Below, piece by piece: positions 1 to 64,000 of a stretch of DNA of 64,000 nt. Under the pieces are notes generated by a model. It searched no databases, was not told the origin of the DNA, and worked only from the letters and a program-made list of their open reading frames with translations. Origin of the DNA: an archaeon (GTDB lineage Archaea; Nanobdellota; Nanobdellia; SCGC-AAA011-G17; GW2011-AR17). Numbering within the stretch: position 1 is the stretch's first letter; each line of letters opens with the position of its first letter. The translations under genes and the position numbers were made by a program. Where the stretch lies: the NCBI GenBank assembly GCA_018656555.1, contig JABHZQ010000004.1:62001-126000 (forward strand). The letters run 5' to 3'.

Positions 1-532
1 ATAAATTATACCCCCAAAGACTAATTAAATAACCTCCAAGAACACTTCCAGTAACCATAGCAGCAACCCAACCAGCATCATACAAACCATAAGACAACAT
101 CTCTTTGTTCTTAGGTGAGTGTTTTCTCACATAGTACTCTAAAGATAACCATAAAAGAGTAGAAGCTAATGCATGATAAAAAACAAACAACATAAAGTTC
201 CACATTGCAGTTAATTGAAGTAAAAGAAAACCCATTGGGACATACAACAACAATGCAACCATCAATAGTCTTCTAGGTTGTATCTTATCTAGAACACCAC
301 CTAATACAAAGGAAAACAAAAAGGAAAAAATGTAAAACATAAACATAGCAACCCCAAGATTAGAATAACTACCTAAAATCTCTTCATAATATATTGGAGT
401 AAAAGCACTGATCAAACCCCAACCCATAACATAAACAAAAGCAAGAATAGCAGCTCGCTTAATACTCTTCGGCAAACTATCTATCTGAGAAAAAAATCCT
501 ATTTCACCTCTTTTATTGTGATGATAGACCAT
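1..532 (-). CDS. MFS family transporter, N-terminal part (runs off window)
   Basis: This is the N-terminal 177 or so residues of a multi-spanning membrane protein; the C-terminus lies outside the window. The ATG at 532-530 follows the asnS stop after one base, so the two genes are probably co-transcribed. Hydrophobic helices are visible around residues 25-50, 60-85 and 90-115. Between the second and third a GGVLDKIQPRRLL segment resembles the conserved loop 2-3 signature (GxxxDRxGRR) of major facilitator proteins. The substrate cannot be told from this fragment. Confidence 0.7.
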   Translation of the reverse strand, partial: MVYHHNKRGEIGFFSQIDSLPKSIKRAAILAFVYVMGWGLISAFTPIYYEEILGSYSNLGVAMFMFYIFSFLFSFVLGGVLDKIQPRRLLMVALLLYVPMGFLLLQLTAMWNFMLFVFYHALASTLLWLSLEYYVRKHSPKNKEMLSYGLYDAGWVAAMVTGSVLGGYLISLWGYNL

Positions 533-533
533 T

Positions 534-1823
534 CTATGGTGTAAATCTTGTTGGATTTCTTGGGAAAGGAATTGCATCCTTAATAGTATCTAACCCACAA
601 ATCCAAGAGATCACTCTCTCAACACCCATACCAAATCCTCCATGAGGAACAGAACCATACCTTCTAGTGTCAAAGTAATACTCATAATTATTCAAATCTT
701 CTCCTTCTTTTGTCAATCTCTCTTTCAATAATTCAACATCTGTCTCTCTCTGTGAAGCCCCAAACAATTCACCATATCCATCAGGGCCAATAACATCAAA
801 CCCAAGAACAACTTTATTATCTTCAGGATCTTCTTTCATGTAGAAAGCCTTAACTTCCTTAGGATATCTTGTAACAATTATTGGAGTATCATACAACTCC
901 CCTAACTTGTCTTCTTCAATAGTTCTAAGATCTTTACCCCATTTAACTTTCAGCTTGCACTTTTTATCTAAAATCTTCAATGCTTCAGTGTAAGTAATTC
1001 TAGGGAATTTTTTCTTTGCAGTAGCTTCTAGTTTCTTAGTATCTCTTTTTAGGATCTCTAATTCTTCTTTACAATCTTTTAGAACTAGTTTTACAATATT
1101 TCTTAGTAAGCCTTCTGCTTCATCCTGTAAATCATCAAAAGTATTCCATAAAATTTCCATCTCAGCATGCCAGTACTCTGTTAAGTGTCTTGAAGTAACA
1201 CTCTTTTCAGCTCTGAAAGATGGTGCAATACAATATATCTTTTCTAGAGAAAAAATAGCAGCTTCAGCATATAACTGCCAAGTCTGAGCTAAATACAACT
1301 CTTTACCAAAATAAGGAACAGTAAACATAGTACTTCCTCCCTCTCCTTGAGTTGCTTGGAAAATTGGACTTTGAAACTCATAGTAATCATTACTTCTAAA
1401 ATAATCATGAATAGCTCCAAATACCTTACTTCGTATTTTCATAATAGCATTCATCTTTCTTGATCTTAACCATAAGTGTCTGTTATCAGCTAAGAACTCT
1501 GTAGAAAGGTCTTTAGCTATTGGAAAAACTTCAGAAAAATGAACAACATTTAATTTTTCTACTTTAATCTCATAACCAGTTGGTGCTCTATCATCTTTTG
1601 AAACCTTTCCATCAATCTCAACAGCACTCTCAGTAAGTATTTTTTCAGCATCTTTCCATATATTTTCACTAACCTTTTCTTTTTCAACAACACATTGAAT
1701 TATATTTTTAGAATCTCTCATAATTAAGAAAATTAAATTCTTTCCTTTCCGAATCCTATAAACCCAGCCTTTAATATGTGTCTTTCCTTTACCTTTTTTT
1801 ATAGTTTCTTGGATGCCTACCAT
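534..1823 (-). CDS. asnS: Asparaginyl-tRNA synthetase
   Basis: A class IIb synthetase of 429 aa that charges tRNA-Asn with asparagine in the cytoplasm. An N-terminal OB-fold anticodon-binding domain covers about residues 15-110. Class II motif 2 contains FRAEKSVTSRHLTEYWHAEME, whose TSRHLTE plus W-x-x-E pattern is typical of AsnRS rather than AspRS. Motif 3 ends the protein (HGGFGMGVERVISWICGL, then FPRNPTRFTP). Full length for the family. Its presence means Asn-tRNA need not be made by transamidation, which bears on the AspRS at 3378-4637. An MFS transporter gene follows directly downstream. Confidence 0.95.
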   Translation of the reverse strand: MVGIQETIKKGKGKTHIKGWVYRIRKGKNLIFLIMRDSKNIIQCVVEKEKVSENIWKDAEKILTESAVEIDGKVSKDDRAPTGYEIKVEKLNVVHFSEVFPIAKDLSTEFLADNRHLWLRSRKMNAIMKIRSKVFGAIHDYFRSNDYYEFQSPIFQATQGEGGSTMFTVPYFGKELYLAQTWQLYAEAAIFSLEKIYCIAPSFRAEKSVTSRHLTEYWHAEMEILWNTFDDLQDEAEGLLRNIVKLVLKDCKEELEILKRDTKKLEATAKKKFPRITYTEALKILDKKCKLKVKWGKDLRTIEEDKLGELYDTPIIVTRYPKEVKAFYMKEDPEDNKVVLGFDVIGPDGYGELFGASQRETDVELLKERLTKEGEDLNNYEYYFDTRRYGSVPHGGFGMGVERVISWICGLDTIKDAIPFPRNPTRFTP

Positions 1824-1890
1824 CCTCTCAATAAATTTACCTTAATATAAAAACCTTACCTTTTTAAATAACGATTTTATTCTAAAAACT

Positions 1891-2976
1891 ATGTTTAAAC
1901 TAACAAACCAAGATGGAAATGCAAGAACTGGTGTACTAACAACTCCTCATGGAGAGGTAGAAACTCCTTTCTTTATGCCAGTTGCAACTAAAGCAGTTGG
2001 AAAGTTCATAACATCAGATGATTATAATGAATTAGGAATAAAAGCAATAATTACAAATGCATTCCTATGCTCTTTAGTTCCAGGTTTAGATCTATTAGAA
2101 GATGGTGTTCATAAGTTCATGAACTACAAGGGGGTAATCTTCAATGATTGTGGTGGTTTTCAAATGTTAAGAGAAAATCTACTAAAAGGAACAACAAACA
2201 ATGGAATATTCTTTACAAATCCTTATGGTAAAGATATCTTCATCAGACCAAAAACAATAATGGAGATTGAGGAAAAGGTGGGTGGAGATGTAATAATGGC
2301 ACTAGACTGTGTTATTCCTTATGGAAAAGAAAGAGAAGACTATGAAGAAGCAATTGAAAAATCTCATAGATGGACAAAACAGTGTAAAGAGTTACATAAA
2401 ACAAAACAATTATTATTTGGAATCACTCAAGGTGGAACTTTCAAAGATTTAAGAACAAAATCTTCTGAATTCATAAATTCTCTTGACTTTGATGGTAATG
2501 CAATTGGTGGTTTGGGTATTGGAGAATCAAGAGAAAAGATGTTTGAAGTTATTGAATGGTCTAATGAGATATTATCAAAAGAAAAACCAAGATATTTAAT
2601 GGGTGTTGGAGATCCAAAACAAATACTAGAATGTATTTCAAGAGGGATTGACATATTTGATTCTATATTGCCTGCAAAACATGCAAGACACGGACAACTA
2701 TTTACAAGAAATGGTGTAGTTACATTGAAAAAGGGCAAGTACAAGTTTGATAAAAGGCCTATTGAAGAAGGATGCACCTGTTCTACTTGTAAGAACTTTA
2801 CTAGAAGTTACATAAGATATTTACTAAAAACAAATGATGCAGCAGGTAAAAGATTGAGAACAATACATAACTTACATTTCATGAATAATTTTATGAGAGA
2901 TATCAGAGAAGCAATTAAAGAAAATAGATTTGAAGAATTTAAACAAGATTTCTTAAATAAAACCTCTTCTAACTAA
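1891..2976 (+). CDS. tgt: tRNA-guanine transglycosylase, bacterial/eukaryotic type without PUA domain
   Basis: A 361-aa TIM-barrel base-exchange enzyme. Visible residues are D86 in the NDCGGFQ motif, D139 in the substrate pocket, the presumed nucleophile D257 (GIDIFDSILP) and the zinc site C295, C297, C300, H326. Length and motif order match the bacterial and eukaryotic enzymes that act on position 34. Archaeal TgtA, which acts on G15, is longer and carries extra C-terminal and PUA domains absent here. V141 aligns with Cys158 of the Zymomonas enzyme, which is Val in eukaryotic queuine enzymes; I210 aligns with Val233. Starts leaderless after an A/T-rich TATA-like box. The 3' end overlaps the convergent neighbour by 24 nt. 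Confidence 0.9.
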   Translation: MFKLTNQDGNARTGVLTTPHGEVETPFFMPVATKAVGKFITSDDYNELGIKAIITNAFLCSLVPGLDLLEDGVHKFMNYKGVIFNDCGGFQMLRENLLKGTTNNGIFFTNPYGKDIFIRPKTIMEIEEKVGGDVIMALDCVIPYGKEREDYEEAIEKSHRWTKQCKELHKTKQLLFGITQGGTFKDLRTKSSEFINSLDFDGNAIGGLGIGESREKMFEVIEWSNEILSKEKPRYLMGVGDPKQILECISRGIDIFDSILPAKHARHGQLFTRNGVVTLKKGKYKFDKRPIEEGCTCSTCKNFTRSYIRYLLKTNDAAGKRLRTIHNLHFMNNFMRDIREAIKENRFEEFKQDFLNKTSSN

Positions 2977-3345
2977 CCCCTCTCTTTTATCTGCCATGAA
3001 TCTTTCAATAGAAAAATAAACATCATTAACCTGTTCCATAGTTAAATCAGCCACCTCTCTCCAAGAAGGTAAATCTCTATTACTTAAAATAGCTGGTTGA
3101 GCTTGTTCTAATAAGTAAAGGACTTCTTTAACATGATACCTAATATGCATTTCTAAACCCTCATTGCTTGGATCTGTATCAAGATCCATTGTATCAAAAG
3201 GTCCAGCATCTATTAAAATTGATGTAGCACCAAGATATAATCCATAGGTTCTTAATCCAAAAGTTCCTTCTGGGTGAGTTCTACTTACACATCTCAAAAT
3301 ATCCCAGTAAGATTGAAATCTTGCTGCTTTTCTTAGTTCATCCAT
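2953..3345 (-). CDS. Hypothetical protein, 130 aa
   Basis: No family recognised. It is a soluble, mostly helical-looking protein with 12 Arg but only 3 Lys, in contrast to the Lys-rich synthetases on either side. The ATG at 3345 lies just downstream (in transcription) of aspS, with a 32-nt gap, so it may be co-transcribed with aspS. Its 3' end overlaps the tgt coding region by 24 nt on the opposite strand. It belongs to the Arg-rich orphan class seen throughout the window. Confidence 0.7.
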   Translation of the reverse strand: MDELRKAARFQSYWDILRCVSRTHPEGTFGLRTYGLYLGATSILIDAGPFDTMDLDTDPSNEGLEMHIRYHVKEVLYLLEQAQPAILSNRDLPSWREVADLTMEQVNDVYFSIERFMADKREGLVRRGFI

Positions 3346-3377
3346 AATATATATTTTTTAGAAATTATATTTAAGAC

Positions 3378-4637
3378 TTACGGCCTTAACCTATCTGGAT
3401 CTCTAGGCAAGAAAACAACCTCTCTTACATTATCTAACCCTAATAATCTCTGTGCAATTCTATCCAAACCTAATCCACAACCACCATGAGGTGGAGCTCC
3501 ACACTTAAACAATAGAACATAATCTTCCATAGCATCTAAATCAACACCTTTCTCTTTAGCTTGAGCTTTCAATACTTCATACCTATGCTCTCTTAAAGAA
3601 CCAGTTGCAATTTCAACTCCTTTAAACAATAGATCGAAACTCTTTGTACCATTACCATTCTTAACATGATAGAAAGGTCTTTTATCCCAAGGGTAGTTTA
3701 TTACAAAAACAAAATCACATCCATGCTTTTCTTTTATCAAATCTCCAACCAATTGTTCTGATTCAGAATCTAGATCTTCATTTTCACCAAGCTCTTTTCC
3801 CTTTTCCTTTAACATTTTCTTTAATTCAACCATTTCAACCCTTGGTATCTTACCGGGTAAAGCTACCTCAATATCTTCTAAATTACTCAAGACCTCTTTC
3901 AAATAAGCCTCAGTAACATCCATAATCTCTGATAGATTTTTTACAAATCCCATCTCAAAGTCAACACCTGTAAATTCAGTTTGATGTCTTGAAGTGTTTG
4001 ATTTTTCAGCTCTAAACACAGTACCAATCTCAAAAACCTTTTCAAAACCAGAACATACTAACATTTGTTTGTAGATCTGTGGACTTTGGGATAAGTAGGC
4101 TTTAGTTCCAAAATAATCAATAGTAAACATATCTGCACCCGATTCAACTCCAGCTGAAGTCATCTTAGGTGTATTAACTGCAATAAACCCTTGTTTACTA
4201 AAAAAATCAACAGTTGTTTTGTAAATAGAATCTCTAACTTGGAATATTTTTTGTATTTCTGGTTTTCTCAAATCTAAAAACCTGTAATCTAACCTTGTTG
4301 ACAAATCAGTATTAATATCTCCCTTTTCCACAACCTGAATAGGTAGAACTTGTAAAACTTCACCTAAAACCTCAACACTATCAACTTGAACTTCATATCC
4401 TAATTTAGCAACTTTATTTTCAACAACCTTTCCTTTAATCTCAACAGCTGTTTCTTGCTTTAGCTTAGGAACCAAGTCAAATGTTTCTTGATTGTCAGAT
4501 AGAACAACACACTGAATAATCCCAGTTCTATCTCTTAGAAGTAAAAACTTAATCTTAGCTAGATCTCTAATCTCATGTAACCAACCATTCATGGTTACTT
4601 CCTTCCCAACTTTAAGATCTTTGATATAAGTCCTCAT
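3378..4637 (-). CDS. aspS: Aspartyl-tRNA synthetase, archaeal type
   Basis: A 419-aa class IIb synthetase. The N-terminal OB domain holds the GWLHEIRDL segment, motif 2 is FRAEKSNTSRHQTEFTGVDFEM, and motif 3 is GCGLGLDRIAQRLLGL followed by FLPRDPDRLRP. Two positions are known to separate discriminating from non-discriminating archaeal AspRS. Here they are His (as in non-discriminating enzymes) at the position equivalent to W26 of the Thermococcus kodakarensis enzyme, and Lys (as in discriminating enzymes) at the K85 equivalent in KVAKLGYEV. Because an AsnRS gene lies 1.6 kb away, the enzyme is expected to be Asp-specific, but the sequence is ambiguous. Confidence 0.95.
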   Translation of the reverse strand: MRTYIKDLKVGKEVTMNGWLHEIRDLAKIKFLLLRDRTGIIQCVVLSDNQETFDLVPKLKQETAVEIKGKVVENKVAKLGYEVQVDSVEVLGEVLQVLPIQVVEKGDINTDLSTRLDYRFLDLRKPEIQKIFQVRDSIYKTTVDFFSKQGFIAVNTPKMTSAGVESGADMFTIDYFGTKAYLSQSPQIYKQMLVCSGFEKVFEIGTVFRAEKSNTSRHQTEFTGVDFEMGFVKNLSEIMDVTEAYLKEVLSNLEDIEVALPGKIPRVEMVELKKMLKEKGKELGENEDLDSESEQLVGDLIKEKHGCDFVFVINYPWDKRPFYHVKNGNGTKSFDLLFKGVEIATGSLREHRYEVLKAQAKEKGVDLDAMEDYVLLFKCGAPPHGGCGLGLDRIAQRLLGLDNVREVVFLPRDPDRLRP

Positions 4638-4715
4638 ACTCCATTAAAACCAGCATCTCTATTTAAATATTTCTAAAACTTAAAACTTATAAATCTCAAA
4701 AAAATAATTTCTTCT

Positions 4716-5420
4716 ATGAAATTCACAATATCTAAAGAAATACTAGACAAGTTCCCAGAACTGAATATAGGCATAGTCATAGCAAAAGGTATCGATAACA
4801 CTGGTGAGAATAAAGAAATCTTAGAACTTCTAAAAGCGCAACAAGAAGAGATAAGAAAGAATTTTGAAAAGCCGACTCTCTCTCAAAATGAAAAGATAAG
4901 TGTATGGAGAAAGGCCTATTCTTCTTTTGGAGCAAAACCAAAGAAGTATAGATGCTCTGTGGAAAACCTCTATAGGATGACTTTAGATGATATTGACTTA
5001 ACTCACATAAATAAAATAGTAGATATTTACAATTATCTATCAATAAAACATATGATTCCAGTTGGTGGGGATAATCTAGACAAAGTAGATGGTAACATAA
5101 CCTTGAAATTTGCAAAAGGTGATGAAAAGTTTACCCAGCTAAATACAGATGAAACAAAATCTCCAAAAGAAGGAGAAGTAGTTTATGTTGATAATAAAGA
5201 AGTTCTTTGTAGAAGATGGAATTGGAGAGAATGTGAAAAGTCAAAGATGACTGAAGATACAACAAATGTATCCCTAGTAGTAGAAGGTCTAGCATTTACA
5301 GAAGATGAGATCATGTTGATTATAGAAGAGTTAGAAGAACTAACAAAGAAATATTGTAGTGGAGAAACTAAAACTTATGTTTTAAATAAAAATAATCCAG
5401 AAATAGAAATTATTTCTTAG
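4716..5420 (+). CDS. B3/B4 tRNA-binding-domain protein
   Basis: A 234-aa protein resembling the free-standing B3/B4 domain of phenylalanyl-tRNA synthetase beta chain (COG3382-like). Pointers are SVWRKAYSSFGAKPKKYRCSVENL, a central D-L-x-x-I-N-x-I-V-D-x-Y-N segment, and V-Y-x-D-x-x-x-V-L-C-R-R-W-N-W-R-E-C. Family members have the fold of the PheRS editing domain, but their substrate is mostly unknown. Transcribed divergently from aspS. The stop overlaps the convergent methyltransferase gene by 11 nt. Confidence 0.75.
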   Translation: MKFTISKEILDKFPELNIGIVIAKGIDNTGENKEILELLKAQQEEIRKNFEKPTLSQNEKISVWRKAYSSFGAKPKKYRCSVENLYRMTLDDIDLTHINKIVDIYNYLSIKHMIPVGGDNLDKVDGNITLKFAKGDEKFTQLNTDETKSPKEGEVVYVDNKEVLCRRWNWRECEKSKMTEDTTNVSLVVEGLAFTEDEIMLIIEELEELTKKYCSGETKTYVLNKNNPEIEIIS

Positions 5421-6210
5421 TAATAAGGAAATCCTCTAATCTAAATGGCGGACTATAAACAGCTAGATCTATTCCTTCTGGAGCAGTTTTTCTACCTTCA
5501 ACTCCCCAATCATCTGGAATATGATAAATTCCAGAACCAAAACCAAATTCATCAGCAACTTGTGCCTGAGCATATTCAAATAATGCTAGAGGTATTGTAG
5601 ATTTTGTTGAACCCAGTCCATCCATCCTAGCTTCTAATCTATCTGAATCACTCTCACCAACTCTATGAAAAAAACTCCTATACTCAGTACCTTCAGCAAG
5701 TATTTGGCCATAACCACTTAATTGTTCTTCAACAGCCATTTGTGTTCCCATATCAGATGTTATCAAAACTCCACCTCTAGAAACTCTTTGTGCTTCTCTA
5801 AAAAAATCAGCAGTTAATCCAGGATTTCTACCAAAACTAGGATCTAACCAAAAAGCAGTAACTAAATCATAACTATCCTCTGGCTGCTCTCTCATATACT
5901 CAATTCCATCACCTGCAATAGCTTTTTCAGCAGGCAATATTCCAGTATTAACAAGTCTATCAATTGAATCTTTACTAAGATCTACAGCAGTAACATCTGC
6001 TCCATTATAAACAAAAAAGTAAGTAGGTCCACCCTCACCACAACCAAAATCTAGAACTCTTCCTTTAACAAGATCACTCTCTAATTGCCCCTGTATAACT
6101 GGAAGCAGGATTGTTCTCTCAGCATAATTAAGTCCAAATCTTTGAAGTACATCCATTTCTCCAAAAGTAGGATCTGCTTTATCCACCATTCTAAGGTCAG
6201 TTACCATCAT
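5410..6210 (-). CDS. SAM-dependent methyltransferase, class I
   Basis: A 266-aa protein with a Rossmann methyltransferase core. Motif I is VLDFGCGEGGPTYF at about residues 52-65, followed by an acidic motif II (VTAVDLSKDS) and a motif IV-like YDLVTAFWLDPSF. The substrate is not evident. It is a member of the Arg-rich, Lys-poor class. The ATG sits about 25 nt after a TTTATAAAT box, so translation is probably leaderless. The promoter is shared, back to back, with the YhhQ-type transporter gene at 6329 and carries a TTACTACTAG element (6250-6259). Confidence 0.8.
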   Translation of the reverse strand: MMVTDLRMVDKADPTFGEMDVLQRFGLNYAERTILLPVIQGQLESDLVKGRVLDFGCGEGGPTYFFVYNGADVTAVDLSKDSIDRLVNTGILPAEKAIAGDGIEYMREQPEDSYDLVTAFWLDPSFGRNPGLTADFFREAQRVSRGGVLITSDMGTQMAVEEQLSGYGQILAEGTEYRSFFHRVGESDSDRLEARMDGLGSTKSTIPLALFEYAQAQVADEFGFGSGIYHIPDDWGVEGRKTAPEGIDLAVYSPPFRLEDFLITKK

Positions 6211-6225
6211 TTTAAGCTGCTTTTT

Positions 6226-6259
6226 AGATTTATAAACCTTTTGTTTTTGTTACTACTAG
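6226..6259 (-). promoter_or_regulatory. Promoter with TTACTACTAG upstream element
   Basis: Read on the minus strand, a BRE-like A-rich/GG segment precedes the TATA box TTTATAAA that serves the methyltransferase gene. Just upstream lies CTAGTAGTAA (plus-strand TTACTACTAG, 6250-6259). An almost identical arrangement occurs at 27541-27573. TATA assignment follows known archaeal promoter spacing; the upstream element is an observation only. Confidence 0.5.
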
Positions 6260-6328
6260 AAGATAACAATAAAACCTCCATTCTCCCCTATAATTATCTT
6301 TAAAAACACATCAAATTTAACCCAAATA

Positions 6329-7009
6329 ATGAACAAAAGGGTAAAAATAGACATTCTCTTAGCAGTCTTCATAGCTGCACTAGTCCTAGCAAATATCCTA
6401 GGAACTAAGATTACCACTCTATTTGGAATCAGAGTATCAGTTGGGATATTTTTCGTACCTTTTATGTTCTTAGTAACAGACATAGTATCTGAAGTTTATG
6501 GAAAAAAGAAAGCAAGACAATTTGTCATGATTGCAGTATTTGTTTTAGTAGTATTATTTGCAGCAACCTATTTAGCAATACATTTACCAGCAAATGAGAC
6601 CTGGGGAAACCAAGAGGCTTTTGAGTCAATCTTTGGCAGCTCATTAAGAATGATAATCGCTAGTGTGATTGCCTTTATATTGAGCCAGCTCCATGATGTC
6701 TGGACTTTCCATGCACTAAAAAAAGCAACAAAAGGAAAATTGCTCTGGTTGAGAAATAATATCTCCACAATGATATCTCAATTAATAGACACAACTGTTT
6801 TCATGTTTATTGCATTCTATCACATCTCACCCAAATTCACAACCTCATTTATTATCTCACTAATAATTCCTTATTATCTATTCAAGATTGGGTTTTCAAT
6901 TTTAGATACTCCTCTCGTCTACCTGGGCGTTAGGTGGCTTAGGGGTAAATCTCACCTATCAAATAAATTGAACCACAAACCAGAATTAAATCAGCAGGAA
7001 CTTGCCTAG
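6329..7009 (+). CDS. Queuosine-precursor transporter, YhhQ family
   Basis: A 226-aa integral membrane protein with about six hydrophobic helices. The family pattern is clear: LVLANILGTKI in helix 1, then FFVPFMFLVTDIVSEVYGKKKAR, QLHDVWTFHALKKATKGKLLWLRNN and QLIDTTVFMFIAF (COG1738/DUF165). Family members import preQ0/preQ1 or queuine. In the same window as a TGT of bacterial/eukaryotic type, import of a queuosine-type base is the likely role, although the exact ligand is inference. Its 3' end overlaps convergent folC by 71 nt, the longest overlap here. Confidence 0.88.
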   Translation: MNKRVKIDILLAVFIAALVLANILGTKITTLFGIRVSVGIFFVPFMFLVTDIVSEVYGKKKARQFVMIAVFVLVVLFAATYLAIHLPANETWGNQEAFESIFGSSLRMIIASVIAFILSQLHDVWTFHALKKATKGKLLWLRNNISTMISQLIDTTVFMFIAFYHISPKFTTSFIISLIIPYYLFKIGFSILDTPLVYLGVRWLRGKSHLSNKLNHKPELNQQELA

Positions 7010-8081
7010 CATATTCTAAACTTTCTTTCAAATCCTCTTTAACAACAGCATCAGGAAAATAACTCTTTAAAACAGAAGGTTCCATTGCACTTGAAACCTT
7101 AGATTTAGTAACAACAACTCCTTTCAAATCCAACTCCTTTAATATATCAGTCATCCCCTCAACATTCTTTGTCTCACAAACACCAAACACTAACATCACA
7201 CTCTTATTCATCTTCTTAACAGAATCAACACAAGCTCTCATCCCATCTACATTATGTGCACAATCAACAAGAACATTATCTTCAACAAACTCAAACCTCC
7301 CTCTCCACCTAGAATTTAACAACCCCTTCTTAATACTCTCCTCACCAACTCCTAATTCTCTTAACACAGTAAAAGCCAAAGAACCATTCTCTTTTTGATA
7401 ATCTCCTTTCAAACCAAGATCTAAAAACTTATTTCCAATAATAACCAGATTAGCATTTTTCTCATAACACTTTTTCTCAACAACTTCCAAAGCCTTACCT
7501 TTAGCAGAAGTAATAACTTTCACATTCTCCTTAATAATTCCAGCCTTCTCATTAGCAATCTTCTCAATATCATCTCCAAGCATATGCATATGATCCATAC
7601 TAATAGAAGTAATTACAGAAATAATCGGAATACAAGTATTAGTAGCATCCAACCTACCTCCTAAACCTACTTCCAAAACAACATAATCAACATTTCTTTC
7701 TTTAAAATACAACATTGCAATCACAAAAGCAGCCTCAAAAAAACTAAGATCAATTCCAGTTTCTTTTTGCAATTCTTTAATCTTCTCAGCCATCCTATCC
7801 AAAGCTTCATCAGAAATAATCTCATTATTAACTCTAATCCTTTCATTGAACCTAACTAAATGTGGTGAAGAAAAGAAACCAACCTTATATCCCTCTTCAA
7901 TCAACCCTTGATTAATCATAGAACAAGTACTACCCTTACCATTTGTACCTGCAACATGGATTATCTTAAACTCATTCTGGATATTTCCTATTTTAGATAA
8001 AAACTTTTCAATATGTTCTAAAGTATACCTACCTTTATTCCTCTCTAAACTATAAATATACTCGACAGATTCATTAAACAT
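6939..8081 (-). CDS. folC: Folylpolyglutamate synthase / dihydrofolate synthase-like Mur ligase
   Basis: A 380-aa Mur-ligase-superfamily enzyme that adds glutamate to folates. The ATP-binding loop is HVAGTNGKGSTCSMI (about residues 42-56), followed by GFFSSPHLVRFNERIRVN, the signature Y-V-V-L-E-V-G-L-G-G-R-L-D-A-T-N, SMDHMHMLGDDIEKIANEKAGIIK, and the C-terminal R-W-x-G-R-F-E and LVDCAHN motifs. Slightly shorter than the bacterial proteins. It fits the thyA-folA-glyA operon 3-5 kb away: polyglutamylation would retain scavenged or modified folates. Starts leaderless. Confidence 0.93.
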   Translation of the reverse strand: MFNESVEYIYSLERNKGRYTLEHIEKFLSKIGNIQNEFKIIHVAGTNGKGSTCSMINQGLIEEGYKVGFFSSPHLVRFNERIRVNNEIISDEALDRMAEKIKELQKETGIDLSFFEAAFVIAMLYFKERNVDYVVLEVGLGGRLDATNTCIPIISVITSISMDHMHMLGDDIEKIANEKAGIIKENVKVITSAKGKALEVVEKKCYEKNANLVIIGNKFLDLGLKGDYQKENGSLAFTVLRELGVGEESIKKGLLNSRWRGRFEFVEDNVLVDCAHNVDGMRACVDSVKKMNKSVMLVFGVCETKNVEGMTDILKELDLKGVVVTKSKVSSAMEPSVLKSYFPDAVVKEDLKESLEYARQVPADLILVCGSIYLIGEIYP

Positions 8082-8164
8082 ATGAGTAATTTTTAAGAAT
8101 TACTTTATAAAATATACCTTTTTAACACAGTTATCATTATAAAAGAATACTCTACTAGAAAATT

Positions 8165-8809
8165 ATGGCAATTTTAGATAGTGGTTTATTTGTTTTTGAT
8201 TGGAGTGGAGTCATAAGTGATGACAGACTTCCAGTTTATGAAGCAAACATGGCTTTACTAGTTCATTTTGGAAAACCAACAATGACTTTTGAACAATGGT
8301 TGCCTCAAACACAATTAACAGCAGAAGCATTTCTAAAATCTCAGGGTGTTGAAGTAGATTCAGATGAAGCTTATAGATTATATAAACAAGAATATGGAAA
8401 AGCAATAGAAAGAGGAGTTCTACCTCATGTTTATCCTGATGCTCCAGGAACACTTGAATTTCTCCAAAGAGAAGGTAAAAGATTAGCAGTATTAAGTAGC
8501 CATCCAGAAGAAAATCTAAGAAGAGAAGCAGCACAATATGGTTTAGAAGCTTTTTTTGAAAGATTCCAATGTGATGTTAAAGATAAAAGAAGAGGATTAA
8601 TAGATACTTGTAAAGATATGACAACAATCAGAAGAAATGCTATCTACTTAGGAGATACTGTTTATGATATTCGGGCAGCAACAGAAGCAGGAATTCGTGT
8701 AATAGGAGTTGCAAATGGATATCACACAAGAGATAGACTTGCATCAGCATTACCTGATTACATTATTGACAATCTATCAGAAATGATTCCAGCTAGATCT
8801 TTGCCTTAA
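8165..8809 (+). CDS. HAD-superfamily hydrolase with DWS motif I
   Basis: A 214-aa HAD-like protein. Motif I is FVFDWSGVISD: the nucleophile D12 is present, but the usual second Asp (DxD) is Ser14. This resembles the DWAG motif of phosphonoacetaldehyde hydrolases, which also lack the second Asp. Motif II is LAVLSSHPEE, and motif IV is AIYLGDTVYDIRAATEAGI. A helical cap lies between residues 20 and 95. Substrate unknown; phosphonatase activity is not implied without the cap lysine being located. The 3' end overlaps the next convergent gene by 17 nt. Confidence 0.8.
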   Translation: MAILDSGLFVFDWSGVISDDRLPVYEANMALLVHFGKPTMTFEQWLPQTQLTAEAFLKSQGVEVDSDEAYRLYKQEYGKAIERGVLPHVYPDAPGTLEFLQREGKRLAVLSSHPEENLRREAAQYGLEAFFERFQCDVKDKRRGLIDTCKDMTTIRRNAIYLGDTVYDIRAATEAGIRVIGVANGYHTRDRLASALPDYIIDNLSEMIPARSLP

Positions 8810-9662
8810 AGGCACCATCCATTATTTCTTTGTTATAGCCTTCTGGAACCTTTCCACTATCACCATAAACAAAGAGTGCTGTATTAAACACTTCATTAGC
8901 TGCATTAAAGATAACAAATAAAGCTACAAAGTAAACAACAGCTATTAAAAATCCAACAAGTGCACCAATAACTCCACCTAACATAGCCCCACCAACAACA
9001 AGTGCAATTGATAAAACTATTCCAACAATAAATAATAAACCTATTGCACTTCCTAATCCAACATGTCTAATAATACTTTCACCCCAAGTCTTCTTCAAAA
9101 CATCAATAGATTTCTTAATTGCATCAATAGGTCCTAAATCATAGTAAACCATTGCAGGAACAACAAAGAGTGTAATAATACTCCACATAATTCCCATAAT
9201 ACCTCTTAGAATTTTAATTACAATTCCACCAATAGGTCCTGCTTTCTGAGCTAGCCTATCTAACACCCTTAAGAATACTCCCACACTAGCAGAAACTAAA
9301 CTCCAAACAAAGATCAAATGAACCTTAGACAATGCAAACTTAATAGTTTCCTTAAATGTTGCATTACCTCCTTCAAATCTTCTCTTTGCAGTATAAACCA
9401 CACAAGTATTGAAAAAAGTAGCAATAAAAGCTAAACCTAAGTAAAGTACAAATAACACAAGGTATTCAACAATCCCAAAAGCTGGAACACCTTGTTGTGC
9501 TAAGTAAGATGTTATTAAAGTAGGAAACAATAATACCAAGATAAACATTAAAGAGAAAATACCAGCTAACAAAGGATACCAAATAATCTCTCTATCTTTA
9601 TTTATAACAGAAAAGGTAAGTTTTGTAATCTGCCAACTTCTCTTGAAAACTCCTTCAACCAT
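8793..9662 (-). CDS. DUF6159-like polytopic membrane protein
   Basis: A 289-aa membrane protein with about six long hydrophobic segments: near residues 28-55, 62-85, 110-130, 145-170, 200-225 and 230-260. It begins with the cytoplasmic segment FKRSWQITKLTFSVINKDREIIWYP typical of this uncharacterised family. Many Gly/Ala/Val stretches (GGAMLGGVIGALVGFL) suggest tight helix packing. Function unknown. It shares strand with, and lies downstream of, the 137-aa orphan at 9686-10099. Confidence 0.7.
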   Translation of the reverse strand: MVEGVFKRSWQITKLTFSVINKDREIIWYPLLAGIFSLMFILVLLFPTLITSYLAQQGVPAFGIVEYLVLFVLYLGLAFIATFFNTCVVYTAKRRFEGGNATFKETIKFALSKVHLIFVWSLVSASVGVFLRVLDRLAQKAGPIGGIVIKILRGIMGIMWSIITLFVVPAMVYYDLGPIDAIKKSIDVLKKTWGESIIRHVGLGSAIGLLFIVGIVLSIALVVGGAMLGGVIGALVGFLIAVVYFVALFVIFNAANEVFNTALFVYGDSGKVPEGYNKEIMDGAFKAKI

Positions 9663-9685
9663 AACCTATAGTTTTTATTATATAT

Positions 9686-10099
9686 TTATAAATTTTTCTT
9701 ATAATCCTTTAATAATCGAGAAAAATAATTCTTTTTTTGTTCAAAACAACTCTCCAATAGGTGTTTGCAAGGATATCTATCTGGTGCATATTCATAGTGT
9801 CCTCTCACCTCACCATCAGAAAATAACCTAATATGATATTGATATTTAGATTTTACAACTTTTCTCATACTCAAGGTTTCATCATCATCAATCCAAGAGA
9901 AATAACTCCACTCATAACTCTTTTTCACTAAATAAGCCTCTAATTTTTTCTTACTTCCTCCTTTTTTGGTAATTAAAAAATCCTGTCTTCCACTATGTTT
10001 GGCCAAACCAGTCCAAAGAAAAAAGTCTCTACTCTTTTGATAAACCACTTTAGACCAATTCATTCTACCGATCCAAGCCCAAAAAGCAGCCAATATCAT
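9686..10099 (-). CDS. Hypothetical protein, 137 aa
   Basis: No family recognised. It is a basic, aromatic-rich protein (many Trp, Tyr, Phe) with a weakly hydrophobic N-terminus and a central FLITKKGGSKKKLEAYLVKK segment. The second half (YHIRLFSDGEVRGHYEYAPDRYPCKHL) looks like a small alpha/beta domain. It might bind a nucleic acid, but nothing specific supports this. Confidence 0.6.
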   Translation of the reverse strand: MILAAFWAWIGRMNWSKVVYQKSRDFFLWTGLAKHSGRQDFLITKKGGSKKKLEAYLVKKSYEWSYFSWIDDDETLSMRKVVKSKYQYHIRLFSDGEVRGHYEYAPDRYPCKHLLESCFEQKKNYFSRLLKDYKKNL

Positions 10100-10174
10100 A
10101 ATACTGCTCTAATCTAAGAATATAAAAACCTATCTCTCAAAAAATTAATAAATGAAAAGAACATTGCAAAAACT

Positions 10175-10657
10175 ATGAGTTATGCTAAACTGTTTAAAGA
10201 AATAAAAAATAAACACTTTCCAGAGTTAAAAGAATATAAAATTAGTTTCAAACAAAAGAGACAAAAGGTTTTCATGAACTCCAATATATTCTCAATAAAA
10301 GATTTTCTTAAACAAAAAGAACTCTCTCCAATTACATATAATAAAGAGATACTAAAATCAACTCCAAAAAAGGCAGTAGAAGCTGCAATAGCTCATGAAC
10401 TCTGTCATAAATTACAAGGATTAGATTCTAATCCCCTAAAACATATCTATATCTGGGTATCTTGCAAATTAACTCTCCAATCTAAAGTAAAATTAGAAAG
10501 AGAAGCTAATATCATGACAGTAAGAAGGGGATTTGCAGAGGGTATGGTACAACTAAGAAAATCCTGTGAAAAAAGATTAAAAAAAGACTGGGACAAAAAA
10601 TGGTCTAAGTTACATTTATTAGAAAAAGAGATTAAAAAGCATTCTAGTAAAAAGTAA
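10175..10657 (+). CDS. Small zinc metallopeptidase-like protein (HELCH)
   Basis: A 160-aa basic protein with the zincin motif AAIAHELCHKLQGLD (H-E-x-x-H at about residues 75-79). A downstream Glu (KLEREANIMTVRRGF) is placed as the third ligand would be in SprT/M48-type families. No signal peptide is visible; a hydrophobic IYIWVSCKLTL stretch follows the motif. Intracellular minimal zinc peptidase is the best reading. It overlaps the 3' end of glyA by 14 nt. Confidence 0.65.
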   Translation: MSYAKLFKEIKNKHFPELKEYKISFKQKRQKVFMNSNIFSIKDFLKQKELSPITYNKEILKSTPKKAVEAAIAHELCHKLQGLDSNPLKHIYIWVSCKLTLQSKVKLEREANIMTVRRGFAEGMVQLRKSCEKRLKKDWDKKWSKLHLLEKEIKKHSSKK

Positions 10658-11924
10658 AGTGGGTACACAATTCTTTAACTTTATTATTAATAAACTTCAA
10701 CTTATCTTCATTAGTATGATCTTTAACAACTTCTGAAATCCAATGTCCAACCAAATCCATCTCTTGTTCTTTCATACCTCTAGTTGTTAATACTGGAGTA
10801 CCCAATCTCAAGCCAGAAGGTTTGAAAGGACTTCCTGGTTCAAATGGAATGGTATTTGCATTCATAACAATTCCAGCCTTCTCCAAAGCAACAGCAATAG
10901 GCTTTCCTAAACTAGCCTCTCCTTTGGTCTTAACCAAATCAATTAAAATTAAATGATTATCAGTTCCACCAGAAACAAGAGTCATACCATATGTTTGTAA
11001 ACTCTCTGCAAGAGCTTTTGCATTCTTAACAATCTGTGAAGCATAATTCTTAAAATCATCACCCATTGCCTCTTGAAAACAAACAGCCTTAGCAGCAATA
11101 GTATGTTCATGAGGTCCACCTTGCAAACCAGGAAAAACAGCTCTATCTATTTTACCACCAAGATCTTTAGTTTTCTTAGCCTTCTTCTCATCTAAACCTT
11201 CAACACTTGCAAACCTATCTTCTTTATTACAAAGGATAACAGCACTTCTAGGCCCCCTAAGAGTTTTATGGGTAGTACTTGTAGTAATATCAAAGTAAGG
11301 GGCAGGATTCTCATGTTCACCTCCAACACAAAGCCCTGCAATGTGAGAAACATCAGCTAAAGCATAAGCTCCTATTTCTTGACAGATAGAAAAAAACTCT
11401 TTAAAATCAATCTTACGAGGATAAGCAGTATAACCAGAAATAATCATTTTAGGTTTTTCTTCATAAGCCAGCTTTCTAATCTTGTCCATATCTAAAAGTC
11501 CATTCTCTTGAACACCATAAGAAACAAAGTTATACATCTTACCTGAAAAGTTTACTTTAGAACCATGAGTCAAATGTCCACCATGAGTTAAATCCATTCC
11601 CATAATCTTATCTCCTGGATTCAAAACTGCAAAGTAAGCAGCCATATTAGCTGGACTACCTGAATTAGCTTGAACATTAGCATGATCAGCACTAAAAAGT
11701 TTCTTAGCTCTTTCAATTGCCAACAGCTCAACCTCGTCGATAAATCGATTACCTTGATAATATCTCTTACCAGAATAACCCTCAGAATACTTATTGTTCA
11801 AAACACTGCCACATGCCTTCAACACATCTTCACTACAATAGTTTTCAGAAGGAATCATATTAAGTTCATATCTCTGCCTATCTAATTCTCTATCAATAAT
11901 CTCCTTCACAACTATATCTTTCAT
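10644..11924 (-). CDS. glyA: Serine hydroxymethyltransferase
   Basis: A 426-aa PLP enzyme converting serine and tetrahydrofolate to glycine and 5,10-methylene-tetrahydrofolate. Signatures: ELNMIPSENYCSEDVL at the N-terminus, NVQANSGSPANMAAYFA, DVSHIAGL, and the PLP-lysine motif TTSTTHKTLRGPR. It is the last gene of thyA-folA-glyA and overlaps folA by 4 nt (ATGA), implying translational coupling. It would supply methylene-folate to ThyA. The gene set looks bacterial in type. Confidence 0.96.
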   Translation of the reverse strand: MKDIVVKEIIDRELDRQRYELNMIPSENYCSEDVLKACGSVLNNKYSEGYSGKRYYQGNRFIDEVELLAIERAKKLFSADHANVQANSGSPANMAAYFAVLNPGDKIMGMDLTHGGHLTHGSKVNFSGKMYNFVSYGVQENGLLDMDKIRKLAYEEKPKMIISGYTAYPRKIDFKEFFSICQEIGAYALADVSHIAGLCVGGEHENPAPYFDITTSTTHKTLRGPRSAVILCNKEDRFASVEGLDEKKAKKTKDLGGKIDRAVFPGLQGGPHEHTIAAKAVCFQEAMGDDFKNYASQIVKNAKALAESLQTYGMTLVSGGTDNHLILIDLVKTKGEASLGKPIAVALEKAGIVMNANTIPFEPGSPFKPSGLRLGTPVLTTRGMKEQEMDLVGHWISEVVKDHTNEDKLKFINNKVKELCTHFTFY

Positions 11925-12391
11925 TTTCTTTTGTAGATCATAAACTCAAAATCGCCAAAATCTTGAGTAGTTTCAACCTCAAATTCATCAAGGTTAAACT
12001 TAGGAAAATAAACATCACCTTCATAATCTTTCTTAATCCAGGAAATATACTTTTTATCAGCTATAGGCAAAAACAACTTATAGATTGTAGCACCTCCTAT
12101 AACAAATATGTCCTTTTCAAAACTTCTTCCATTCTCAACAGCCTCTTCAACACTTCTACAAACAGTAACTCTTTCATCTTGTAATGATCGAGAAATAACT
12201 ATATTATTTCTATTTGGTAAAGGATGTCCAATCATAGAGAGAATAGAATCATATGTTTTTCTACCCATAATAACTGTATTTCCAGAAGTAACTCTCTTAA
12301 AATTCTTTAAATCTTCAGGGATATGCCAAGGTAAATTATTTCCCTTACCAATAACCCTATTTTTGGTCATACCAGCAATTATAGCTATCAT
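11921..12391 (-). CDS. folA: Dihydrofolate reductase
   Basis: A 156-aa DHFR that reduces the dihydrofolate produced by ThyA. Conserved features are the N-terminal IAIIAGMTKNRVIGKGNNLPWHIPEDL (Met20-loop region and catalytic acid), the NADPH-binding TVIMGRKTYDSI, and IFVIGGATIYKLFLP. Full length. The gene overlaps thyA upstream and glyA downstream by 4 nt each. Confidence 0.95.
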   Translation of the reverse strand: MIAIIAGMTKNRVIGKGNNLPWHIPEDLKNFKRVTSGNTVIMGRKTYDSILSMIGHPLPNRNNIVISRSLQDERVTVCRSVEEAVENGRSFEKDIFVIGGATIYKLFLPIADKKYISWIKKDYEGDVYFPKFNLDEFEVETTQDFGDFEFMIYKRK

Positions 12392-13260
12392 ACTGCAATC
12401 TCAAAAGGTATTCTTGGATAAGATTCATAACCAAGAACTTTTGAATCCTCACATTTCCAATTAAATATTGAAGTAAAGTTTTCTGTTTCTACTTTAGGTA
12501 GAGCAAACTTCAATGGACTTCTACCTAGTTGTTCCTTTGCACCATCAATATGGTTCTCATAAATATGTACATCACCTAAAAATCCAATCAACTTACCTTC
12601 CTTAAAGCCAGATTCCTTTACAAGTAAGTGCAATAACAAAGCATAGCTAGCTATATTGAAAGGTAAACCTAACATAGTATCAACACTTCTTTGATTCCAA
12701 AGTAAATTTAACTTATCTTTAATCACAGTAACCTGAAAACCATAATGACAAGGAGGCAAAGCCATCTTATTCATTGCAGTAGGATTCCAAGCACTAACAA
12801 TCATCCTTCTATCAGTTGGATTAGTTTTTAACATATCAACAACCCTTTTCAATTGATCAACTCCTTGCCCACTATAATCAGTAGTAAAGTCAATATAATT
12901 AGCACCAAAATGTCTCCATTGAAAACCATAAATAGCTCCTAAATCCCTCTCATCCATCATTCTCTTCTTACTAACTTCATCATGACCATAAGGAGCCTTT
13001 TGAGGATTAGCCCATTCATCCCAAATATGATTTTTCCTTTCCTGTAACCAAGTTTTATCAGTAATAGCCTTAATAAAAAACTCTAATTCAGAAGCAACCA
13101 ACTTAAATGGTGTTTTTTTTGTTGTCAACAAAGGAAAGCCCTCAGACATATCATGTTCAAACATAGATCCTGCAACAGCAAGCGTGCCAACTCCAGTTCT
13201 ATTATCTTTTAAAACTCCATTATCAAGAATATTTTTTACAATCTCTAAGTAAGCTTTCAT
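12388..13260 (-). CDS. thyA: Thymidylate synthase, ThyA type
   Basis: A 290-aa classical ThyA making dTMP from dUMP with methylene-tetrahydrofolate. The start used is MKAYLE at 13260, since upstream in-frame codons are untypical and a TATA-like ATATTTAATAAGG lies before it. Motifs: DNRTGVGT, LLTTKKTPFK, the active-site Cys in MALPPCHYGFQVTV, RSVDTMLGLPFNIASYALLLHLL, and GDVHIYENH. Many archaea use ThyX or lack folate-dependent dTMP synthesis, so the operon is notable. First gene of thyA-folA-glyA. Confidence 0.96.
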   Translation of the reverse strand: MKAYLEIVKNILDNGVLKDNRTGVGTLAVAGSMFEHDMSEGFPLLTTKKTPFKLVASELEFFIKAITDKTWLQERKNHIWDEWANPQKAPYGHDEVSKKRMMDERDLGAIYGFQWRHFGANYIDFTTDYSGQGVDQLKRVVDMLKTNPTDRRMIVSAWNPTAMNKMALPPCHYGFQVTVIKDKLNLLWNQRSVDTMLGLPFNIASYALLLHLLVKESGFKEGKLIGFLGDVHIYENHIDGAKEQLGRSPLKFALPKVETENFTSIFNWKCEDSKVLGYESYPRIPFEIAV

Positions 13261-13306
13261 TTTAATTATCGATGAGAAACACCTTATTAAATATTTATAT
13301 TTTGAA

Positions 13307-13579
13307 CTATCTCTTTTTCTTTCTCTTCTTGGGTTTTTGCCCAAATTTCTTCAAAACATCCTCTGCTTCTTCTTCTGATTTAATAAAGATTACAATAAGA
13401 AGTACTACAATACAAGTAGAAAGTATAGCTGCTATTAATTTATACCACAAAGCATCTCCAGGAGGTAAAATAGTTTCAACAAACGCAATAATGAAATCTC
13501 TCCATATCAAACCTGCTGTAAATGTTAGTGCAGCAATAATGGAAGTCTTTATCACCTGTTTTGCAGATACTTTAACCAT
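13307..13579 (-). CDS. DUF5654-like small membrane protein
   Basis: A 90-aa protein with two hydrophobic helices (about residues 10-35 and 45-68) and a very basic tail (KKFGQKPKKRKKKR). The opening KQVIKTSIIAALTFTAGLIWRDFI is typical of the small archaeal DUF5654 family. Function unknown. It precedes thyA on the same strand with a 46-nt gap. Confidence 0.65.
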   Translation of the reverse strand: MVKVSAKQVIKTSIIAALTFTAGLIWRDFIIAFVETILPPGDALWYKLIAAILSTCIVVLLIVIFIKSEEEAEDVLKKFGQKPKKRKKKR

Positions 13580-13657
13580 TACAATTTAACACATAGGTTA
13601 TCCTAAATAAAACTTTCCTTTCATAATTCTTTTAAATTAAATCAAAACAGAAAGCCT

Positions 13658-14152
13658 ATGGAACCAATAATACACTTATTTTTACCAGCAATTGTATTAT
13701 TAGCAATCTATCCAAATATTCCTAAAAAGTATGTATTGGGCTTAGCTCCACTAGCTGTACTTGCTGATTTTGATCTATTTGTTGGAGGCTGGCATAGGCT
13801 TCTTTTCCATAATCTCTTCTTTGTAATCCTGGTTGCACTCTTAGTCTATGCTTTATGGAACAAAAGAGCATTTTTCATAGCTTTGTACTACACTCTATCT
13901 CACTTAATACTAGACTTTGCCTATCCTGGTTCAGCTTGGTTATATCCTTTAGTGCAAAAAACATTCTATGTAGAAGCGAGTGTACTAAAAGGACAAGAGT
14001 TTTTCTTTAACTTCTGGGTAGGTTCTCTATCTTTCACAGAATTCTCACAAGCAACCCAATGGGTATATAGCACTTGGTTTACAACTCTAGGATTTATTCT
14101 AGTTAGTTTGATATTTATTTTAATAATCTCTAAATTAGGTAGAAGAAGTTAA
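13658..14152 (+). CDS. YdjM-like membrane protein (predicted membrane-bound hydrolase family)
   Basis: A 164-aa polytopic membrane protein with about four to five helices. Conserved polar residues are those of the membrane-bound metal-dependent hydrolase family (DUF457/YdjM): an early H6, LAPLAVLADFD, GGWHRLLFHNLFF and LYYTLSHLILDFAYPG. These His/Asp residues could bind a metal at the membrane. Substrate unknown. The 3' end overlaps the convergent orphan by 18 nt. Confidence 0.7.
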   Translation: MEPIIHLFLPAIVLLAIYPNIPKKYVLGLAPLAVLADFDLFVGGWHRLLFHNLFFVILVALLVYALWNKRAFFIALYYTLSHLILDFAYPGSAWLYPLVQKTFYVEASVLKGQEFFFNFWVGSLSFTEFSQATQWVYSTWFTTLGFILVSLIFILIISKLGRRS

Positions 14153-14758
14153 TTCTCTTATTCGTTCTGGTTCAAGTTCATGACGGAGAGACCTATAAGC
14201 CCACCTTCTCACCATAGATTGTTCATCACCACTCAAACCTTCAAGAGTAATCTCAGACTTTTTTAGTGGAGCAGAAAACATTGCCAGCCCACCAGTAGCC
14301 CACCTTACCTGACCTTCATAAAATTCATATTCACCAGCATCCATATAGGTATGAATCCATCCTTTCATTTGATCAATAGTATCTTCTTGTAAAGGGGCAA
14401 CACTTGTTATTTCATAAACAAGAGAATAAGGTACACTATTACCTACTTGTTCAGCCAATGCTTGACCTAAACCTTTAGGTACATCTTGGAACCTACTTGC
14501 CCAAAGGGATTCAGTAACAATACTAAATAATCTTCCCTGTTCTCCAGGGGCATCATTAAGAGTCACAACCCTTCTTCCTGGAAAAACACACTCCCCACAA
14601 TATTCCCTTAAAACCTCTCCCTTTCCTCTTTCATCATGAGGATAGGGCAAACCTTTTCTAACCATCTCAACTCTAGCAGATTTAATTGCTAATGGAGAAT
14701 TATTTAATAAACCCCAAACCATAGAAGGGCTAAAATAATCAATACTTAATAGATCCAT
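14135..14758 (-). CDS. Hypothetical protein, 207 aa
   Basis: No family recognised. A soluble protein rich in Arg, Gly and Glu; a C-x-x-C-like pair (YCGECVFPGRRV) lies near residue 55, and the C-terminus is a charged helix (SLRHELEPERIREL). It follows the 105-aa orphan and gatE on the same strand with a 25-nt gap. It belongs to the Arg-rich orphan class. Confidence 0.65.
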   Translation of the reverse strand: MDLLSIDYFSPSMVWGLLNNSPLAIKSARVEMVRKGLPYPHDERGKGEVLREYCGECVFPGRRVVTLNDAPGEQGRLFSIVTESLWASRFQDVPKGLGQALAEQVGNSVPYSLVYEITSVAPLQEDTIDQMKGWIHTYMDAGEYEFYEGQVRWATGGLAMFSAPLKKSEITLEGLSGDEQSMVRRWAYRSLRHELEPERIRELTSST

Positions 14759-14783
14759 AAGAAGTTTATTTAATTAATTATTT

Positions 14784-15101
14784 TTAAGGATTTTGTAACT
14801 TAAGAGCATCATACTCTGCCATTTTTCTATCAAACCTTTCATCTCTTCTGTCTTGAGTTATTACATGGTCATTCCACCAAAGCCTACTATTCTCCAAACA
14901 TATTTCAACAGAAGCATTATATCGAGCTAAAATTCCAGTACAAACTTCTAGTGTAGCCCAACCACCAACTAACAAATAATCCCCTGCCTTTGCCGCATCT
15001 ATACCTTGAGTTATAGCAGTTCCAGTAACTAAACCAAAAATCAAAGGCATAGTACAAGCTCGGACAGTACTACTTAAACTTCGTTCTCTTATCTCTCTCA
15101 T
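14784..15101 (-). CDS. Hypothetical protein with possible membrane helices, 105 aa
   Basis: No family recognised. Residues 12-30 (TVRACTMPLIFGLVTGTAI) and 38-58 are moderately hydrophobic and may form a membrane hairpin; the C-terminal third is charged (DRRDERFDRKMAEYDAL). Its ATG overlaps the gatE stop by 4 nt, so it is translationally coupled to gatE. Nothing else suggests a role in transamidation. Confidence 0.6.
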   Translation of the reverse strand: MREIRERSLSSTVRACTMPLIFGLVTGTAITQGIDAAKAGDYLLVGGWATLEVCTGILARYNASVEICLENSRLWWNDHVITQDRRDERFDRKMAEYDALKLQNP

Positions 15102-16498
15102 TTTAGTTTTTTCAAAATCTCCATAACCTTTTTACCTTCAACCTTACCCTTAAACATTTTCATAGCATCTCCCATCAATCCACCAATTGGAGCATCAGGA
15201 TTCTTCTTAACTAATTCATTTAATCCCTTCTCTATCTCTTCATCACTTAAGCCCTTATAAGAATCTAAATTAATATCCTCACCTTTTAACTTCTTAACCA
15301 AAATATCAAGAACTGCATCTTTTGCAACACCCTTGATAACATAATCAAATACTTCTAAATAATCATCTTCAGTTAATTGGGAAGCATCTAAATTAAACCT
15401 TTTCTTAATCTCTTTAGGATAATTTGTCAAAACATCAGCAATAAAATTATTATCTAACTTTAGTTTAGCATATTTCTCAAAGTTAATATCTTTTTTTACC
15501 AACTCTCTTGCAACATCTTCTCTTAACTTGTATTCTTTTTCAAATCTTAAAACTATATCATCAATTAATTCAGGTATTCTAACTTCTAATAACATCTCTT
15601 CTGTAATCTGTATTGGTTCAATGTCTGTTTCAGGATACATTCTAGCAGCTCCAGGCATAGGCCTCAGAAACTCAGTAGTACCATCTGGATTAAACTTCCT
15701 AACATGTGCCTCTCCTTTCCCTTTTTGTTGCCTTTTAACTTCTATTTCAATAACTTTAGGCATCATCTTCAATTCTTGAAAACCTTTGATCTCCACTCTT
15801 GGATGCCCCTTAATAGAAACATTAACATCTTGCCTAATAGAACCAATCCCTCTCTTTACCTTTCCAGTACTTCTTAGAATCATTCCAATCTTGCTAGAAA
15901 CTTCTTTTGCATGTTCAGCATCTTTAATATCTGGTCCAGTTTGTACCTCCAATAAAGGAACTCCTAATCGATCTAATCTCCAGTTAACCATTTCCTCATC
16001 CTCACTAACTTTTTGTGCAGCCTCTTCCTCTAAAAATAAGTTTTCAACACTAACTCTTCCTTTTGAAGTATCAATATACCCATCCATTCCAACTAAAGCA
16101 GTTCTTTGAAACCCAGAAACATTTGAACCATCAATAACAGTCTTTCTCATAAATTCAATTTCATCAACAACTTTCATCTTAAACAATAATGCAACCTCTA
16201 AAGCAGTTTCCAAAGCTTTCTTACTAACTTCATGGGGTGGTTCCTCATCATATTCAACCAAACAACTAGAAGAAGAACAACCTTCATACTTGTTTACCCT
16301 ATCTTTTTTCATCTCAGTTAATGCAGCTTTGTCAATCTTACCTAGTTCACCAGCAATAGCTCTTAACTTTCTTTCAAAAACAACATCTGGTTTATTAGAA
16401 TCATGAACCACATTAGGACAACTACAGAATAATTTATGGCCTTCTAGCTGTTGATGAGCTTCGATACCAGCCTTAAATCCCAACTCCTTGTAATCCAT
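15098..16498 (-). CDS. gatE: Glu-tRNA(Gln) amidotransferase subunit E lacking the GAD insertion
   Basis: The kinase/transamidase subunit of archaeal GatDE, 466 aa. The start DYKELGFKAGIEAHQQLEGHKLFCSCP, the zinc ligands C25, C27, C74 and C79, RKTVIDGSNVSGFQRTALV, RLGVPLLEVQT and IRQDVNVSIKGHPRVEIKG are all typical. In usual GatE (about 620 aa) an AspRS-like GAD domain of over 100 residues follows the EVKRQ segment. Here that segment (about residue 257) runs almost directly into HVRKFNPDGTTEFLRPMPGAARMYPETD, so the insertion is missing. The C-terminal helical and YqeY-like tail domain is retained. GatD lies at 18685-19950. Confidence 0.92.
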   Translation of the reverse strand: MDYKELGFKAGIEAHQQLEGHKLFCSCPNVVHDSNKPDVVFERKLRAIAGELGKIDKAALTEMKKDRVNKYEGCSSSSCLVEYDEEPPHEVSKKALETALEVALLFKMKVVDEIEFMRKTVIDGSNVSGFQRTALVGMDGYIDTSKGRVSVENLFLEEEAAQKVSEDEEMVNWRLDRLGVPLLEVQTGPDIKDAEHAKEVSSKIGMILRSTGKVKRGIGSIRQDVNVSIKGHPRVEIKGFQELKMMPKVIEIEVKRQQKGKGEAHVRKFNPDGTTEFLRPMPGAARMYPETDIEPIQITEEMLLEVRIPELIDDIVLRFEKEYKLREDVARELVKKDINFEKYAKLKLDNNFIADVLTNYPKEIKKRFNLDASQLTEDDYLEVFDYVIKGVAKDAVLDILVKKLKGEDINLDSYKGLSDEEIEKGLNELVKKNPDAPIGGLMGDAMKMFKGKVEGKKVMEILKKLK

Positions 16499-16601
16499 AA
16501 TACATTATATTATTACTCTATTTAAATAATTTTTTATAATAACTTCAAACTAACTTGCAGTCTTAAAACCCTTTAAATAGGAATTATACTTTTTTTTACC
16601 T

Positions 16602-16970
16602 ATGAAAAAAGCAATTATTTTACTAGGTTTATTATTACTCTTAATTGTGGGTTGTACTCAAGAGAAAATGGAAGGTGGACCCTGTAGTTATCAAACCTAT
16701 GATGCTATTGCAACAATAACTGCTGTAAATGGATCTGAAGTAACTTTCACAATAGAGATGGTTGATGAAGTTACAGAAGAATGGCATATTAGTTGGCTGG
16801 ATAGTTATGGAGATAATGAATTTACAGAAACAATTGATTTTGAGTTGGAAGTAGGAAAGAGGAAGTGGCTAGAAGTAGATTTGATCACAGAAGGAACTTG
16901 TTCCCCCTGGATATTTGATCTAGATGTAAATGACAAGTGGGTAGACGATACTGACCCTCCACCTCAATAA
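16602..16970 (+). CDS. Predicted lipoprotein, 122 aa
   Basis: A signal peptide with a lipobox-like end (MKKAIILLGLLLLLIVGC, Cys18) indicates an exported, probably lipid-anchored protein. The mature part looks like a single beta-sandwich (alternating beta pattern such as TYDAIATITAVNGSEVTFTIEM) with two Cys (in GGPCSYQ and EGTCSPW) that may form a disulfide. It ends in DDTDPPPQ. No functional family recognised. Confidence 0.7.
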   Translation: MKKAIILLGLLLLLIVGCTQEKMEGGPCSYQTYDAIATITAVNGSEVTFTIEMVDEVTEEWHISWLDSYGDNEFTETIDFELEVGKRKWLEVDLITEGTCSPWIFDLDVNDKWVDDTDPPPQ

Positions 16971-17006
16971 GAAACCTTTTTAAAGCATTTATAAACACTT
17001 TAGCTT

Positions 17007-17894
17007 ATGCCTTGTAAAAAATGTGGAAAAAAGATATTATGCTCAGATTTCTGTAGGTCTCACTTTGTTGATTATGTTGAAAATAAAGTAAGAAAGACAA
17101 TTAGAAAGTACAAATTATTTACAAAAAAAGATAAAATAGCAGTTGCAGTATCTGGAGGAAAGGACTCTACTGTTTTACTCTTCATACTCCACAAATTAGG
17201 TTATGATGTTACTGGGATCACAGTTGATGCAAAAATAGGTAATTATACCAAAGTTAACCTAGAAAACCTTCAATCAGTCTGTAAGAAATATGAAGTTCCA
17301 TTAAAAGAAATATCCTTTAGAGAAGAATTTGGTTACTCTTTATGTTATATTCGAGATGTACTAAAAAGTAAAGGTTATACCTATTCATCCTGTACAATCT
17401 GTGGAGTATTAAGAAGATATTTATTAAATAAATATGCAAAGGGTTTTGATATTATAGCCACAGGGCATAACTTAGATGATGAAGCTCAAGCTTTCTTAAT
17501 GAATATTTTTAGAAATGATCTAACTGTTGCAAGGAGACAAGGTCCTATATCTGGAGTAGGAAAAACAAAGAAGTTCATAAGAAGAGTAAAACCTTTATTT
17601 AATGTAAGAGAAAAAGAAATAGAAACTTACTCCAAATTACACAAATTTCCAGTAAACTATAATGAATGCCCTTGTTCAGTTGATGCTTATAGAAAAAACT
17701 TCAAAAAATTCCTAAATGATTTTGAAGAGAAGCATCCAGATGTTAAATATAATATTAACAATTTCTTCATGAATTCAATATACACAGAAAATAAGGAAAG
17801 TAAAGTAAACATAGGTACTTGTAAAATATGTGGCGAGCCTTCTGCAAATGACAAATGTAAGGTTTGTATTATACTTGAGAATCTAAAGAGTTAG
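17007..17894 (+). CDS. tRNA 2-thiolation enzyme, TtuA/NcsA family
   Basis: A 295-aa PP-loop enzyme that thiolates tRNA uridine or thymine. An N-terminal zinc finger (CKKCGKKILCSDFC) is followed by the PP-loop AVSGGKDSTVLLF and the two-Cys SSCTICGVLRR, with a later Cys in ECPCS giving the three Fe-S cluster ligands. ATGHNLDDEAQAFLMNIFRND and a C-terminal zinc finger (CKICG, CKVC) complete the TtuA/NcsA layout. Whether it acts at U34 or T54 cannot be decided here. The ATG follows a TTTATAAAC box by about 25 nt. Confidence 0.9.
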   Translation: MPCKKCGKKILCSDFCRSHFVDYVENKVRKTIRKYKLFTKKDKIAVAVSGGKDSTVLLFILHKLGYDVTGITVDAKIGNYTKVNLENLQSVCKKYEVPLKEISFREEFGYSLCYIRDVLKSKGYTYSSCTICGVLRRYLLNKYAKGFDIIATGHNLDDEAQAFLMNIFRNDLTVARRQGPISGVGKTKKFIRRVKPLFNVREKEIETYSKLHKFPVNYNECPCSVDAYRKNFKKFLNDFEEKHPDVKYNINNFFMNSIYTENKESKVNIGTCKICGEPSANDKCKVCIILENLKS

Positions 17895-18087
17895 GTTCAT
17901 ACAACATTCTTTCCAATCTACCTGCAGGTATTCCAATTAAAGCACTTGCAGCAGAAAGATCTGTTTGATATTCATCACCAACCATAGGCCGATAAGGATC
18001 AACATTACCATACTTTCCCCTCAATGCGGCTAATGCTCTTCTTTTCCCATCATTCCAGATTATTGGTTCTCCATATCGGTTATCCAT
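17869..18087 (-). CDS. Small HAD-like C-terminal fragment, 72 aa
   Basis: The open frame extends to 18171, but MDNRYGEPII at 18087 is preferred because an AATATAAAC box lies about 26-28 nt upstream and the longer form has no initiation signal. The segment YRPMVGDEYQTDLSAASALIGIPAGR resembles HAD motif IV (GDxxxTDxxaA). No nucleophile motif is present in this frame or nearby, so it is either a degraded HAD remnant or a free-standing small protein. The 3' end overlaps the TtuA gene by 26 nt. Confidence 0.45.
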   Translation of the reverse strand: MDNRYGEPIIWNDGKRRALAALRGKYGNVDPYRPMVGDEYQTDLSAASALIGIPAGRLERMLYEPNSLDSQV

Positions 18088-18165
18088 TCCTTCAGATCCA
18101 AAACCCCCCAAGTTTATATTGTTTTCTGCACAACACTTAATAATAAGTAAAACATAACAACCAAT

Positions 18166-18684
18166 ATGCATAAATTAGTTTTAAGAAGATTATTTTCAAA
18201 GCTAATAGGTATTATACTTTTCATATTATTTGTAATTATTGCAAATTATTTAATCACCTACATAAATGAACCTTTATTTACAATCATTGTAGAGACTTTG
18301 AATGATAGTCTTCTAATCTTAGTATTATTATCATTTTTATATTTAGGAAAGGAAATATTTGAGATATTAGAATTTCCATATAATATCCCCTACCCTATTT
18401 TCAGTGCTGCAGCGTCAGTCCTACTAATGTATTTCTTATTTAGTCTATTGGAATCTATAAATATGAATCCAGAAATAACAGAAGTAATTCTTTTAGTAAA
18501 ATATCTAGCCTATCTCTTGGTAATTGTTATTGTATTAGCTGTAGGGTATACCGACATTCTATCTAGAAGAAGGCCACTTCCTAAACTAAAAAGAGAAGAA
18601 CCTAAAAAAGTAGTAAAGAAAGCTAAAAAGAAGAAAGTAGCTAAGAAAAAAACAAAGAAGAAAACCAAGAAAAAGAAGAAATAA
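18166..18684 (+). CDS. Four-helix membrane protein with Lys-rich tail
   Basis: A 172-aa protein with hydrophobic segments at about residues 10-32, 38-60, 72-92 and 105-127. The cytoplasmic tail is almost entirely Lys-based (repeats of K-K-A/T-K-K from residue 145 to the end). Such tails often bind nucleic acid or acidic surfaces, but this is inference. Its stop codon abuts the gatD stop with no spacer. Confidence 0.65.
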   Translation: MHKLVLRRLFSKLIGIILFILFVIIANYLITYINEPLFTIIVETLNDSLLILVLLSFLYLGKEIFEILEFPYNIPYPIFSAAASVLLMYFLFSLLESINMNPEITEVILLVKYLAYLLVIVIVLAVGYTDILSRRRPLPKLKREEPKKVVKKAKKKKVAKKKTKKKTKKKKK

Positions 18685-19950
18685 TTAATCTAAATGAGAA
18701 GTACTCAATCTTTTATTAAATTCTCCTCGTAAATCTTCATGTAATAATTCTTTAACTTCTTTATCATCAAAGTTACTCAATAACCAAGCTAATTTAATAT
18801 AAGTCAATTCAGGATGCATATCTGAGTAATTACCAAGAACTCCTATATCCATTAATTCCCGGCCCACATTATAAACATTCATATTAACTCTACCAAAAAT
18901 ACATTGGGTAGACATAACAACTGGCATTTTTTTACACAATTTCTTTAATTTACTGTAAATTTTTTCATTTTCTTTGTGAGTGAGTATACTAATATGTCCT
19001 AATCCAGTTCCTTCAATAACCAATCCATCAAATTTATCATAAATCTCTAACTCTTCAGCAAAAATATTTGGTCTGACTTTTAGTATACCTACTTTTACAT
19101 CAGGATTAAACTCTCTTAAAACTATATCATTAGATTTATTCTCAAATCCCCTAAATATATGGACTTTTTTAGTTCTATAGTCTACTTCTCCAACAATATC
19201 CTCATTAATAACTTTAAATGCATCTCTTCTAGAGGAATGTAATTTCCTACACTTCAAGCCAGGAAGAATAACACAAAAATCATCATCCATTGCTCTATGC
19301 ATACAGACTCCAACTTCATTAAACTTACTATTAACCATAAATTCCACAGCACAAATCAAGTTCATTGCTGCATCAGAACTACCTCTATCTGAACTTCTTT
19401 GAGCACCAACCAATAATACTGGCTTACTCAATCCTTGTAAAATAAAGCTTAAAGCAGCAGAAGTATAATGTAAAGTATCAGTACCATGGGTAACAATAAC
19501 TCCATCAACCTCTTCTAATTCTTCTTTAATTACCTTAGCTATTTTATTATAATCCTCAAATCTTAGATTTTCAGACATAAAATTGCCAATAAGCCTAGAT
19601 TTAATATTAGCAACCTTTTCAATTTCAGGAAACATTTCAATTAATTCTTCGGGTGTAAACTTAGCAACAACCCCTCCAGTCTCATAATCCACTTTTGAAG
19701 CTACTGTTCCACCAGTATGTAAGATAGTAATAGTCTTTTTTCCCTTTTGGTGCTTATGTTCACCCTTTTTTACCTTTTTTTCTTCATATTCTTTCAGAAC
19801 TTTACTTTTCTTAATGTTCTTTTTCAAAATCCCTACATTATAACCAGAAGTTAATTTAATAACTAGTTTTTTTTCACTAGAATTGGGCATAAACACACCT
19901 TTTAGTTGTTTATCCTTTGTTTCTACCTCGATTAGGTCACCAGGTTTCAT
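18685..19950 (-). CDS. gatD: Glu-tRNA(Gln) amidotransferase subunit D
   Basis: The asparaginase-like subunit that releases ammonia from Gln/Asn for GatE. The N-terminal small beta domain KPGDLIEVETKDKQLKGVFMP is GatD-specific. Catalytic threonines lie in ILHTGGTVASKVDYETGGV and VDGVIVTHGTDTLHYTSAAL; VLLVGAQRSSDRGSSDAAMNL and GLVIEGTGLGHI follow. I place the start at 19950 (421 aa), because a TATATATAAA box lies about 27 nt upstream and family members begin M-x-P-G-D; a longer form starting at 19968 is possible. Its partner gatE is 2.2 kb away rather than adjacent. Confidence 0.93.
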   Translation of the reverse strand: MKPGDLIEVETKDKQLKGVFMPNSSEKKLVIKLTSGYNVGILKKNIKKSKVLKEYEEKKVKKGEHKHQKGKKTITILHTGGTVASKVDYETGGVVAKFTPEELIEMFPEIEKVANIKSRLIGNFMSENLRFEDYNKIAKVIKEELEEVDGVIVTHGTDTLHYTSAALSFILQGLSKPVLLVGAQRSSDRGSSDAAMNLICAVEFMVNSKFNEVGVCMHRAMDDDFCVILPGLKCRKLHSSRRDAFKVINEDIVGEVDYRTKKVHIFRGFENKSNDIVLREFNPDVKVGILKVRPNIFAEELEIYDKFDGLVIEGTGLGHISILTHKENEKIYSKLKKLCKKMPVVMSTQCIFGRVNMNVYNVGRELMDIGVLGNYSDMHPELTYIKLAWLLSNFDDKEVKELLHEDLRGEFNKRLSTSHLD

Positions 19951-20078
19951 CAAAGAAAAAAGTAACATCCTCTCTTTATATATATTACGAAAAAATTAGG
20001 GCTTCATTTAAAAGAATATGTACTACAGAATATAAATCTTTAAATATTAGAATCTGTCATATAAAAATTATATTAAAT

Positions 20079-20129
20079 GATTTTATTTGGCGATAAAATC
20101 AAGGTTTTGGCGATTTTAAGTCTTTGGCG
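20079..20129 (+). promoter_or_regulatory. Repeat cluster upstream of ftsZ2
   Basis: Three copies of TTTGGCG lie at 20086-20092, 20106-20112 and 20123-20129 (start spacings 20 and 17 nt). The first sits in the loop of a perfect inverted repeat with GATTTTAT and ATAAAATC arms (20079-20100). A TATA-like ATATTTAAATATTT follows near 20164-20178, then an AGGGGGA ribosome-binding site before the ATG at 20233. The cluster sits in the longest gene-free stretch of the window (19951-20232). An operator or cell-cycle control element is inferred. Confidence 0.55.
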
Positions 20130-20232
20130 TAAGACGTTTTCTAAAGAGAGTATAGTATATCATTATATTTAAATATTTCGTTAGTGAAAACTATACATAA
20201 ACAAAATTCGTAGAAAAAGGGGGAAATAAAAA

Positions 20233-21306
20233 ATGGATTTTTTAGTACAAAACGCAATGCAAAACACATCTGCTTTTGAAACACAAGAAACAAAAGTAGG
20301 ACAAGCTAACATTAAAGTATATGGTTGTGGAGGAGGAGGTTCTAATGTAACCAACTGGCTTTACAAAAAAGGAGTACAGGGTGCAAAGATTTTCGCTCTT
20401 AATACAGACAAACAACATTTAGATCTTGTTGAAGCTGATCATAAACTTCTAATTGGTAAAAACCTGACAAGAGGTCTTGGTTGTGGTGGATTCCCACAAA
20501 AGGGAGCAGAAGCTGCAAAAGAACAAATGTCAGAAATTAGAACATCACTTGCTAATACTGATATGGTATTTATCACAGCTGGTATGGGTGGTGGAACAGG
20601 TACTGGATGTGCACCTGTAGTTGCAAGAACAGCAAAAGACTTAGGTTCCATAGTAATTGGGGCTGTTACAATGCCTTTCTCAATTGAAAGAGCAAGAATT
20701 GACAAAGCTGAATTTGGATTGCAACAACTTAGGGATGTTTGTGATACAGTTATAGTCATCGACAATAATAGACTTGTACAGATTGCTGGGAATTTGCCAG
20801 TGAAACAAGCATTTGCAGTTGCGAATGAATTGATTTCTACAATGATTAAAGGAATAGTAGAAATTATCGCAGTGCCATCATTAGTTAACCTAGATTATGC
20901 AGATGTAAAAGCTATCATGGCAAATGGAGATGTATCCGTAATAGGAATTGGAGAATCTGATACAGAACATAGAGTTGATGAAGCAGTGAAAAGAGCCCTA
21001 TCAAATCCTCTACTTGAAGTAAGTTACGAGGGAGCCACTGGTGCTCTAATACATGTAGAAGGTGGAGCAGATTTAACATTAGATGAAGTGAGTAAGGTAG
21101 GAGATATGATAACTGAGGCTCTAGACCAAGACGCGAATGTAATTTGGGGAGCAAGGGTTAACCAGGATATGAAAGGTAAAATTAGAGTAATGACAATAGT
21201 AACTGGTGTAAATTCACCATACATCCTGGGGAAAGGAGCGCAAAAGCAGAGACAAGCACAAGCACAAGCAGTCTCTAAAGAGCTTGGTATAGACTTAGTG
21301 AGATAA
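20233..21306 (+). CDS. ftsZ2: Cell division GTPase FtsZ, second paralogue (FtsZ2-like)
   Basis: A 357-aa tubulin-like GTPase. The nucleotide site includes IKVYGCGGGGSNVTNWLYKKG, ALNTDKQHL, and the G-box GMGGGTGTGCAPVVA; the T7 catalytic loop is VNLDYADVKAIM. It differs from the second FtsZ of the window (51685-52800) by RGLGCGGFPQKGAEAA in place of QGLGAGSMPQVGEEAA, which suits the FtsZ2 subtype. Subtype assignment is by recall, not alignment. A strong AGGGGGA site precedes the ATG, and the same GGGGGAAATAAAA leader occurs before the thermosome gene. Confidence 0.93.
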   Translation: MDFLVQNAMQNTSAFETQETKVGQANIKVYGCGGGGSNVTNWLYKKGVQGAKIFALNTDKQHLDLVEADHKLLIGKNLTRGLGCGGFPQKGAEAAKEQMSEIRTSLANTDMVFITAGMGGGTGTGCAPVVARTAKDLGSIVIGAVTMPFSIERARIDKAEFGLQQLRDVCDTVIVIDNNRLVQIAGNLPVKQAFAVANELISTMIKGIVEIIAVPSLVNLDYADVKAIMANGDVSVIGIGESDTEHRVDEAVKRALSNPLLEVSYEGATGALIHVEGGADLTLDEVSKVGDMITEALDQDANVIWGARVNQDMKGKIRVMTIVTGVNSPYILGKGAQKQRQAQAQAVSKELGIDLVR

Positions 21307-21345
21307 TTAAGGGTTTACCCCCAATTAACCCCCACTTTAGACTGA

Positions 21346-21384
21346 GCTGGTGTCTTCGGATACCAGCCTCTTTCTTTATTTTTT
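21346..21384 (+). terminator. UUCG-tetraloop hairpin and T-rich tract after ftsZ2
   Basis: GCTGGTGTC (21346-21354) pairs with GATACCAGC (21359-21367) in a nine-pair stem with one G-U pair, closed by a C-UUCG-G tetraloop. A T-rich tract follows (to 21384). It lies 40 nt after the ftsZ2 stop and before the start of the next gene. The shape is that of an intrinsic terminator or a transcript-stabilising 3' hairpin. Confidence 0.65.
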
Positions 21385-21421
21385 AACAAAATTTAAAAAC
21401 AAACCAAAAATTCTACTTTTT

Positions 21422-21982
21422 ATGAGCTTAGAATACCAAATGTTTCCTCATCAAGGAAGCCCAATGAAAACAGCAATAGCAAACACTCTTTCTTTTTTAG
21501 ATGATGAAGAATTAGCACAGAGAGTTTATAATTGTTTTAATGATCATAGGCTTGTAAGAGGAGACAGATCAATCTTACTACCTTTAGTTCCAACATTAAT
21601 CAGAGAAACAACAGAAGGAGCATACAATGCACAACTTTTTGGAGCTATTGACATACCTGCAATTACAAGACAGATGATTACTCTTTATGATGGCCAAGCA
21701 CCAGTTCTTGCAAAACTTCTAATTTCAGAAATAATTGCAGGAAATATTGTAGATAGGCCAGCTCAAACTAGAATGTCTTTAGATGATGTTGCAGTTCCCA
21801 GTATTTGTGTTTTCAAAACACCTGAAGGGGCAGTACCCTTAGTCTATCTAGGAGATCAAGTTCAAATAGAAGGTAAAGTATATGATCAGGTATTTGCAGA
21901 TGGAGAAACAATAATTCAATTAGACCCAACTGCATATCCTATAGTTGGACTTATAGAAGTAGTATCAAACTACGAAACTTAA
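21422..21982 (+). CDS. Hypothetical protein, 186 aa
   Basis: No family recognised. The start at 21422 (MSLEYQMF) is chosen because the longer frame from 21350 would run through the terminator hairpin and give an untypical leader. The N-terminal half looks helical (DDEELAQRVYNCF); the C-terminal half looks beta-rich (PLVYLGDQVQIEGKVYDQVF). The 3' end overlaps a convergent gene by 18 nt. Confidence 0.6.
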   Translation: MSLEYQMFPHQGSPMKTAIANTLSFLDDEELAQRVYNCFNDHRLVRGDRSILLPLVPTLIRETTEGAYNAQLFGAIDIPAITRQMITLYDGQAPVLAKLLISEIIAGNIVDRPAQTRMSLDDVAVPSICVFKTPEGAVPLVYLGDQVQIEGKVYDQVFADGETIIQLDPTAYPIVGLIEVVSNYET

Positions 21983-22375
21983 ATCACCATTAATAACCGT
22001 AGGATTAATAGCAATTAATTCATCTTGAAATATATTTTCTGGAATTGGATTATACAAAAATATTTTCTTCTCTAATTCAAAAGCCTTAAAGATTTCCAAA
22101 AAAGTAGCACCACCTATGTAATTCTGTTGTCCATGTTTCTCCAGATTAAGAACTAGAATAGCCTCATTCTCACGAACCTTAGGTTCTTGCTTTTTCATCA
22201 TATTTCTCTTCCATTCAATATGTTCTTCTTTACCCTCTCTCTTCATCTCCTCTTCCTTCATGGGTGCATCAAAACTATTAGGTAAGGTAATAACATGTCC
22301 CTGACTTTCTAATTCTTGTTTAATTGGAAGAACTCTATCATAAATATACTTGCTACAACAAATGAATATTTTCAT
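21965..22375 (-). CDS. Nucleoside 2-deoxyribosyltransferase-like protein
   Basis: A 136-aa protein starting KIFICCSKYIYDRVLPIKQELESQGHVI, the first strand-helix of the nucleoside 2-deoxyribosyltransferase/DUF4406 fold. It continues with ENEAILVLNLEKHGQQNYIGGATFLEIFKAFELEKKIFLYNPIPE, the family segment with the conserved Gly and Glu. Likely nucleotide or nucleoside binding; whether it transfers or hydrolyses is unknown. Starts behind a TTTATAAGC-type promoter. Confidence 0.65.
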   Translation of the reverse strand: MKIFICCSKYIYDRVLPIKQELESQGHVITLPNSFDAPMKEEEMKREGKEEHIEWKRNMMKKQEPKVRENEAILVLNLEKHGQQNYIGGATFLEIFKAFELEKKIFLYNPIPENIFQDELIAINPTVINGDLSFVV

Positions 22376-22485
22376 TCTACTAAAAAAATTAAATCGATTT
22401 ATAAGCCTTTGGTCGATCTATTGATGCTTTCTTTATAAAAGCCAACCCAAACGCTTATAAAAAAAATTAACATTTCATTTACTTA

Positions 22486-22593
22486 ATGAAAGTAGTAAAC
22501 TGCTCAGAGTGTGGAAAAAGACTCAAAGTCTTTGAATCAGAATTTGTCCAAATTCCAAAATATAGATGCGAAATCTGTCTTAAAAGAAAATGA
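22486..22593 (+). CDS. Zinc-ribbon microprotein, 35 aa
   Basis: A 35-aa frame with two C-x-x-C knuckles (NCSECGKRL and YRCEICLKRK) separated by 19 residues, the layout of a minimal zinc ribbon. The ATG is preceded by an A/T-rich promoter (GCTTATAAAA around 22455). The stop overlaps the next ATG (ATGA, 22590-22593), so translation is coupled to the membrane microprotein that follows. Confidence 0.65.
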   Translation: MKVVNCSECGKRLKVFESEFVQIPKYRCEICLKRK

Positions 22594-22706
22594 ATAACTT
22601 CCTTTTATTATATCTTAGTTTTGTTTCATGTTTAGTAATAGCATATCTAATAAGCTCTTTTAGGAAAAAAAATGATAAAGGAACTAAGAGTCAAGACAGA
22701 GAATAA
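22590..22706 (+). CDS. Single-span membrane microprotein, 38 aa
   Basis: A 38-aa frame: residues 3-24 are a continuous hydrophobic helix (FLLLYLSFVSCLVIAYLISSF) followed by a charged tail (RKKNDKGTKSQDRE). It overlaps the zinc-ribbon stop by 4 nt and runs 35 nt into the start of the YjbQ gene. The three are probably one transcript. Role unknown. Confidence 0.5.
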   Translation: MNNFLLLYLSFVSCLVIAYLISSFRKKNDKGTKSQDRE

Positions 22707-23061
22707 ATATGAGATGGTTGATCTCACAGCCAACATTAGAGAGTTAGTAAAAGAAGTCAAGGAAGGAATTCTAACCTTATACACACCTCACACAACAGCA
22801 GCAATAATCATAAATGAAAACACCGATACAAATATTTCTAAAGACATATTCAATTGTTTTGGAAGATTAATTCCAGAAGGTACTTGGTTGCATGATGCTG
22901 TTGATAACAATGCTACAGCACACATTAAGGCTTCATTACTAGGCCCATCAGAAACAATCCCTATACAAAATGGTAAACTTTTACTAGGAACTTGGCAATC
23001 ACCTATGTTAGTAGAATTAGATGGCCCCAAAGAAAGAAAAGTGATATTACAAATACAATAG
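22672..23061 (+). CDS. YjbQ/UPF0047 family protein
   Basis: A 129-aa protein with the full family signature: TLYTPHTTAAIIINEN near residue 38, HDAVDNNATAHIKASLLGPSETIPIQNGKLLLGTWQSPMLVELDGPKERKV at the end. The conserved His/Asn/Glu residues form the family's presumed active site. Members are reported to have weak thiamine-phosphate synthase activity, but the true role is uncertain. Third gene after two overlapping microproteins. Confidence 0.9.
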   Translation: MIKELRVKTENKYEMVDLTANIRELVKEVKEGILTLYTPHTTAAIIINENTDTNISKDIFNCFGRLIPEGTWLHDAVDNNATAHIKASLLGPSETIPIQNGKLLLGTWQSPMLVELDGPKERKVILQIQ

Positions 23062-23129
23062 AAAATCTTTCAACTTTTTCTCATAAACTTTTTTTAAAAG
23101 AATCATCTAATCTAAATTTGGTGATAAAT

Positions 23130-23303
23130 ATGGAAAAACTAGAACTAACAGATAGAAAAGTAGAACAGCTTATGGAACAACCAGTAATAGAAAGTAGTAT
23201 GTTTAAGAGTATGGATGGTAAATGGTTCATCCACAAAACAACTACAACAACAATAAAACCAGTAAAATATGTAGAAAAAGTTCTATCAGATGAGGAAGAT
23301 TAA
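23130..23303 (+). CDS. Hypothetical microprotein, 57 aa
   Basis: A 57-aa soluble protein starting at the ATG at 23130, behind a GGTGAT ribosome-binding site. It is charged, with a central MDGKWFIHKTTTTTIKPVKYVEKV beta-hairpin-like segment and an acidic end. No family recognised. Same strand as, and 68 nt after, the YjbQ gene. Confidence 0.55.
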   Translation: MEKLELTDRKVEQLMEQPVIESSMFKSMDGKWFIHKTTTTTIKPVKYVEKVLSDEED

Positions 23304-23328
23304 CTTCCTCATTTAATAGATAAAAAAA

Positions 23329-23568
23329 TTAATCACAACCACAACAACCTTCTTCTTTCTTCTCTTCTTGTGAACATCCACAATCTTCTTTCTCTTCTTC
23401 TTTTTCCATATCAGAAATTAGGCTGTCAATTTGCTCATCATACTCTGAATTAGTAATAATATTCTTTTTGATAAGCAGATCTATTAATGCGTCTACTTTA
23501 TGGTGTGCTTCATAAGCTACATCTTCGACACTTACTTCTTCTTCATCGACTATATTGTCTTCTTCCAT
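23329..23568 (-). CDS. Acidic protein with Cys-rich C-terminus, 79 aa
   Basis: The ATG at 23568 is chosen because GGAGG lies 9 nt upstream. The N-terminus is acidic (EEDNIVDEEEVSVEDV), the middle is a short helical unit (VDALIDLLIKKNIITNSEYDEQIDSL) of the kind found in small archaeal helix-turn proteins, and the end carries DCGCS and GCCGCD, a possible metal-binding tail. No function known. Confidence 0.6.
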   Translation of the reverse strand: MEEDNIVDEEEVSVEDVAYEAHHKVDALIDLLIKKNIITNSEYDEQIDSLISDMEKEEEKEDCGCSQEEKKEEGCCGCD

Positions 23569-23696
23569 TATAAATATCCTCCATTTATTCTTCATTAGAA
23601 AAATTAGTCATTTAAATACTTATCTGATGCAAAATAACATTTCCAAACTAATTAAGTATTTAAATTTGATTTATAAAATAAGGAGTGGTGATAGAA

Positions 23697-24410
23697 ATGG
23701 TTGATCCTAATATTATAGAAAAAGTTCCAAGTTTGGTTGCAGAATACAACAAGGAAGACGATACATACACAAGAATGGTTCCGATTATTCTTAAAAAAGG
23801 CCTAGAGAACCTAAGCCTAGCAATGTTCCCAGAACATATGCAAAATGGCCTACTTAATGCAGTAGGGGATGAATTAGTCAAAAAAGGCAGAACAGACGAA
23901 GCAATTCAAGCGTTCTTAAAAGCAAGAAACCAACCCAAACTAATTGAGATTGGTGACAATTATAGAAATATGAATATGTTCTCTCAAGCTATTGATTGCT
24001 ATGAACAAGCAAAAGCAAATGATAGATTACTTGCAGTAGGAGAATTATGCTTAAGAGAAGGACAAATGATAGATGCAATAAGATCTTTCCAATTAGTTGA
24101 AGATAAAGCAAAACTTCTTCTTGTAGGGGATGAATGTGTAAAAAGAGAGAAGTTCGAACCAGCAATTGAAGTTTTCAAATTCTTGAACAATAATGAAAAA
24201 CTCGTTATGGTTGGAGAAATGTGTATCAAACACGATCAATTAATTCAAGCTGCAAAGGCATTTGAAATTGGTGGTGCTATGGATAGACTAAATCAGGTTG
24301 GAGACATTTTCATGCAAAAAGAACAATTAAATAATGCATATGAAGTCTACAAAATTGCAAACAATTCCGTCATGATAGAATTCTTAAGAGAGAATTTCAA
24401 AATGATGTAA
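23697..24410 (+). CDS. Alpha-solenoid protein with six 29-residue repeats
   Basis: A 237-aa protein. The start at 23697 has AGGAGTGGTGA upstream. After a 55-residue N-terminal part come six consecutive repeats of exactly 29 residues starting at 56, 85, 114, 143, 172 and 201. Each opens with V/I-G-D/E and holds a mid-repeat A-x-x-x-F/Y and, in most copies, a late K/R-L. There are no insertions or gaps between copies. It is TPR-like in pattern but shorter than the 34-residue TPR, and resembles the helical parts of coatomer/IFT-type proteins. A protein-binding scaffold is the natural inference. Confidence 0.75.
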   Translation: MVDPNIIEKVPSLVAEYNKEDDTYTRMVPIILKKGLENLSLAMFPEHMQNGLLNAVGDELVKKGRTDEAIQAFLKARNQPKLIEIGDNYRNMNMFSQAIDCYEQAKANDRLLAVGELCLREGQMIDAIRSFQLVEDKAKLLLVGDECVKREKFEPAIEVFKFLNNNEKLVMVGEMCIKHDQLIQAAKAFEIGGAMDRLNQVGDIFMQKEQLNNAYEVYKIANNSVMIEFLRENFKMM

Positions 24411-25149
24411 TTATTTTTTTATTTTCTAATTCAAAAAAACCATTATTTCTAAAATACATAAATGCTGCATTGACACTTGGACAATCATCCACACAGCTAG
24501 AAGACATGACCACATCTGCAGTTGTACCCACACTAAAACCCTCTCCAACAGCCGCTTCTGCAGTACTCAAAACACAATAATCAGTATTAGCACCCAAATG
24601 ATATAATACTTCAACTCCTTGTTCTCTAATCCAAACCCTTGGATCATCTTCAGAAGTGTGAGGATAAGGTACCATTCCATGTTTAAGAAATCCGCCTCTT
24701 GAAAATTTAGTAAAATATCTATGTCTTGGAACTTGGTCAATTAATTCTCTTAGTTCTGGAAGAGTTCTTCCTCGCATATCCATCTCAAAAACTAAAACTG
24801 GGATGTCTTTCTCAATTGCATATTCAAGAACTCTCTTTTGATTTTCTAATTCTCTTTCCAATTCATCTCCATCAACATGAGTAGAAAGCTCATCTAATAA
24901 AACTTCATCAAAAGATCTTAAACTATCCCAATTAATGGGTCTTACAAAATTCTCTCTATTATATTCTTCTTTAGACATTTCATACAAGTAAATTCTCTGC
25001 ATATCAACAATAACAATTCCATAGTTCTGACTCTGAGGAGCAACAGTTTCAGGTACATCTCTATATTGATCAGCAATCTGAACATATTCATTATCAAAAT
25101 CGGGAGAACAGCCTAAAGTCAATAATAAAGGCAATAATAGTTTTTTCAT
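24397..25149 (-). CDS. Exported isochorismatase-family cysteine hydrolase (lipoprotein)
   Basis: A 250-aa protein with a short lipoprotein signal (MKKLLLPLLLTLGC, Cys14) and an isochorismatase fold. The catalytic triad is visible: Asp in GIVIVDMQR, Lys in YFTKFSRGGF, Cys in GANTDYCVLSTAEAA. Family members hydrolyse amides, nicotinamide or isochorismate; the substrate here is unknown. An extracellular location is unusual for this family. Last gene of a likely four-gene unit with the two peptidase-like genes upstream. Confidence 0.8.
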   Translation of the reverse strand: MKKLLLPLLLTLGCSPDFDNEYVQIADQYRDVPETVAPQSQNYGIVIVDMQRIYLYEMSKEEYNRENFVRPINWDSLRSFDEVLLDELSTHVDGDELERELENQKRVLEYAIEKDIPVLVFEMDMRGRTLPELRELIDQVPRHRYFTKFSRGGFLKHGMVPYPHTSEDDPRVWIREQGVEVLYHLGANTDYCVLSTAEAAVGEGFSVGTTADVVMSSSCVDDCPSVNAAFMYFRNNGFFELENKKIITSF

Positions 25150-25184
25150 AAAAAAAGAAATTAAAAGTTTATTTATATCAGTTT

Positions 25185-26045
25185 CTAATGCCCTCGAGCA
25201 TGATCACCACAATGGTAATTTCTAGCACAAGCACTTACATGAACATGATTATTAGCTTCTGAACCAAAAAAGTGAGGATCATCAGTATTACATCTACCTA
25301 CAAATCTACTTGGTCCTAAGGCTCTATTTCCACCACATTTCTCAGCTGCTTTTGCAATCTCACAAGAATTATACTCATCCCCAAAATCAATTGCTAAAGA
25401 TCCATCTGGATAGTGATCTCTAAAACCATAGTGTCCTGAATTAGCTCCATGAATACATCTAGCCCTTGTCCAATTTTCAAGACATTCATCAAAACTAGCT
25501 CTACTTGTAGTAATACTTGAAACTTGACCAACTCCATCTGGTAATTCATCAACCATACATGCAACAACTCTTGCTAACTCTGGTGAACTTTGTGGAATTT
25601 GATCTCTAATTCCTGGTTGGTAATCTAATTCTTCCATCTTTCTTAGATTTGCCTCATAACCAGTTTCAGGTTCACCACAACTAACATCTCCAACACCTTC
25701 AGTCAAAGACATAGCATCTTCATAAGCCTCTACAAAAGCTTCCCAAGTATGTGGTCTTGTATCTGGATGAGCTAATAAAGTAACTAAACTAGTAAGTGCC
25801 ATTGCACCTGCAACTCTATTAGTATTATCTCCTCTCAAATCAAACTTGTCTTTTAGAATAGCCCAAGTTCCTGCACCAACACCCATTGGAAAATATTCCA
25901 ACCATCTTGGTAAATCTTGACCAGTTCCATCTTCTAAAAAATTAATTCCAGTATCCACTCCAACAGCAATTCCCAAATAAGGTAAAGCTCTAGCTGCTAA
26001 ATCAGCTCCCTTTCCTAAATGTTCTAAAATATCATCTCTATTCAT
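25185..26045 (-). CDS. Putative M15-like zinc peptidase domain protein
   Basis: A 286-aa protein. The N-terminal third has weakly hydrophobic stretches (LAARALPYLGIAVGVDTGI and VAGAMALTSLVTLLA) that may be membrane-embedded. The C-terminal third contains GHYGFRDH, then SLAIDFGDE and NNHVHVSACA, matching the H..D..H-x-H ligand order of M15 (D-Ala-D-Ala carboxypeptidase-like) peptidases, with several Cys that could form disulfides. The assignment rests on this pattern alone. Overlaps the metzincin gene by 8 nt. Confidence 0.5.
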   Translation of the reverse strand: MNRDDILEHLGKGADLAARALPYLGIAVGVDTGINFLEDGTGQDLPRWLEYFPMGVGAGTWAILKDKFDLRGDNTNRVAGAMALTSLVTLLAHPDTRPHTWEAFVEAYEDAMSLTEGVGDVSCGEPETGYEANLRKMEELDYQPGIRDQIPQSSPELARVVACMVDELPDGVGQVSSITTSRASFDECLENWTRARCIHGANSGHYGFRDHYPDGSLAIDFGDEYNSCEIAKAAEKCGGNRALGPSRFVGRCNTDDPHFFGSEANNHVHVSACARNYHCGDHARGH

Positions 26046-26898
26046 CTTTCAAAAATCTCCTTTCATTTTTGTACCCTGCTCCTCTCCATAGTTCTCTAGC
26101 TCCATCTCTACATTTACCACATAAAGAGTAAACTTCATTTCCTTCATTTTCCATAGCTCTCATAACACACCTGGTCCATTCCTCATAACCATCAACTTGA
26201 TATTCTTCATGATGTCCTATTCCAAGCATATGACCTACTTCATGTCTTGCTAATGCTTTAATCTCATCCAAAGGTCTTCCATTTTTAACTCTCTTCATAG
26301 TTTCTTCAGAAACATCCATAAATGCTGTACCACTTGCATAGTGTCCTTGACCATGAGTCGAACGACCATAAGGAGTATCCTCGCAACCACCAATTGCATA
26401 TTCTGGAATAACAACAATACCTCCAGTTACAGTTGGTTTATTAGCTAAGAATATAATTCCAGGACTTGAAGCTTTATCTTTCCCTATAATTAGTTCTTTT
26501 CTAAGTTTATGAAAAACACTCTCCATCTGAAGCACAGGAATATCATCAAATGAACTAACAGCATTACCTTTATACTCTTCAACAGCAAGTTCTAAATCCA
26601 AACCAATTTCATCAATAATACTTTGAGTTCCTTCCAAAGCAGCCTGCAAATACTCATCAGAAATTCCAGGCATATGAAAAAATCTAATCGGACCTTCTAA
26701 AAACCAGTCAGAAGTTAAAATTCCATTAGTAGAATGCTTTGAATTTCCAGTTTGAGACAAAAACTCATGCATTTGCCAATCTAAGGGTGTAGGAAAATGC
26801 CTAGCTCTCATCATATCAAAAAGTCTCTGTTCTAAAGCTTCCATAGCCTCATTTCCACCCTCCTCATAAATTTCAACAATTCTTTCTACAGTTTTCAT
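26038..26898 (-). CDS. Metzincin-type zinc peptidase, archaemetzincin-like
   Basis: A 286-aa protein with the extended zinc motif ALARHEVGHMLGIGHHEEY (HExxHxxGxxH). Downstream are C-V-M and a C-G-K-C pair. Archaemetzincins have HExxHxxGxxxC, then CxM, then CxxC, where the Cys bind a second zinc; here the first of those Cys is replaced by His, and the spacing between CxM and CxxC is shorter than usual. No signal peptide is seen. It lies in a tight operon between a HAD gene and the M15-like gene. Confidence 0.7.
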   Translation of the reverse strand: MKTVERIVEIYEEGGNEAMEALEQRLFDMMRARHFPTPLDWQMHEFLSQTGNSKHSTNGILTSDWFLEGPIRFFHMPGISDEYLQAALEGTQSIIDEIGLDLELAVEEYKGNAVSSFDDIPVLQMESVFHKLRKELIIGKDKASSPGIIFLANKPTVTGGIVVIPEYAIGGCEDTPYGRSTHGQGHYASGTAFMDVSEETMKRVKNGRPLDEIKALARHEVGHMLGIGHHEEYQVDGYEEWTRCVMRAMENEGNEVYSLCGKCRDGARELWRGAGYKNERRFLKDE

Positions 26899-26899
26899 T

Positions 26900-27520
26900 T
26901 TAAATCAACAACTCCGTTAAGGAATCAAAATCTCCATTTTCTACAGTATGATTTGGAACAACTTTACCATCATCAATAAGTCGTTGTTTATTTCTAGCGA
27001 TATATATTGTATCCATTCCAACACCATTAGCTCCATCAATATCTTTCCAATCATCACCAATCATCACACATTCTTCAGGTGCAAAACCACAAGCTTCTAA
27101 AGCTCTTTCATACATGTAGGTCTTAGGTTTTTGTGTTTGCATAACAGTTAAATCAAAAACATCATCTGGTACTTCATCAAATCTTGTCATCAAAGGGTGA
27201 TCAGAATCATCCACAACTTTTTGAGCTTCACCATATGAAGTAAAAACTAAATCTGGATTAACATATTTAGCTAAATCCATCAAATCTAATTTGCCTTTTT
27301 GTAGATCCTCTCTACCATTAGTTATAATCCCTTGTCTTGCTTTAGGAATACTAGCCATTAATTCAACTAATCTATAATGGGGTCTTAAGAAATCAGGCAT
27401 TTCATCTGGCATCCAGTCTGTCTTATGCATTCTATTCCAAATAGGAACTTCATCATCCCTAATAGGTTGCATTCCATATAGAGTACCATCAATATCCCAA
27501 AATACAGCTTTATATTTCAT
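26900..27520 (-). CDS. HAD-superfamily hydrolase
   Basis: A 206-aa HAD phosphatase-like protein. Motif I is AVFWDIDGTLYG, the motif II region is GIITNGR, and motif IV is CVMIGDDWKDIDGANGVGMDTIYI, so the catalytic set is complete. The start at 27520 is chosen since a GTTTATAAAC box sits about 25 nt upstream; longer in-frame starts overlap that box. First gene of the unit ending with the isochorismatase. Substrate unknown. Confidence 0.85.
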   Translation of the reverse strand: MKYKAVFWDIDGTLYGMQPIRDDEVPIWNRMHKTDWMPDEMPDFLRPHYRLVELMASIPKARQGIITNGREDLQKGKLDLMDLAKYVNPDLVFTSYGEAQKVVDDSDHPLMTRFDEVPDDVFDLTVMQTQKPKTYMYERALEACGFAPEECVMIGDDWKDIDGANGVGMDTIYIARNKQRLIDDGKVVPNHTVENGDFDSLTELLI

Positions 27521-27540
27521 ACTATTATAGTCCATTTTCA

Positions 27541-27573
27541 GGTTTATAAACCTTTCGGTTTTGTTACTACTAG
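27541..27573 (-). promoter_or_regulatory. Divergent promoter with TTACTACTAG element
   Basis: On the minus strand GAAAGGTTTATAAACC forms a BRE-TATA pair for the HAD gene; just upstream is CTAGTAGTAAC (plus-strand TTACTACTAG at 27564-27573). On the plus strand a second TATA box (ATTTATAAAC, about 27595-27603) serves the gene at 27624. The arrangement repeats that at 6226-6259. Confidence 0.5.
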
Positions 27574-27623
27574 TTAAAGACAACAAAAGAAACATTTATA
27601 AACAAACAAACTACTCAAAAACC

Positions 27624-28358
27624 ATGGAAGAACACAGTGTAATAAGACCTAGATTTCCTGAATTATCAAAAAAACCAGGAACCCAACATAGATATTTCTC
27701 ACCTGGCTCACCACAATTATCCAGAGATAAAATAACTAAACTATTACTAAACCAAAATTTATGGCAATTTCCAAGTATTGTACTACCTGCAATCTTATTC
27801 AGAGAAGGAATAAGAAGACAGCTTTTCAATGGACAAACAACAATTCCATTAGGTCATAAATTAAGTATTGATTCAAGAATAAGAGAATTTAAGGAACTCA
27901 TAGCTCCTCTTCTTGAAGCAATTGGATGCCCATATGATTTTACTGCAAAAGTTTGGCAAATGGAAAGATCTCAATATCGTTTAGAAACAAGTCTTTATGC
28001 AGGAAGATCTAAATTCTCAAATAAAGATATGAAGAGATTTGGTAATGAGATGCATTTTCCAACTTGCTGCATTAGACAGTATGAAAAAAATTTTAGTGCA
28101 GGTACACCTCCTAGTCTACAATTTGATTCAAGATTAAGATATTTTCCAGAAGAAAGTCTACAAGCAATGACTGAATTAGCCTATTTATTACATGTTCCTT
28201 GTTCACCCTTTTGTCAAGATACATTTACTCAAATAAGAGGATATCACGACCTAACAAGAAGATTATACCCTGCAGTTGCAGAAAAATTTGAACCTATAAT
28301 TTTAGAAAGTATAACTGATTCAGTCTATCCTAAAAGCTCCCCAGAGCTAGAACAATGA
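27624..28358 (+). CDS. DUF483-like protein with CC/PCS-C motifs
   Basis: A 244-aa soluble protein. The start at 27624 is about 24 nt after a TTTATAAAC box. Residues in HFPTCCIRQYEKNF and LLHVPCSPFCQDT give a CC ... PCxxxC pattern like that of the archaeal DUF483 family, where an adjacent Cys pair precedes an H-x-P-C-S segment. Function unknown; the Cys could bind metal. The 3' end overlaps the next convergent gene by 29 nt. Confidence 0.55.
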   Translation: MEEHSVIRPRFPELSKKPGTQHRYFSPGSPQLSRDKITKLLLNQNLWQFPSIVLPAILFREGIRRQLFNGQTTIPLGHKLSIDSRIREFKELIAPLLEAIGCPYDFTAKVWQMERSQYRLETSLYAGRSKFSNKDMKRFGNEMHFPTCCIRQYEKNFSAGTPPSLQFDSRLRYFPEESLQAMTELAYLLHVPCSPFCQDTFTQIRGYHDLTRRLYPAVAEKFEPIILESITDSVYPKSSPELEQ

Positions 28359-28707
28359 TTCCAGCAATAATCACAAAGATACTAGTCCATCTTTTCCAAG
28401 AGACATGTTCTTTAAAGTAAAACTTTGAGAATAAAGCTACAAAAAAGTAATTAGAGCTAATTGCAGGATAGGCAAAACTCAAATCTATCTGAGTAAGTAT
28501 AATTATCCAGTTAATCAAACTCAAACCATAGAGAATACCACCAATCCAAACATTCCAATTCCAAAAAAACATTTTCTTAATAAGAGTAATAAAACCTTCC
28601 TCACCCAATTTTCCAATATTGGCACTCATCATACCTTTTTTCAACATGATTTGTGCAACTACACCAATAACAACATTCACAAATAGGATTAATATAAAGA
28701 TTAACAT
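28330..28707 (-). CDS. Small EamA/SMR-like transporter subunit
   Basis: A 125-aa four-helix membrane protein with the half-EamA pattern: GVVAQIMLKKGM in helix 1 and the helix-3 motif TQIDLSFAYPAISSNYFFVALFSKFYFKEHVSW. It lies 1 nt after a second gene of the same size and pattern, so the two probably form a heteromeric transporter, as ArnE/ArnF-type or paired SMR proteins do. Substrate unknown. Confidence 0.75.
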   Translation of the reverse strand: MLIFILILFVNVVIGVVAQIMLKKGMMSANIGKLGEEGFITLIKKMFFWNWNVWIGGILYGLSLINWIIILTQIDLSFAYPAISSNYFFVALFSKFYFKEHVSWKRWTSIFVIIAGIIVLALGSF

Positions 28708-28708
28708 T

Positions 28709-29086
28709 TTATGTATTTGATAACATAATCACCCCCGCAGCTATAATGACCAAACCAACAATCTTAACAGCCCCTAAAGCTTCACCAAAAAACAGCCAAG
28801 CAAAAACTGAAACAATAACATAACCAAAACTTAAAATTGGATAAGCATAACTCAGATTAGTCTTAGACAGAGCCAATAACCAAGTAAAAGCAGAAGAAAC
28901 CATAAATAATATACCTAAAAGAATCATTGGAGTTTGTAATATTGATATAAAATTACTTACAAATAAAGCACTACTCCACTCTACAACCCCTAGACTATTA
29001 ATTCCATACTTTAAAGTTAATTGTCCAATATCAACAAGTAAAACTGAGATTAAAATTAATCCAAGATTCCTCCACTTCTTTCTCAT
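28709..29086 (-). CDS. Small EamA/SMR-like transporter subunit
   Basis: A 125-aa four-helix membrane protein with LLVDIGQLTLKYGINSLG in helix 1 and SKTNLSYAYPILSFGYVIVSVFAWLFFGEALG in the second half. The start at 29086 (MRKKW) is about 25 nt after a CTATATAAAC box. Paired with the next gene of identical size. Confidence 0.75.
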   Translation of the reverse strand: MRKKWRNLGLILISVLLVDIGQLTLKYGINSLGVVEWSSALFVSNFISILQTPMILLGILFMVSSAFTWLLALSKTNLSYAYPILSFGYVIVSVFAWLFFGEALGAVKIVGLVIIAAGVIMLSNT

Positions 29087-29139
29087 AAGAATAAAGTCTG
29101 ACAAAATGTTTATATAGTTTTTGAATATATAAATACATA

Positions 29140-29976
29140 ATGTTGCATGAAACCCACAGGAAAATAAAGAGGTTAAAGATTCAGGGTGCAGAGAACATAT
29201 CTACAGCAGGAATTCTAGCTCTAGAATATGTAATTAAGAAATCTCATTCATTTACAGAGATTGAAAACGCAACAAAAAAGCTTATTTCTGCAAGACCCAC
29301 CGAACCCCAATTGGAAAATTACCTTTATTATATTACTAAATTTAGAAAAGAACACACTCAAATAGAGACTTTAAAGGAAATAAAGAGACTATTAAAAGAA
29401 AAAAAAGAAGCCCATAAAAAAATTATGGAACATGGCAAAAAATTAATAGAAAAAAATGATATTGTATTCACTCACTGCCATTCATCTAATGTTATTGGAG
29501 TTCTAAAGAAATGTAAGAAGATAAAAGTTTACAACACCGAGACAAGACCAAGATATCAAGGAAGAAAAACCGCAAAGGAATTAGCAAAAGCAAGAATACC
29601 AGTAACTCATTTTATTGATTCAGCAGCAAGAATTGCTATAAAAGAATCAGATATTGTATTACTTGGGGCAGATTCCATAACTTACAACAAAGTTTACAAC
29701 AAAATTGGATCTGAATTAATGGCTCTAACTGCAAAGAATTACAAAGTTCCGGTTTACATCTGTGCATCACTCTGGAAGTTCAATCCTCATAGAGAAACAA
29801 TTGAAGAAAGACCAATTAAAGAAGTATGGAAAAATCCTCCAAAAGGAGTCAAAGTTAAGAATTACGCTTTTGAAAAGATTAATTTCTCTTTAATCAAAGG
29901 AATAGTCTGTGAAGAAGGAATTCTAAAACCTAAGAAATTTGTAAAAAAAGCAAGAAAATTATTGAATGTCCTTTAA
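29140..29976 (+). CDS. Ribose-1,5-bisphosphate isomerase / eIF2B-alpha-like protein
   Basis: A 278-aa member of the eIF2B-alpha/R15P isomerase family. Visible features are IQGAENISTAG, the Cys/His segment VFTHCHSSNVIGVL, TETRPRYQGRKTA, and VLLGADSITYN, with C and D at the positions used in catalysis by the Thermococcus isomerase. In the archaeal AMP pathway it makes ribulose-1,5-bisphosphate for RuBisCO, which is encoded at 36222-37493. AMP phosphorylase is not in the window. Slightly short for the family. Confidence 0.82.
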   Translation: MLHETHRKIKRLKIQGAENISTAGILALEYVIKKSHSFTEIENATKKLISARPTEPQLENYLYYITKFRKEHTQIETLKEIKRLLKEKKEAHKKIMEHGKKLIEKNDIVFTHCHSSNVIGVLKKCKKIKVYNTETRPRYQGRKTAKELAKARIPVTHFIDSAARIAIKESDIVLLGADSITYNKVYNKIGSELMALTAKNYKVPVYICASLWKFNPHRETIEERPIKEVWKNPPKGVKVKNYAFEKINFSLIKGIVCEEGILKPKKFVKKARKLLNVL

Positions 29977-30429
29977 TTCTTTATACACATGAATACCATA
30001 ATCATAAAGAAAGTTCTCTAATTGAGTTGTAAACAAATGATGCTTATCCTTTGTAAGGACATCACTCTGAGTCTGAATTGCAGCTGCCATTAATACTGCA
30101 TCAGAAGTATCGGCAATATTCTTCAGTAAACCATGATCAACCGCTTGAACAAAATCCTTTTCCTGCATCCAAGCCCCTGGACTTACAGGAACCTCAACAA
30201 TAACAAAGTCAGTATCTTTAATGAATTTCCTTATACCTCTCTTCAAATGACCTAATCTATGTTCTACCCTCAACAATTCTTCAACATTAAAGCTAGTAAC
30301 TCCCAAATTATTAATCTTTACCTTCTTATTTCTAGAAACACAATCAATAATAAAACAAGTATCCAATAGAACCAATCCAGATACTTCCCTCCAAGAAACT
30401 CTTTTTTTATTATCAAACAATTCTTTCAT
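29959..30429 (-). CDS. PIN-domain protein
   Basis: A 156-aa PIN-fold protein. Acidic residues typical of the metal site occur in VLLDTCFIIDCV, FNVEELLRVEH, IADTSDAVLMAAAI and VLTKDKHHL. The ATG at 30429 is preferred to an upstream TTG because a TATA-like box lies about 26 nt before it. A VapC-like toxin is possible, but no antitoxin gene is adjacent, so an RNA-processing nuclease is equally possible. Confidence 0.75.
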   Translation of the reverse strand: MKELFDNKKRVSWREVSGLVLLDTCFIIDCVSRNKKVKINNLGVTSFNVEELLRVEHRLGHLKRGIRKFIKDTDFVIVEVPVSPGAWMQEKDFVQAVDHGLLKNIADTSDAVLMAAAIQTQSDVLTKDKHHLFTTQLENFLYDYGIHVYKELKDIQ

Positions 30430-30491
30430 ATTTAATAACAAATCTTTTACATATAAAAACCTTTTTAAATTCCCAACCTCACTAAACTAAT

Positions 30492-31130
30492 ATGAGAGAG
30501 TTGATTTGCTTTGATATGGATAACACTCTAGTTAAATCTAACAAAGTACATATTGCAGCTTTTCAAGGAGCTTTCAAGAAAAACCACTTAAGAAAAGTTT
30601 CTAATAAAAAATTAATAGAGGTATTTGGTCTTACTGGTATAACTTTAGTAAAAAGGCTCTATCCTGAACTAACTGAAGAGCAAGTTAAAAAAATAGTTAA
30701 AGATCATGATGATATTGTTGTTAAAAAAACCTACAAATATGCAAAAGCAATTCCTGGTGCAGTTAAAGCACTAAAAGAAATAAAAAAACATTATGATATT
30801 GCAATTCTTACTAACTGTAAACATAAAGAGATAAGACCCATTCTAAAAGGTGCTGGTATTAACAGAAGATTATTCAACCTAGTAATAGGTAATGATGATG
30901 TAAAACATGCAAAACCCTGTCCTGATGAAATATTCAAAGCTCAAAAACTTCTACATGAAAAAGCAAAGTATATGATAGGAGATTCTATTTATGATATACA
31001 AGCAGCAAAAAAAGCAAAAGTAAAAGGTATTGCAGTATTAACTGGAGATCACTCAAGAAAGTTATTAAAAAAACAAAAACCATTTATGATTCTAAATTCA
31101 GTAAAAGGTTTACCTAGAAAATTATTATAA
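30492..31130 (+). CDS. HAD-superfamily phosphatase, phosphoglycolate phosphatase-like
   Basis: A 212-aa HAD enzyme with motif I LICFDMDNTLVKS, a helical cap (about residues 18-80), motif II IAILTNCKHKE, a Lys in DVKHAKPCPDEIF (motif III) and motif IV YMIGDSIYDIQAAKKAKV. This is the beta-phosphoglucomutase/Gph layout. A role in clearing phosphoglycolate would fit RuBisCO 5 kb away, but the link is inference. Confidence 0.85.
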   Translation: MRELICFDMDNTLVKSNKVHIAAFQGAFKKNHLRKVSNKKLIEVFGLTGITLVKRLYPELTEEQVKKIVKDHDDIVVKKTYKYAKAIPGAVKALKEIKKHYDIAILTNCKHKEIRPILKGAGINRRLFNLVIGNDDVKHAKPCPDEIFKAQKLLHEKAKYMIGDSIYDIQAAKKAKVKGIAVLTGDHSRKLLKKQKPFMILNSVKGLPRKLL

Positions 31131-31838
31131 TCTATATCTTCTTAAATTTCTTCTAACTCTTCTAAAGTCTTTAACAGATTCAGCAGTATAAGGAAATTCA
31201 GGGTTTGGATTTACATTTAGATTAATTCCAAAAATTTTATCACCCTCATTTTCATTAAATCCTGTAAAAACAAAACCTGTCCTATAAGGAAATCTAGATA
31301 TCCATCTCTTTCCTGTAGAAACTTTAAAACAACTTAAACTTGCATTAAACATATCTCCTTCAAACTTAACTAAAGTTCCAAGTGGGTAGTTCATTCTTCT
31401 AACAAACTCAGTTGTAGGTATTTCATTTAAATTCTCTTTAATTTCTATTCCAGAATTATGTGCAAAATCAATTTTTCCACTTACTTTGTAAGGTCTATCC
31501 TCTGAAAGAATAGAAAATAAGTCATAAGCAGCACCTATAAATCTTGTAAATGTAAGTTCCCTAGCAAATCCCAGAGTCATGGGCACATAGTGTATGGTAT
31601 TTCTAAACATGGGTTCTACTTGATCATAATATTGGCTAACATCGGTCACTCTTTCAACCAAGCCTTCAAATCTTTCTTGAGATGCAACAACCTCTCGCAT
31701 AGATTCAACAACAGCTAATAAAGTTTCATCAGGAACACCTTGCATATCTAATAGAACTCTAAGCTCATCCAATCCTCTTGCATCAAGATTTGTACTAACC
31801 AATGCACTTGTTTTATCAACTAATTGTGGGACACTCAT
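31125..31838 (-). CDS. Hypothetical protein, 237 aa
   Basis: No family recognised. The N-terminal 90 residues look helical (LDELRVLLDMQGVPDETLLAVVESMREVV); the rest looks beta-rich and aromatic (GKRWISRFPYRTGFVFTGFNENEG), ending in an Arg-rich tail (FRRVRRNLRRYRL). It directly follows the 160-aa orphan with no spacer, so the two are one operon. Arg-rich orphan class. Confidence 0.6.
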   Translation of the reverse strand: MSVPQLVDKTSALVSTNLDARGLDELRVLLDMQGVPDETLLAVVESMREVVASQERFEGLVERVTDVSQYYDQVEPMFRNTIHYVPMTLGFARELTFTRFIGAAYDLFSILSEDRPYKVSGKIDFAHNSGIEIKENLNEIPTTEFVRRMNYPLGTLVKFEGDMFNASLSCFKVSTGKRWISRFPYRTGFVFTGFNENEGDKIFGINLNVNPNPEFPYTAESVKDFRRVRRNLRRYRL

Positions 31839-32321
31839 CTAAACAACTACTCCTCTATTCAAAAAATAATCTCTGTGATAATGTTCTCCTTCCCAATCAG
31901 CTTCATCTCTTATCACAATTTCTTCTACAACATCCTCAGCAAATCTTCTTATTCTTTTTTTTGCACTATCTGCACCATCATGAGCTAACCAAATAGCATG
32001 ATTTCTGTGTGTATTTTCCGCAAGTTCAGCATCTAAAGCCAAACTTAACATTCTATAAAGATTATCTGGTAAACCACTTTTTACAGCTGTTTGAACAGTA
32101 ATAAAAGCATCAACAATAGCATATAACTCTTCAATAGAATAAGTTGGATTTGCAAAATGTTCTTCTCTTGCAGCTAATAACTCTTCTCTAGTTTCATCAC
32201 CAGTTAATCTATCTAATGGACCTTCTTTACAAAGACCATCAACTAATCTCTGTCTTAAATCTTCACGAACCACCCTTGGAAGTTTTTCAAAACTTTTGTA
32301 TCTCATCTCTAGTTCATCCAA
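31839..32321 (-). CDS. Hypothetical protein, 160 aa
   Basis: No family recognised. It appears fully helical and strongly charged (RLTGDETREELLAAREEHF), with Arg well above Lys. It overlaps the 69-aa gene upstream by 13 nt and abuts the 237-aa gene downstream, giving a three-gene orphan operon from 32518 to 31125. Confidence 0.6.
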   Translation of the reverse strand: MDELEMRYKSFEKLPRVVREDLRQRLVDGLCKEGPLDRLTGDETREELLAAREEHFANPTYSIEELYAIVDAFITVQTAVKSGLPDNLYRMLSLALDAELAENTHRNHAIWLAHDGADSAKKRIRRFAEDVVEEIVIRDEADWEGEHYHRDYFLNRGVVV

Positions 32322-32518
32322 AGTAATTCATTCTTATTATCTTCTTTCCACTCTACAAATCTTTTTTTAATATGTATAATTTCTATTTTATCAAGATTAA
32401 GACCTTTTTTTCTTTTAATATTGGTAAAAGTTTTAGTCTTCTCAGTAGAATTTAAAAATACTCGATGTAAAAACTGGTATTCTTCTGGTTTAAACAGGTA
32501 GGGGTTTCTTCTTGGCAT
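32309..32518 (-). CDS. Hypothetical basic protein, 69 aa
   Basis: A 69-aa basic protein (PRRNPYLFKPEEYQFLHRVF) with a Lys-rich middle. No family recognised. First gene of the orphan operon; its end overlaps the following ATG by 13 nt. A small nucleic-acid-binding role is possible but unsupported. Confidence 0.5.
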   Translation of the reverse strand: MPRRNPYLFKPEEYQFLHRVFLNSTEKTKTFTNIKRKKGLNLDKIEIIHIKKRFVEWKEDNKNELLWMN

Positions 32519-32632
32519 TTTGCACTTCCTACCACCTCTTGTTACTATTTCTAAGAGACGAAGTCCTTTATAAAGTTTTCGTATTTGTACTTATTATAAA
32601 ACTTTATAAACCATTTAAAAATCATCCAAAAT

Positions 32633-33220
32633 ATGACATTAGAAGGTATTGATCCAATATATGTATCAGAAGGGTTTAGATTTATTCCAACAGTAGTAGG
32701 ATTCATTTATGGTGGATTTATGGGTATAATCAGAGGTGTAGAATTTGATGAACAACATGGATATAAAAATGATGTAATCCATCTGGTATATGAAGAAAAC
32801 CAAGAACCTGCAAGGAAACTTCTAAAAAAATCAGAAAAACAATCAAGAAGAATGGCACCTCTATTTACTGGAGGTTTAGTAGCAGCTATTGGTACCTTTG
32901 CAGGTGGTTCAATAGAAGAAATATTATCCTCTACTTTTGCTGCTGGAATTGCTGGAAGCGGAGGATTCGAAATAGGAAAAAGGGTTCATACCAGGTATAG
33001 AAGAACAAATGAAATTACTCCTAAAGAAAGGAGAACATTAGAAACTCTATATGATCAAGCAGTAGCTGCTTATGTAACTGAAAATAGAGAATCCATATCA
33101 AGAACAAGAATAAAAGCTTTAAACTTCCAATACAAACTTCTTGCAGAAAAATCAGGTCCATCAACCTTAAGATTTGTAGAAACACAAGTAGAAAGACTTA
33201 ATGCTTACGAATCACCATAA
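32633..33220 (+). CDS. Hypothetical protein with Gly-rich hydrophobic segments, 195 aa
   Basis: No family recognised. Two Gly-rich apolar stretches (VVGFIYGGFMGIIRG near residue 22 and PLFTGGLVAAIGTFAGGS near residue 81, continuing to AAGIAGSGGFEIG) resemble glycine-zipper membrane hairpins. The C-terminal 75 residues are a charged helix. It could be a membrane-associated lineage-specific protein. The ATG is about 25 nt after an ACTTTATAAACC box. Confidence 0.55.
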   Translation: MTLEGIDPIYVSEGFRFIPTVVGFIYGGFMGIIRGVEFDEQHGYKNDVIHLVYEENQEPARKLLKKSEKQSRRMAPLFTGGLVAAIGTFAGGSIEEILSSTFAAGIAGSGGFEIGKRVHTRYRRTNEITPKERRTLETLYDQAVAAYVTENRESISRTRIKALNFQYKLLAEKSGPSTLRFVETQVERLNAYESP

Positions 33221-33252
33221 AGCTTTTAAACCATATTATTCTAATATCAATA

Positions 33253-33591
33253 ATGGAGAGGATTGTGTTGGGGTTAACTGAGTCTGTATTAATTAATGGC
33301 CAAGAATATAGGGCAAAAATAGACACAGGTGCCAGAGGAAATTCTATCTGTAAAACAATAGTAGATAAGTTAAGTCTACCCTATACCAAAAAGAAGATCT
33401 GGGTAAAATCATCTAATGGCAAACAATTAAGACAGGTAGTAAGAGCAGGAATAACCTTACAAAAAAAATCTTTTTACACTTCATTCAATGTCACAGATCG
33501 GTCACATTTAAAATTTCCAATATTAATTGGAGTACAAACACTAAAGAAAGGATTTTTAGTAGATCCTTCATTAAATGAGATAAACTATTAA
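33253..33591 (+). CDS. RimK-associated retropepsin-like aspartic protease
   Basis: A 112-aa single-domain aspartic protease of the RimB/DUF785 (COG4067) type. The active-site motif is YRAKIDTGARGNSIC (D-T-G), with a C-terminal FPILIGVQTLKKGFLVDPS segment as in the family. Proteins of this family sit beside RimK-like ligases and are reported to cut their poly-glutamate products. The gene ends 1 nt before the RimK-like gene. Confidence 0.85.
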   Translation: MERIVLGLTESVLINGQEYRAKIDTGARGNSICKTIVDKLSLPYTKKKIWVKSSNGKQLRQVVRAGITLQKKSFYTSFNVTDRSHLKFPILIGVQTLKKGFLVDPSLNEINY

Positions 33592-33592
33592 A

Positions 33593-34675
33593 ATGAAATT
33601 AGGGTTAATAAGTTTGGGGGCAACATCAGGAAAATGGATCCTAGATAAAGCTGAAAAGTATTTTGATGAAGTAGAGGATATTAATTTAAAACAAATTAGC
33701 ATAAATATGACTAATGCTGGAAAAAGAGTTTTCTATAAAAATAAACCACTACAACATTACCACTGTATCTATCAAAGGGGTTCTTTTAGATATGAACTTT
33801 TAAGAAAAGCAATAGCAGACATTGTATACAAGGATTGCTACACTCCATTAAACCCAGAGTCATACTCTAATTGTCATAACAAGTTCTTAACAGCTTTAGC
33901 ATTAAAAAATGAAAATGTGCCAGTGCCAGAAACACATTTTGCAGCAACTTCAGATATAGCAAGAGAAATCTTAAAGGACATTAAATATCCCATAATCCTA
34001 AAAGTTCCAAAAGGAACACAAGGAAAAGGAGTTCTATTTGCAGATTCATACTCATCAGCAAAAACACTATTAGATGCATTAGATGCTTTCAATCAAAAAT
34101 ACTTAATACAAGAGTTCATAGATTCAGAAGGAACTGACATAAGAGCTATTGTTGTAGGAGATAAGGTTGTAGCTTCAATGAGAAGGATAGCAAAGAAAGG
34201 TGAGATGAGAGCTAACATCCATCAAGGGGGTCATGGAGAACCAGTAATACTTGATGAAAGAACAAAACAAACAGCGATCAAAGCAGCAAAAGCAGTTGGA
34301 GCTGAAATTTGTGGTGTAGATATTCTTGAAGGAACAAGAAATGTAGTTCTAGAAGTAAACTCAAGCCCAGGTATTAAGGGAATTACAGAAGCAACTGGAA
34401 TTGATGTTGCAGATAAAATAGCAAAATACCTTTATGACAGAACAGTAGAGTTCACAAAGGAAAAAGAAAACAAAGGATTTAGTGGTATAATGAGTGAAAT
34501 AGAAATATCTAATGAATTTGTATCAGCTTTATCAGTAAAATTAGGCATAATCAAACTTCCTGAAATAGTTACAAAGTTAACTGGCTTTAGAGATGAGGAC
34601 GAAGTTCTCATTAAAGGAGAAAAAGGAAAGATTGAAATAGTCAAAAGTGACTTTAAAAAAAAGGGAGGTAGGTAA
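33593..34675 (+). CDS. RimK-family ATP-grasp ligase with C-terminal extension
   Basis: A 360-aa ATP-grasp peptide ligase. Core features are YPIILKVPKGTQGKGVLFADS, YLIQEFIDSEGTDIRAIVVGDKVVASMRRIAKKGEMRANIHQGG, and GVDILEGTRNVVLEVNSSPGIKGI. Family members add Glu or similar amino acids to protein C-termini, cofactors or LysW-type carriers. Residues from about 285 form an extension beyond usual RimK (MSEIEISNEFVSALSVKLGI and a beta-rich end) that might bind the acceptor. Middle gene of the protease-ligase-Cys microprotein unit. Confidence 0.88.
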   Translation: MKLGLISLGATSGKWILDKAEKYFDEVEDINLKQISINMTNAGKRVFYKNKPLQHYHCIYQRGSFRYELLRKAIADIVYKDCYTPLNPESYSNCHNKFLTALALKNENVPVPETHFAATSDIAREILKDIKYPIILKVPKGTQGKGVLFADSYSSAKTLLDALDAFNQKYLIQEFIDSEGTDIRAIVVGDKVVASMRRIAKKGEMRANIHQGGHGEPVILDERTKQTAIKAAKAVGAEICGVDILEGTRNVVLEVNSSPGIKGITEATGIDVADKIAKYLYDRTVEFTKEKENKGFSGIMSEIEISNEFVSALSVKLGIIKLPEIVTKLTGFRDEDEVLIKGEKGKIEIVKSDFKKKGGR

Positions 34676-34676
34676 G

Positions 34677-34820
34677 ATGGCTTTATGTCCTTTTGTGGAA
34701 AGGGAATGTACAGATCAGTGTAAAGCTTATGACAGTACAAAACCAGATGGTTGTATTGTGTTACACAGGTTAGACAGGACAAACAAATTATTAAACTTTA
34801 TTGAGAAGAAGACAAGATAA
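34677..34820 (+). CDS. Four-Cys microprotein, 47 aa
   Basis: A 47-aa frame beginning one base after the RimK stop, behind a GGGAGGTAGG ribosome-binding site. Cys at residues 4, 11, 15 and 26 (C-x6-C-x3-C-x10-C) are arranged as in small metal-binding proteins. The rest is a basic helix ending in FIEKKTR. It may be a partner, regulator or substrate of the ligase; no family recognised. Confidence 0.65.
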   Translation: MALCPFVERECTDQCKAYDSTKPDGCIVLHRLDRTNKLLNFIEKKTR

Positions 34821-34836
34821 TCTTCTCTTTTTTTAT

Positions 34837-34989
34837 TTATTTTCTAAGCAACAACACTAATGCAATCAAAAGAACTAAGACTTTTGCAATAGAGTCAGTT
34901 TCAAAAAAAGGAATACTAACAAACATAAATATCAATGCAATCAATAATCCTACTCCTAGATTCCGATTATTAAAATAATCTTTACTCAT
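34837..34989 (-). CDS. Two-helix membrane microprotein, 50 aa
   Basis: A 50-aa frame with hydrophobic segments at about residues 11-29 (LGVGLLIALIFMFVSIPFF) and 34-48 (AKVLVLLIALVLLLR). Its ATG overlaps the stop of the membrane-anchored winged-helix gene by 8 nt, so it is translationally coupled to it. Role unknown; regulation of, or assembly with, that regulator is a natural guess. Confidence 0.55.
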   Translation of the reverse strand: MSKDYFNNRNLGVGLLIALIFMFVSIPFFETDSIAKVLVLLIALVLLLRK

Positions 34990-35524
34990 CTTTTAACTTC
35001 CTTTCAAGCTTTATTCTATTAGTCATACCATAAGAGTATTTACTTAATATTTTTTTCCCTTCCAATCTTTTTACAATCCTATGGATCTTAACCTTTGTAA
35101 ACCCAGATTCCTTTACCAAATCAGTTTGAGTCATTGAATTATCATTATTCTGTAGGATCTCAACAATCTTTTTTTCTTCAGGCATTAACAAATCACTATC
35201 TACCTCATTACTCTCTTTCTTCTTCTCTTCCTTATGCTCAATATGAACCTTAGGATGATTGTGTAAAGCAATACCACACAACAAACAAATAATCCCACTA
35301 CAAAAACTCAACACCATAGTAACCCAAGACATTAGGTAGATAAGCTGAGTTGTAATACTCTCAATATGTGGATATTTAGCTGTAATAAACCTATTGAAAA
35401 TCAATACATTCCCCCCCTTTATCACCACAACTAAGAATACAATAAACAATATCAATGATATCCCTGAATAAATAAAACTCAAAACCATCATAGTACTTTG
35501 GAACTTAGTTTCACTCTGTTTCAT
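34982..35524 (-). CDS. Membrane-anchored winged-helix regulator
   Basis: A 180-aa protein (start at the ATG at 35524; a GTG at 35554 would add ten residues). Two long hydrophobic helices lie near residues 12-36 and 60-86, followed by an acidic linker and a C-terminal winged helix: EEKKIVEILQNNDNSMTQTDLVKESGFTKVKIHRIVKRLEGKKIL. This is the layout of archaeal membrane-tethered MarR/DUF7343-like regulators. The target is unknown. Confidence 0.8.
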   Translation of the reverse strand: MKQSETKFQSTMMVLSFIYSGISLILFIVFLVVVIKGGNVLIFNRFITAKYPHIESITTQLIYLMSWVTMVLSFCSGIICLLCGIALHNHPKVHIEHKEEKKKESNEVDSDLLMPEEKKIVEILQNNDNSMTQTDLVKESGFTKVKIHRIVKRLEGKKILSKYSYGMTNRIKLERKLKDE

Positions 35525-35637
35525 TGTTTTACGCCTTGTATCTGCAGATTTCACGAACCTTTTAACAGATGTTTCAAGCTATAGACTTAGCAGGAATTCA
35601 AAGTTTTTAAGGCTTACGAATTCCACGGAGGAAAAAA

Positions 35638-36225
35638 ATGAAAAATAGACTTGGGATTATTGGACTATTTTTAGCTCTAGTGATCATGTCCAGTATGTCA
35701 GTAATGGCAACTGAGGAAACATCTTGGGAAGTAATAGAAAACCAACCATATGGTGAAGACACAGATGAAATAATTGAACATGTAGAAACACCACAAGTTA
35801 ATCCAGTAAAAGAATATGCTAGATATACATTAGCTGAAAGAATGATCAATTGGCTAGTGGAAAAATTTGATCTAAGCACAGAAGATTCAATTGGTGAACT
35901 TTTAGATGCATTAAGCAATGAAAAGAATGACCTAGAAGAAGAAGCAATGGAACATTTTGGTGTTGAAACAGAAGAAGAACTAAAAGAAGCAATGAAAGAG
36001 ACAAGAATAGAAACTCTTAGAGAAGCTCTAGATTTAGATGATGCTTATAGTGATGAAGAAGTTCTTGAAATTGCACATCAAGAAAGATTGGACCTTGTAA
36101 AAGAATTGTTAGGTCTTGATGCAGATGCTTCTGATGAAGAAGTAAAATTAGCAATGGAAGATTGGAAAGAAGAAAACAAGGTTCTTTTCAAACCAAAATG
36201 GAGATTTTCTTTTTGGGGACGTTAA
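35638..36225 (+). CDS. Exported acidic helical protein, 195 aa
   Basis: A clear Sec signal peptide (KNRLGIIGLFLALVIMSSMSVMA, cleavage likely near residue 24) leads a very acidic, Glu-rich helical protein. Three segments resemble each other (DLSTEDSIGELLDAL, DLDDAYSDEEVLEIA, GLDADASDEEVKLAM), with a repeated D/S-D-E-E-V pattern that could bind cations. The ATG follows a GGAGG site. No family recognised. Confidence 0.7.
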   Translation: MKNRLGIIGLFLALVIMSSMSVMATEETSWEVIENQPYGEDTDEIIEHVETPQVNPVKEYARYTLAERMINWLVEKFDLSTEDSIGELLDALSNEKNDLEEEAMEHFGVETEEELKEAMKETRIETLREALDLDDAYSDEEVLEIAHQERLDLVKELLGLDADASDEEVKLAMEDWKEENKVLFKPKWRFSFWGR

Positions 36226-37493
36226 ATTCCCCATTTTTTTATTGCACCTGCTAAAGGTGGATGAGTTTTAGAATATCTTTTTAATGGGATCTTTTTCATA
36301 GTAGCTTCAACTGATTCTCGCATTGCCCTTGCTCCAACTAATGTTCCATGTGGATGTCCATGAACTCCTCCTCCAGCTTGAATCAATACATCATTTCCCA
36401 TCATTTTTACTAACTTAGGAATATGTCCTGGATGTAAACCACCAGAAGCAACAGCAAGTATTGGTTTCATACCAAACCAGTTCTGTTTTAAGATCTCTCC
36501 ATGTTTTTTGATATTTGGATTTTCAATCTCTCTTTCAATCTCTAAAGTAGAATGTTTAGACTCAGACATCTTCCCAACAAAAGCAGTACCTATATGTAAA
36601 GTATCTCCACCAAGTAATCTGGTTATCTTAGCAATAGTCAGCATAGACATTCCATGATTACCTCTAGTAATAGCTGCATGCATTGCCCTATGACAATGAA
36701 TTGGTAATTTTGAATGGTTTCTTACAGTTTGAAAAGCAGCATAACCTAAAGTTAAGATATCAATCATGATATAATTACCATTATTTTGCTCTACAAATTT
36801 CATTCTCTTCAACATCTCTTCAGTCTCAGCAGTAATATTTGGCATATATATTTTCTTTTCACCAGTAACTCTTTCAGCTTTCTGTCTTGCTTTCTCAGTT
36901 AAGATAACTCTTTTCTTAAATCCATTAAAATTCTGAGAAGATAAATTTTCATCATCTTTAACAGCATCCAAACCACCTACCCAAGAATTAAAAGCAACTT
37001 CTGCATGTTTTTTAGGGCTCAAACCAATCTTTGGCTTTACAATAGTACCAATTAAAGCTCTTTTCTTAACTCCAGCTATTCTTCTAACTCCTTTAAGACC
37101 AAATCTAGGTCCCTTAAATGATTTAACAAGAGACTTAGGAAAAGAAATATCTAATAATTTTAATTTCTTAACAGCCTTCATACCATAAATATTTCCAGCT
37201 ATACTAGATAATATCTGAGGCATATTATTCTTTTCAAATAACTCATCATGATAAGCAATCTTTATTATTTTCTTTTTCTGATTAATAGAAAACACACTCG
37301 GTCTTAATCTTTTTGAAATTCTGGGGCTCATAGTAGCAATCTTGGTCCAAGTTCCTATAGAAGACTCAGCAGCCAAATGATTTGCAACTGTTCTCAAATC
37401 CATTCTATTTGGTTCTACATAATACTCAGCAATAAGATCTCTAGAACTGGGTTTATACTTTAAATCTACATAAGCCTCTTTTTTATAATACAT
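36222..37493 (-). CDS. rbcL: Ribulose-1,5-bisphosphate carboxylase, archaeal form III-like large subunit
   Basis: A 423-aa RuBisCO with the whole catalytic set visible: AAESS (Glu60 equivalent), SIAGNIYG, IVKPKIGLSP (Lys175/Lys177), the carbamylated Lys with its metal ligands in LDAVKDDENL, HCHRAMHAAI, HIGTAFVGKMSES (loop 6 Lys334), AVASGGLHPGHIP and QAGGGVHGHPHGT. It should therefore be active. In archaea this enzyme uses ribulose-1,5-bisphosphate from AMP, and the isomerase is at 29140-29976. Form III versus II/III cannot be settled by eye. Confidence 0.92.
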   Translation of the reverse strand: MYYKKEAYVDLKYKPSSRDLIAEYYVEPNRMDLRTVANHLAAESSIGTWTKIATMSPRISKRLRPSVFSINQKKKIIKIAYHDELFEKNNMPQILSSIAGNIYGMKAVKKLKLLDISFPKSLVKSFKGPRFGLKGVRRIAGVKKRALIGTIVKPKIGLSPKKHAEVAFNSWVGGLDAVKDDENLSSQNFNGFKKRVILTEKARQKAERVTGEKKIYMPNITAETEEMLKRMKFVEQNNGNYIMIDILTLGYAAFQTVRNHSKLPIHCHRAMHAAITRGNHGMSMLTIAKITRLLGGDTLHIGTAFVGKMSESKHSTLEIEREIENPNIKKHGEILKQNWFGMKPILAVASGGLHPGHIPKLVKMMGNDVLIQAGGGVHGHPHGTLVGARAMRESVEATMKKIPLKRYSKTHPPLAGAIKKWGI

Positions 37494-37556
37494 ATTAAAT
37501 TATAACTAATAGTTCTATATAAAGTTTTTTATACTACTTATTCTTCTAAAGAGCTA

Positions 37557-38465
37557 ATGAAGTTATTAGAACATGAAGTAACAACAAAATTGCCACATAA
37601 AGCTTATGGAATGGCAACTACTAATTCTGGTTTATATGTCGCAGTTGAAGGACATGGATTTGGAATTCAAAACTTTGGAACATTAATGGGTAAAAACCTA
37701 TACTTAGTTTCAGGTAGACAAGATGAAGAAATAGAATTGTTAAGGGTTGGAGATAGAGTAATGGGCATATTAGAACAAGAAGTTGCTGTTTTTGAAGATG
37801 GTCAATTTGTAAAAAGAGAAAATGTTTTTGCCCCTGGATTAGATCAAGAAAGCACACAAACAATCCATAGACCAGCAAGTAATGGAGATAGATTATTCTT
37901 ACAATTAGGATCAGGATATAGTGTTTTTTTAGATGATGATTTAAATATCCAAGATAGACATGTAGGTGAAATTTGGGGAGTAAAAGGTTTAGATAATTTA
38001 GATTGGGGGGAAATGTATATTGGAGAAGGAAATGAAGTTAAAAGCTATATTGGAAGTGAACTTTCTCATAGCTTCTCTTTAGATCAATTATTAGAAGCAG
38101 TTAGAACTGGTCCACATGAAGATATAGAACACTGCTTAGATCCTGAAACTCCTTTTATGGTAGATGGAACAAATTTATATGCCTTGGTTTATAGACAGAA
38201 TGTTTCAGAACTCTGGCAGGTTAACCCTTTAGGTAATGTAAGATTTATGAATTATTTAATTGCTAGAGATAATAGTGATTTAATGCCTGAAACAACAAAT
38301 GGGGGCATTCTTTTACTTGCAACAGGACAGAGAATATCTTTTTATGGGGGGGGAAAAAAGATAGGTACTCACAGAACAAGGTCAAAGATTAATTCTATGA
38401 GAGTAGAAGGAAATGTTCTATTTACAACTAGTGAAGATAATGGCTTAAGAGCTTATTCTATTTAA
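37557..38465 (+). CDS. Hypothetical beta-rich protein, possible beta-propeller, 302 aa
   Basis: No family recognised with certainty. The sequence shows repeated strand-turn patterns about 40-45 residues apart (GLYVAVEGHGFGIQNF, RLFLQLGSGYSVFLDDD, EMYIGEGNEVKSYIG, LFTTSEDNGLRAYSI), suggesting a beta-propeller with WD40/LVIVD-like blades. No signal peptide. The 3' end overlaps the ABC transporter gene by 8 nt. Confidence 0.55.
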   Translation: MKLLEHEVTTKLPHKAYGMATTNSGLYVAVEGHGFGIQNFGTLMGKNLYLVSGRQDEEIELLRVGDRVMGILEQEVAVFEDGQFVKRENVFAPGLDQESTQTIHRPASNGDRLFLQLGSGYSVFLDDDLNIQDRHVGEIWGVKGLDNLDWGEMYIGEGNEVKSYIGSELSHSFSLDQLLEAVRTGPHEDIEHCLDPETPFMVDGTNLYALVYRQNVSELWQVNPLGNVRFMNYLIARDNSDLMPETTNGGILLLATGQRISFYGGGKKIGTHRTRSKINSMRVEGNVLFTTSEDNGLRAYSI

Positions 38466-40245
38466 TATATCCACCTTTCTGAAGATTCCACAATTTCCTG
38501 TATTCACCCTTTCTTTTCTTCAACAATCCCTTATGAGTTCCCATTTCCACAATCTTTCCTTTTTTCATTACAACAATCTTATTTGCATGCATAATTGTAG
38601 ACAATCTATGAGCAATCATAATTGAAGTTCTTCCTTTAATCAATTTAAGTAAATCTCTCTGTATTTCATGTTCAGTTTCTGAATCTAAAGAAGATGTAGC
38701 TTCATCCAATACTAAAACATTCTTATCAGCTAATATTGCTCTAGCAATTGAAACTCTCTGTTTCTCTCCACCAGATAACTTAACTCCTCTTTCACCAACA
38801 AGAGTATTCTCTTTTTTAGGGAAAGCATTAATAACTTTATCAATCTGTGAAAATTTCATAGCCTTAAACACTTCACTTTTTTTAGCACCTGGCTTTGAAA
38901 ATCCAATATTATTGAAAATAGTCTCATCAAACAATACACACTCTTGAGGAACAATACTTAACTCCTCTCTAAGACTTTCCTGTTTAAACTCTCTAATATC
39001 TTTTCCATCTATTAAGATCTGTCCTTGATCAACATCATATAACCTATACAAAAGATTAACAAGAGTTGTCTTACCACAACCAGAATGTCCAACAAAAGCA
39101 ACTCTTTCATGAGGTTTTATTTTCAAACTAAAATTCTTGAAAATTTTCCTTCTATTATCATAACCAAAAGTAACATTCTTGAATTCAATCTCACCTTTTT
39201 TAATATTTAAATCCTTAGCATCTGGAAGATCTTTGATATCATTTTCAATCTTTCCATAATAAAAGAGATCTTCAAAATCAACCATTGCTTCATAGTATCT
39301 TCTAATACCCCACACAAAACTAAACAAAGGTCCATACAAATTTGAAAATATAGTATAGATAAATACCAAAGTACCAATAGTTATCTCTCCATTAAGGAAA
39401 GCTATCATTGGAAAGTAAATCAATAACAATAAACCAGTTCCTAAAATTAAAGTTTGACCTCCATCCAACCATCTGTAAAAATTCCAATATTTTACAACCA
39501 TCCTTCTAGTCTTCTCAGTAAACCAGTTGAACTTACTCTTGATTCTTCTTTCTTTACCAAAATACTTAATAGAATCAATATTCATCATTATATCTGAAAT
39601 ATAGGCTTTCTCAGAATCCTCTTGTTTATTCTTAAGAGCTCCAAAAACTTTTTGTTTATTCTGCATATAAACACTATATCCGATAAATATAGCCACAGTT
39701 AAAACAACGACAAAGGCTGAAGTTGCATCAAAGTAAACAATTGCAGTAAATACAACAATTAACTGGAATATTAAAGGTGCAGCATTAAAAACAATAACAT
39801 CAGTCATTCCTTCAATAGCTCTTGATCCCCTAATAACTCTAGAAATCATACTACCAGTTTTATGAGAACTATGGAACTTATGGGATAAATGAATAATATG
39901 ATTGAAAAACCTTCTCTTTAAATCTCTCATTAAGTGTGAATCCAAAATATTCAAAAAATGAATCTTCAAAAAATTCACAAAATATCTCATTATAATTACA
40001 CAAATAAATACAACTAAAACAACCCAAAGAATACTAACATAGTCTCCTCGCAATAAAGTACCACTCATAAATTCAGTACCATTATCGATAATAACTTTGA
40101 ATATAAGTTTATCAACAGTATAACTTATTTCTAATAACAAAACAAAAAACAAAAGTATAGCAACTAATGATTTATATTTTCTTAAGAATGTCCAGTAAGT
40201 TTTAAAATTATACTTGAAGTCGATATCTTTCTTTGGCTTCTTCAT
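38458..40245 (-). CDS. ABC exporter, fused membrane and ATPase domains
   Basis: A 595-aa half-transporter of the MsbA/ABCB type. Six membrane helices occupy about residues 20-330. The ATPase domain has the Walker A GHSGCGKTTLVNLLYRL, Q-loop VPQECVLFDETIFNNI, signature LSGGEKQRVSIARAIL, Walker B NVLVLDEATSSLD and the switch His in MIAHRLSTI. It would act as a homodimer exporting lipids or small molecules; the substrate is not evident. Transcribed alone. Confidence 0.93.
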   Translation of the reverse strand: MKKPKKDIDFKYNFKTYWTFLRKYKSLVAILLFFVLLLEISYTVDKLIFKVIIDNGTEFMSGTLLRGDYVSILWVVLVVFICVIIMRYFVNFLKIHFLNILDSHLMRDLKRRFFNHIIHLSHKFHSSHKTGSMISRVIRGSRAIEGMTDVIVFNAAPLIFQLIVVFTAIVYFDATSAFVVVLTVAIFIGYSVYMQNKQKVFGALKNKQEDSEKAYISDIMMNIDSIKYFGKERRIKSKFNWFTEKTRRMVVKYWNFYRWLDGGQTLILGTGLLLLIYFPMIAFLNGEITIGTLVFIYTIFSNLYGPLFSFVWGIRRYYEAMVDFEDLFYYGKIENDIKDLPDAKDLNIKKGEIEFKNVTFGYDNRRKIFKNFSLKIKPHERVAFVGHSGCGKTTLVNLLYRLYDVDQGQILIDGKDIREFKQESLREELSIVPQECVLFDETIFNNIGFSKPGAKKSEVFKAMKFSQIDKVINAFPKKENTLVGERGVKLSGGEKQRVSIARAILADKNVLVLDEATSSLDSETEHEIQRDLLKLIKGRTSIMIAHRLSTIMHANKIVVMKKGKIVEMGTHKGLLKKRKGEYRKLWNLQKGGYIK

Positions 40246-40287
40246 AATATATTTTTTAGGAGCTATTATAGAATATAAAACTATCGT

Positions 40288-40803
40288 TTAAGATTCTTTA
40301 AACCAATTAATTATCGACTGATTTCTTACTTCTGGATGAAATAAAACACCATACACTTCCTTCCCCTTTAATTTGATACCCTGGGTGCATTTTTTAGTGC
40401 CAAAAAGCTCATCAAACTTATCATTAGGTTCAACTGCATAGTTGTGTAAACAATAAGCCTCAAAATCCTCAGATTCAAGCTTATTGGGAGTAAATACCTT
40501 AATATTATACATACCAATTTCAGTACATTTTTTTAATTTACAATCATGGATCATTGCAATAACTTGCATGCCTGCACAAATCCCTAGAATTTTACCCTCG
40601 AACTCTTTTATCCATGAAAAATCATGATCTAAATATCTTTTTTCTATTAAAGAAGTACCAGAAAGGATGATTTTATCATATTTTTTAACATTTTTAACTT
40701 CTTTATAATGTTTAACATCACATTTCCCAACAATTCTTTTTATTGGAAGAATAAACTCATCATAAGCGAATTCTTCATCATTAAGGTTAACAATTAAAAT
40801 CAT
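40288..40803 (-). CDS. Class I glutamine amidotransferase (GuaA-like glutaminase domain)
   Basis: A 171-aa free-standing glutaminase. The nucleophile is in ILGICAGMQVIAM, and the His-Glu pair in YGVLFHPEVRNQS completes the triad; a His in CLHNYAVEP follows the GMP-synthase glutaminase pattern. Its ATG overlaps the Dph6 stop by 4 nt, so it is translationally coupled to an ammonia-using ligase and may feed it. It could instead be the GuaA subunit of a split GMP synthase. Confidence 0.8.
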   Translation of the reverse strand: MILIVNLNDEEFAYDEFILPIKRIVGKCDVKHYKEVKNVKKYDKIILSGTSLIEKRYLDHDFSWIKEFEGKILGICAGMQVIAMIHDCKLKKCTEIGMYNIKVFTPNKLESEDFEAYCLHNYAVEPNDKFDELFGTKKCTQGIKLKGKEVYGVLFHPEVRNQSIINWFKES

Positions 40804-41474
40804 TTCAGTCCCCCTTTTATATTGTAAACCCCAGAATCAATCATATCAACAATTTCAAAATCAATTATTTCAATCTCTTTTTTAAAAAAAGGAGCATCTA
40901 ACACTGTACTCTCATATTCTCCACCTTCACCAGTAGGAGATATTTCATACTTTCCATGAGACAAGTCTATTAATCTTTCAATCATATCTTTATCAATAAC
41001 CTTTCCCAACCATTGAAAATCTAAAGGATATGCAAAAACTCCTGAAATAATAACTTTAAACTTTTCATCAACAATTTCTTTTAACAATTCCTCTTGATTT
41101 CTCTTCCAAAGAGGATTAAAACACCCAAGTCCTAACTTATTACAAATCTTTTGTACTCTGGTTGCCTGATAAACACTCTCAACAGCACCTGTAACAATAC
41201 CTTCAATTTTATACTTCTTAACTGCATTTTCAATTGCTATCTCTAAGTCTTTCAATTCTTTTTCCTTTTCTCCTTTAGTAACCTGTTTCAAAAGAGGTAA
41301 ACCAATAGCCTTAGCTTGTAAATCAGTAATTTCTATATTGGGAGTATGAAACATAAAACTCTCTTTATTCTCAGAAATAATACTAATCAAACATACAACA
41401 TCATGTTTTTCCCTAGCTTTATACAAAGCATAACAAGAATCTTTACCTCCAGTGAATAAAACTCCTAATTTCAT
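40800..41474 (-). CDS. dph6: Diphthine-ammonia ligase
   Basis: A 224-aa PP-loop ATP-pyrophosphatase that amidates diphthine on elongation factor 2. The PP-loop is KLGVLFTGGKDSCYAL; FHTPNIEITDLQAKAIGLPL, GIVTGAVESVYQATRVQKICNKLGLGCFNPLW and ISPTGEGGEYESTVLDAPFF are typical. The start is at KLGVLF (41474), two residues inside the longer frame. Known Dph6 enzymes use free ammonium; here a glutaminase gene overlaps the stop. Confidence 0.92.
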   Translation of the reverse strand: MKLGVLFTGGKDSCYALYKAREKHDVVCLISIISENKESFMFHTPNIEITDLQAKAIGLPLLKQVTKGEKEKELKDLEIAIENAVKKYKIEGIVTGAVESVYQATRVQKICNKLGLGCFNPLWKRNQEELLKEIVDEKFKVIISGVFAYPLDFQWLGKVIDKDMIERLIDLSHGKYEISPTGEGGEYESTVLDAPFFKKEIEIIDFEIVDMIDSGVYNIKGGLK

Positions 41475-41506
41475 AAGCACATTTAATCTTTTAGCTTATA
41501 AAAACC

Positions 41507-41851
41507 TTACCATCCCTCATATTCTGATAAAAAGAATTCAAAATCAGCTATATCCACACCCGAAGGCAACTCTGCATCTGGGGCCATTCTTAAAACATCA
41601 GAACTCAATCCAGGTACATAAGTCCGAGCTACAACATGACCCTTGCTAATAAGAACTCCTTCTCTATGTTTCATTGCATCAACTAATTCTTCAATAGATC
41701 TAAATCTTCCAGAACCTCCTCTCTGTCCTGCAGGATAATAAATCTCCACATTAGGTAATAGTCTCATCTCCATAATCTCAAAACCATACTGGGTTCCATT
41801 TTCATGAGTATAATAACCAAACATTAAGGTACTTTTTGGATTAGGTCTCAT
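41507..41851 (-). CDS. Hypothetical protein, 114 aa
   Basis: No family recognised. The start at 41851 is chosen because it overlaps the HD-domain stop by 4 nt (ATGA). The sequence is a compact alpha/beta protein with GYYTHENGTQYGFEIMEMRLL and an acidic C-terminus. It lies between the HD hydrolase and Dph6 on one strand, so it may share their transcript. Confidence 0.6.
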   Translation of the reverse strand: MRPNPKSTLMFGYYTHENGTQYGFEIMEMRLLPNVEIYYPAGQRGGSGRFRSIEELVDAMKHREGVLISKGHVVARTYVPGLSSDVLRMAPDAELPSGVDIADFEFFLSEYEGW

Positions 41852-42483
41852 TTTTCTCCTCTCCATTCCTTGTAAAACCTATCTAGAAATCCTTCCATAT
41901 ACTGGTGCCTCTCTTCCGCCATTCTTTTCCCTGTCTCAGTATTCATTAAATCTTTTAATAACAATAACTTTTCATAAAAATGATTCAGGCTAGGATTATT
42001 ATTCTTTTTATAAGACTCAAAGTTATCATGTATAACTGGTTTAACATTAGGATTATACATCTCCCTACCTGTACTCCCCCCATAAGCAAAAGTCCTACCA
42101 ATACCAATTGCTCCCATTGCATCTAATCTATCTGCATCCTGAACAATCATCCCTTCTTTTGTTCTCATCCCACTATCAACATTAGCACCCTTAAAAGAAA
42201 CAGTTCTAATAATCTCACAAACTTGATCAATAACATTTATTTCAACCCCTTGTTCTTCCATCCATTTTTTTGATTTCACTGGTTCTAAACTACCAGAAAT
42301 CTTCCAATCATCAACATCATGTAGTAATGCAGCTAATTCAACAACAAATATATTTACATTCTCTTCTTTTGCAATAGAAATAGCATTCTTCCATACTCGA
42401 TACACATGCCACCAATCATGCCCAGAGCTATCTCCCTCTAATTCCTTCTGAACAAATTCTTTAGTTTTCTCAATAAGCTCCAT
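41848..42483 (-). CDS. HD-domain phosphohydrolase (YedJ-like)
   Basis: A 211-aa HD protein. Metal ligands are in SGHDWWHVYRVW, VVELAALLHDVDDWK (the His-Asp pair) and VQDADRLDAMGAIGIGRTFAYGG; the last motif is typical of the YedJ subfamily. Likely a nucleotide or phosphate-ester hydrolase; substrate unknown. The gene starts behind a TTTAAATAAA box. Confidence 0.88.
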   Translation of the reverse strand: MELIEKTKEFVQKELEGDSSGHDWWHVYRVWKNAISIAKEENVNIFVVELAALLHDVDDWKISGSLEPVKSKKWMEEQGVEINVIDQVCEIIRTVSFKGANVDSGMRTKEGMIVQDADRLDAMGAIGIGRTFAYGGSTGREMYNPNVKPVIHDNFESYKKNNNPSLNHFYEKLLLLKDLMNTETGKRMAEERHQYMEGFLDRFYKEWRGEK

Positions 42484-42523
42484 AATGGGAGAAAATATAA
42501 CTTTATTTAAAAAAATTACGAAT

Positions 42524-43423
42524 TTAAAGCCGTTTTAAGACCATTCTAGAACTACTTCCACCAATCCCTAATGTTGCACTAATAGCAAAACCTTGGAATT
42601 GTACACTCATCATAGGCTGCTGTTCATTAATATTTTGACCAGTAACACTTGCTATTCTAAAGATTAGGTTATTTAACTTTTCATTTGTCTCAAAATTAAT
42701 ATTAGTACCAATCATACCATGGACTCCATAGCTAATTGTAATTGGTTCTGATCCTTCAATTGTAATCTCTTTAACTTTTTCATCAACAATAAGAACATCA
42801 ATCAATCCAGCACCTAATGCATCTCTTTTCAAGTAATACCTCACCTTACCCAAATCTTCCACTCCAAGTTTCAAATTTAACTTTTTTGCAGATTTAAATG
42901 CACTTAATTGAATAAATTCATTCTTATCCAATATACTCATATCCTTACCAACAATATCACCAAAATTTTGTTCAATAAAATCAATTACTTTCAAATCTAA
43001 TACTGGTTCATGTTTTTTATAACTATATCTTCCTTGTTCATCTTGATCAACTAAAACACCAACTGGGGAACCATACAACATAATAGAATATTCTTTTTTC
43101 CCAACGGTTTCTAATTCAGGTAAACCTTGTGGAGGAGCAGGAGCACTTGGAGCCATACTCTCTAATTCTTGTATTTTCCTTTCTTCTTCTTTTCTTCGCA
43201 TCTCTGCAAGTCTTTTATTTCTAATTATTGCTTCAGCTTCTTCTTTTCTTCTCAATTCAACTAAAGTTTTTTCTAATTCAATATCAAAACAAGCTTTTAA
43301 GAAAACAGAAAGATGAGCAGTAGGTTTATCTGGATAAGGCTCCTTAGTAGCCAATCTATTTATTCTTTCAAGAATTTCATCATTCTCTCTTTGAACATTA
43401 TCCATTAAAAAACGAACAACCAT
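42524..43423 (-). CDS. Truncated type II/IV secretion ATPase (N-terminal domain only)
   Basis: A 299-aa protein. Residues 60-110 are a charged, coiled-coil-like helix (RRKEEAEAIIRNKRLAEMRRKEEER). The second half matches the N-terminal domain of archaeal GspE/TadA-type ATPases (LIDVLIVDEKVKEITIEG, FETNEKLNNLIFRIASVTGQNINEQQPMM, FAISATLGIGG). The stop comes right where the RecA-like ATPase domain with Walker A should begin, and no remnant of it follows before the next gene. It may be a scaffold derived from a secretion ATPase. It follows the 105-aa coiled-coil gene with 1 nt between. Confidence 0.65.
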   Translation of the reverse strand: MVVRFLMDNVQRENDEILERINRLATKEPYPDKPTAHLSVFLKACFDIELEKTLVELRRKEEAEAIIRNKRLAEMRRKEEERKIQELESMAPSAPAPPQGLPELETVGKKEYSIMLYGSPVGVLVDQDEQGRYSYKKHEPVLDLKVIDFIEQNFGDIVGKDMSILDKNEFIQLSAFKSAKKLNLKLGVEDLGKVRYYLKRDALGAGLIDVLIVDEKVKEITIEGSEPITISYGVHGMIGTNINFETNEKLNNLIFRIASVTGQNINEQQPMMSVQFQGFAISATLGIGGSSSRMVLKRL

Positions 43424-43424
43424 C

Positions 43425-43742
43425 TTATAGATTTGTGGTTCCAGGTATAGTTGAAGTTCTCTTTTTTACATAATCTTCTAATAACTTTAAAGCCTGTGCC
43501 AAGTTTTTATTCTGATCCAATAACTCATTGATCTTATTGATCATAGGGTCTTCATATTTTCCTGATTTAATATGTTCACCAGCACTTCTGAATAATCGCA
43601 TTAAATCCTTAATATTTGTATTAAGTTCTTTATTGCTCATAATCAAGTCTTTCAAATTATGTTGTAGAACTAAATTACTTTCCAAAAGCAAATCAAGCTT
43701 TTTACTTTCAGTCTTAACTTCTACCGTCTTTTTTGCAACCAT
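43425..43742 (-). CDS. Coiled-coil protein, 105 aa
   Basis: A helical protein with heptad-like Leu/Ile spacing (LDLLLESNLVLQHNLKDLIMSNKELNTNIKDLMRLF) and a second helix NKINELLDQNKNLAQALKLLEDYV. It ends 1 nt before the secretion-ATPase remnant and likely pairs with it. No family recognised beyond small archaeal coiled-coil proteins linked to motility or secretion genes. Confidence 0.6.
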   Translation of the reverse strand: MVAKKTVEVKTESKKLDLLLESNLVLQHNLKDLIMSNKELNTNIKDLMRLFRSAGEHIKSGKYEDPMINKINELLDQNKNLAQALKLLEDYVKKRTSTIPGTTNL

Positions 43743-43767
43743 TAAATTTTATACAAAGAAAACTAAT

Positions 43768-44319
43768 TTATAAATCTTTCTTTTCGTTAATCAAGTCAGG
43801 ATAACCTTTTTCAGGAACTTCTTCACCCTTAACACCTAATTCTTCAATAACTTTACGACATTTAATTAATTCTTCTTGAAAGGAATCTTGTAATTCTTTA
43901 ACCTCTACCTCAACATAATGTCCTAATTCTTCAATATAATCTAAAACCACTTCAAAAGTTTTATACAAATATACCTTTCTATGTTTAGTAACTGTAATTT
44001 TATTATCAAATTGTAATTGTTTTAAAATTTTAGACATCATTATTGGATCATCTACTCCAGTTTCATATTCATCTGCTTTTAACCTATCTCCTTCATCTCC
44101 ATAATGTGTAAAATGATAAGCAACTTCACTTTTACCATCTTGATGTCTTATTCTAAAATATTTATTTGCTGGAACATTAACAAAAAAATCTTCATGTTTA
44201 GGAACATAATATTCATCTTTTTGATTTATTGCCTTAACAAACTTAGCAATTTCATTTAGTTTATTCTCTACTTCATCTGGATTTTCTAAAGTAAATTTAA
44301 CTTCAACTTCTTCATTCAT
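43768..44319 (-). CDS. CYTH-domain protein (class IV adenylate cyclase-like)
   Basis: A 183-aa triphosphate-tunnel protein. The start at 44319 gives the family opening NEEVEVKFTL (E-x-E-x-K). Further tunnel residues are in KYFRIRHQDGKSEVAYHF, ITVTKHRKVYLYKTFEVVLDYIEELGHYVEVEV. This matches CyaB-like CYTH proteins, which act as adenylate cyclase, thiamine triphosphatase or tripolyphosphatase. The activity here is not determined. Confidence 0.88.
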   Translation of the reverse strand: MNEEVEVKFTLENPDEVENKLNEIAKFVKAINQKDEYYVPKHEDFFVNVPANKYFRIRHQDGKSEVAYHFTHYGDEGDRLKADEYETGVDDPIMMSKILKQLQFDNKITVTKHRKVYLYKTFEVVLDYIEELGHYVEVEVKELQDSFQEELIKCRKVIEELGVKGEEVPEKGYPDLINEKKDL

Positions 44320-44354
44320 ATACAAAAAGAAAAATCAGCACTTAATAAAACTTA

Positions 44355-45089
44355 CTATACTGCTCTAATACTTTCAGTAATAAATATTTTTTCTCCACAA
44401 GGGCTACTATTACAACTTGGACACTCATTAGGATACTTGTCCCAAACTAAATCATCTAATCTTAATTCTTGTCCTAACATATCAGAACTCTTTATAGTCA
44501 AACCCATTAACCAAGCAAACACATCTGCAAGTTCTTTTCTGACATATTCATCATTTCTAATTCTAATTGCTTGAGAAACTTCTGCTAACTCTTCAAATAA
44601 ATGAAAACCAATCTGTCCTAAACCATGATCTCTATTAGCTTTACCATAAATATTATCAAACATCTCTTGCCAACCATAAAGAGTTTTTGGAACTTGTGAA
44701 ATATCCTCTCTTAAAACATCTAACTTTGTTTCCCTCTCACCAGGTTCATAAACATGCTTATCTGCAGCACAACCACATTCTTCTACAACACAATAGGGAC
44801 ACACTCCTGGAAATTTATCCCATAACATTAACTCTAAAGAACCAAACCTATTAGAAAAAGCAGCTAACCAAGCAAAGGTTGCAGGTAGATTAGTAACAAT
44901 ACCTTGTTGCCTCCCTCTTCCATCTACTCTCGCAGCAACATGTTCTTTTCTTAAATCTCTAGCTAACCTTCCAGACTTTTCAACAACCCTTCCCCACATC
45001 TGTTCAGAAGTATATACTTGATTAACTTCACCATAAATATTATCAAACATATCAGTCCATTGCTTCAAAGACCAATCTCTATATTCCAT
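44355..45089 (-). CDS. Tandem MazG-like protein with one degenerate copy
   Basis: A 244-aa protein made of two related units, about residues 5-107 and 138-232. Both have W-x-x-MFDNIYG, a FAWL segment, L-x-W-D-K-x-P and a CPxC...C zinc-like end. Copy 2 has the MazG-type metal ligands E166, E167, E170 and E186, D189 (HLFEELAEV and KELADVFAWL). In copy 1 these align with R44, D45, K48, N67 and A70, so it is almost certainly inactive. The active copy would hydrolyse a nucleoside triphosphate, as all-alpha pyrophosphohydrolases do. Confidence 0.72.
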   Translation of the reverse strand: MEYRDWSLKQWTDMFDNIYGEVNQVYTSEQMWGRVVEKSGRLARDLRKEHVAARVDGRGRQQGIVTNLPATFAWLAAFSNRFGSLELMLWDKFPGVCPYCVVEECGCAADKHVYEPGERETKLDVLREDISQVPKTLYGWQEMFDNIYGKANRDHGLGQIGFHLFEELAEVSQAIRIRNDEYVRKELADVFAWLMGLTIKSSDMLGQELRLDDLVWDKYPNECPSCNSSPCGEKIFITESIRAV

Positions 45090-45190
45090 TCAGTTAAAAA
45101 CTAAAAAAGCATTTATAAAAAAATGTATAAAAGAAAATAAGGTTTAGAACAGCCTCAGCCAATTCCATTCCTTCTTCAATTAATTTTATT

Positions 45191-46804
45191 TTACATCATA
45201 GGCATTCCACCCATACCAGGTGGAGGACCTTGAGGCTCACCAGAACCACTTCCTGCAATTACATCATCAATCCTTAAGATCAACTCTGCAACCTCAGATG
45301 CGCTCTTAACAGCTTGAGTTTTGATTTTCAAGGGTTCAATAACTCCAGCACTCCAAGCATCAACAACAGTTCCAGTAAAAACATCTAATCCTGCCCATTT
45401 TTCTCCAGCATCATGTCTAGATTTTAATTCTGTTAACATGTCAATTGGATCCAGACCTGCATTCTCCGCAAGAGTTATTGGAACAACTTCAACAGAATCA
45501 GCAAAAGCCAAAACAGCTAACTGTTCTCTTCCAGATAGAGAAGTAGCAAACATTCTCAATCTCTTTGCCAACTCAACCTCAACAGATCCTGCTCCAGCAA
45601 CAATCTTTCCAACTTTAATTGCAGCCCCAACATCTCCCATTGCATCTTTAACAGCTCTTTCTACTTCATCAACAACATGTTCTGTTCCACCCCTAATAAA
45701 AAGTGTAACAGCTTTGGGATTAACACATTCCTTTACATAAGTCATATCTTCATCTCCGACTTTCTTAGCTTCAACAATCCCAGCATTTCCTAAATCTTCC
45801 ATGCTTAGTTCCATAACTTTTGTAACAATCTTAGCACTAGTAGCTCTAGCCAAGTTATCCATATCAGATTTCTTAACTCTTCTACAAGCATAGATTCCAT
45901 TCTTAGCTAAGAAATATTGAGCAATATCATCAATTCCTTTTTGACAGAAAACAACATTAGCTCCAGTTTCTCTAATCCTATTAACCATATCTCTTAAAAT
46001 CTTTTCTTCTTGATCAACAAAAGCTTGTAATTGATTTGGATCTGTAATTTGAATCTTTGCATCAGTTTCAGGAGTCTTAACTTCTAAAGCACCATCTAAT
46101 AATGCAATCTTACAATTCATTAATTTTTTAGGCATAGAGTTACTAACTCTTTCTTTATCTAAGATTACACCTTTAATCAATTCAGAATCATTTAATCCTC
46201 CACCAACTTTCTTCTCTAGTTTAACATAGTCTAGATTAACATCAATATTATCTGCAACTTGAATAATAGAATCTAAGATCAAAGAAGCTAATATTTCTTT
46301 AGCACCCTCCGCTCCCTTTCCAGTCATTGCAGTAATAGCAATCTTCTTTAGAGCATCTTTATCTTGAATAGAAACATCCTCTGCAAGTTCTTTCAAAACT
46401 ACTTGTGCTTGCTCACCAGCCATTTTATATCCTTTAGCAACAACAGTTGGATGGATATTCTTTTCTAATAAACCTTCAGCGTTCTTCAATAACTCTCCAG
46501 CAAGTATTACTGCTGTAGTAGTTCCATCTCCAACTTGATCTTCTTGAGTTTTTGCAACTTCTACAATCATCTTAGCAGCTGGATGTTCAATTTGCATCTC
46601 GTTTAAGATTGTTACACCATCATTTGTAACAATAACATCACCAATAGAATCAACAATCATCTTATCCATACCTTTAGGACCAAGAGTAGTTCTCACAGTT
46701 TCAGCTACTAGTTTAGCAGCTAGTATATTGGTTCTCTGAGCATCTCTACCCATCATTCTCTTTGTGTCTTCTGGTAATATGAAAATTGGTTGTTGATTTG
46801 ACAT
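45191..46804 (-). CDS. Thermosome subunit (group II chaperonin)
   Basis: A 537-aa TCP-1/Cpn60 protein. Conserved features are the equatorial [16 protein letters not shown] and [35 protein letters not shown], the catalytic Asp in LLDGALEV and [12 protein letters not shown] regions, and a GMGGMPMM tail. Full length. Last gene of a tight four-gene unit whose other three products are unknown; spacers are 1-2 nt. Leader GGGGGAAATAAAA matches that of ftsZ2. Confidence 0.96.
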
Positions 46805-46806
46805 TT

Positions 46807-47142
46807 TTATTTCCCCCTAACTGTAAATTTTAAATTCATTGACCCTTCTGCATCAACAAATCTTTGATGAGTACTCCGCATTACTCTAATATCAAGAGCT
46901 TGAAAATTATCTAAACTGAAATCTCCATCTCTAGGTTGAGCATCATTTCTTAATGCGGCTAATTCTATACTAACTGGACTCTTTGCAAATGGTCCACTAT
47001 AATTAAATTCTAAAGTTGCACCTACTCCTAATGCAGCTAATTCATCTGGTAATTTTCCCCCATCTAATAAAAATCCCTTAACAGTATACTCTCCATCAAT
47101 TTCAAATTGGTCTCCCACTTTTATATTCATATCATATAACAT
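46807..47142 (-). CDS. Hypothetical protein in thermosome operon, 111 aa
   Basis: No family recognised. Looks like a small all-beta protein ([45 protein letters not shown]). A GGAGG site 8 nt upstream supports the start at 47142. It is separated from the thermosome gene by 2 nt. The segment [18 protein letters not shown] resembles LPPQLAEWKGHHVTLEVRY of the 110-aa protein two genes upstream, so the two may be distant paralogues. Confidence 0.65.
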
Positions 47143-47143
47143 T

Positions 47144-47545
47144 TTAATTTCCTCCTAATGCTAAGTAAACATCATAGTTTGTATCAAAATAACCTCTTTT
47201 TTCATCCCCTCTAACTGGAACAACAACTGGATATTTTCCTTGTTCTCCTAAGCTCCCGACAGTTCTAAAAACTTCAGCCCCATCAAGTCCACTAGCAGCC
47301 ATTCTGCCTGTAAACATACTATCAAAATCTTGTTCTTCTTCCCATTCCCAATATGTAAAAAATCTATCACTAATTGCACCCTTATTAACTGAAGGTAATA
47401 ATAAAACCTGCCCTTCAGGCCATCCTTGAGTTTCAAAAACCATCTTACAATATGCAATCATACCTAAGATTCCAGTATTTTGTACTCCTCCAGATTCACT
47501 TAAAGTACTTTCCAATTTTCCTTTTTGTTCTTTAAAATCAACCAT
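47144..47545 (-). CDS. Hypothetical protein in thermosome operon, 133 aa
   Basis: No family recognised. An acidic alpha/beta protein with aromatic clusters (RFFTYWEWEEEQDF) and a C-terminal VVVPVRGDEKRGYFDTNYDVYLALGG. Separated by 1 nt from the genes on both sides, so it is part of the four-gene thermosome operon. Confidence 0.65.
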   Translation of the reverse strand: MVDFKEQKGKLESTLSESGGVQNTGILGMIAYCKMVFETQGWPEGQVLLLPSVNKGAISDRFFTYWEWEEEQDFDSMFTGRMAASGLDGAEVFRTVGSLGEQGKYPVVVPVRGDEKRGYFDTNYDVYLALGGN

Positions 47546-47546
47546 C

Positions 47547-47879
47547 TTATCTTACTGAATATTCAAGAGGTAATCTCATATTTGCACGACTTGCATTAAT
47601 ATTTGTTAATGAATCTGTTGACAATTTTAATCCAATGTCCTCTCTTTTAGTTGTACCCTCTCCTTCTGTAAGACTACCCGTAATAACCATATGACCCAAA
47701 ACCCATTCCTGACCATTTAATACTATGGGATATCTTACCTCTAAAGTAACATGATGTCCCTTCCATTCAGCAAGTTGTGGTGGCAATTCTTGAGGCATAG
47801 TACCCAACCCAATTACAGTCCTACTACTCTTATCTCTATCATATCTTGATTGTATTAGCAATTCTAACTCATAATCCAT
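47547..47879 (-). CDS. Hypothetical protein in thermosome operon, 110 aa
   Basis: No family recognised. Beta-rich, with EWKGHHVTLEVRYPIVLNGQEWVLGHMVITG and an RLPLEYSVR end. First gene of the thermosome operon; it starts behind a GATTTAAATAAGGG box. Weak internal similarity to the 111-aa product of 46807-47142. Confidence 0.65.
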   Translation of the reverse strand: MDYELELLIQSRYDRDKSSRTVIGLGTMPQELPPQLAEWKGHHVTLEVRYPIVLNGQEWVLGHMVITGSLTEGEGTTKREDIGLKLSTDSLTNINASRANMRLPLEYSVR

Positions 47880-47989
47880 AGAAAACTTAGCAAAAACTAC
47901 CCTTATTTAAATCTTTTGCATTTATAAACAAATCCGATAAATTTAAAAATAAGTTATTCCACACTTTTGGAAACACCTAGGAGGGTTTT

Positions 47990-48118
47990 ATGATGGAAGA
48001 TTTCTTATCTGACACAAAACAATTAGATGAAAAGGACGATTTATTCGACGAAGATGAAAATGATGATTACGATGACGACGATTACGATGATTTCAAAAAT
48101 AAGGATGAAGAAGATTAA
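47990..48118 (+). CDS. Hyper-acidic microprotein, 42 aa
   Basis: A 42-aa frame in which 23 residues are Asp or Glu, with DDYDDDDYDDF near the end. A perfect AGGAGGG site stands 4 nt before the first ATG (7 nt before a second ATG at 47993), which argues strongly that it is translated. A T-rich tract follows the stop. Such composition occurs in DNA mimics and in disordered tails of chaperones, but the role is unknown. Confidence 0.65.
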   Translation: MMEDFLSDTKQLDEKDDLFDEDENDDYDDDDYDDFKNKDEED

Positions 48119-48125
48119 TTTTTTT

Positions 48126-48647
48126 TTATTTTAATTTTTTTATTTCAGCTCTTTCTGATACAATTGCAGAATTTCCAGAGGGATCCTCAATAATAAGCTT
48201 TAATGCTTGATCTCCCCACTTAACCTTTCTTAATTTTTTCAACAAGTTTTTAGCTTTCTTCTTAATGGCCGCATCATCTGTACTATCTCTCTGACCTTCA
48301 ATAATACCTTGAAATTTATCTAACACTCCTTCTATATTTGAAACAAAACCTATAGAAGCTGGTCCAGGTCTTACATCAATTTTCAAACCAGGAACTTTAA
48401 TAGAAGCCTCAGAACTTTTTACAATTCTAACCTTCATATCTTCTTCTTTTTCAATATTAAAAGTAATCTTAACAGGATCTTTTCTTTCAGCAGCTTCAAC
48501 ATCAGATTTATTAAAATTACACTCGCTGCAAGTCATAGAAAATACAAATGTTTTTCCAAAATGAGGAACATCTATTTCTTCCTCTCTAAGAGTCAAAGTC
48601 TTTTTATTACAGAATGGACATAGCTCTCCATTTATTTCGTCAACCAT
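48126..48647 (-). CDS. ZPR1-type zinc-finger protein
   Basis: A 173-aa protein with a ZPR1 zinc finger: LCPFCNKKT, then EEIDVPHFGKTFVFSMTCSECNFNKSDV. The region RIVKSSEASIKVPGLKIDVRPGPASIGFVSNIEGVLDKF is the conserved ZPR1 alpha/beta part. Eukaryotic ZPR1 binds eEF1A; archaeal members have a single copy and an unclear role. First gene after the SepF unit on the same strand. Confidence 0.88.
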   Translation of the reverse strand: MVDEINGELCPFCNKKTLTLREEEIDVPHFGKTFVFSMTCSECNFNKSDVEAAERKDPVKITFNIEKEEDMKVRIVKSSEASIKVPGLKIDVRPGPASIGFVSNIEGVLDKFQGIIEGQRDSTDDAAIKKKAKNLLKKLRKVKWGDQALKLIIEDPSGNSAIVSERAEIKKLK

Positions 48648-48684
48648 AAAATAATAGAAAAAGAAAAGGATTTAAAAACTTTAC

Positions 48685-49077
48685 TCATATCTGTGGAGCA
48701 TCCATCTGACGATCTACATGAGCAAAGCCCGGAGTCACAACAACCCAGTCCTCACCAAATCCAGCAATATCGCCATCAATAGCATCACATGTTTTTTTCA
48801 ACTTGTTAACTACCCTTTTAAGCTCAATTAAATCTTTGCTTTTCAAAGGACCAATATTAACTAGCGCGATAGTATAACCTTCTCTTAGAACATCTAAAAT
48901 GGGTTTTACATCTGAAAAATCAGTAACTGTAAAAGGCCTCACTAAAACCTTGCTTTTTCTTTCTGGTAGATTCTCAGTATCAATCTCCAAGTAGTCTTCA
49001 CCATATTCGTCTGGTAAATCATTTTCATCTTCAGTATTAGAACCTAAAATTTTTTCCTTTAGTTTTTGGAACACCAT
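48685..49077 (-). CDS. sepF: SepF-family cell division protein
   Basis: A 130-aa protein with an N-terminal amphipathic membrane-targeting helix (MVFQKLKEKILG), an acidic linker, and the SepF/DUF552 domain: KVLVRPFTVTDFSDVKPILDVLREGYTIALVNIGPL...ELKRVVNKLKKTCDAIDGDIAGFGEDWVVVTP. In archaea SepF anchors FtsZ to the membrane. A GGGAGGAG site precedes the ATG. FtsZ1 lies 2.6 kb upstream on the same strand. Confidence 0.9.
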   Translation of the reverse strand: MVFQKLKEKILGSNTEDENDLPDEYGEDYLEIDTENLPERKSKVLVRPFTVTDFSDVKPILDVLREGYTIALVNIGPLKSKDLIELKRVVNKLKKTCDAIDGDIAGFGEDWVVVTPGFAHVDRQMDAPQI

Positions 49078-49131
49078 ATTAACTCCTCCCTAATATCTAT
49101 ATAAATTTAACTTTCTATATAAATATTTCTA

Positions 49132-49365
49132 TTATAAAGTTTCTAGCTGACTAACCACGTTCCATATTTGTGGTCGAACATAAGAAGGTATATTTGGATC
49201 CTCAGCAATGTCATCCAACTCTTGTAAAGCTTTATTAGCCTTAAAACAATCCTCCTTATCTTCCTCTTTTAATGCACTCATTGCATTCTCTATTTTTAAT
49301 CTCACATTTTTAGGAATAGAAGTATCTTCTAATATCTCAACTAACTGTTCAATTAGATCCTTCAT
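49132..49365 (-). CDS. UPF0147 family protein
   Basis: A 77-aa helical protein with the family pattern EILEDTSIPKNVRLKIENAM and IPSYVRPQIWNVVSQLE. The start at 49365 (MKDLIEQL) is chosen; it overlaps the prefoldin gene by 17 nt. Function unknown; in archaea it commonly lies beside prefoldin beta. Confidence 0.85.
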   Translation of the reverse strand: MKDLIEQLVEILEDTSIPKNVRLKIENAMSALKEEDKEDCFKANKALQELDDIAEDPNIPSYVRPQIWNVVSQLETL

Positions 49366-49708
49366 TATTTTTCTCCTTTTCCTCAATCTCTTTCATAACT
49401 TCTTTTTGTAATATATCTGCTCTTTCTCTAAAACTATCCTCTTGTTTCTTAAGAGACTTTAATCTTAATTCTAGAACTTCCTTTCTTTCATTTAAATCTT
49501 TTTCTAGTCTTTCTTTTGTAGAATCAATCATAACAGTTCCAACAATCTTGTAAACCTTGCCCTCTGCATTTTTTAATTCTTCTAAAGCATTATCAACTTC
49601 TAATGTTTGGCCTTGAACATTTTGTTTTTGTGCCAATATATTTTGCATATTCTGCTCAAACATTTGCAATTGTCTAACCCTTTCTTCAGTTTCTTTACTA
49701 AAATCCAT
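49349..49708 (-). CDS. pfdB: Prefoldin beta subunit
   Basis: A 119-aa coiled-coil protein with two long helices joined by a central beta-hairpin region (EGKVYKIVGTVMIDSTKERLEKDL), the prefoldin beta layout. With the alpha subunit it hands unfolded proteins to the thermosome. It lies 2 nt after rpoP and overlaps UPF0147, as is usual in archaea; the Pcc1 gene often found here is absent. Confidence 0.92.
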   Translation of the reverse strand: MDFSKETEERVRQLQMFEQNMQNILAQKQNVQGQTLEVDNALEELKNAEGKVYKIVGTVMIDSTKERLEKDLNERKEVLELRLKSLKKQEDSFRERADILQKEVMKEIEEKEKNNEGSN

Positions 49709-49710
49709 TT

Positions 49711-49848
49711 TTACACCGCCTTAACTACAGAATGAACTGATGTTACCTTATGTAAAATTTTGCTTCCACAATAAGGACACCTTACTTTTTTTCTAACAAG
49801 ATCAAATTTAACCTCTCTTCCACATTCAAAACATTTGTATGATACCAT
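49711..49848 (-). CDS. rpoP: RNA polymerase subunit P (Rpo12)
   Basis: A 45-aa zinc-ribbon protein with YKCFECGREV and VRCPYCGSKIL. The ATG at 49848 is chosen over a longer frame that reads through the eL43 gene. It stabilises the Rpo3/Rpo10 part of archaeal RNA polymerase. It follows the eL43 gene with 1 nt between. Confidence 0.92.
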   Translation of the reverse strand: MVSYKCFECGREVKFDLVRKKVRCPYCGSKILHKVTSVHSVVKAV

Positions 49849-49849
49849 T

Positions 49850-50065
49850 TTATTCTCCAACCTTATAGGCTTTACCTGTAAACTTAGCATCACATTTTTT
49901 ACAATGCCATATTCCAGGTGATAATCTTTTAGCAGTTGATCTATTACAATACGGACACTTATGTTTACCTCTTTGAATTTTTTCAACAGTATTTACTTTA
50001 GTTCTTAGCTTTCTTCCGTATCGTGCACCGAATCTTCCTGCAGGACCTGCTTTCTTTGTTGCCAT
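49850..50065 (-). CDS. rpl37ae: Ribosomal protein eL43 (L37Ae)
   Basis: A 71-aa ribosomal protein with GPAGRFGARYGRKLR and the zinc ribbon KCPYCNRSTAKRLSPGIWHCKKCDAKFTGKAY. The start at 50065 (MATKKAGPAG) is typical. Followed by rpoP and prefoldin, the standard archaeal order. Confidence 0.95.
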   Translation of the reverse strand: MATKKAGPAGRFGARYGRKLRTKVNTVEKIQRGKHKCPYCNRSTAKRLSPGIWHCKKCDAKFTGKAYKVGE

Positions 50066-50108
50066 TTTGTATTGTGAGATTTTCAACCATTTATAAAAGT
50101 TTTGGTAA

Positions 50109-50181
50109 TGGGGCCACCCGGATTTGAACCGGGGTTGGCAGGTCCCAAACCTACAGTGCTACCAAACTACACTATGGCCCC
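50109..50181 (-). tRNA. tRNA-Pro(UGG)
   Basis: On the minus strand a full cloverleaf is seen. The acceptor stem GGGGCCA pairs with TGGCCCC, discriminator A. The anticodon stem GTAGG/CCTGC flanks the loop TTTGGGA with anticodon UGG, and the T arm is CCCGG-TTCAAAT-CCGGG. No intron, and the 3' CCA is not encoded. It sits between the uL11 and eL43 genes. Confidence 0.95.
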
Positions 50182-50238
50182 TTATCTTTTCATAGAAATT
50201 TCAGGTATTTATAAATTTATTGATAAAAAGAAAAATAA

Positions 50239-50898
50239 TTATTTTTTAGCTGGAGCAACGGTAGCAATAGCACCCTTGGCTTCTTTCTTAGCATCTTTAT
50301 CTTCTTTAGCTTTCTTAGCAGCTGCAATCTTCTCTAACTCACCAACAAACTTCTTTTTAACATTAGCTAAATCTTCAGCCAATTGTTTTTTCCTCTCGTC
50401 GGTAATTTCAGTATTTTCACTCTGCAATTCTTTATCAAACTTTCCAGCTTCAATTGCTTTATTAAACTCAATAGAACGCATACCTTCAATTAAAATTCCT
50501 GAAGCATTACAACTTCCAGCAACTGTTTTAACCGCAGATTTTAAATTATTTACAAAAAGAGAATCCATTTTCATTTTAGCAACTTTAATCAATTGCTCAA
50601 TACCCATATTACCTTGGAAATCTTTATTCGGAATTCCAGAGCCTTTCTTCAAACCTAATTCCTTTTTAATCAACTGAGAAACAGGTGGAGTTCCAACTTC
50701 AATCTCAAATTCTTTTGTTTCAGTATCAACAATAACCTTAACCGGAACCTTCATTCCTTTGAAAGCTTCAGTCTTCTTATTAATCTCTACAATAACCTGT
50801 CCTATATTTACCTTTAACGGTCCTAGAGCAGGTCCCAATGGTGGCGCAGCTGATGCCTTCCCACCTTCCACAAGACTTTCAATACTTTCTTTTACCAT
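50239..50898 (-). CDS. rpl11: Ribosomal protein uL11
   Basis: A 219-aa uL11 with KASAAPPLGPALGPLKVNIGQV at the N-terminus and the rRNA-binding C-terminal domain. A Lys/Ala-rich tail of about 60 residues (KKQLAEDLANVKKKF and beyond) makes it longer than usual. Only 2 Arg against about 37 Lys, a marked contrast to the orphans of the window. Last gene of the FtsZ1-SecE-Spt5-uL11 cluster. Confidence 0.95.
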   Translation of the reverse strand: MVKESIESLVEGGKASAAPPLGPALGPLKVNIGQVIVEINKKTEAFKGMKVPVKVIVDTETKEFEIEVGTPPVSQLIKKELGLKKGSGIPNKDFQGNMGIEQLIKVAKMKMDSLFVNNLKSAVKTVAGSCNASGILIEGMRSIEFNKAIEAGKFDKELQSENTEITDERKKQLAEDLANVKKKFVGELEKIAAAKKAKEDKDAKKEAKGAIATVAPAKK

Positions 50899-50936
50899 TT
50901 TTATTTTGGAAATTTAGTCACTTTAAATATCTTTCG

Positions 50937-51446
50937 TTAAATTTCGTCATTCTCCTCATCACTTTCTCTTCTAATAACTTTAACAGAATCCATTTTTAGA
51001 GTAATAGGAATAGGAACTGCCGTTTCTAACAACTCAACAATAACTTCTTCTTTCTGCTGATCAATTCTAGTAATCTTCGCCTTCTCTCTCTTAAAAGGTC
51101 CAGAAATAATCTCAACAATATCACTTTTTTGAATATTCATCTCAATTTTAACCTGTTCGATCATAGGTTCAATCTCTTTATACTCTACAGGTTTGGATAA
51201 TAATCCTTTAGCATAAGGTATACCATAATATGCTTCTTCAGCAATCTGTCTATCCTTAGCTTCTACAAAGATATAACCTCTCATTCCATGAGGTCTTACA
51301 ATAGCATAAACATCTAATTTTTTCTTCTCAACATTTGAACTAAGGAAATCTACAACTTGATCTTCTCTATTAGCTGTAGTTCGAAGTGCATAAATTTTAT
51401 TCTTTACTTCTTCCACTTTAATTTCTTCTTTTACTTCTTCTTCCAT
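50937..51446 (-). CDS. spt5: Transcription elongation factor Spt5
   Basis: A 169-aa NusG/Spt5 protein: an NGN domain (IYALRTTANREDQVVDFL, RPHGMRGYIFVEAKD) and a KOW domain (KSDIVEIISGPFKREKAKITRIDQQKEEVIVEL). An acidic N-terminal and C-terminal extension is present. With Spt4 it keeps RNA polymerase processive. Follows secE with 1 nt between. Confidence 0.94.
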   Translation of the reverse strand: MEEEVKEEIKVEEVKNKIYALRTTANREDQVVDFLSSNVEKKKLDVYAIVRPHGMRGYIFVEAKDRQIAEEAYYGIPYAKGLLSKPVEYKEIEPMIEQVKIEMNIQKSDIVEIISGPFKREKAKITRIDQQKEEVIVELLETAVPIPITLKMDSVKVIRRESDEENDEI

Positions 51447-51447
51447 T

Positions 51448-51636
51448 TTAAATTCCGGCCAATATTGCTAGGGTTGAAATAATAAAACCAATCAATCCAA
51501 TTACCAACATTCCTAATGCAGTAACCTTAACAATAGCCTTAAATTCTGGCATTGTAGGTTTCTTTGTTACTTGTAGAACTCTTTTACATTCAATAATAAA
51601 GCTCTTTAATTTAACCGAGTAATCTTTAAGTGCCAT
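51448..51636 (-). CDS. secE: Protein translocase subunit SecE
   Basis: A 62-aa SecE/Sec61-gamma protein: an amphipathic helix (KLKSFIIECKRVLQVTKKPTMPEF) followed by one membrane helix (ALGMLVIGLIGFIISTLAILAG). Between ftsZ1 and spt5, the usual archaeal position. Confidence 0.92.
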   Translation of the reverse strand: MALKDYSVKLKSFIIECKRVLQVTKKPTMPEFKAIVKVTALGMLVIGLIGFIISTLAILAGI

Positions 51637-51684
51637 TGATAAATCAGAAAAAATAATAGTTTATAAAGCTTTCTAATGGAGGGA

Positions 51685-52800
51685 TTAATCAATGAACTCA
51701 ATACCTAGCTCATTCTCAATCTCTTTTCGCTCCTCGGTGCTCTGGCTTTCATCTCTAGGGCCTAGAATCTGTGGACTCTGTACTCCAGTCACTATTAGTA
51801 AAACCCTCAAGGTATTCTCCAAATCGTCTGAGATTTGAGCTCCCCAAATAATCCTTGCATCATCATCAAGTTTATTGGAAATAGCCTCAACAACATCCTT
51901 TGCTTCATCTAAAGTCATATCAGAACCACCAGACACATTAATCAAAGCACCTGAAGATCCAGAAATGTCAACATCTAATAATGGATTCTGAATAGCTTTT
52001 TCTACTGCTTCCTGAGCTCTTTGTTCAGTATCAGATTCACCAATACCAATCATAGAAACTCCACCATTACCCATAACCGCTCTAATATCAGCAAAGTCTA
52101 AGTTAACCAAACCTGCTTTTGTAACCAATTCAGCAATTCCTTTTACAGAATTAGTTAAGATCTCATCAGCAACTTTGAAAGCTGTTTGTAATGGCAAATC
52201 TGGAGCCAAATCTAATAATTTATCATTAGGAATAACAATTAGAGTATCAACCACCCTTTCCATCTTCTCCAAACCAATAACTGCATTCTCATATCTTCTT
52301 CCCCCTTCCATTTCAAAAGGTAGAGTAACAATACCTACAGTTAGAGCTCCAACTCTCTTAGCAATATCAGCAACAACCGGAGCAGAACCAGTACCAGTTC
52401 CTCCTCCAAGACCACAAGTGATGAAAACCATATCAGCACCTTGTAGTTTCTGTCTTATTTCATGTTCAGATTCTCTAGCAGCTTCTTCCCCAACTTGAGG
52501 CATAGAACCAGCACCCAAACCTTGAGTCAATTCCTTGCCCACCAGAATCTTATGGTCTGCGTTAGTATAAAGTAAATCTTGAGCATCTGTGTTAATTGCC
52601 ATTGTTTCAGCACCAGCAATACCTACATCAGTCATTCTGTTAATAGAATTATTTCCTCCACCACCACATCCAACAACTTTTATTTTTGCCTTTTGTTTGG
52701 CTAGTAAAGCCTCTAGTTCTTGATCAATAGGATTAACCTTTTTTTCAGGATTATTAAATTGTGAATCTTGTTGTTCAGCATTTCTAAATATAGTCTCCAT
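51685..52800 (-). CDS. ftsZ1: Cell division GTPase FtsZ, first paralogue (FtsZ1-like)
   Basis: A 371-aa tubulin-like GTPase. Nucleotide-binding motifs are KVVGCGGGGNNSINRM, AINTDAQDL and GLGGGTGTGSAPVVA; the catalytic T7 loop is VNLDFADIRAVM. Position upstream of secE-spt5-rpl11 is the classic archaeal FtsZ1 location. Works with FtsZ2 (20233-21306) and SepF (48685-49077). Confidence 0.95.
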   Translation of the reverse strand: METIFRNAEQQDSQFNNPEKKVNPIDQELEALLAKQKAKIKVVGCGGGGNNSINRMTDVGIAGAETMAINTDAQDLLYTNADHKILVGKELTQGLGAGSMPQVGEEAARESEHEIRQKLQGADMVFITCGLGGGTGTGSAPVVADIAKRVGALTVGIVTLPFEMEGGRRYENAVIGLEKMERVVDTLIVIPNDKLLDLAPDLPLQTAFKVADEILTNSVKGIAELVTKAGLVNLDFADIRAVMGNGGVSMIGIGESDTEQRAQEAVEKAIQNPLLDVDISGSSGALINVSGGSDMTLDEAKDVVEAISNKLDDDARIIWGAQISDDLENTLRVLLIVTGVQSPQILGPRDESQSTEERKEIENELGIEFID

Positions 52801-52882
52801 ATTATATACCCTCCACTGACAAAAAGTATGAATAGAATTTATAAAGATATTTATGTTTTATTTTGTATATTAGAAAGTTAAA

Positions 52883-53266
52883 CTACTCTTGCATGATTCT
52901 ACCCTCAAATATACTTGGAGCTAATCCTGCCTCTCTTTCCATTTGAATAGTTAGTTCATTGGATTTTTTTTCAATAGCATCTCTTAATTTAAATATGGGT
53001 AATCTATTTCTATCAATTTCTACCATTCTTTCTATAGTTAAACCAGGTAAATCACCCACCTTAATTGCTAAAGCATAACCTCTTTCAATATGTCTTACAG
53101 CACGATATAAATCTGAAGAGTTAAAACCTTGTAAACTAGAAATATACAATTGACCAAAAATAAGATCTCCCCCACCTTCAGAAGGTAATCTTTCTCTATA
53201 AAATGGAACTGTATTACTTGGAAAAGAAATTCTCTGATCTATAAACTCAAAATAAGGAGATATCAT
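52883..53266 (-). CDS. Hypothetical protein, 127 aa
   Basis: No family recognised. Appears to be a small alpha/beta protein with a helical C-terminal half (EIDRNRLPIFKLRDAIEKKSNEL). 12 Arg against 4 Lys. The ATG overlaps the FKBP stop by 4 nt, so it is coupled to it. It might be a client or partner of the isomerase, but nothing shows this. Confidence 0.6.
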   Translation of the reverse strand: MISPYFEFIDQRISFPSNTVPFYRERLPSEGGGDLIFGQLYISSLQGFNSSDLYRAVRHIERGYALAIKVGDLPGLTIERMVEIDRNRLPIFKLRDAIEKKSNELTIQMEREAGLAPSIFEGRIMQE

Positions 53267-53889
53267 TTTTTAAAATCAATATCTTTAATCTCTTTGATCC
53301 TTTCTTTCAGTTTCTCACCAAGTTCCTTTTTGATTGGATCTGGGAATTCAATTTTAACTGTTAGCTTTCCTTCTTTATATTCAAAAGGAATTTTTTGACC
53401 AATTAGATTTTTCAAAGAAAACTCTACTTTATCATTAACGTCCTCAACAACTTTTAAAATTTTAGCATCATATTTTAAATCTCTTCCACCCAAAGGATGA
53501 TTAAAGTCAATCATAATCCTTCCACCAGAAACCGTCTTAATAACACCTACCCTACCATCAATATTAACTTGTAATCCTGGATGAGGATTAATTTTTTGAT
53601 CTTTAAATTTATTAGCAGCAACTAATTGATATAACTTAGCATTCTTTTTTCCAAAAGCCTTTTCACAAGGAACATCAACTTTAAATTCAGAACCTACCTC
53701 TTTGTCAACAAGAGCATCATCCAATCCTTCCACAACCTCCCTCTCACCAACACAGACAACAACCCTATCTAATTCATCAGTAAACCCTTCAGCTTTAGCA
53801 ACCTCTTTGTTATTCAAATCAAAGATCTTACCATCATCAAGTCTACCTACAAATTCTAAATCCACAAAATCTCCTTTCTTAACTTTCAT
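53263..53889 (-). CDS. FKBP-type peptidyl-prolyl isomerase, SlyD-like
   Basis: A 208-aa SlyD-like prolyl isomerase and chaperone: VDLEFVGRLDDGKIFDLNNKE, an insert-in-flap domain (AKLYQLVAANKFKDQKINPHPGLQVNIDGRVGVIKTVSGGRIMIDFNHPLGG), then KYDAKIL. A C-terminal extension of about 60 residues is typical of archaeal members. No signal peptide, so cytoplasmic. Confidence 0.93.
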   Translation of the reverse strand: MKVKKGDFVDLEFVGRLDDGKIFDLNNKEVAKAEGFTDELDRVVVCVGEREVVEGLDDALVDKEVGSEFKVDVPCEKAFGKKNAKLYQLVAANKFKDQKINPHPGLQVNIDGRVGVIKTVSGGRIMIDFNHPLGGRDLKYDAKILKVVEDVNDKVEFSLKNLIGQKIPFEYKEGKLTVKIEFPDPIKKELGEKLKERIKEIKDIDFKK

Positions 53890-53980
53890 AGAGTTTGAGA
53901 AAAATTAGGAATATATAAAGCTTTTTATTACTTGGCCCTATTAGAAAACTTTATAAAGAAATTACTTTTCTTAAGAGTTC

Positions 53981-54379
53981 ATGGGAGAGATTAAGCTTAT
54001 AGACGCTACAGGAGCAAAACCAGGAAGATATGTTATCTTTGATGGACAAGCTTGTGTTGTAAAAAATCTCGACATTTCCCGTCCTGGAAAACATGGACAT
54101 GCAAAATGTCGAATTGAAGCAGTATCAATAACAGGTGGTAAGAAAATTGTTAAGGTCTTACCTGGACATGATCATATTGAGTCCCCAGTTATTGAAAAGA
54201 GAAAAGCACAAGTAGTATCTATCGACGATGATACAGCAAATGTCATGGACCTAGAATCATACGAGACCTTTGATTTGGCAATTCCAGCTGATTTGAAAGC
54301 TAAAGTAAAAGAAGGGTCAAATGTGATGTATTGGACTGTACTCGAAGACAAGGTAATGAAACAATTAGCTGGTGATTAG
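53981..54379 (+). CDS. eif5a: Translation initiation factor aIF5A
   Basis: A 132-aa factor with the hypusination loop SRPGKHGHAKCR, where the first Lys is modified, and a C-terminal OB fold. It relieves ribosome stalling. Starts leaderless and is followed 2 nt later by eL40. Confidence 0.95.
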   Translation: MGEIKLIDATGAKPGRYVIFDGQACVVKNLDISRPGKHGHAKCRIEAVSITGGKKIVKVLPGHDHIESPVIEKRKAQVVSIDDDTANVMDLESYETFDLAIPADLKAKVKEGSNVMYWTVLEDKVMKQLAGD

Positions 54380-54381
54380 AT

Positions 54382-54546
54382 ATGGCAAAGTTTGAAGCAA
54401 CAACAGCAAGATTATTTAGAAGAATTTTTGTTTGTAAGAAATGCAAGACTAAAATTAGGACTGATATAAGTAGGGTTCTACAAAAAAAGGTGAAATGTCG
54501 AAGCTGTCAATCTAAAGCTTTTAGACCCATTAATACTAAGAAATGA
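54382..54546 (+). CDS. rpl40e: Ribosomal protein eL40
   Basis: A 54-aa zinc-ribbon ribosomal protein with FVCKKCKTKIR and KCRSCQSKAFRP. Short and basic, as in other archaea. The stop overlaps the start of the site-2 protease gene (ATGA). Confidence 0.88.
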   Translation: MAKFEATTARLFRRIFVCKKCKTKIRTDISRVLQKKVKCRSCQSKAFRPINTKK

Positions 54547-55724
54547 ATTGGGACTTAATCTCGATCTTAATTTTCTATGCTATTTTAATATTATTATTTC
54601 TAAAGTACAGAGATAAATTCACCGTACAGGGAAAGATCTTTGTTCTATTCAAAACACAACTTGGATTAAAATTAATGGACAAATTTGCAAAATATTGTCC
54701 AAGATTACAGAGAGTAATAGCCCAGATAGGAATCTATGTTGGATTTGCTTCTATGGTATTTATTTTTTACTTCCTAATCCAAGAAACAATCAAGTTTTTA
54801 CTAATTCCTGGTACTCCACCACCATTAGCCCCAGTATTTCCTGGAATTTCAATACCTGGAGCACCAAGTTTGTCATTTTGGCATTGGATTATTTCAATAT
54901 TTATCGTCGCTGTAATGCATGAATTCTCACATGGATTAGTGGCTAGATTATACAAGATTCCAATAAAATCTTCTGGCTTTGCATTTCTAGGACCAATCCT
55001 GGCAGCCTTTGTGGAACCAGAAGAAAAAGTTTTAACTAAAAAAAAGAAAAGAGAACAATTAGCTGTCTTTGCAGCCGGTCCATTCTCAAACATTATATTT
55101 GCAGGAATTATGCTTTTAGTCTTAATCTTTTGTGTCAGTCCATTCCTCACAGAAATCTATGAATACAATGGTGTGACAATTACCGAAGCAACTGAAGATT
55201 ATCCTATCTATGATTCTGGAATTGAAGTTCCATTTACAATATATGAAATGGATGGAGTAGATACACTAGATGCAATCACTTTTTTGAATAAAACACTAGA
55301 ATTAGAACCAGGTGATAAAGTTCTATTAGATACAGACAGAGGAGAGTATGAAATATTAACAGTTGAACATCCTGAAAACGCTTCAATTGCCTTCTTTGGT
55401 ATGGCTGGAATTCAACAAGAAATTACACTAAAAGAAGAATATCTACATTTAGAGAAATATGAATCAACAATTAACTGGTTTAAGATTCTAATTGTTTGGC
55501 TATTCCTTATAAGTTTTGGAATTGGTTTGTTTAACCTATTACCTTTAGGTCCAGTAGATGGTGGAAGAATGTTTTTCTTGCTATCCTTAGTAGTATTCAA
55601 AAAGGAAAATAAAGCAAAGAAATTATTAACAATAATCTCAGTATTTTTACTAATTTTAATTTTAATAAGTTTAGTACCTTGGTTAAATGATTTGATTATG
55701 TCTGTCTTTGAGCTTTTCTTCTGA
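54543..55724 (+). CDS. Site-2-type membrane zinc protease (M50), with PDZ-like insertion
   Basis: A 393-aa intramembrane protease. The zinc motif is AVMHEFSHGLVAR (H-E-x-x-H) and the third ligand is in NLLPLGPVDGGRMFF. About six membrane helices; between residues 200 and 290 an extracytosolic PDZ-like domain is inserted (GDKVLLDTDRGEYEIL). Probably cleaves membrane-bound regulators or signal-peptide remnants. Coupled to eL40 by a 4-nt overlap; the 3' end overlaps a convergent orphan by 29 nt. Confidence 0.9.
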   Translation: MNWDLISILIFYAILILLFLKYRDKFTVQGKIFVLFKTQLGLKLMDKFAKYCPRLQRVIAQIGIYVGFASMVFIFYFLIQETIKFLLIPGTPPPLAPVFPGISIPGAPSLSFWHWIISIFIVAVMHEFSHGLVARLYKIPIKSSGFAFLGPILAAFVEPEEKVLTKKKKREQLAVFAAGPFSNIIFAGIMLLVLIFCVSPFLTEIYEYNGVTITEATEDYPIYDSGIEVPFTIYEMDGVDTLDAITFLNKTLELEPGDKVLLDTDRGEYEILTVEHPENASIAFFGMAGIQQEITLKEEYLHLEKYESTINWFKILIVWLFLISFGIGLFNLLPLGPVDGGRMFFLLSLVVFKKENKAKKLLTIISVFLLILILISLVPWLNDLIMSVFELFF

Positions 55725-56424
55725 ATCTTCTACTATTTGCAGCATTTCTAGCTCTTCTCCAAGCTAATTCAGCACCAACATCTACAACTTTTTTTACAAC
55801 TGATACTTGTTGTTTAAATTCTAGAAACTCATCTCCCTCTTCAATTCTATCTTGAAGCCTTTCATCTGGTTCATAACCTTTCCAAGTACAATTAAAAGCA
55901 CTATTCCTTCTATAAAATTGCTTAGCATCAATTCCTTCTCTTACAGCAGCATAAACAGCTAATAGTTGTTGTAATCTTCCTCTATCTTCTTCCATGGCTT
56001 TCCTAAGATAATTAGCTCTAATTTTTCTATAAACTTTTACAAATTCAGCATATCTATCTTCAGCTAACTTATCATCAAGAATTATTCCCACTTCACCATG
56101 TTCTTTCCCTCTTCTAAGTTCTTGATCTTTAACCTGAAAACTATTAAAATAATGAGTAGTTTCCTTAGTATATCTACTTGATCTTGGTCCACTAGCAGTC
56201 ATTCTTGTAGCAGAACCTCTCAAAGATTTTCTAACAGCACTAATAGGTAAACAAATAGGATCAAATCTATCTTCTAAGTCTCCAGCTAAAGCAACATACA
56301 ATTCTCCAACAAACTCTTGCTCTCCAGATAAAAGCTTTCCACCCTCTGGAAATAAAAGTGAGACAACATCTAGTCTTATCTTCTCTTCTTCTGCTGCAGG
56401 TCTTTGTCTACCATATCTTACCAT
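55696..56424 (-). CDS. Hypothetical Arg-rich protein, 242 aa
   Basis: No family recognised. A soluble, mainly helical protein with Arg far above Lys and an RRFRRKAQRQ tail. Clear example of the Arg-rich orphan class: the Arg codons are the AT-rich AGA, so base composition alone would not flag it. Overlaps the M50 protease by 29 nt. Confidence 0.65.
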   Translation of the reverse strand: MVRYGRQRPAAEEEKIRLDVVSLLFPEGGKLLSGEQEFVGELYVALAGDLEDRFDPICLPISAVRKSLRGSATRMTASGPRSSRYTKETTHYFNSFQVKDQELRRGKEHGEVGIILDDKLAEDRYAEFVKVYRKIRANYLRKAMEEDRGRLQQLLAVYAAVREGIDAKQFYRRNSAFNCTWKGYEPDERLQDRIEEGDEFLEFKQQVSVVKKVVDVGAELAWRRARNAANSRRFRRKAQRQT

Positions 56425-56456
56425 AATTAAATTTTTTTAAGAAATCATTTATAAAA

Positions 56457-57371
56457 CTACCTGTCTAGAACATATATCTTCCTAGAAAGACTACCATGAA
56501 CAAAATCAACAGCAACTAATTTCTTCTTATATTTAGTCTCAATATCTACATCGCTTGGAGACATTATAACAACCCTATCAACAAAACCATAAAAATTCTC
56601 TAAGCATTCTTTGTATAACTTTTCAATCTCAGACTTATGTAAAGAAGCTCTTCTACCATAAGGTGGATCAGTAACAATACAATCACAATCTATTTTTAAT
56701 TTTCTTGAATCACCTAAGGTTAACTTTCCATCAATTTTATACTTCTTAAAATTCTTCTTTGAAGCCTCTATCATCTTTTCATCAAGATCAGTACCAATAA
56801 CTTCTAATCCCATCAAAGAAGCTTCTATCAAAATTCCAGAAGTACCACAAAAAGGATCCCAAATTTTGCCTTTATCTACACCACTTAAATTAACTATTGC
56901 TTTAGCTAATTTTGGTTTCAAAGAAACAGGAAAAAATCCAGGTCTTAGGTCTGGTCTTCTCATCTTAAACTTTTCTTCTCTTTCATACACAGTTTTACCA
57001 ACAAAAGCATCATCTCTATAGAAATAAATCCAAATCTCTGTATCTGAATTATTCAATTGAACTTTAGGATTGTCTATAGATTGCCAAACTAATTTTGCAA
57101 AATCTTTTTGGTATTTATACTCATTACTTCTAATACAAAAATTATTCTTGTAAATTTCATTCCAATCAAACCTCTCAAATTTATTCTTTAGATCTGTCCT
57201 TCTACAATGGAATAAGAATTCTAATATCTTATTGGTGTAAGCTAATCTTGAGAAATCAAATTCTGCATCCAAAACTAAAAAGTTCTCATGTAGCTCTCCT
57301 TTTTTTCCCGCTAAAGCTTCAACTTCTGCTCTAGCAAGATCTATATTATATTTAGAGAGTACAAAAATCAT
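56457..57371 (-). CDS. Trm11/TrmG10-like tRNA guanine-N2 methyltransferase
   Basis: A 304-aa RNA methyltransferase. The N-terminal half is a THUMP-type RNA-binding domain. The catalytic half has IWDPFCGTSGILIEASLMG (motif I), VIGTDLDEKMI and the motif IV IVTDPPYGRRAS, where D-P-P-Y is the N2-guanine methylation signature. Archaeal members make m2G/m2,2G at tRNA position 10. Starts leaderless. Confidence 0.9.
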   Translation of the reverse strand: MIFVLSKYNIDLARAEVEALAGKKGELHENFLVLDAEFDFSRLAYTNKILEFLFHCRRTDLKNKFERFDWNEIYKNNFCIRSNEYKYQKDFAKLVWQSIDNPKVQLNNSDTEIWIYFYRDDAFVGKTVYEREEKFKMRRPDLRPGFFPVSLKPKLAKAIVNLSGVDKGKIWDPFCGTSGILIEASLMGLEVIGTDLDEKMIEASKKNFKKYKIDGKLTLGDSRKLKIDCDCIVTDPPYGRRASLHKSEIEKLYKECLENFYGFVDRVVIMSPSDVDIETKYKKKLVAVDFVHGSLSRKIYVLDR

Positions 57372-57404
57372 AAATAAAATTAAAGAAAAAAGAAGTTAAT
57401 AAGT

Positions 57405-57752
57405 TTATCTTAAAAATTGTTTTGGCATTTCTCTGTAATGCATCAAAGCAGGTTCAGCTTCAATACCTATTTGGGTTAATCCACTAGCAACTTCAGCATA
57501 TTGAGTTTGTAAATCAGCCATACTAAAATCTTCAAGTCCAACACCAAATTGGAATAAGGGATTAGCATTAGTCAGACATTTACCAACAAAAAGTCCTCTT
57601 TGTCCTTCTAAAATCCATGCCTCAAGACCTGCTTCTTCAATCACATCAGCACCTTCATCTAGTCTATTTGCATGAGCATCAGGTACAAATTCTCTTTCTG
57701 CTGCATCTTTTATTTCTAATCTTGCTCCAAGTAATACATAACTACGTGTCAT
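57405..57752 (-). CDS. Hypothetical protein, tandem paralogue B, 115 aa
   Basis: No family recognised. The start at 57752 is supported by an AAAGGAG site. The opening SYVLLGARLEIKDA, then GADVIEEAGLEAWILEGQRGLFVGK, parallels DLLYVGTMVPKDET and CREAGLESWLTYDHIAIGE of the gene immediately upstream, so the two are probably duplicated copies. The shape suggests a small beta-alpha-beta fold. Confidence 0.6.
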   Translation of the reverse strand: MTRSYVLLGARLEIKDAAEREFVPDAHANRLDEGADVIEEAGLEAWILEGQRGLFVGKCLTNANPLFQFGVGLEDFSMADLQTQYAEVASGLTQIGIEAEPALMHYREMPKQFLR

Positions 57753-57765
57753 TTTTTTATCTCCT

Positions 57766-58080
57766 TTAACAAGCAACACACTCATATCTTAGTTTAACTT
57801 CTCCTTCTAAACCAAGTTTACTAAGTTTTCCTTCAACAGTTTCTGTAGTCTCTCTAAGGGCCTCTAGATCCCAAGCATTATATGTAACTAGAGATCCATG
57901 CACAGTACCACTTCGGTCCAACATTTCCCCAATAGCTATATGGTCATAAGTTAACCAAGATTCTAAACCTGCCTCTCTACATCTATCATTAAATCCTGCC
58001 ATATTTACACCAAAAGCTTCAAGTGTTTCGTCTTTGGGTACCATAGTACCAACATATAATAAATCAATTGATCTTCCCAT
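57766..58080 (-). CDS. Hypothetical protein, tandem paralogue A, 104 aa
   Basis: No family recognised. The start at 58080 (MGRSIDLL) is preferred to 58089. It shares the E-A-G-L-E-x-W core and the overall layout with the next gene 13 nt downstream. Ends YECVAC, giving a C-x-x-C tail absent from paralogue B. Confidence 0.6.
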   Translation of the reverse strand: MGRSIDLLYVGTMVPKDETLEAFGVNMAGFNDRCREAGLESWLTYDHIAIGEMLDRSGTVHGSLVTYNAWDLEALRETTETVEGKLSKLGLEGEVKLRYECVAC

Positions 58081-58209
58081 TTTTATCATAATTCTCCATA
58101 AATTTGATAGTTTTTGAAAAAATTTTCTTATTTATAAGCCTTTTGTTTGTAACCACTTTAAAGTAATTAAAATAGATAGCTTTATAAATAAAGAAAAAAC
58201 CTGAAAACT

Positions 58210-58965
58210 ATGGAAGCAGTCACAGTTTCAAGACAAGGAAGAGTACCTATTTATCCTCATCCTCAAACTTTTGAGCAAGCTATGCGAGTTGAAGTTAAAT
58301 CAAAACCTATTGAGTTAGGTATAGAAGTCTATCCCTCAACAACTGGAAAAGTAGTTATCCATCAACCAGGATTTTATGAAAAGTTACAAGGTTACAAAAA
58401 CAAATACAGAACCTTAGCTCGTTTAATTCAAGAAAGATTTGGAGCAGCTATTTTAATGGATAATGAAGAAAGAGATTATCATCCATTTCATGAAACAGCA
58501 ACTGATGATCTTCTTGCAGTTATAAATTTTGTAGTAGAACACTCAAGAGAAATTACTGGAGCTGAAGAACCAGAAATTTGCTTAATGGGATTTTCAGCAG
58601 GTGGAACTTCTGTTGGAAGTATTGCAGGTCATCATCCACTTGTAGAAAAAGTATTACTAATTGGTCCTTCACATGCTTATGAGGCTTATCGTGGAAGAGA
58701 TGCAATTTTTGAAAGTTTTGAAAGATTCGAAGGAGAAGTATTTATCACTCAAGGAGATAGAGATGGATCTACTGATGGAACTTATATAAACCAGATAGCT
58801 AGACATTTAGGAACTAATAGTACCTTTGCTTTAGTTCCAGGTTGTGATCATGATTTTAGAGGTGCAAGAAATGATTTTATTTACAGTAAAACACCATTTT
58901 GGGCTTTTGCAGGAGATAGCACTTTCCCATCACCAGAAGGTGGAGTAAGATTAGTACAAAAATAA
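58210..58965 (+). CDS. Alpha/beta-hydrolase-like protein
   Basis: A 251-aa protein with an alpha/beta-hydrolase core. The nucleophile elbow is CLMGFSAGGTSVGSIAG (Ser in G-x-S-x-G), the acid is in ITQGDRDGSTDG and the His in LVPGCDHDFRGA. The triad is complete. Substrate unknown. The N-terminal 60 residues are not typical of any family I recognise. The ATG is about 22 nt after a CTTTATAAAT box. Confidence 0.75.
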   Translation: MEAVTVSRQGRVPIYPHPQTFEQAMRVEVKSKPIELGIEVYPSTTGKVVIHQPGFYEKLQGYKNKYRTLARLIQERFGAAILMDNEERDYHPFHETATDDLLAVINFVVEHSREITGAEEPEICLMGFSAGGTSVGSIAGHHPLVEKVLLIGPSHAYEAYRGRDAIFESFERFEGEVFITQGDRDGSTDGTYINQIARHLGTNSTFALVPGCDHDFRGARNDFIYSKTPFWAFAGDSTFPSPEGGVRLVQK

Positions 58966-58998
58966 AACTTTATAAATTCTAAAATATCAAAATTTCTT

Positions 58999-59736
58999 AT
59001 GTATGTAGATGTTCACTGCCATTTAGATGATGAAAGATTCGATGATACAGATGAAGTAATCAAAAGAGCAGAAAAAGCTAAGGTTGTGGCAATAATAAAC
59101 AATGGTGCTTCTCCAGAAAGAAATAGAAAAACTCTGGATTTAGTAAAAAAATACAAAATAGTGAAAAAAGCACTAGGTTTCTATCCCGGACATGTTCATG
59201 AATTTGATGACAAAGAGATAGAAAAAGAACTAAAGTGGATTGAAAAACAAAAACCCATAGCATTAGGTGAAATAGGTTTAGATTTTACTTACTCTGACAA
59301 AGAAAGACAAGAAGAACTATTCAAAAAATTCATTCTATTAGGAAAAAAATTAGATATTCCCTTAATTGTACATACAAGAAAAGCAGAAAAAAGAATTGTA
59401 GAGATAATTGAAGAAGAGAAACCAAAGAAAGTAGTTCTACATTGTTTTTCAGGTAAACTAAAGCTACTCAAAAGACTTGAGGGATATGATGTTTACTTTT
59501 CAATCCCACCAATCATAGTACATTCAGTACATTTCCAAGAATTAGTAAAGAAGGTTCCTCTAACAAGAATACTAACAGAAACAGATTCCCCTTGGATGGC
59601 CCCAGTTAAAGGTGAAAGAAATGAACCATCTAATGTTACAGTAACAGTAAAAGAAATTGCAAAAATAAAAAAAGTAGAAGAAGATGAAGTAATGAAAGCA
59701 ATCTACTCAAACTATCAAAAACTATTTACCAACTAA
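58999..59736 (+). CDS. TatD-family metal-dependent hydrolase
   Basis: A 245-aa TIM-barrel nuclease: YVDVHCHLDDERF (H-x-H), ALGEIGLDFTYSDKERQEELF, PLIVHTRKAEK, VVLHCFSGKLK and LTETDSPWMAPVKGERNEPSNV give all metal-binding residues. Likely DNA exonuclease or aminoacyl/nucleotide hydrolase. The 3' end overlaps the radical SAM gene by 11 nt. Confidence 0.92.
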   Translation: MYVDVHCHLDDERFDDTDEVIKRAEKAKVVAIINNGASPERNRKTLDLVKKYKIVKKALGFYPGHVHEFDDKEIEKELKWIEKQKPIALGEIGLDFTYSDKERQEELFKKFILLGKKLDIPLIVHTRKAEKRIVEIIEEEKPKKVVLHCFSGKLKLLKRLEGYDVYFSIPPIIVHSVHFQELVKKVPLTRILTETDSPWMAPVKGERNEPSNVTVTVKEIAKIKKVEEDEVMKAIYSNYQKLFTN

Positions 59737-61111
59737 TTCCATATCTTGCAGGCGCAACAGACATAAAATTAATTTCTTCTCCTTTTTCCCCTCTTTCCCA
59801 TAATCCCTTCCAGAAACCTTCTTTTGCAAAAGAGTCTAAAAGAATCAAATATCCTTGGGCCTTAAAGAAATCAGCCAATTGGTCTAATCCTCGAGTAGCA
59901 TATTCAGAGATAGATTTTGATACAACAGACCCAGATCCAAAAATACTTTGATTTTCCCATGTAATATCTTGCATATCTGAATAAATCCTAGGAGATAGAA
60001 AATGGGGTTTTATTTCATTAGGTGATATTCTACATAATAAGTCTATAGTTTTATCTACTGATTCTTTTGTATCACCAGAATCAATTATAATAGAGCCTCT
60101 TGTCCTCAATCCTCTTTTTTTAGATTCATAAAAGGCTTTTTCAATTTGTTCAACAGTTATACTTTTCCTTAATTTATTAATTGTTTCTTGATCTCCAGAT
60201 TCAATACCAAAATGAATAAATCTTAATCCTCCTTCTTGTAATAAATCTAACATATCTAAATCAATATCTACTCTACTCATCCCTCCAAATATGGCATATT
60301 TATTATAACCTCTTTCAATAATTTTCTGAAATAAATCCTTTGTATAAAAAGGACTATAAGTAAAAGATGAATCTAAGAACATAATTTTTCTATGACCTTT
60401 TTCAATAATTTGTTCAATATCTGAAAGGACTAATTCTGTGGAAAAATGTCTATATCTTCCCCAAAAAGAACTATAAGGACAAAAAGTGCACCCTTTACCA
60501 TTTGGTCTACAACCTCTACTACTTGCAATAGTTCTAACATCTATAGGATAATTCTCTTCATTTACAAGATGTCTGGAAGCAATGCCATAACTATCATCCA
60601 AAGTAAACCCTTCTAACAAACTTCTAGAATAAATATCTCTTCCAACAACTTCTCCTCTTGAATTTTTATAAGCAATTCTTTTATTATCTCTGTAATTCCA
60701 ATTTGAAAACAACTCTCTTAATGCAGGACCTGGTGGACCTACCAAAACCACATCAGCATAACCTTTTTCTAAAATAAAATTATGAAAAAAACTTGGTACA
60801 GTACCACCAAAAATAACCTTTCTTCCTGTGTCTCTTATTAATCTTCCCAAATTCATTGCATTTCTTACAGCTTGGTGTGAGTGAATTTGAACAACTTCAT
60901 CAAATAACATATAAACAACATCTATACTATCTTCTACTAGCTTCTTCTCTAAGTCATAATCAGAAGCTCTTTCAATATCCATATCATAAAAAATAGCATC
61001 ATGTCCTAAAGACTCAAGTAACCCTGCTTCTTGCAATAAATCAATCTGGGGCATTAATATATCTCTATCAGTAAAAGGAATATTTGGAGCATTAAGCAAT
61101 AGAGTTCTCAT
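59726..61111 (-). CDS. Radical SAM protein with B12-binding-like domain and CX6CX2C motif
   Basis: A 461-aa protein. Residues 1-150 form a Rossmann-like domain as in B12-dependent radical SAM enzymes (TLLLNAPNIPF, KVIFGGTVPSFF, DVVLVGPPGPALREL), but no D-x-H-x-x-G cobalamin motif is seen. The cluster motif is SSRGCRPNGKGCTFC with Cys 201, 208 and 211. This is C-x6-C-x2-C, not the usual C-x3-C-x2-C. HFGIESGDQETINKLRK later matches the radical SAM core. Product unknown. Confidence 0.82.
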   Translation of the reverse strand: MRTLLLNAPNIPFTDRDILMPQIDLLQEAGLLESLGHDAIFYDMDIERASDYDLEKKLVEDSIDVVYMLFDEVVQIHSHQAVRNAMNLGRLIRDTGRKVIFGGTVPSFFHNFILEKGYADVVLVGPPGPALRELFSNWNYRDNKRIAYKNSRGEVVGRDIYSRSLLEGFTLDDSYGIASRHLVNEENYPIDVRTIASSRGCRPNGKGCTFCPYSSFWGRYRHFSTELVLSDIEQIIEKGHRKIMFLDSSFTYSPFYTKDLFQKIIERGYNKYAIFGGMSRVDIDLDMLDLLQEGGLRFIHFGIESGDQETINKLRKSITVEQIEKAFYESKKRGLRTRGSIIIDSGDTKESVDKTIDLLCRISPNEIKPHFLSPRIYSDMQDITWENQSIFGSGSVVSKSISEYATRGLDQLADFFKAQGYLILLDSFAKEGFWKGLWERGEKGEEINFMSVAPARYGISW

Positions 61112-61118
61112 TTTTCAC

Positions 61119-61141
61119 AGCTCGAGCTAAATAGTTTAGCT
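61119..61141. promoter_or_regulatory. Nested palindromes between two minus-strand genes
   Basis: AGCTCGAGCT (61119-61128) is a perfect 10-nt palindrome and overlaps AGCTAAA-TAG-TTTAGCT (61125-61141), a perfect seven-pair inverted repeat. It fills most of the 38-nt gap upstream of the radical SAM gene. It may be an operator or a hairpin in the transcript. Confidence 0.4.
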
Positions 61142-61149
61142 TTCCTTAG

Positions 61150-61479
61150 TTAATGATTACACTCCAACAATGCCCTTAGATTTTTTCGTCTTTCAGCCCC
61201 TATTTGTCTAACTTTTTCACTTGATCTTTCATGTATATCTATAGTATTACATGCTTGATTCAGAGTGCCCCATAAACTAAGTTGCTGTCTAATATCTTTT
61301 GATGTTATATGTTGTTGCTGAATATAGCTAATTGACCTATTTGCAAAATCAGCATTTGATTCTGGGGTCTGTTCAACCAGAAGCTCAACTTTCTTCCTAA
61401 CATAATTTTCATCTTCAAATTTTGAATCTCTATAATTATCAATCCATCCTTCAATTTTCCTATAAATTGTTGCAAACAT
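61150..61479 (-). CDS. Hypothetical helical protein, 109 aa
   Basis: No family recognised. Predominantly helical by eye, with charged and Gln-rich stretches (SYIQQQHITSKDIRQQLSLW). A GGAGG site lies upstream of the ATG. It precedes the radical SAM gene on the same strand by 38 nt. Confidence 0.6.
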   Translation of the reverse strand: MFATIYRKIEGWIDNYRDSKFEDENYVRKKVELLVEQTPESNADFANRSISYIQQQHITSKDIRQQLSLWGTLNQACNTIDIHERSSEKVRQIGAERRKNLRALLECNH

Positions 61480-61542
61480 CTTGTTTACCTCCTAATTATA
61501 TAAAAGTCAAAAGCATTATATATACATTTTTCAATTATAATT

Positions 61543-61565
61543 ATTACTAGTAATTATGTAATTAC
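61543..61565 (+). promoter_or_regulatory. Operator-like half-sites upstream of the AbrB-PhoU gene
   Basis: ATTAC-TA-GTAAT-TATGTA-ATTAC gives three half-sites. The first two form the perfect 12-nt palindrome ATTACTAGTAAT (61543-61554). A TATA box (AGTATATAAATA) lies just downstream at about 61575, and the ATG follows at 61610. Autoregulation by the AbrB-domain product is a plausible inference. Confidence 0.5.
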
Positions 61566-61609
61566 TTTTAGAAAAGTATATAAATACCAAAAACTTTATA
61601 CATATTACA

Positions 61610-62533
61610 ATGAAAAGAAAAGTTAACAGAGTAGGAACAAGCACACTAACAGTAAGTATTCCTTCTAAGTGGGCAAGAAAGTATAATATAAGCCCTGGAG
61701 ATGAGTTGGAGGTTGAAGAAGATAAGAATAAATTAAATATTTGTACAGAAAATATAAAAGAAAAAACAACAAATATCTTAATTGATGTTAGCAATCAAAA
61801 AAACATGATCCATAGAATTGTTGCTGCAGCTTACAAATCAGGAAAGAAAAATCTTACAATCCAATATGAAAGAGCAGAAGAATTAAAAATAATCCAAAAA
61901 AGAATAGAAAGAAATCTTCCAGAATTTGATGCAATTGAATATGATGAAAATAAAGTTAAAATAAAATCTATTGCTTCATTAGATCCTGAAAAATTTAACA
62001 TAATTCTAAAAAAAGTCTTCTTTTCATTAGAAATGACAATAAAAAATATACAAAAAGAAATAAAAACAAAAGATTTTGAAGGATTAAAATCCACGGCCCT
62101 AATGGATAAAAATATAGATAAATATACTGATTTTTGTAGAAGATTACTAAATAAAAATATAGAATCTCCTTATAATTCAAATTCAGTGTATTATATTTTA
62201 GAGGAAATTGAAATTATTGGAGATATATACAAATCATTATGTAAAGAAATAGCAAAAAATAAAATAAATTTAAGCAAGGAACTTAGAAATTTATTAAATG
62301 AAACAAATGAGTTTTTATTAGATTTTAATAACTTATTCTTTAATTTTAACTATCAAAAATTAAAAAAATTTGGTGAAAAAAAAGAAAAATTAGATAAAAA
62401 AATAAATCAATTATATAGCAAAGTCAAAAGAAAAGAATTAAAGGCTTTTTTCTTAATTACCCAAATATTTAATGCTACATTTGAAATGAAAGGTGCATTA
62501 TTAACTCACTTTATTGAATGGGTAATCTTGTAA
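61610..62533 (+). CDS. AbrB-PhoU-type regulator
   Basis: A 307-aa protein. The first 45 residues are a SpoVT/AbrB swapped-hairpin DNA-binding domain (KRKVNRVGTSTLTVSIPSKWARKYNISPGDELEVEED). The rest is long helices of a PhoU-like three-helix fold. This is the usual form of archaeal phosphate-uptake regulators. No phosphate transporter is nearby. The start is about 28 nt after a TATA box. Confidence 0.85.
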   Translation: MKRKVNRVGTSTLTVSIPSKWARKYNISPGDELEVEEDKNKLNICTENIKEKTTNILIDVSNQKNMIHRIVAAAYKSGKKNLTIQYERAEELKIIQKRIERNLPEFDAIEYDENKVKIKSIASLDPEKFNIILKKVFFSLEMTIKNIQKEIKTKDFEGLKSTALMDKNIDKYTDFCRRLLNKNIESPYNSNSVYYILEEIEIIGDIYKSLCKEIAKNKINLSKELRNLLNETNEFLLDFNNLFFNFNYQKLKKFGEKKEKLDKKINQLYSKVKRKELKAFFLITQIFNATFEMKGALLTHFIEWVIL

Positions 62534-64000
62534 CAATTTCAGTAACTTTCTGTTGATTTGACCTATAATCCAATCCCTGAATACAATGATCTACTTTAGG
62601 AATATAACCTTCAACTCTTCTAAAATCTTCTGCAATTTTAGAAATTCTCTGCCCAGTATTAACAAGATTAGATCTAACAGATTGTAGATATCTTAACTGT
62701 TCTTCAAAAGTCTCAAACCCTGGATCTGGATTAGCTAATTGACTTTCTAAAACTCTTTCTCTTGACAAGAGCCCTCTTTCGACTAAATATGCAAAAGGTA
62801 ATAATAAAATAACCTCAACAAAATCAGGATTAGCATCTCTCAATCTTAATGCAGATTCAGGATCACAAGAATCCAACATATAAACCTCATTTGATAGTCT
62901 TGCCCCTAAAAGATCTTCATTTATAACACCATACTGATTACCACTATAGCTATGTACACCTTGAATAGAATTAGATGTTAATCTTTCTTCAAAATCAGAC
63001 CTTGGTAGACTTAAAACTCCCTGAGAAACCTCTTCAAGAAGAGTCCGATATGGACGAGTAGTAGTTTTTCTTAATGGTTTAATACCCAAAATAGTTTTCA
63101 TATATTCTATTAGGGTTGTTTTTCCCGAACCTGAAGGTCCACAAACCACATATAGTTTGGGTTGAGGTTCTGGTTTTGGTAATTCTGGTGGCCTACCACT
63201 AATATGAACATCTATTCCTCTAGATCTAAGTTCTTGAACAGCTTCAGTATTTATGTACCTATTTCCAACAACTCTATCCCAATGAATAGAATCAGGAATA
63301 GTCAATTCAGTTAAATCACCATTAATAACAAAAGGATAATGTAAAATTTCAAAAATATCTCTAAGTCTTGTTTCTCCTAAATCAAGACTGGATACTCTCT
63401 GAAAGGATTCCAAAAATCCAAGGTCATCAATAAATTTAGATTTTAATACAAGTTTTCTTACTACTCTAGATAGTGGACTCTGAGCAAGTGCACCAACATT
63501 TTCAGTTGGAACCTCTAAATGAAGATCTTCAAGAGCTGAAAAACCAGCTAAATTTGAAGCATCAAAAGCATGTTGCATCCCATATTTTTCTGCAGAGGGC
63601 AATTCAAATGGAATTCTGCCTGCTTCCTGCATAGCCTCTATTTGTGCTAAACTTGTACGAGACATAAGTGTCTTAGCTTCATAATGCAAAAAAATTCTTT
63701 TGAGTGTCTTTTGAATACCTTCAGAGCCTAATGGATCCAATGATACAAAATCAGTATAAACAGATTTAAAGATTTCAAGAGCCCTTAAATTTCCTAAAAA
63801 AGACAAATCAACAGCAGTAGCCATAGGGAAAAGCTCCTCATTAAATAACTTAAGATGTTGCAATTCAAGATATCTTAATGTATCGGCTATAATTTCAGAT
63901 TGAGCTAAAGCATCCATATTATGTAAGTAAGAAGGTTCTTTTGGTTGATCATTTCCATGAACTACTAATTTTACTAATCTTTTATAATCCCTCAAAAAAT
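62511..64000 (-). CDS. Leucine-rich-region / guanylate-kinase-like fusion protein (5' end may be outside)
   Basis: At least 494 aa. Only a TTG at 63995 is available as start inside the window, and the frame stays open to the edge, so the N-terminus may be missing. Residues 60-240 show a leucine-rich pattern (LSFLGNLRALEIF, FSALEDLHLEV, VSSLDLGETRLRDI, DLTELTIPDS). A Pro-rich linker (PPELPKPEPQPK) leads to a P-loop kinase: VVCGPSGSGKTTLIEY, TTTRPYRTLLEE and SYSGNQYGVI, the guanylate kinase signature set. Target and substrate unknown. Confidence 0.7.
   Translation of the reverse strand, partial: FLRDYKRLVKLVVHGNDQPKEPSYLHNMDALAQSEIIADTLRYLELQHLKLFNEELFPMATAVDLSFLGNLRALEIFKSVYTDFVSLDPLGSEGIQKTLKRIFLHYEAKTLMSRTSLAQIEAMQEAGRIPFELPSAEKYGMQHAFDASNLAGFSALEDLHLEVPTENVGALAQSPLSRVVRKLVLKSKFIDDLGFLESFQRVSSLDLGETRLRDIFEILHYPFVINGDLTELTIPDSIHWDRVVGNRYINTEAVQELRSRGIDVHISGRPPELPKPEPQPKLYVVCGPSGSGKTTLIEYMKTILGIKPLRKTTTRPYRTLLEEVSQGVLSLPRSDFEERLTSNSIQGVHSYSGNQYGVINEDLLGARLSNEVYMLDSCDPESALRLRDANPDFVEVILLLPFAYLVERGLLSRERVLESQLANPDPGFETFEEQLRYLQSVRSNLVNTGQRISKIAEDFRRVEGYIPKVDHCIQGLDYRSNQQKVTEIVTRLPIQ

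What the first reader, a model, noticed from the sequence alone, without database searches (positions are those of the whole stretch)
15098..16498. GatE without the AspRS-like GAD domain
GatE is defined among GatB relatives by an inserted GAD domain of over 100 residues. Here the sequence passes from the EVKRQ segment to HVRKFNPDGTTEF with only a few residues between, while flanking motifs are intact. The GAD domain helps select tRNA-Gln, so its loss implies another means of tRNA choice or a GatB-like ancestor state. GatD is complete.
Basis: partly seen in the sequence, partly recalled or inferred. Interest (0 to 1): 0.6.

Follow-up and report, generated by a model that had tools for sequence, protein, structure and literature searches.

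The report
GatE that lacks its GAD domain
A tiny symbiont-type archaeon makes its glutamine-carrying tRNA with an ordinary enzyme that has cleanly lost one of its textbook domains; about half of the surveyed relatives with the gene have lost it too, seemingly several times over, while the tRNA stayed the same, so the domain is probably not what selects the tRNA.

Summary
Window 15098-16498(-) encodes a full, uninterrupted 466-aa GatE (NF003107 525 bits, cutoff 456) with no GAD domain. The catalytic cradle and tail are present, and an 11-residue linker replaces about 134 residues. No GAD domain occurs anywhere in the 1.08-Mb assembly. GatD is complete.

It is not a peculiarity of this genome. 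Of 224 phylum genomes with GatE, I classed 113 as GAD-less and 111 as GAD+ (37 against 3 in the window's order). Lengths are bimodal (464-492 against 588-633 aa), with no intermediates. On a tree built without the GAD columns the state changes 9 times (bootstrap 7-9), and one GAD-less clade is rejected (AU p = 0.008). The preferred reading is a dispensable module, lost repeatedly and perhaps regained.

The inferred 'other means of tRNA choice' is not needed. In 26 of 26 strictly parsed genomes (17 GAD-less, 9 GAD+), tRNA-Gln keeps A1:U72, A73 and a short D-loop, the determinants GatDE reads. GAD-less linkers match GatB's (median 16 residues). The three residues that best track GAD state (240, 245, 249) sit beside the junction.

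I found no description of this in the open-access library; subscription papers were not searchable.

The parts
15098..16498 (-). gatE, 466 aa, GAD-less Glu-tRNA(Gln) amidotransferase subunit E
   Evidence: NF003107 525 bits (cutoff 456), TIGR00134 475 bits (cutoff 320); PDB 2d6f_C E=1e-98
15590..16474 (-). GatB/GatE cradle (catalytic) domain, residues 9-303, continuous across the deletion point
   Evidence: Pfam PF02934 residues 9-303, profile 2-276 of 277
15701..15727 (-). junction that replaces the GAD domain (residues 258-266, QKGKGEAHV); GAD insertion point after residue 263
   Evidence: PDB alignment gap; 134 GAD-only columns after residue 263; R256-to-R267 spacing 11 here, GAD-less median 16, GatB median 16, GAD+ median 149
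15752..15781 (-). residues 240-249 on the helix before the junction; F240, M245 and V249 are at the three positions that differ most between GAD-less and GAD+ GatEs
   Evidence: Jensen-Shannon ranking; phylogenetic pairs agree in direction for 240 and 249 but are too few for significance
15107..15481 (-). YqeY-like tail domain, residues 340-464
   Evidence: Pfam PF02637, 23.3 bits, below the 27-bit cutoff; aligns with the tail of 2d6f_C and 1zq1_C
18685..19968 (-). gatD, 427 aa, partner amidase subunit
   Evidence: NF003217 459 bits (cutoff 310), TIGR02153 428 bits (cutoff 324); 1zq1_A and 2d6f_A
534..1823 (-). asparaginyl-tRNA synthetase: Asn-tRNA(Asn) is made directly
   Evidence: NF003037 479 bits (cutoff 414)
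3378..4637 (-). archaeal-type aspartyl-tRNA synthetase, no GAD domain
   Evidence: NF003483 483 bits (cutoff 353)

Best explanation
This is a functional GatE that works with GatD as the Glu-tRNA(Gln) amidotransferase and from whose gene the GAD (AspRS-like) insertion was precisely lost, restoring a GatB-length linker. SHOWN: clean absence of GAD; intact cradle, tail and GatD; no GAD and no GatB in the assembly; an unchanged tRNA-Gln identity set; absence widespread in the phylum and not monophyletic. INFERRED: the enzyme still converts Glu-tRNA(Gln) to Gln-tRNA(Gln), reading A1:U72 with the cradle and the D-loop with the tail; the GAD module is an accessory that helps affinity, product handling or GluRS docking rather than tRNA selection; and repeated loss, with possible re-acquisition by recombination or gene transfer within this DPANN class, explains the patchwork.
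For: GatE equivalog scores pass the cutoffs despite the missing domain. Reading frame intact. Sixty-nine residues are over 93% conserved in both GAD-less and GAD+ sets. Bimodal lengths without intermediates. 113 GAD-less and 111 GAD+ among 231 phylum genomes with a match. At least 9 state changes on the careful tree (bootstrap 7-9, starred branches force at least 3) and AU p = 0.008 against one GAD-less clade. All strictly parsed tRNA-Gln have A1:U72 and A73: 17 GAD-less and 9 GAD+ genomes. GAD-less linkers have GatB spacing (median 16, range 11-17; GatB 16, 12-17). GatDE reads the D-loop and A1:U72 (PMC9499178). The positions that best track GAD state are 240, 245 and 249, beside the junction. 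It is the only GatB_N protein in the assembly, so it must serve tRNA-Gln unless a gene lies in an assembly gap.
Against: No biochemistry exists for any GAD-less GatE that I could find. The direction (loss or gain) is not fixed: the GatB outgroup branch is very long (1.92 changes per column) and the base of GatE is unresolved. The tRNA search was seeded with this genome's tRNA-Gln and 15 of 64 genomes gave no hit, so divergent tRNA-Gln could be under-sampled. The assignment of A1:U72 to the cradle and the D-loop to the tail is from memory of the structure papers, which were not readable here. The AlphaFold model is poor (mean pLDDT 53, three-row alignment).
Confidence: 0.75

Rival explanations
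1. The GAD-less form is the ancestral, GatB-like state, and GAD was inserted later (once, then spread, or several times) in other archaea and DPANN lineages.
For: GatB lacks GAD and has the same linker spacing. Some GAD-less DPANN rows branch near the base of the FastTree. In the GAD-only tree the five-member own-order group and G044 sit with different partners than in the body tree, which fits movement of the domain.
Against: GAD+ is found in M. thermautotrophicus, P. abyssi and a Nanohaloarchaeon as well as in DPANN, at the identical insertion site. Repeated insertion of the same domain at one site is less likely than repeated loss. GAD-less is not a basal grade with good support.
Confidence: 0.15
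2. Loss of GAD marks a change of specificity: the enzyme also, or instead, amidates another tRNA such as Asp-tRNA(Asn).
For: No GatB in the assembly, so this is the cell's only tRNA-dependent amidotransferase of this family.
Against: AsnRS and an archaeal AspRS are both encoded in the window, so Asp-tRNA(Asn) need not be amidated. tRNA-Gln keeps its GatDE identity set while tRNA-Glu and tRNA-Asn are G1:C72. 61 GAD-less phylum genomes have a second, GatB-like match and 52 do not, so GAD state is not tied to GatB.
Confidence: 0.06
3. The GAD function is supplied in trans by a separate protein or by another part of GatE or GatD.
For: Many relatives carry a second GAD domain in a 580-630-aa ORF with the length of a bacterial-type AspRS.
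Against: No GAD match anywhere in the window's assembly, even at E=1. In sampled GAD-less relatives every GAD hit lies in such an ORF or in an ORF cut short; no small stand-alone GAD gene was seen. GatE and GatD gained no new domain.
Confidence: 0.02
4. Assembly or sequencing artefact (in-frame deletion in the MAG).
For: The window is from a 26-contig assembly.
Against: More than 100 genomes of independent species show the same architecture.
Confidence: 0.01

Closest known systems
Archaeal GatE of GatDE (PDB 2d6f chain C, M. thermautotrophicus; 1zq1 chain C, P. abyssi; NCBIfam PRK04028 / TIGR00134)
   Same: Orthologous by curated-model score; cradle and tail domains aligned end to end; partner GatD present; tRNA-Gln has the archaeal A1:U72, A73 identity
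   Different: No GAD/AspRS-like insertion (about 139 chain residues absent); short linker; different side chains at 240, 245 and 249 beside the junction
GatB of GatCAB (PF02934 + PF02637)
   Same: Same overall domain architecture without GAD; same linker length (median 16)
   Different: Scores 134 bits against a GatB cutoff of 338, but 525 against GatE; keeps GatE-specific sequence; partner is GatD, and GatB is absent from the assembly
Split GatE of Nanoarchaeum equitans and Nst1 (NEQ 245-396; PMC3655853)
   Same: Unusual Glu-tRNA(Gln) amidotransferase gene structure in Nanoarchaeota; the paper says the GatDE route was experimentally confirmed in N. equitans
   Different: There the gene is split in two (that the split gene is gatE is my reading); whether that protein has GAD was not checked here

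Membership tests
GatE (archaeal Glu-tRNA(Gln) amidotransferase subunit E) | Score above curated GatE equivalog cutoffs | tested here: met
   NF003107 525 > 456; TIGR00134 475 > 320
GatE (archaeal Glu-tRNA(Gln) amidotransferase subunit E) | GatB/GatE cradle catalytic domain | tested here: met
   PF02934 184 bits, nearly full profile
GatE (archaeal Glu-tRNA(Gln) amidotransferase subunit E) | GAD (AspRS-like) insertion domain | tested here: not met
   Absent from the protein and from the assembly. It is also absent from about half of phylum GatEs on my classification, so it is a common but not a defining feature
GatE (archaeal Glu-tRNA(Gln) amidotransferase subunit E) | GatD partner encoded in the genome | tested here: met
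   Window 18685-19968
GatE (archaeal Glu-tRNA(Gln) amidotransferase subunit E) | Substrate tRNA-Gln with A1:U72 and short D-loop | tested here: met
   Own tRNA-Gln (L047): A1:U72, A73; tRNA-Glu is G1:C72 with a D-loop two bases longer; relatives
GatE (archaeal Glu-tRNA(Gln) amidotransferase subunit E) | Amidation of Glu-tRNA(Gln) with GatD | not testable with these tools
   Needs an enzyme assay
GatB (GatCAB) | Score above GatB equivalog cutoffs | tested here: not met
   134 bits against 338 (NF004012); 123 against 315 (TIGR00133)
GatB (GatCAB) | Groups with GatB in a tree | tested here: not met
   GatE and GatB rows separate at 100/100 support

The most novel reading that the evidence does not exclude
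The GAD domain of GatE is a mobile accessory module that has been lost several times and re-acquired at least once within one DPANN class, each change accompanied by re-tuning of a small hinge patch (positions 240, 245, 249). Natural GAD+/GAD-less pairs, such as G195 against G279/G166 in one family, would show that GAD is dispensable for tRNA-Gln selection and reveal its real role, for example docking of GluRS in the Gln-transamidosome.
Probability: 0.4. Interest if true: 0.5.

Novelty: new variant of a known kind. Interest (0 to 1): 0.4.

Why it matters
Textbook descriptions tell GatE from GatB by the GAD insertion and suspect it of a role in tRNA choice. A large set of natural GatEs without it, beside close relatives that keep it, with the tRNA unchanged, is a ready-made natural experiment on what the domain does. 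It also warns against using GAD presence to annotate GatE in DPANN genomes, and the GatB-length linkers make the GatB/GatE relationship clearer.

Tried and rejected
Displaced GAD elsewhere in the genome: none. Artefact: rejected by the survey. Link to GatB absence: none visible (61 with, 52 without a GatB-like match among GAD-less; 41 and 70 among GAD+). Link to bacterial-type AspRS: hinted inside the window's order (second GAD domain in 5 of 6 GAD+ genomes and in a minority of GAD-less ones), but all six sampled GAD-less genomes of other orders also carry a GAD domain in an AspRS-sized ORF, so it is not general. A GluRS gene was sought as docking partner: not found in this assembly, present in 37 of 42 sampled genomes. 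A first IQ-TREE run timed out and was replaced by FastTree and treekit. Sheppard 2008 is not held. The first tRNA parser missed intron-less genes and was corrected.

Full report
CHECK. The ORF at 15098-16498(-) is an uninterrupted 466-aa GatE. It passes both curated GatE models and fails every GatB model. Against M. thermautotrophicus GatE (2d6f_C), residues 1-258 match chain residues 1-257 and residues 264-464 match 397-613; the roughly 139 residues between, the GAD or AspRS-like domain, are absent, and P. abyssi 1zq1_C gives the same picture. Pfam sees the cradle domain and a weak tail match but no GAD, and a GAD search of the assembly (1,082,529 bases, 97.7% complete) finds none although the control works in 14 of 14 genomes. 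The assembly holds no other GatB_N protein. GatD at 18685-19968 is complete.

SURVEY. In 99 relatives of the same family and order, most GatEs align in one stretch with an open frame of about 460-520 codons; six genomes (G002, G003, G021, G028, G044, G092) have 589-622-codon frames aligned in two stretches with a gap where GAD sits. Pfam confirms GAD in examples of the long form, weakly in the Nanohaloarchaeon, and the genome search places GAD in the long GatEs. Across 236 phylum genomes, 231 had a match; I classed 113 as GAD-less, 111 as GAD+ and 7 as having only a GatB-like match. The class was assigned from match span and E-value, so a few cases near the boundary could be misassigned. Of 40 GatE-bearing genomes of the window's order in that sample, 37 are GAD-less.

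LENGTH AND JUNCTION. Among 106 GatEs aligned, GAD-less ones are 464-492 aa (three shorter rows are cut by contig ends) and GAD+ ones 588-633 aa, nothing between. The 134 GAD-only columns fall at one point, after window residue 263. The spacing from R256 to R267 is 11 in the window, median 16 (11-17) in GAD-less, median 16 (12-17) in GatB and median 149 in GAD+. The domain was therefore removed, or never inserted, as a unit.

TREE. With GAD columns left out, a 74-row ML tree needs at least 9 changes of GAD state (bootstrap 7-9; strongly supported branches alone force 3; shuffled mean about 22), and GatE separates from GatB at 100/100. Holding all GAD-less GatEs in one clade costs 152 log-likelihood units, AU p = 0.008. 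Mixed states occur inside families: f56 has G195 GAD+ beside G279/G166 GAD-less; f12 and the window's own f1 are mixed too. Five GAD+ GatEs of the window's order (G002, G003, G021, G028, G092) form one 100/99 clade whose nearest relatives are GAD-less, which suggests either several losses around it or one regain by transfer or recombination. GAD-only and body-only trees disagree on the placement of G044 and this clade, but support is modest. The GatB outgroup branch is long and the base of GatE unresolved, so loss is preferred over gain on parsimony of mechanism and on its presence in Methanothermobacter, Pyrococcus and a Nanohaloarchaeon, not by rooting.

tRNA SIDE. The window's genome has one detected tRNA-Gln (UUG) with A1:U72 and A73, a tRNA-Glu with G1:C72 and a D-loop two bases longer, and a tRNA-Asn with G1:C72. 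[quoted passage not shown] In relatives, every tRNA-Gln that passed strict parsing has A1:U72 and A73: 17 GAD-less and 9 GAD+ genomes, the window's own included, intron-containing genes too (further cases read by eye). The search was seeded with the window's tRNA-Gln, and 15 of 64 genomes gave no hit, so this is strong but not exhaustive. Loss of GAD thus leaves the known identity set unchanged.

CO-VARIATION. Among aligned positions, 240 (F in 67 of 77 GAD-less; A, W or V in 26 of 29 GAD+), 249 and 245 differ most between the two sets; all three lie on or beside the helix that leads into the junction (helix 243-258 in the low-confidence model). Independent pairs on supported branches agree in direction for 240 and 249 but number only three, so this is a lead. 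G044, a GAD+ GatE that branches among GAD-less ones, has the GAD-less-type F240 and S245.

CONTEXT. AsnRS and archaeal-type AspRS lie in the window, so Asn-tRNA is made directly and GatDE is needed for Gln only. GAD state is not tied to a GatB-like second match nor, outside the window's order, to the GAD-bearing AspRS-sized ORF. No free-standing GAD gene was seen.

MECHANISM. Most likely GatD releases ammonia and GatE phosphorylates and amidates Glu-tRNA(Gln), as in known GatDE (established knowledge). The tRNA is chosen by cradle and tail; GAD is accessory. The role of GAD in affinity, product release or GluRS docking is inference.

NOVELTY. I found no mention of GAD-less GatE in the open-access library. 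Subscription papers, including the GatDE structure papers and Sheppard and Soll 2008, could not be read, so 'undescribed' is limited to what was searchable.

Noticed in passing
G000 (whole assembly): No glutamyl-tRNA synthetase found (PF00749 and TIGR00463), though 37 of 42 sampled genomes match the archaeal GluRS model; probably an assembly gap.
   Followed up: partly
L150, L166, L178, L190 (G195, G020, G197, G279): tRNA-Gln genes appear to carry an intron near positions 9-10, between acceptor and D-arm, an unusual place; A1:U72 and A73 are kept.
   Followed up: partly
L077 (G066:C15:610-2022) and G066:C22:5093-6496: One genome has two different GAD-less GatE genes; the second groups near the GAD+ clade of this order, so a second GatE lineage circulates (or the bin is mixed).
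   Followed up: partly
G042, G058, G098, G134, G181, G196, G230, G266, G287: Genomes with only a weak GatB-like match and no GatE found; may be incomplete or may make Gln-tRNA by another route.
   Followed up: no
G002, G006, G007, G010, G012, G021, G028, G044 and others: GAD-bearing ORFs of AspRS size (580-630 aa, presumably bacterial-type AspRS) are patchy in the order, while the window's genome has an archaeal-type AspRS.
   Followed up: partly
window 17007-17894 (+): A TtuA/NcsA-like tRNA thiolation enzyme lies between gatE and gatD (below the equivalog cutoffs; TIGR00269 passes).
   Followed up: no
window 10644-13344 (-): SHMT followed by ORFs that look like dihydrofolate reductase and ThyA-type thymidylate synthase (by eye): a compact folate/dTMP cluster.
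   Followed up: no
G254:C2:91506-92927: GAD-less GatE reading frame with one internal TAA.
   Followed up: no
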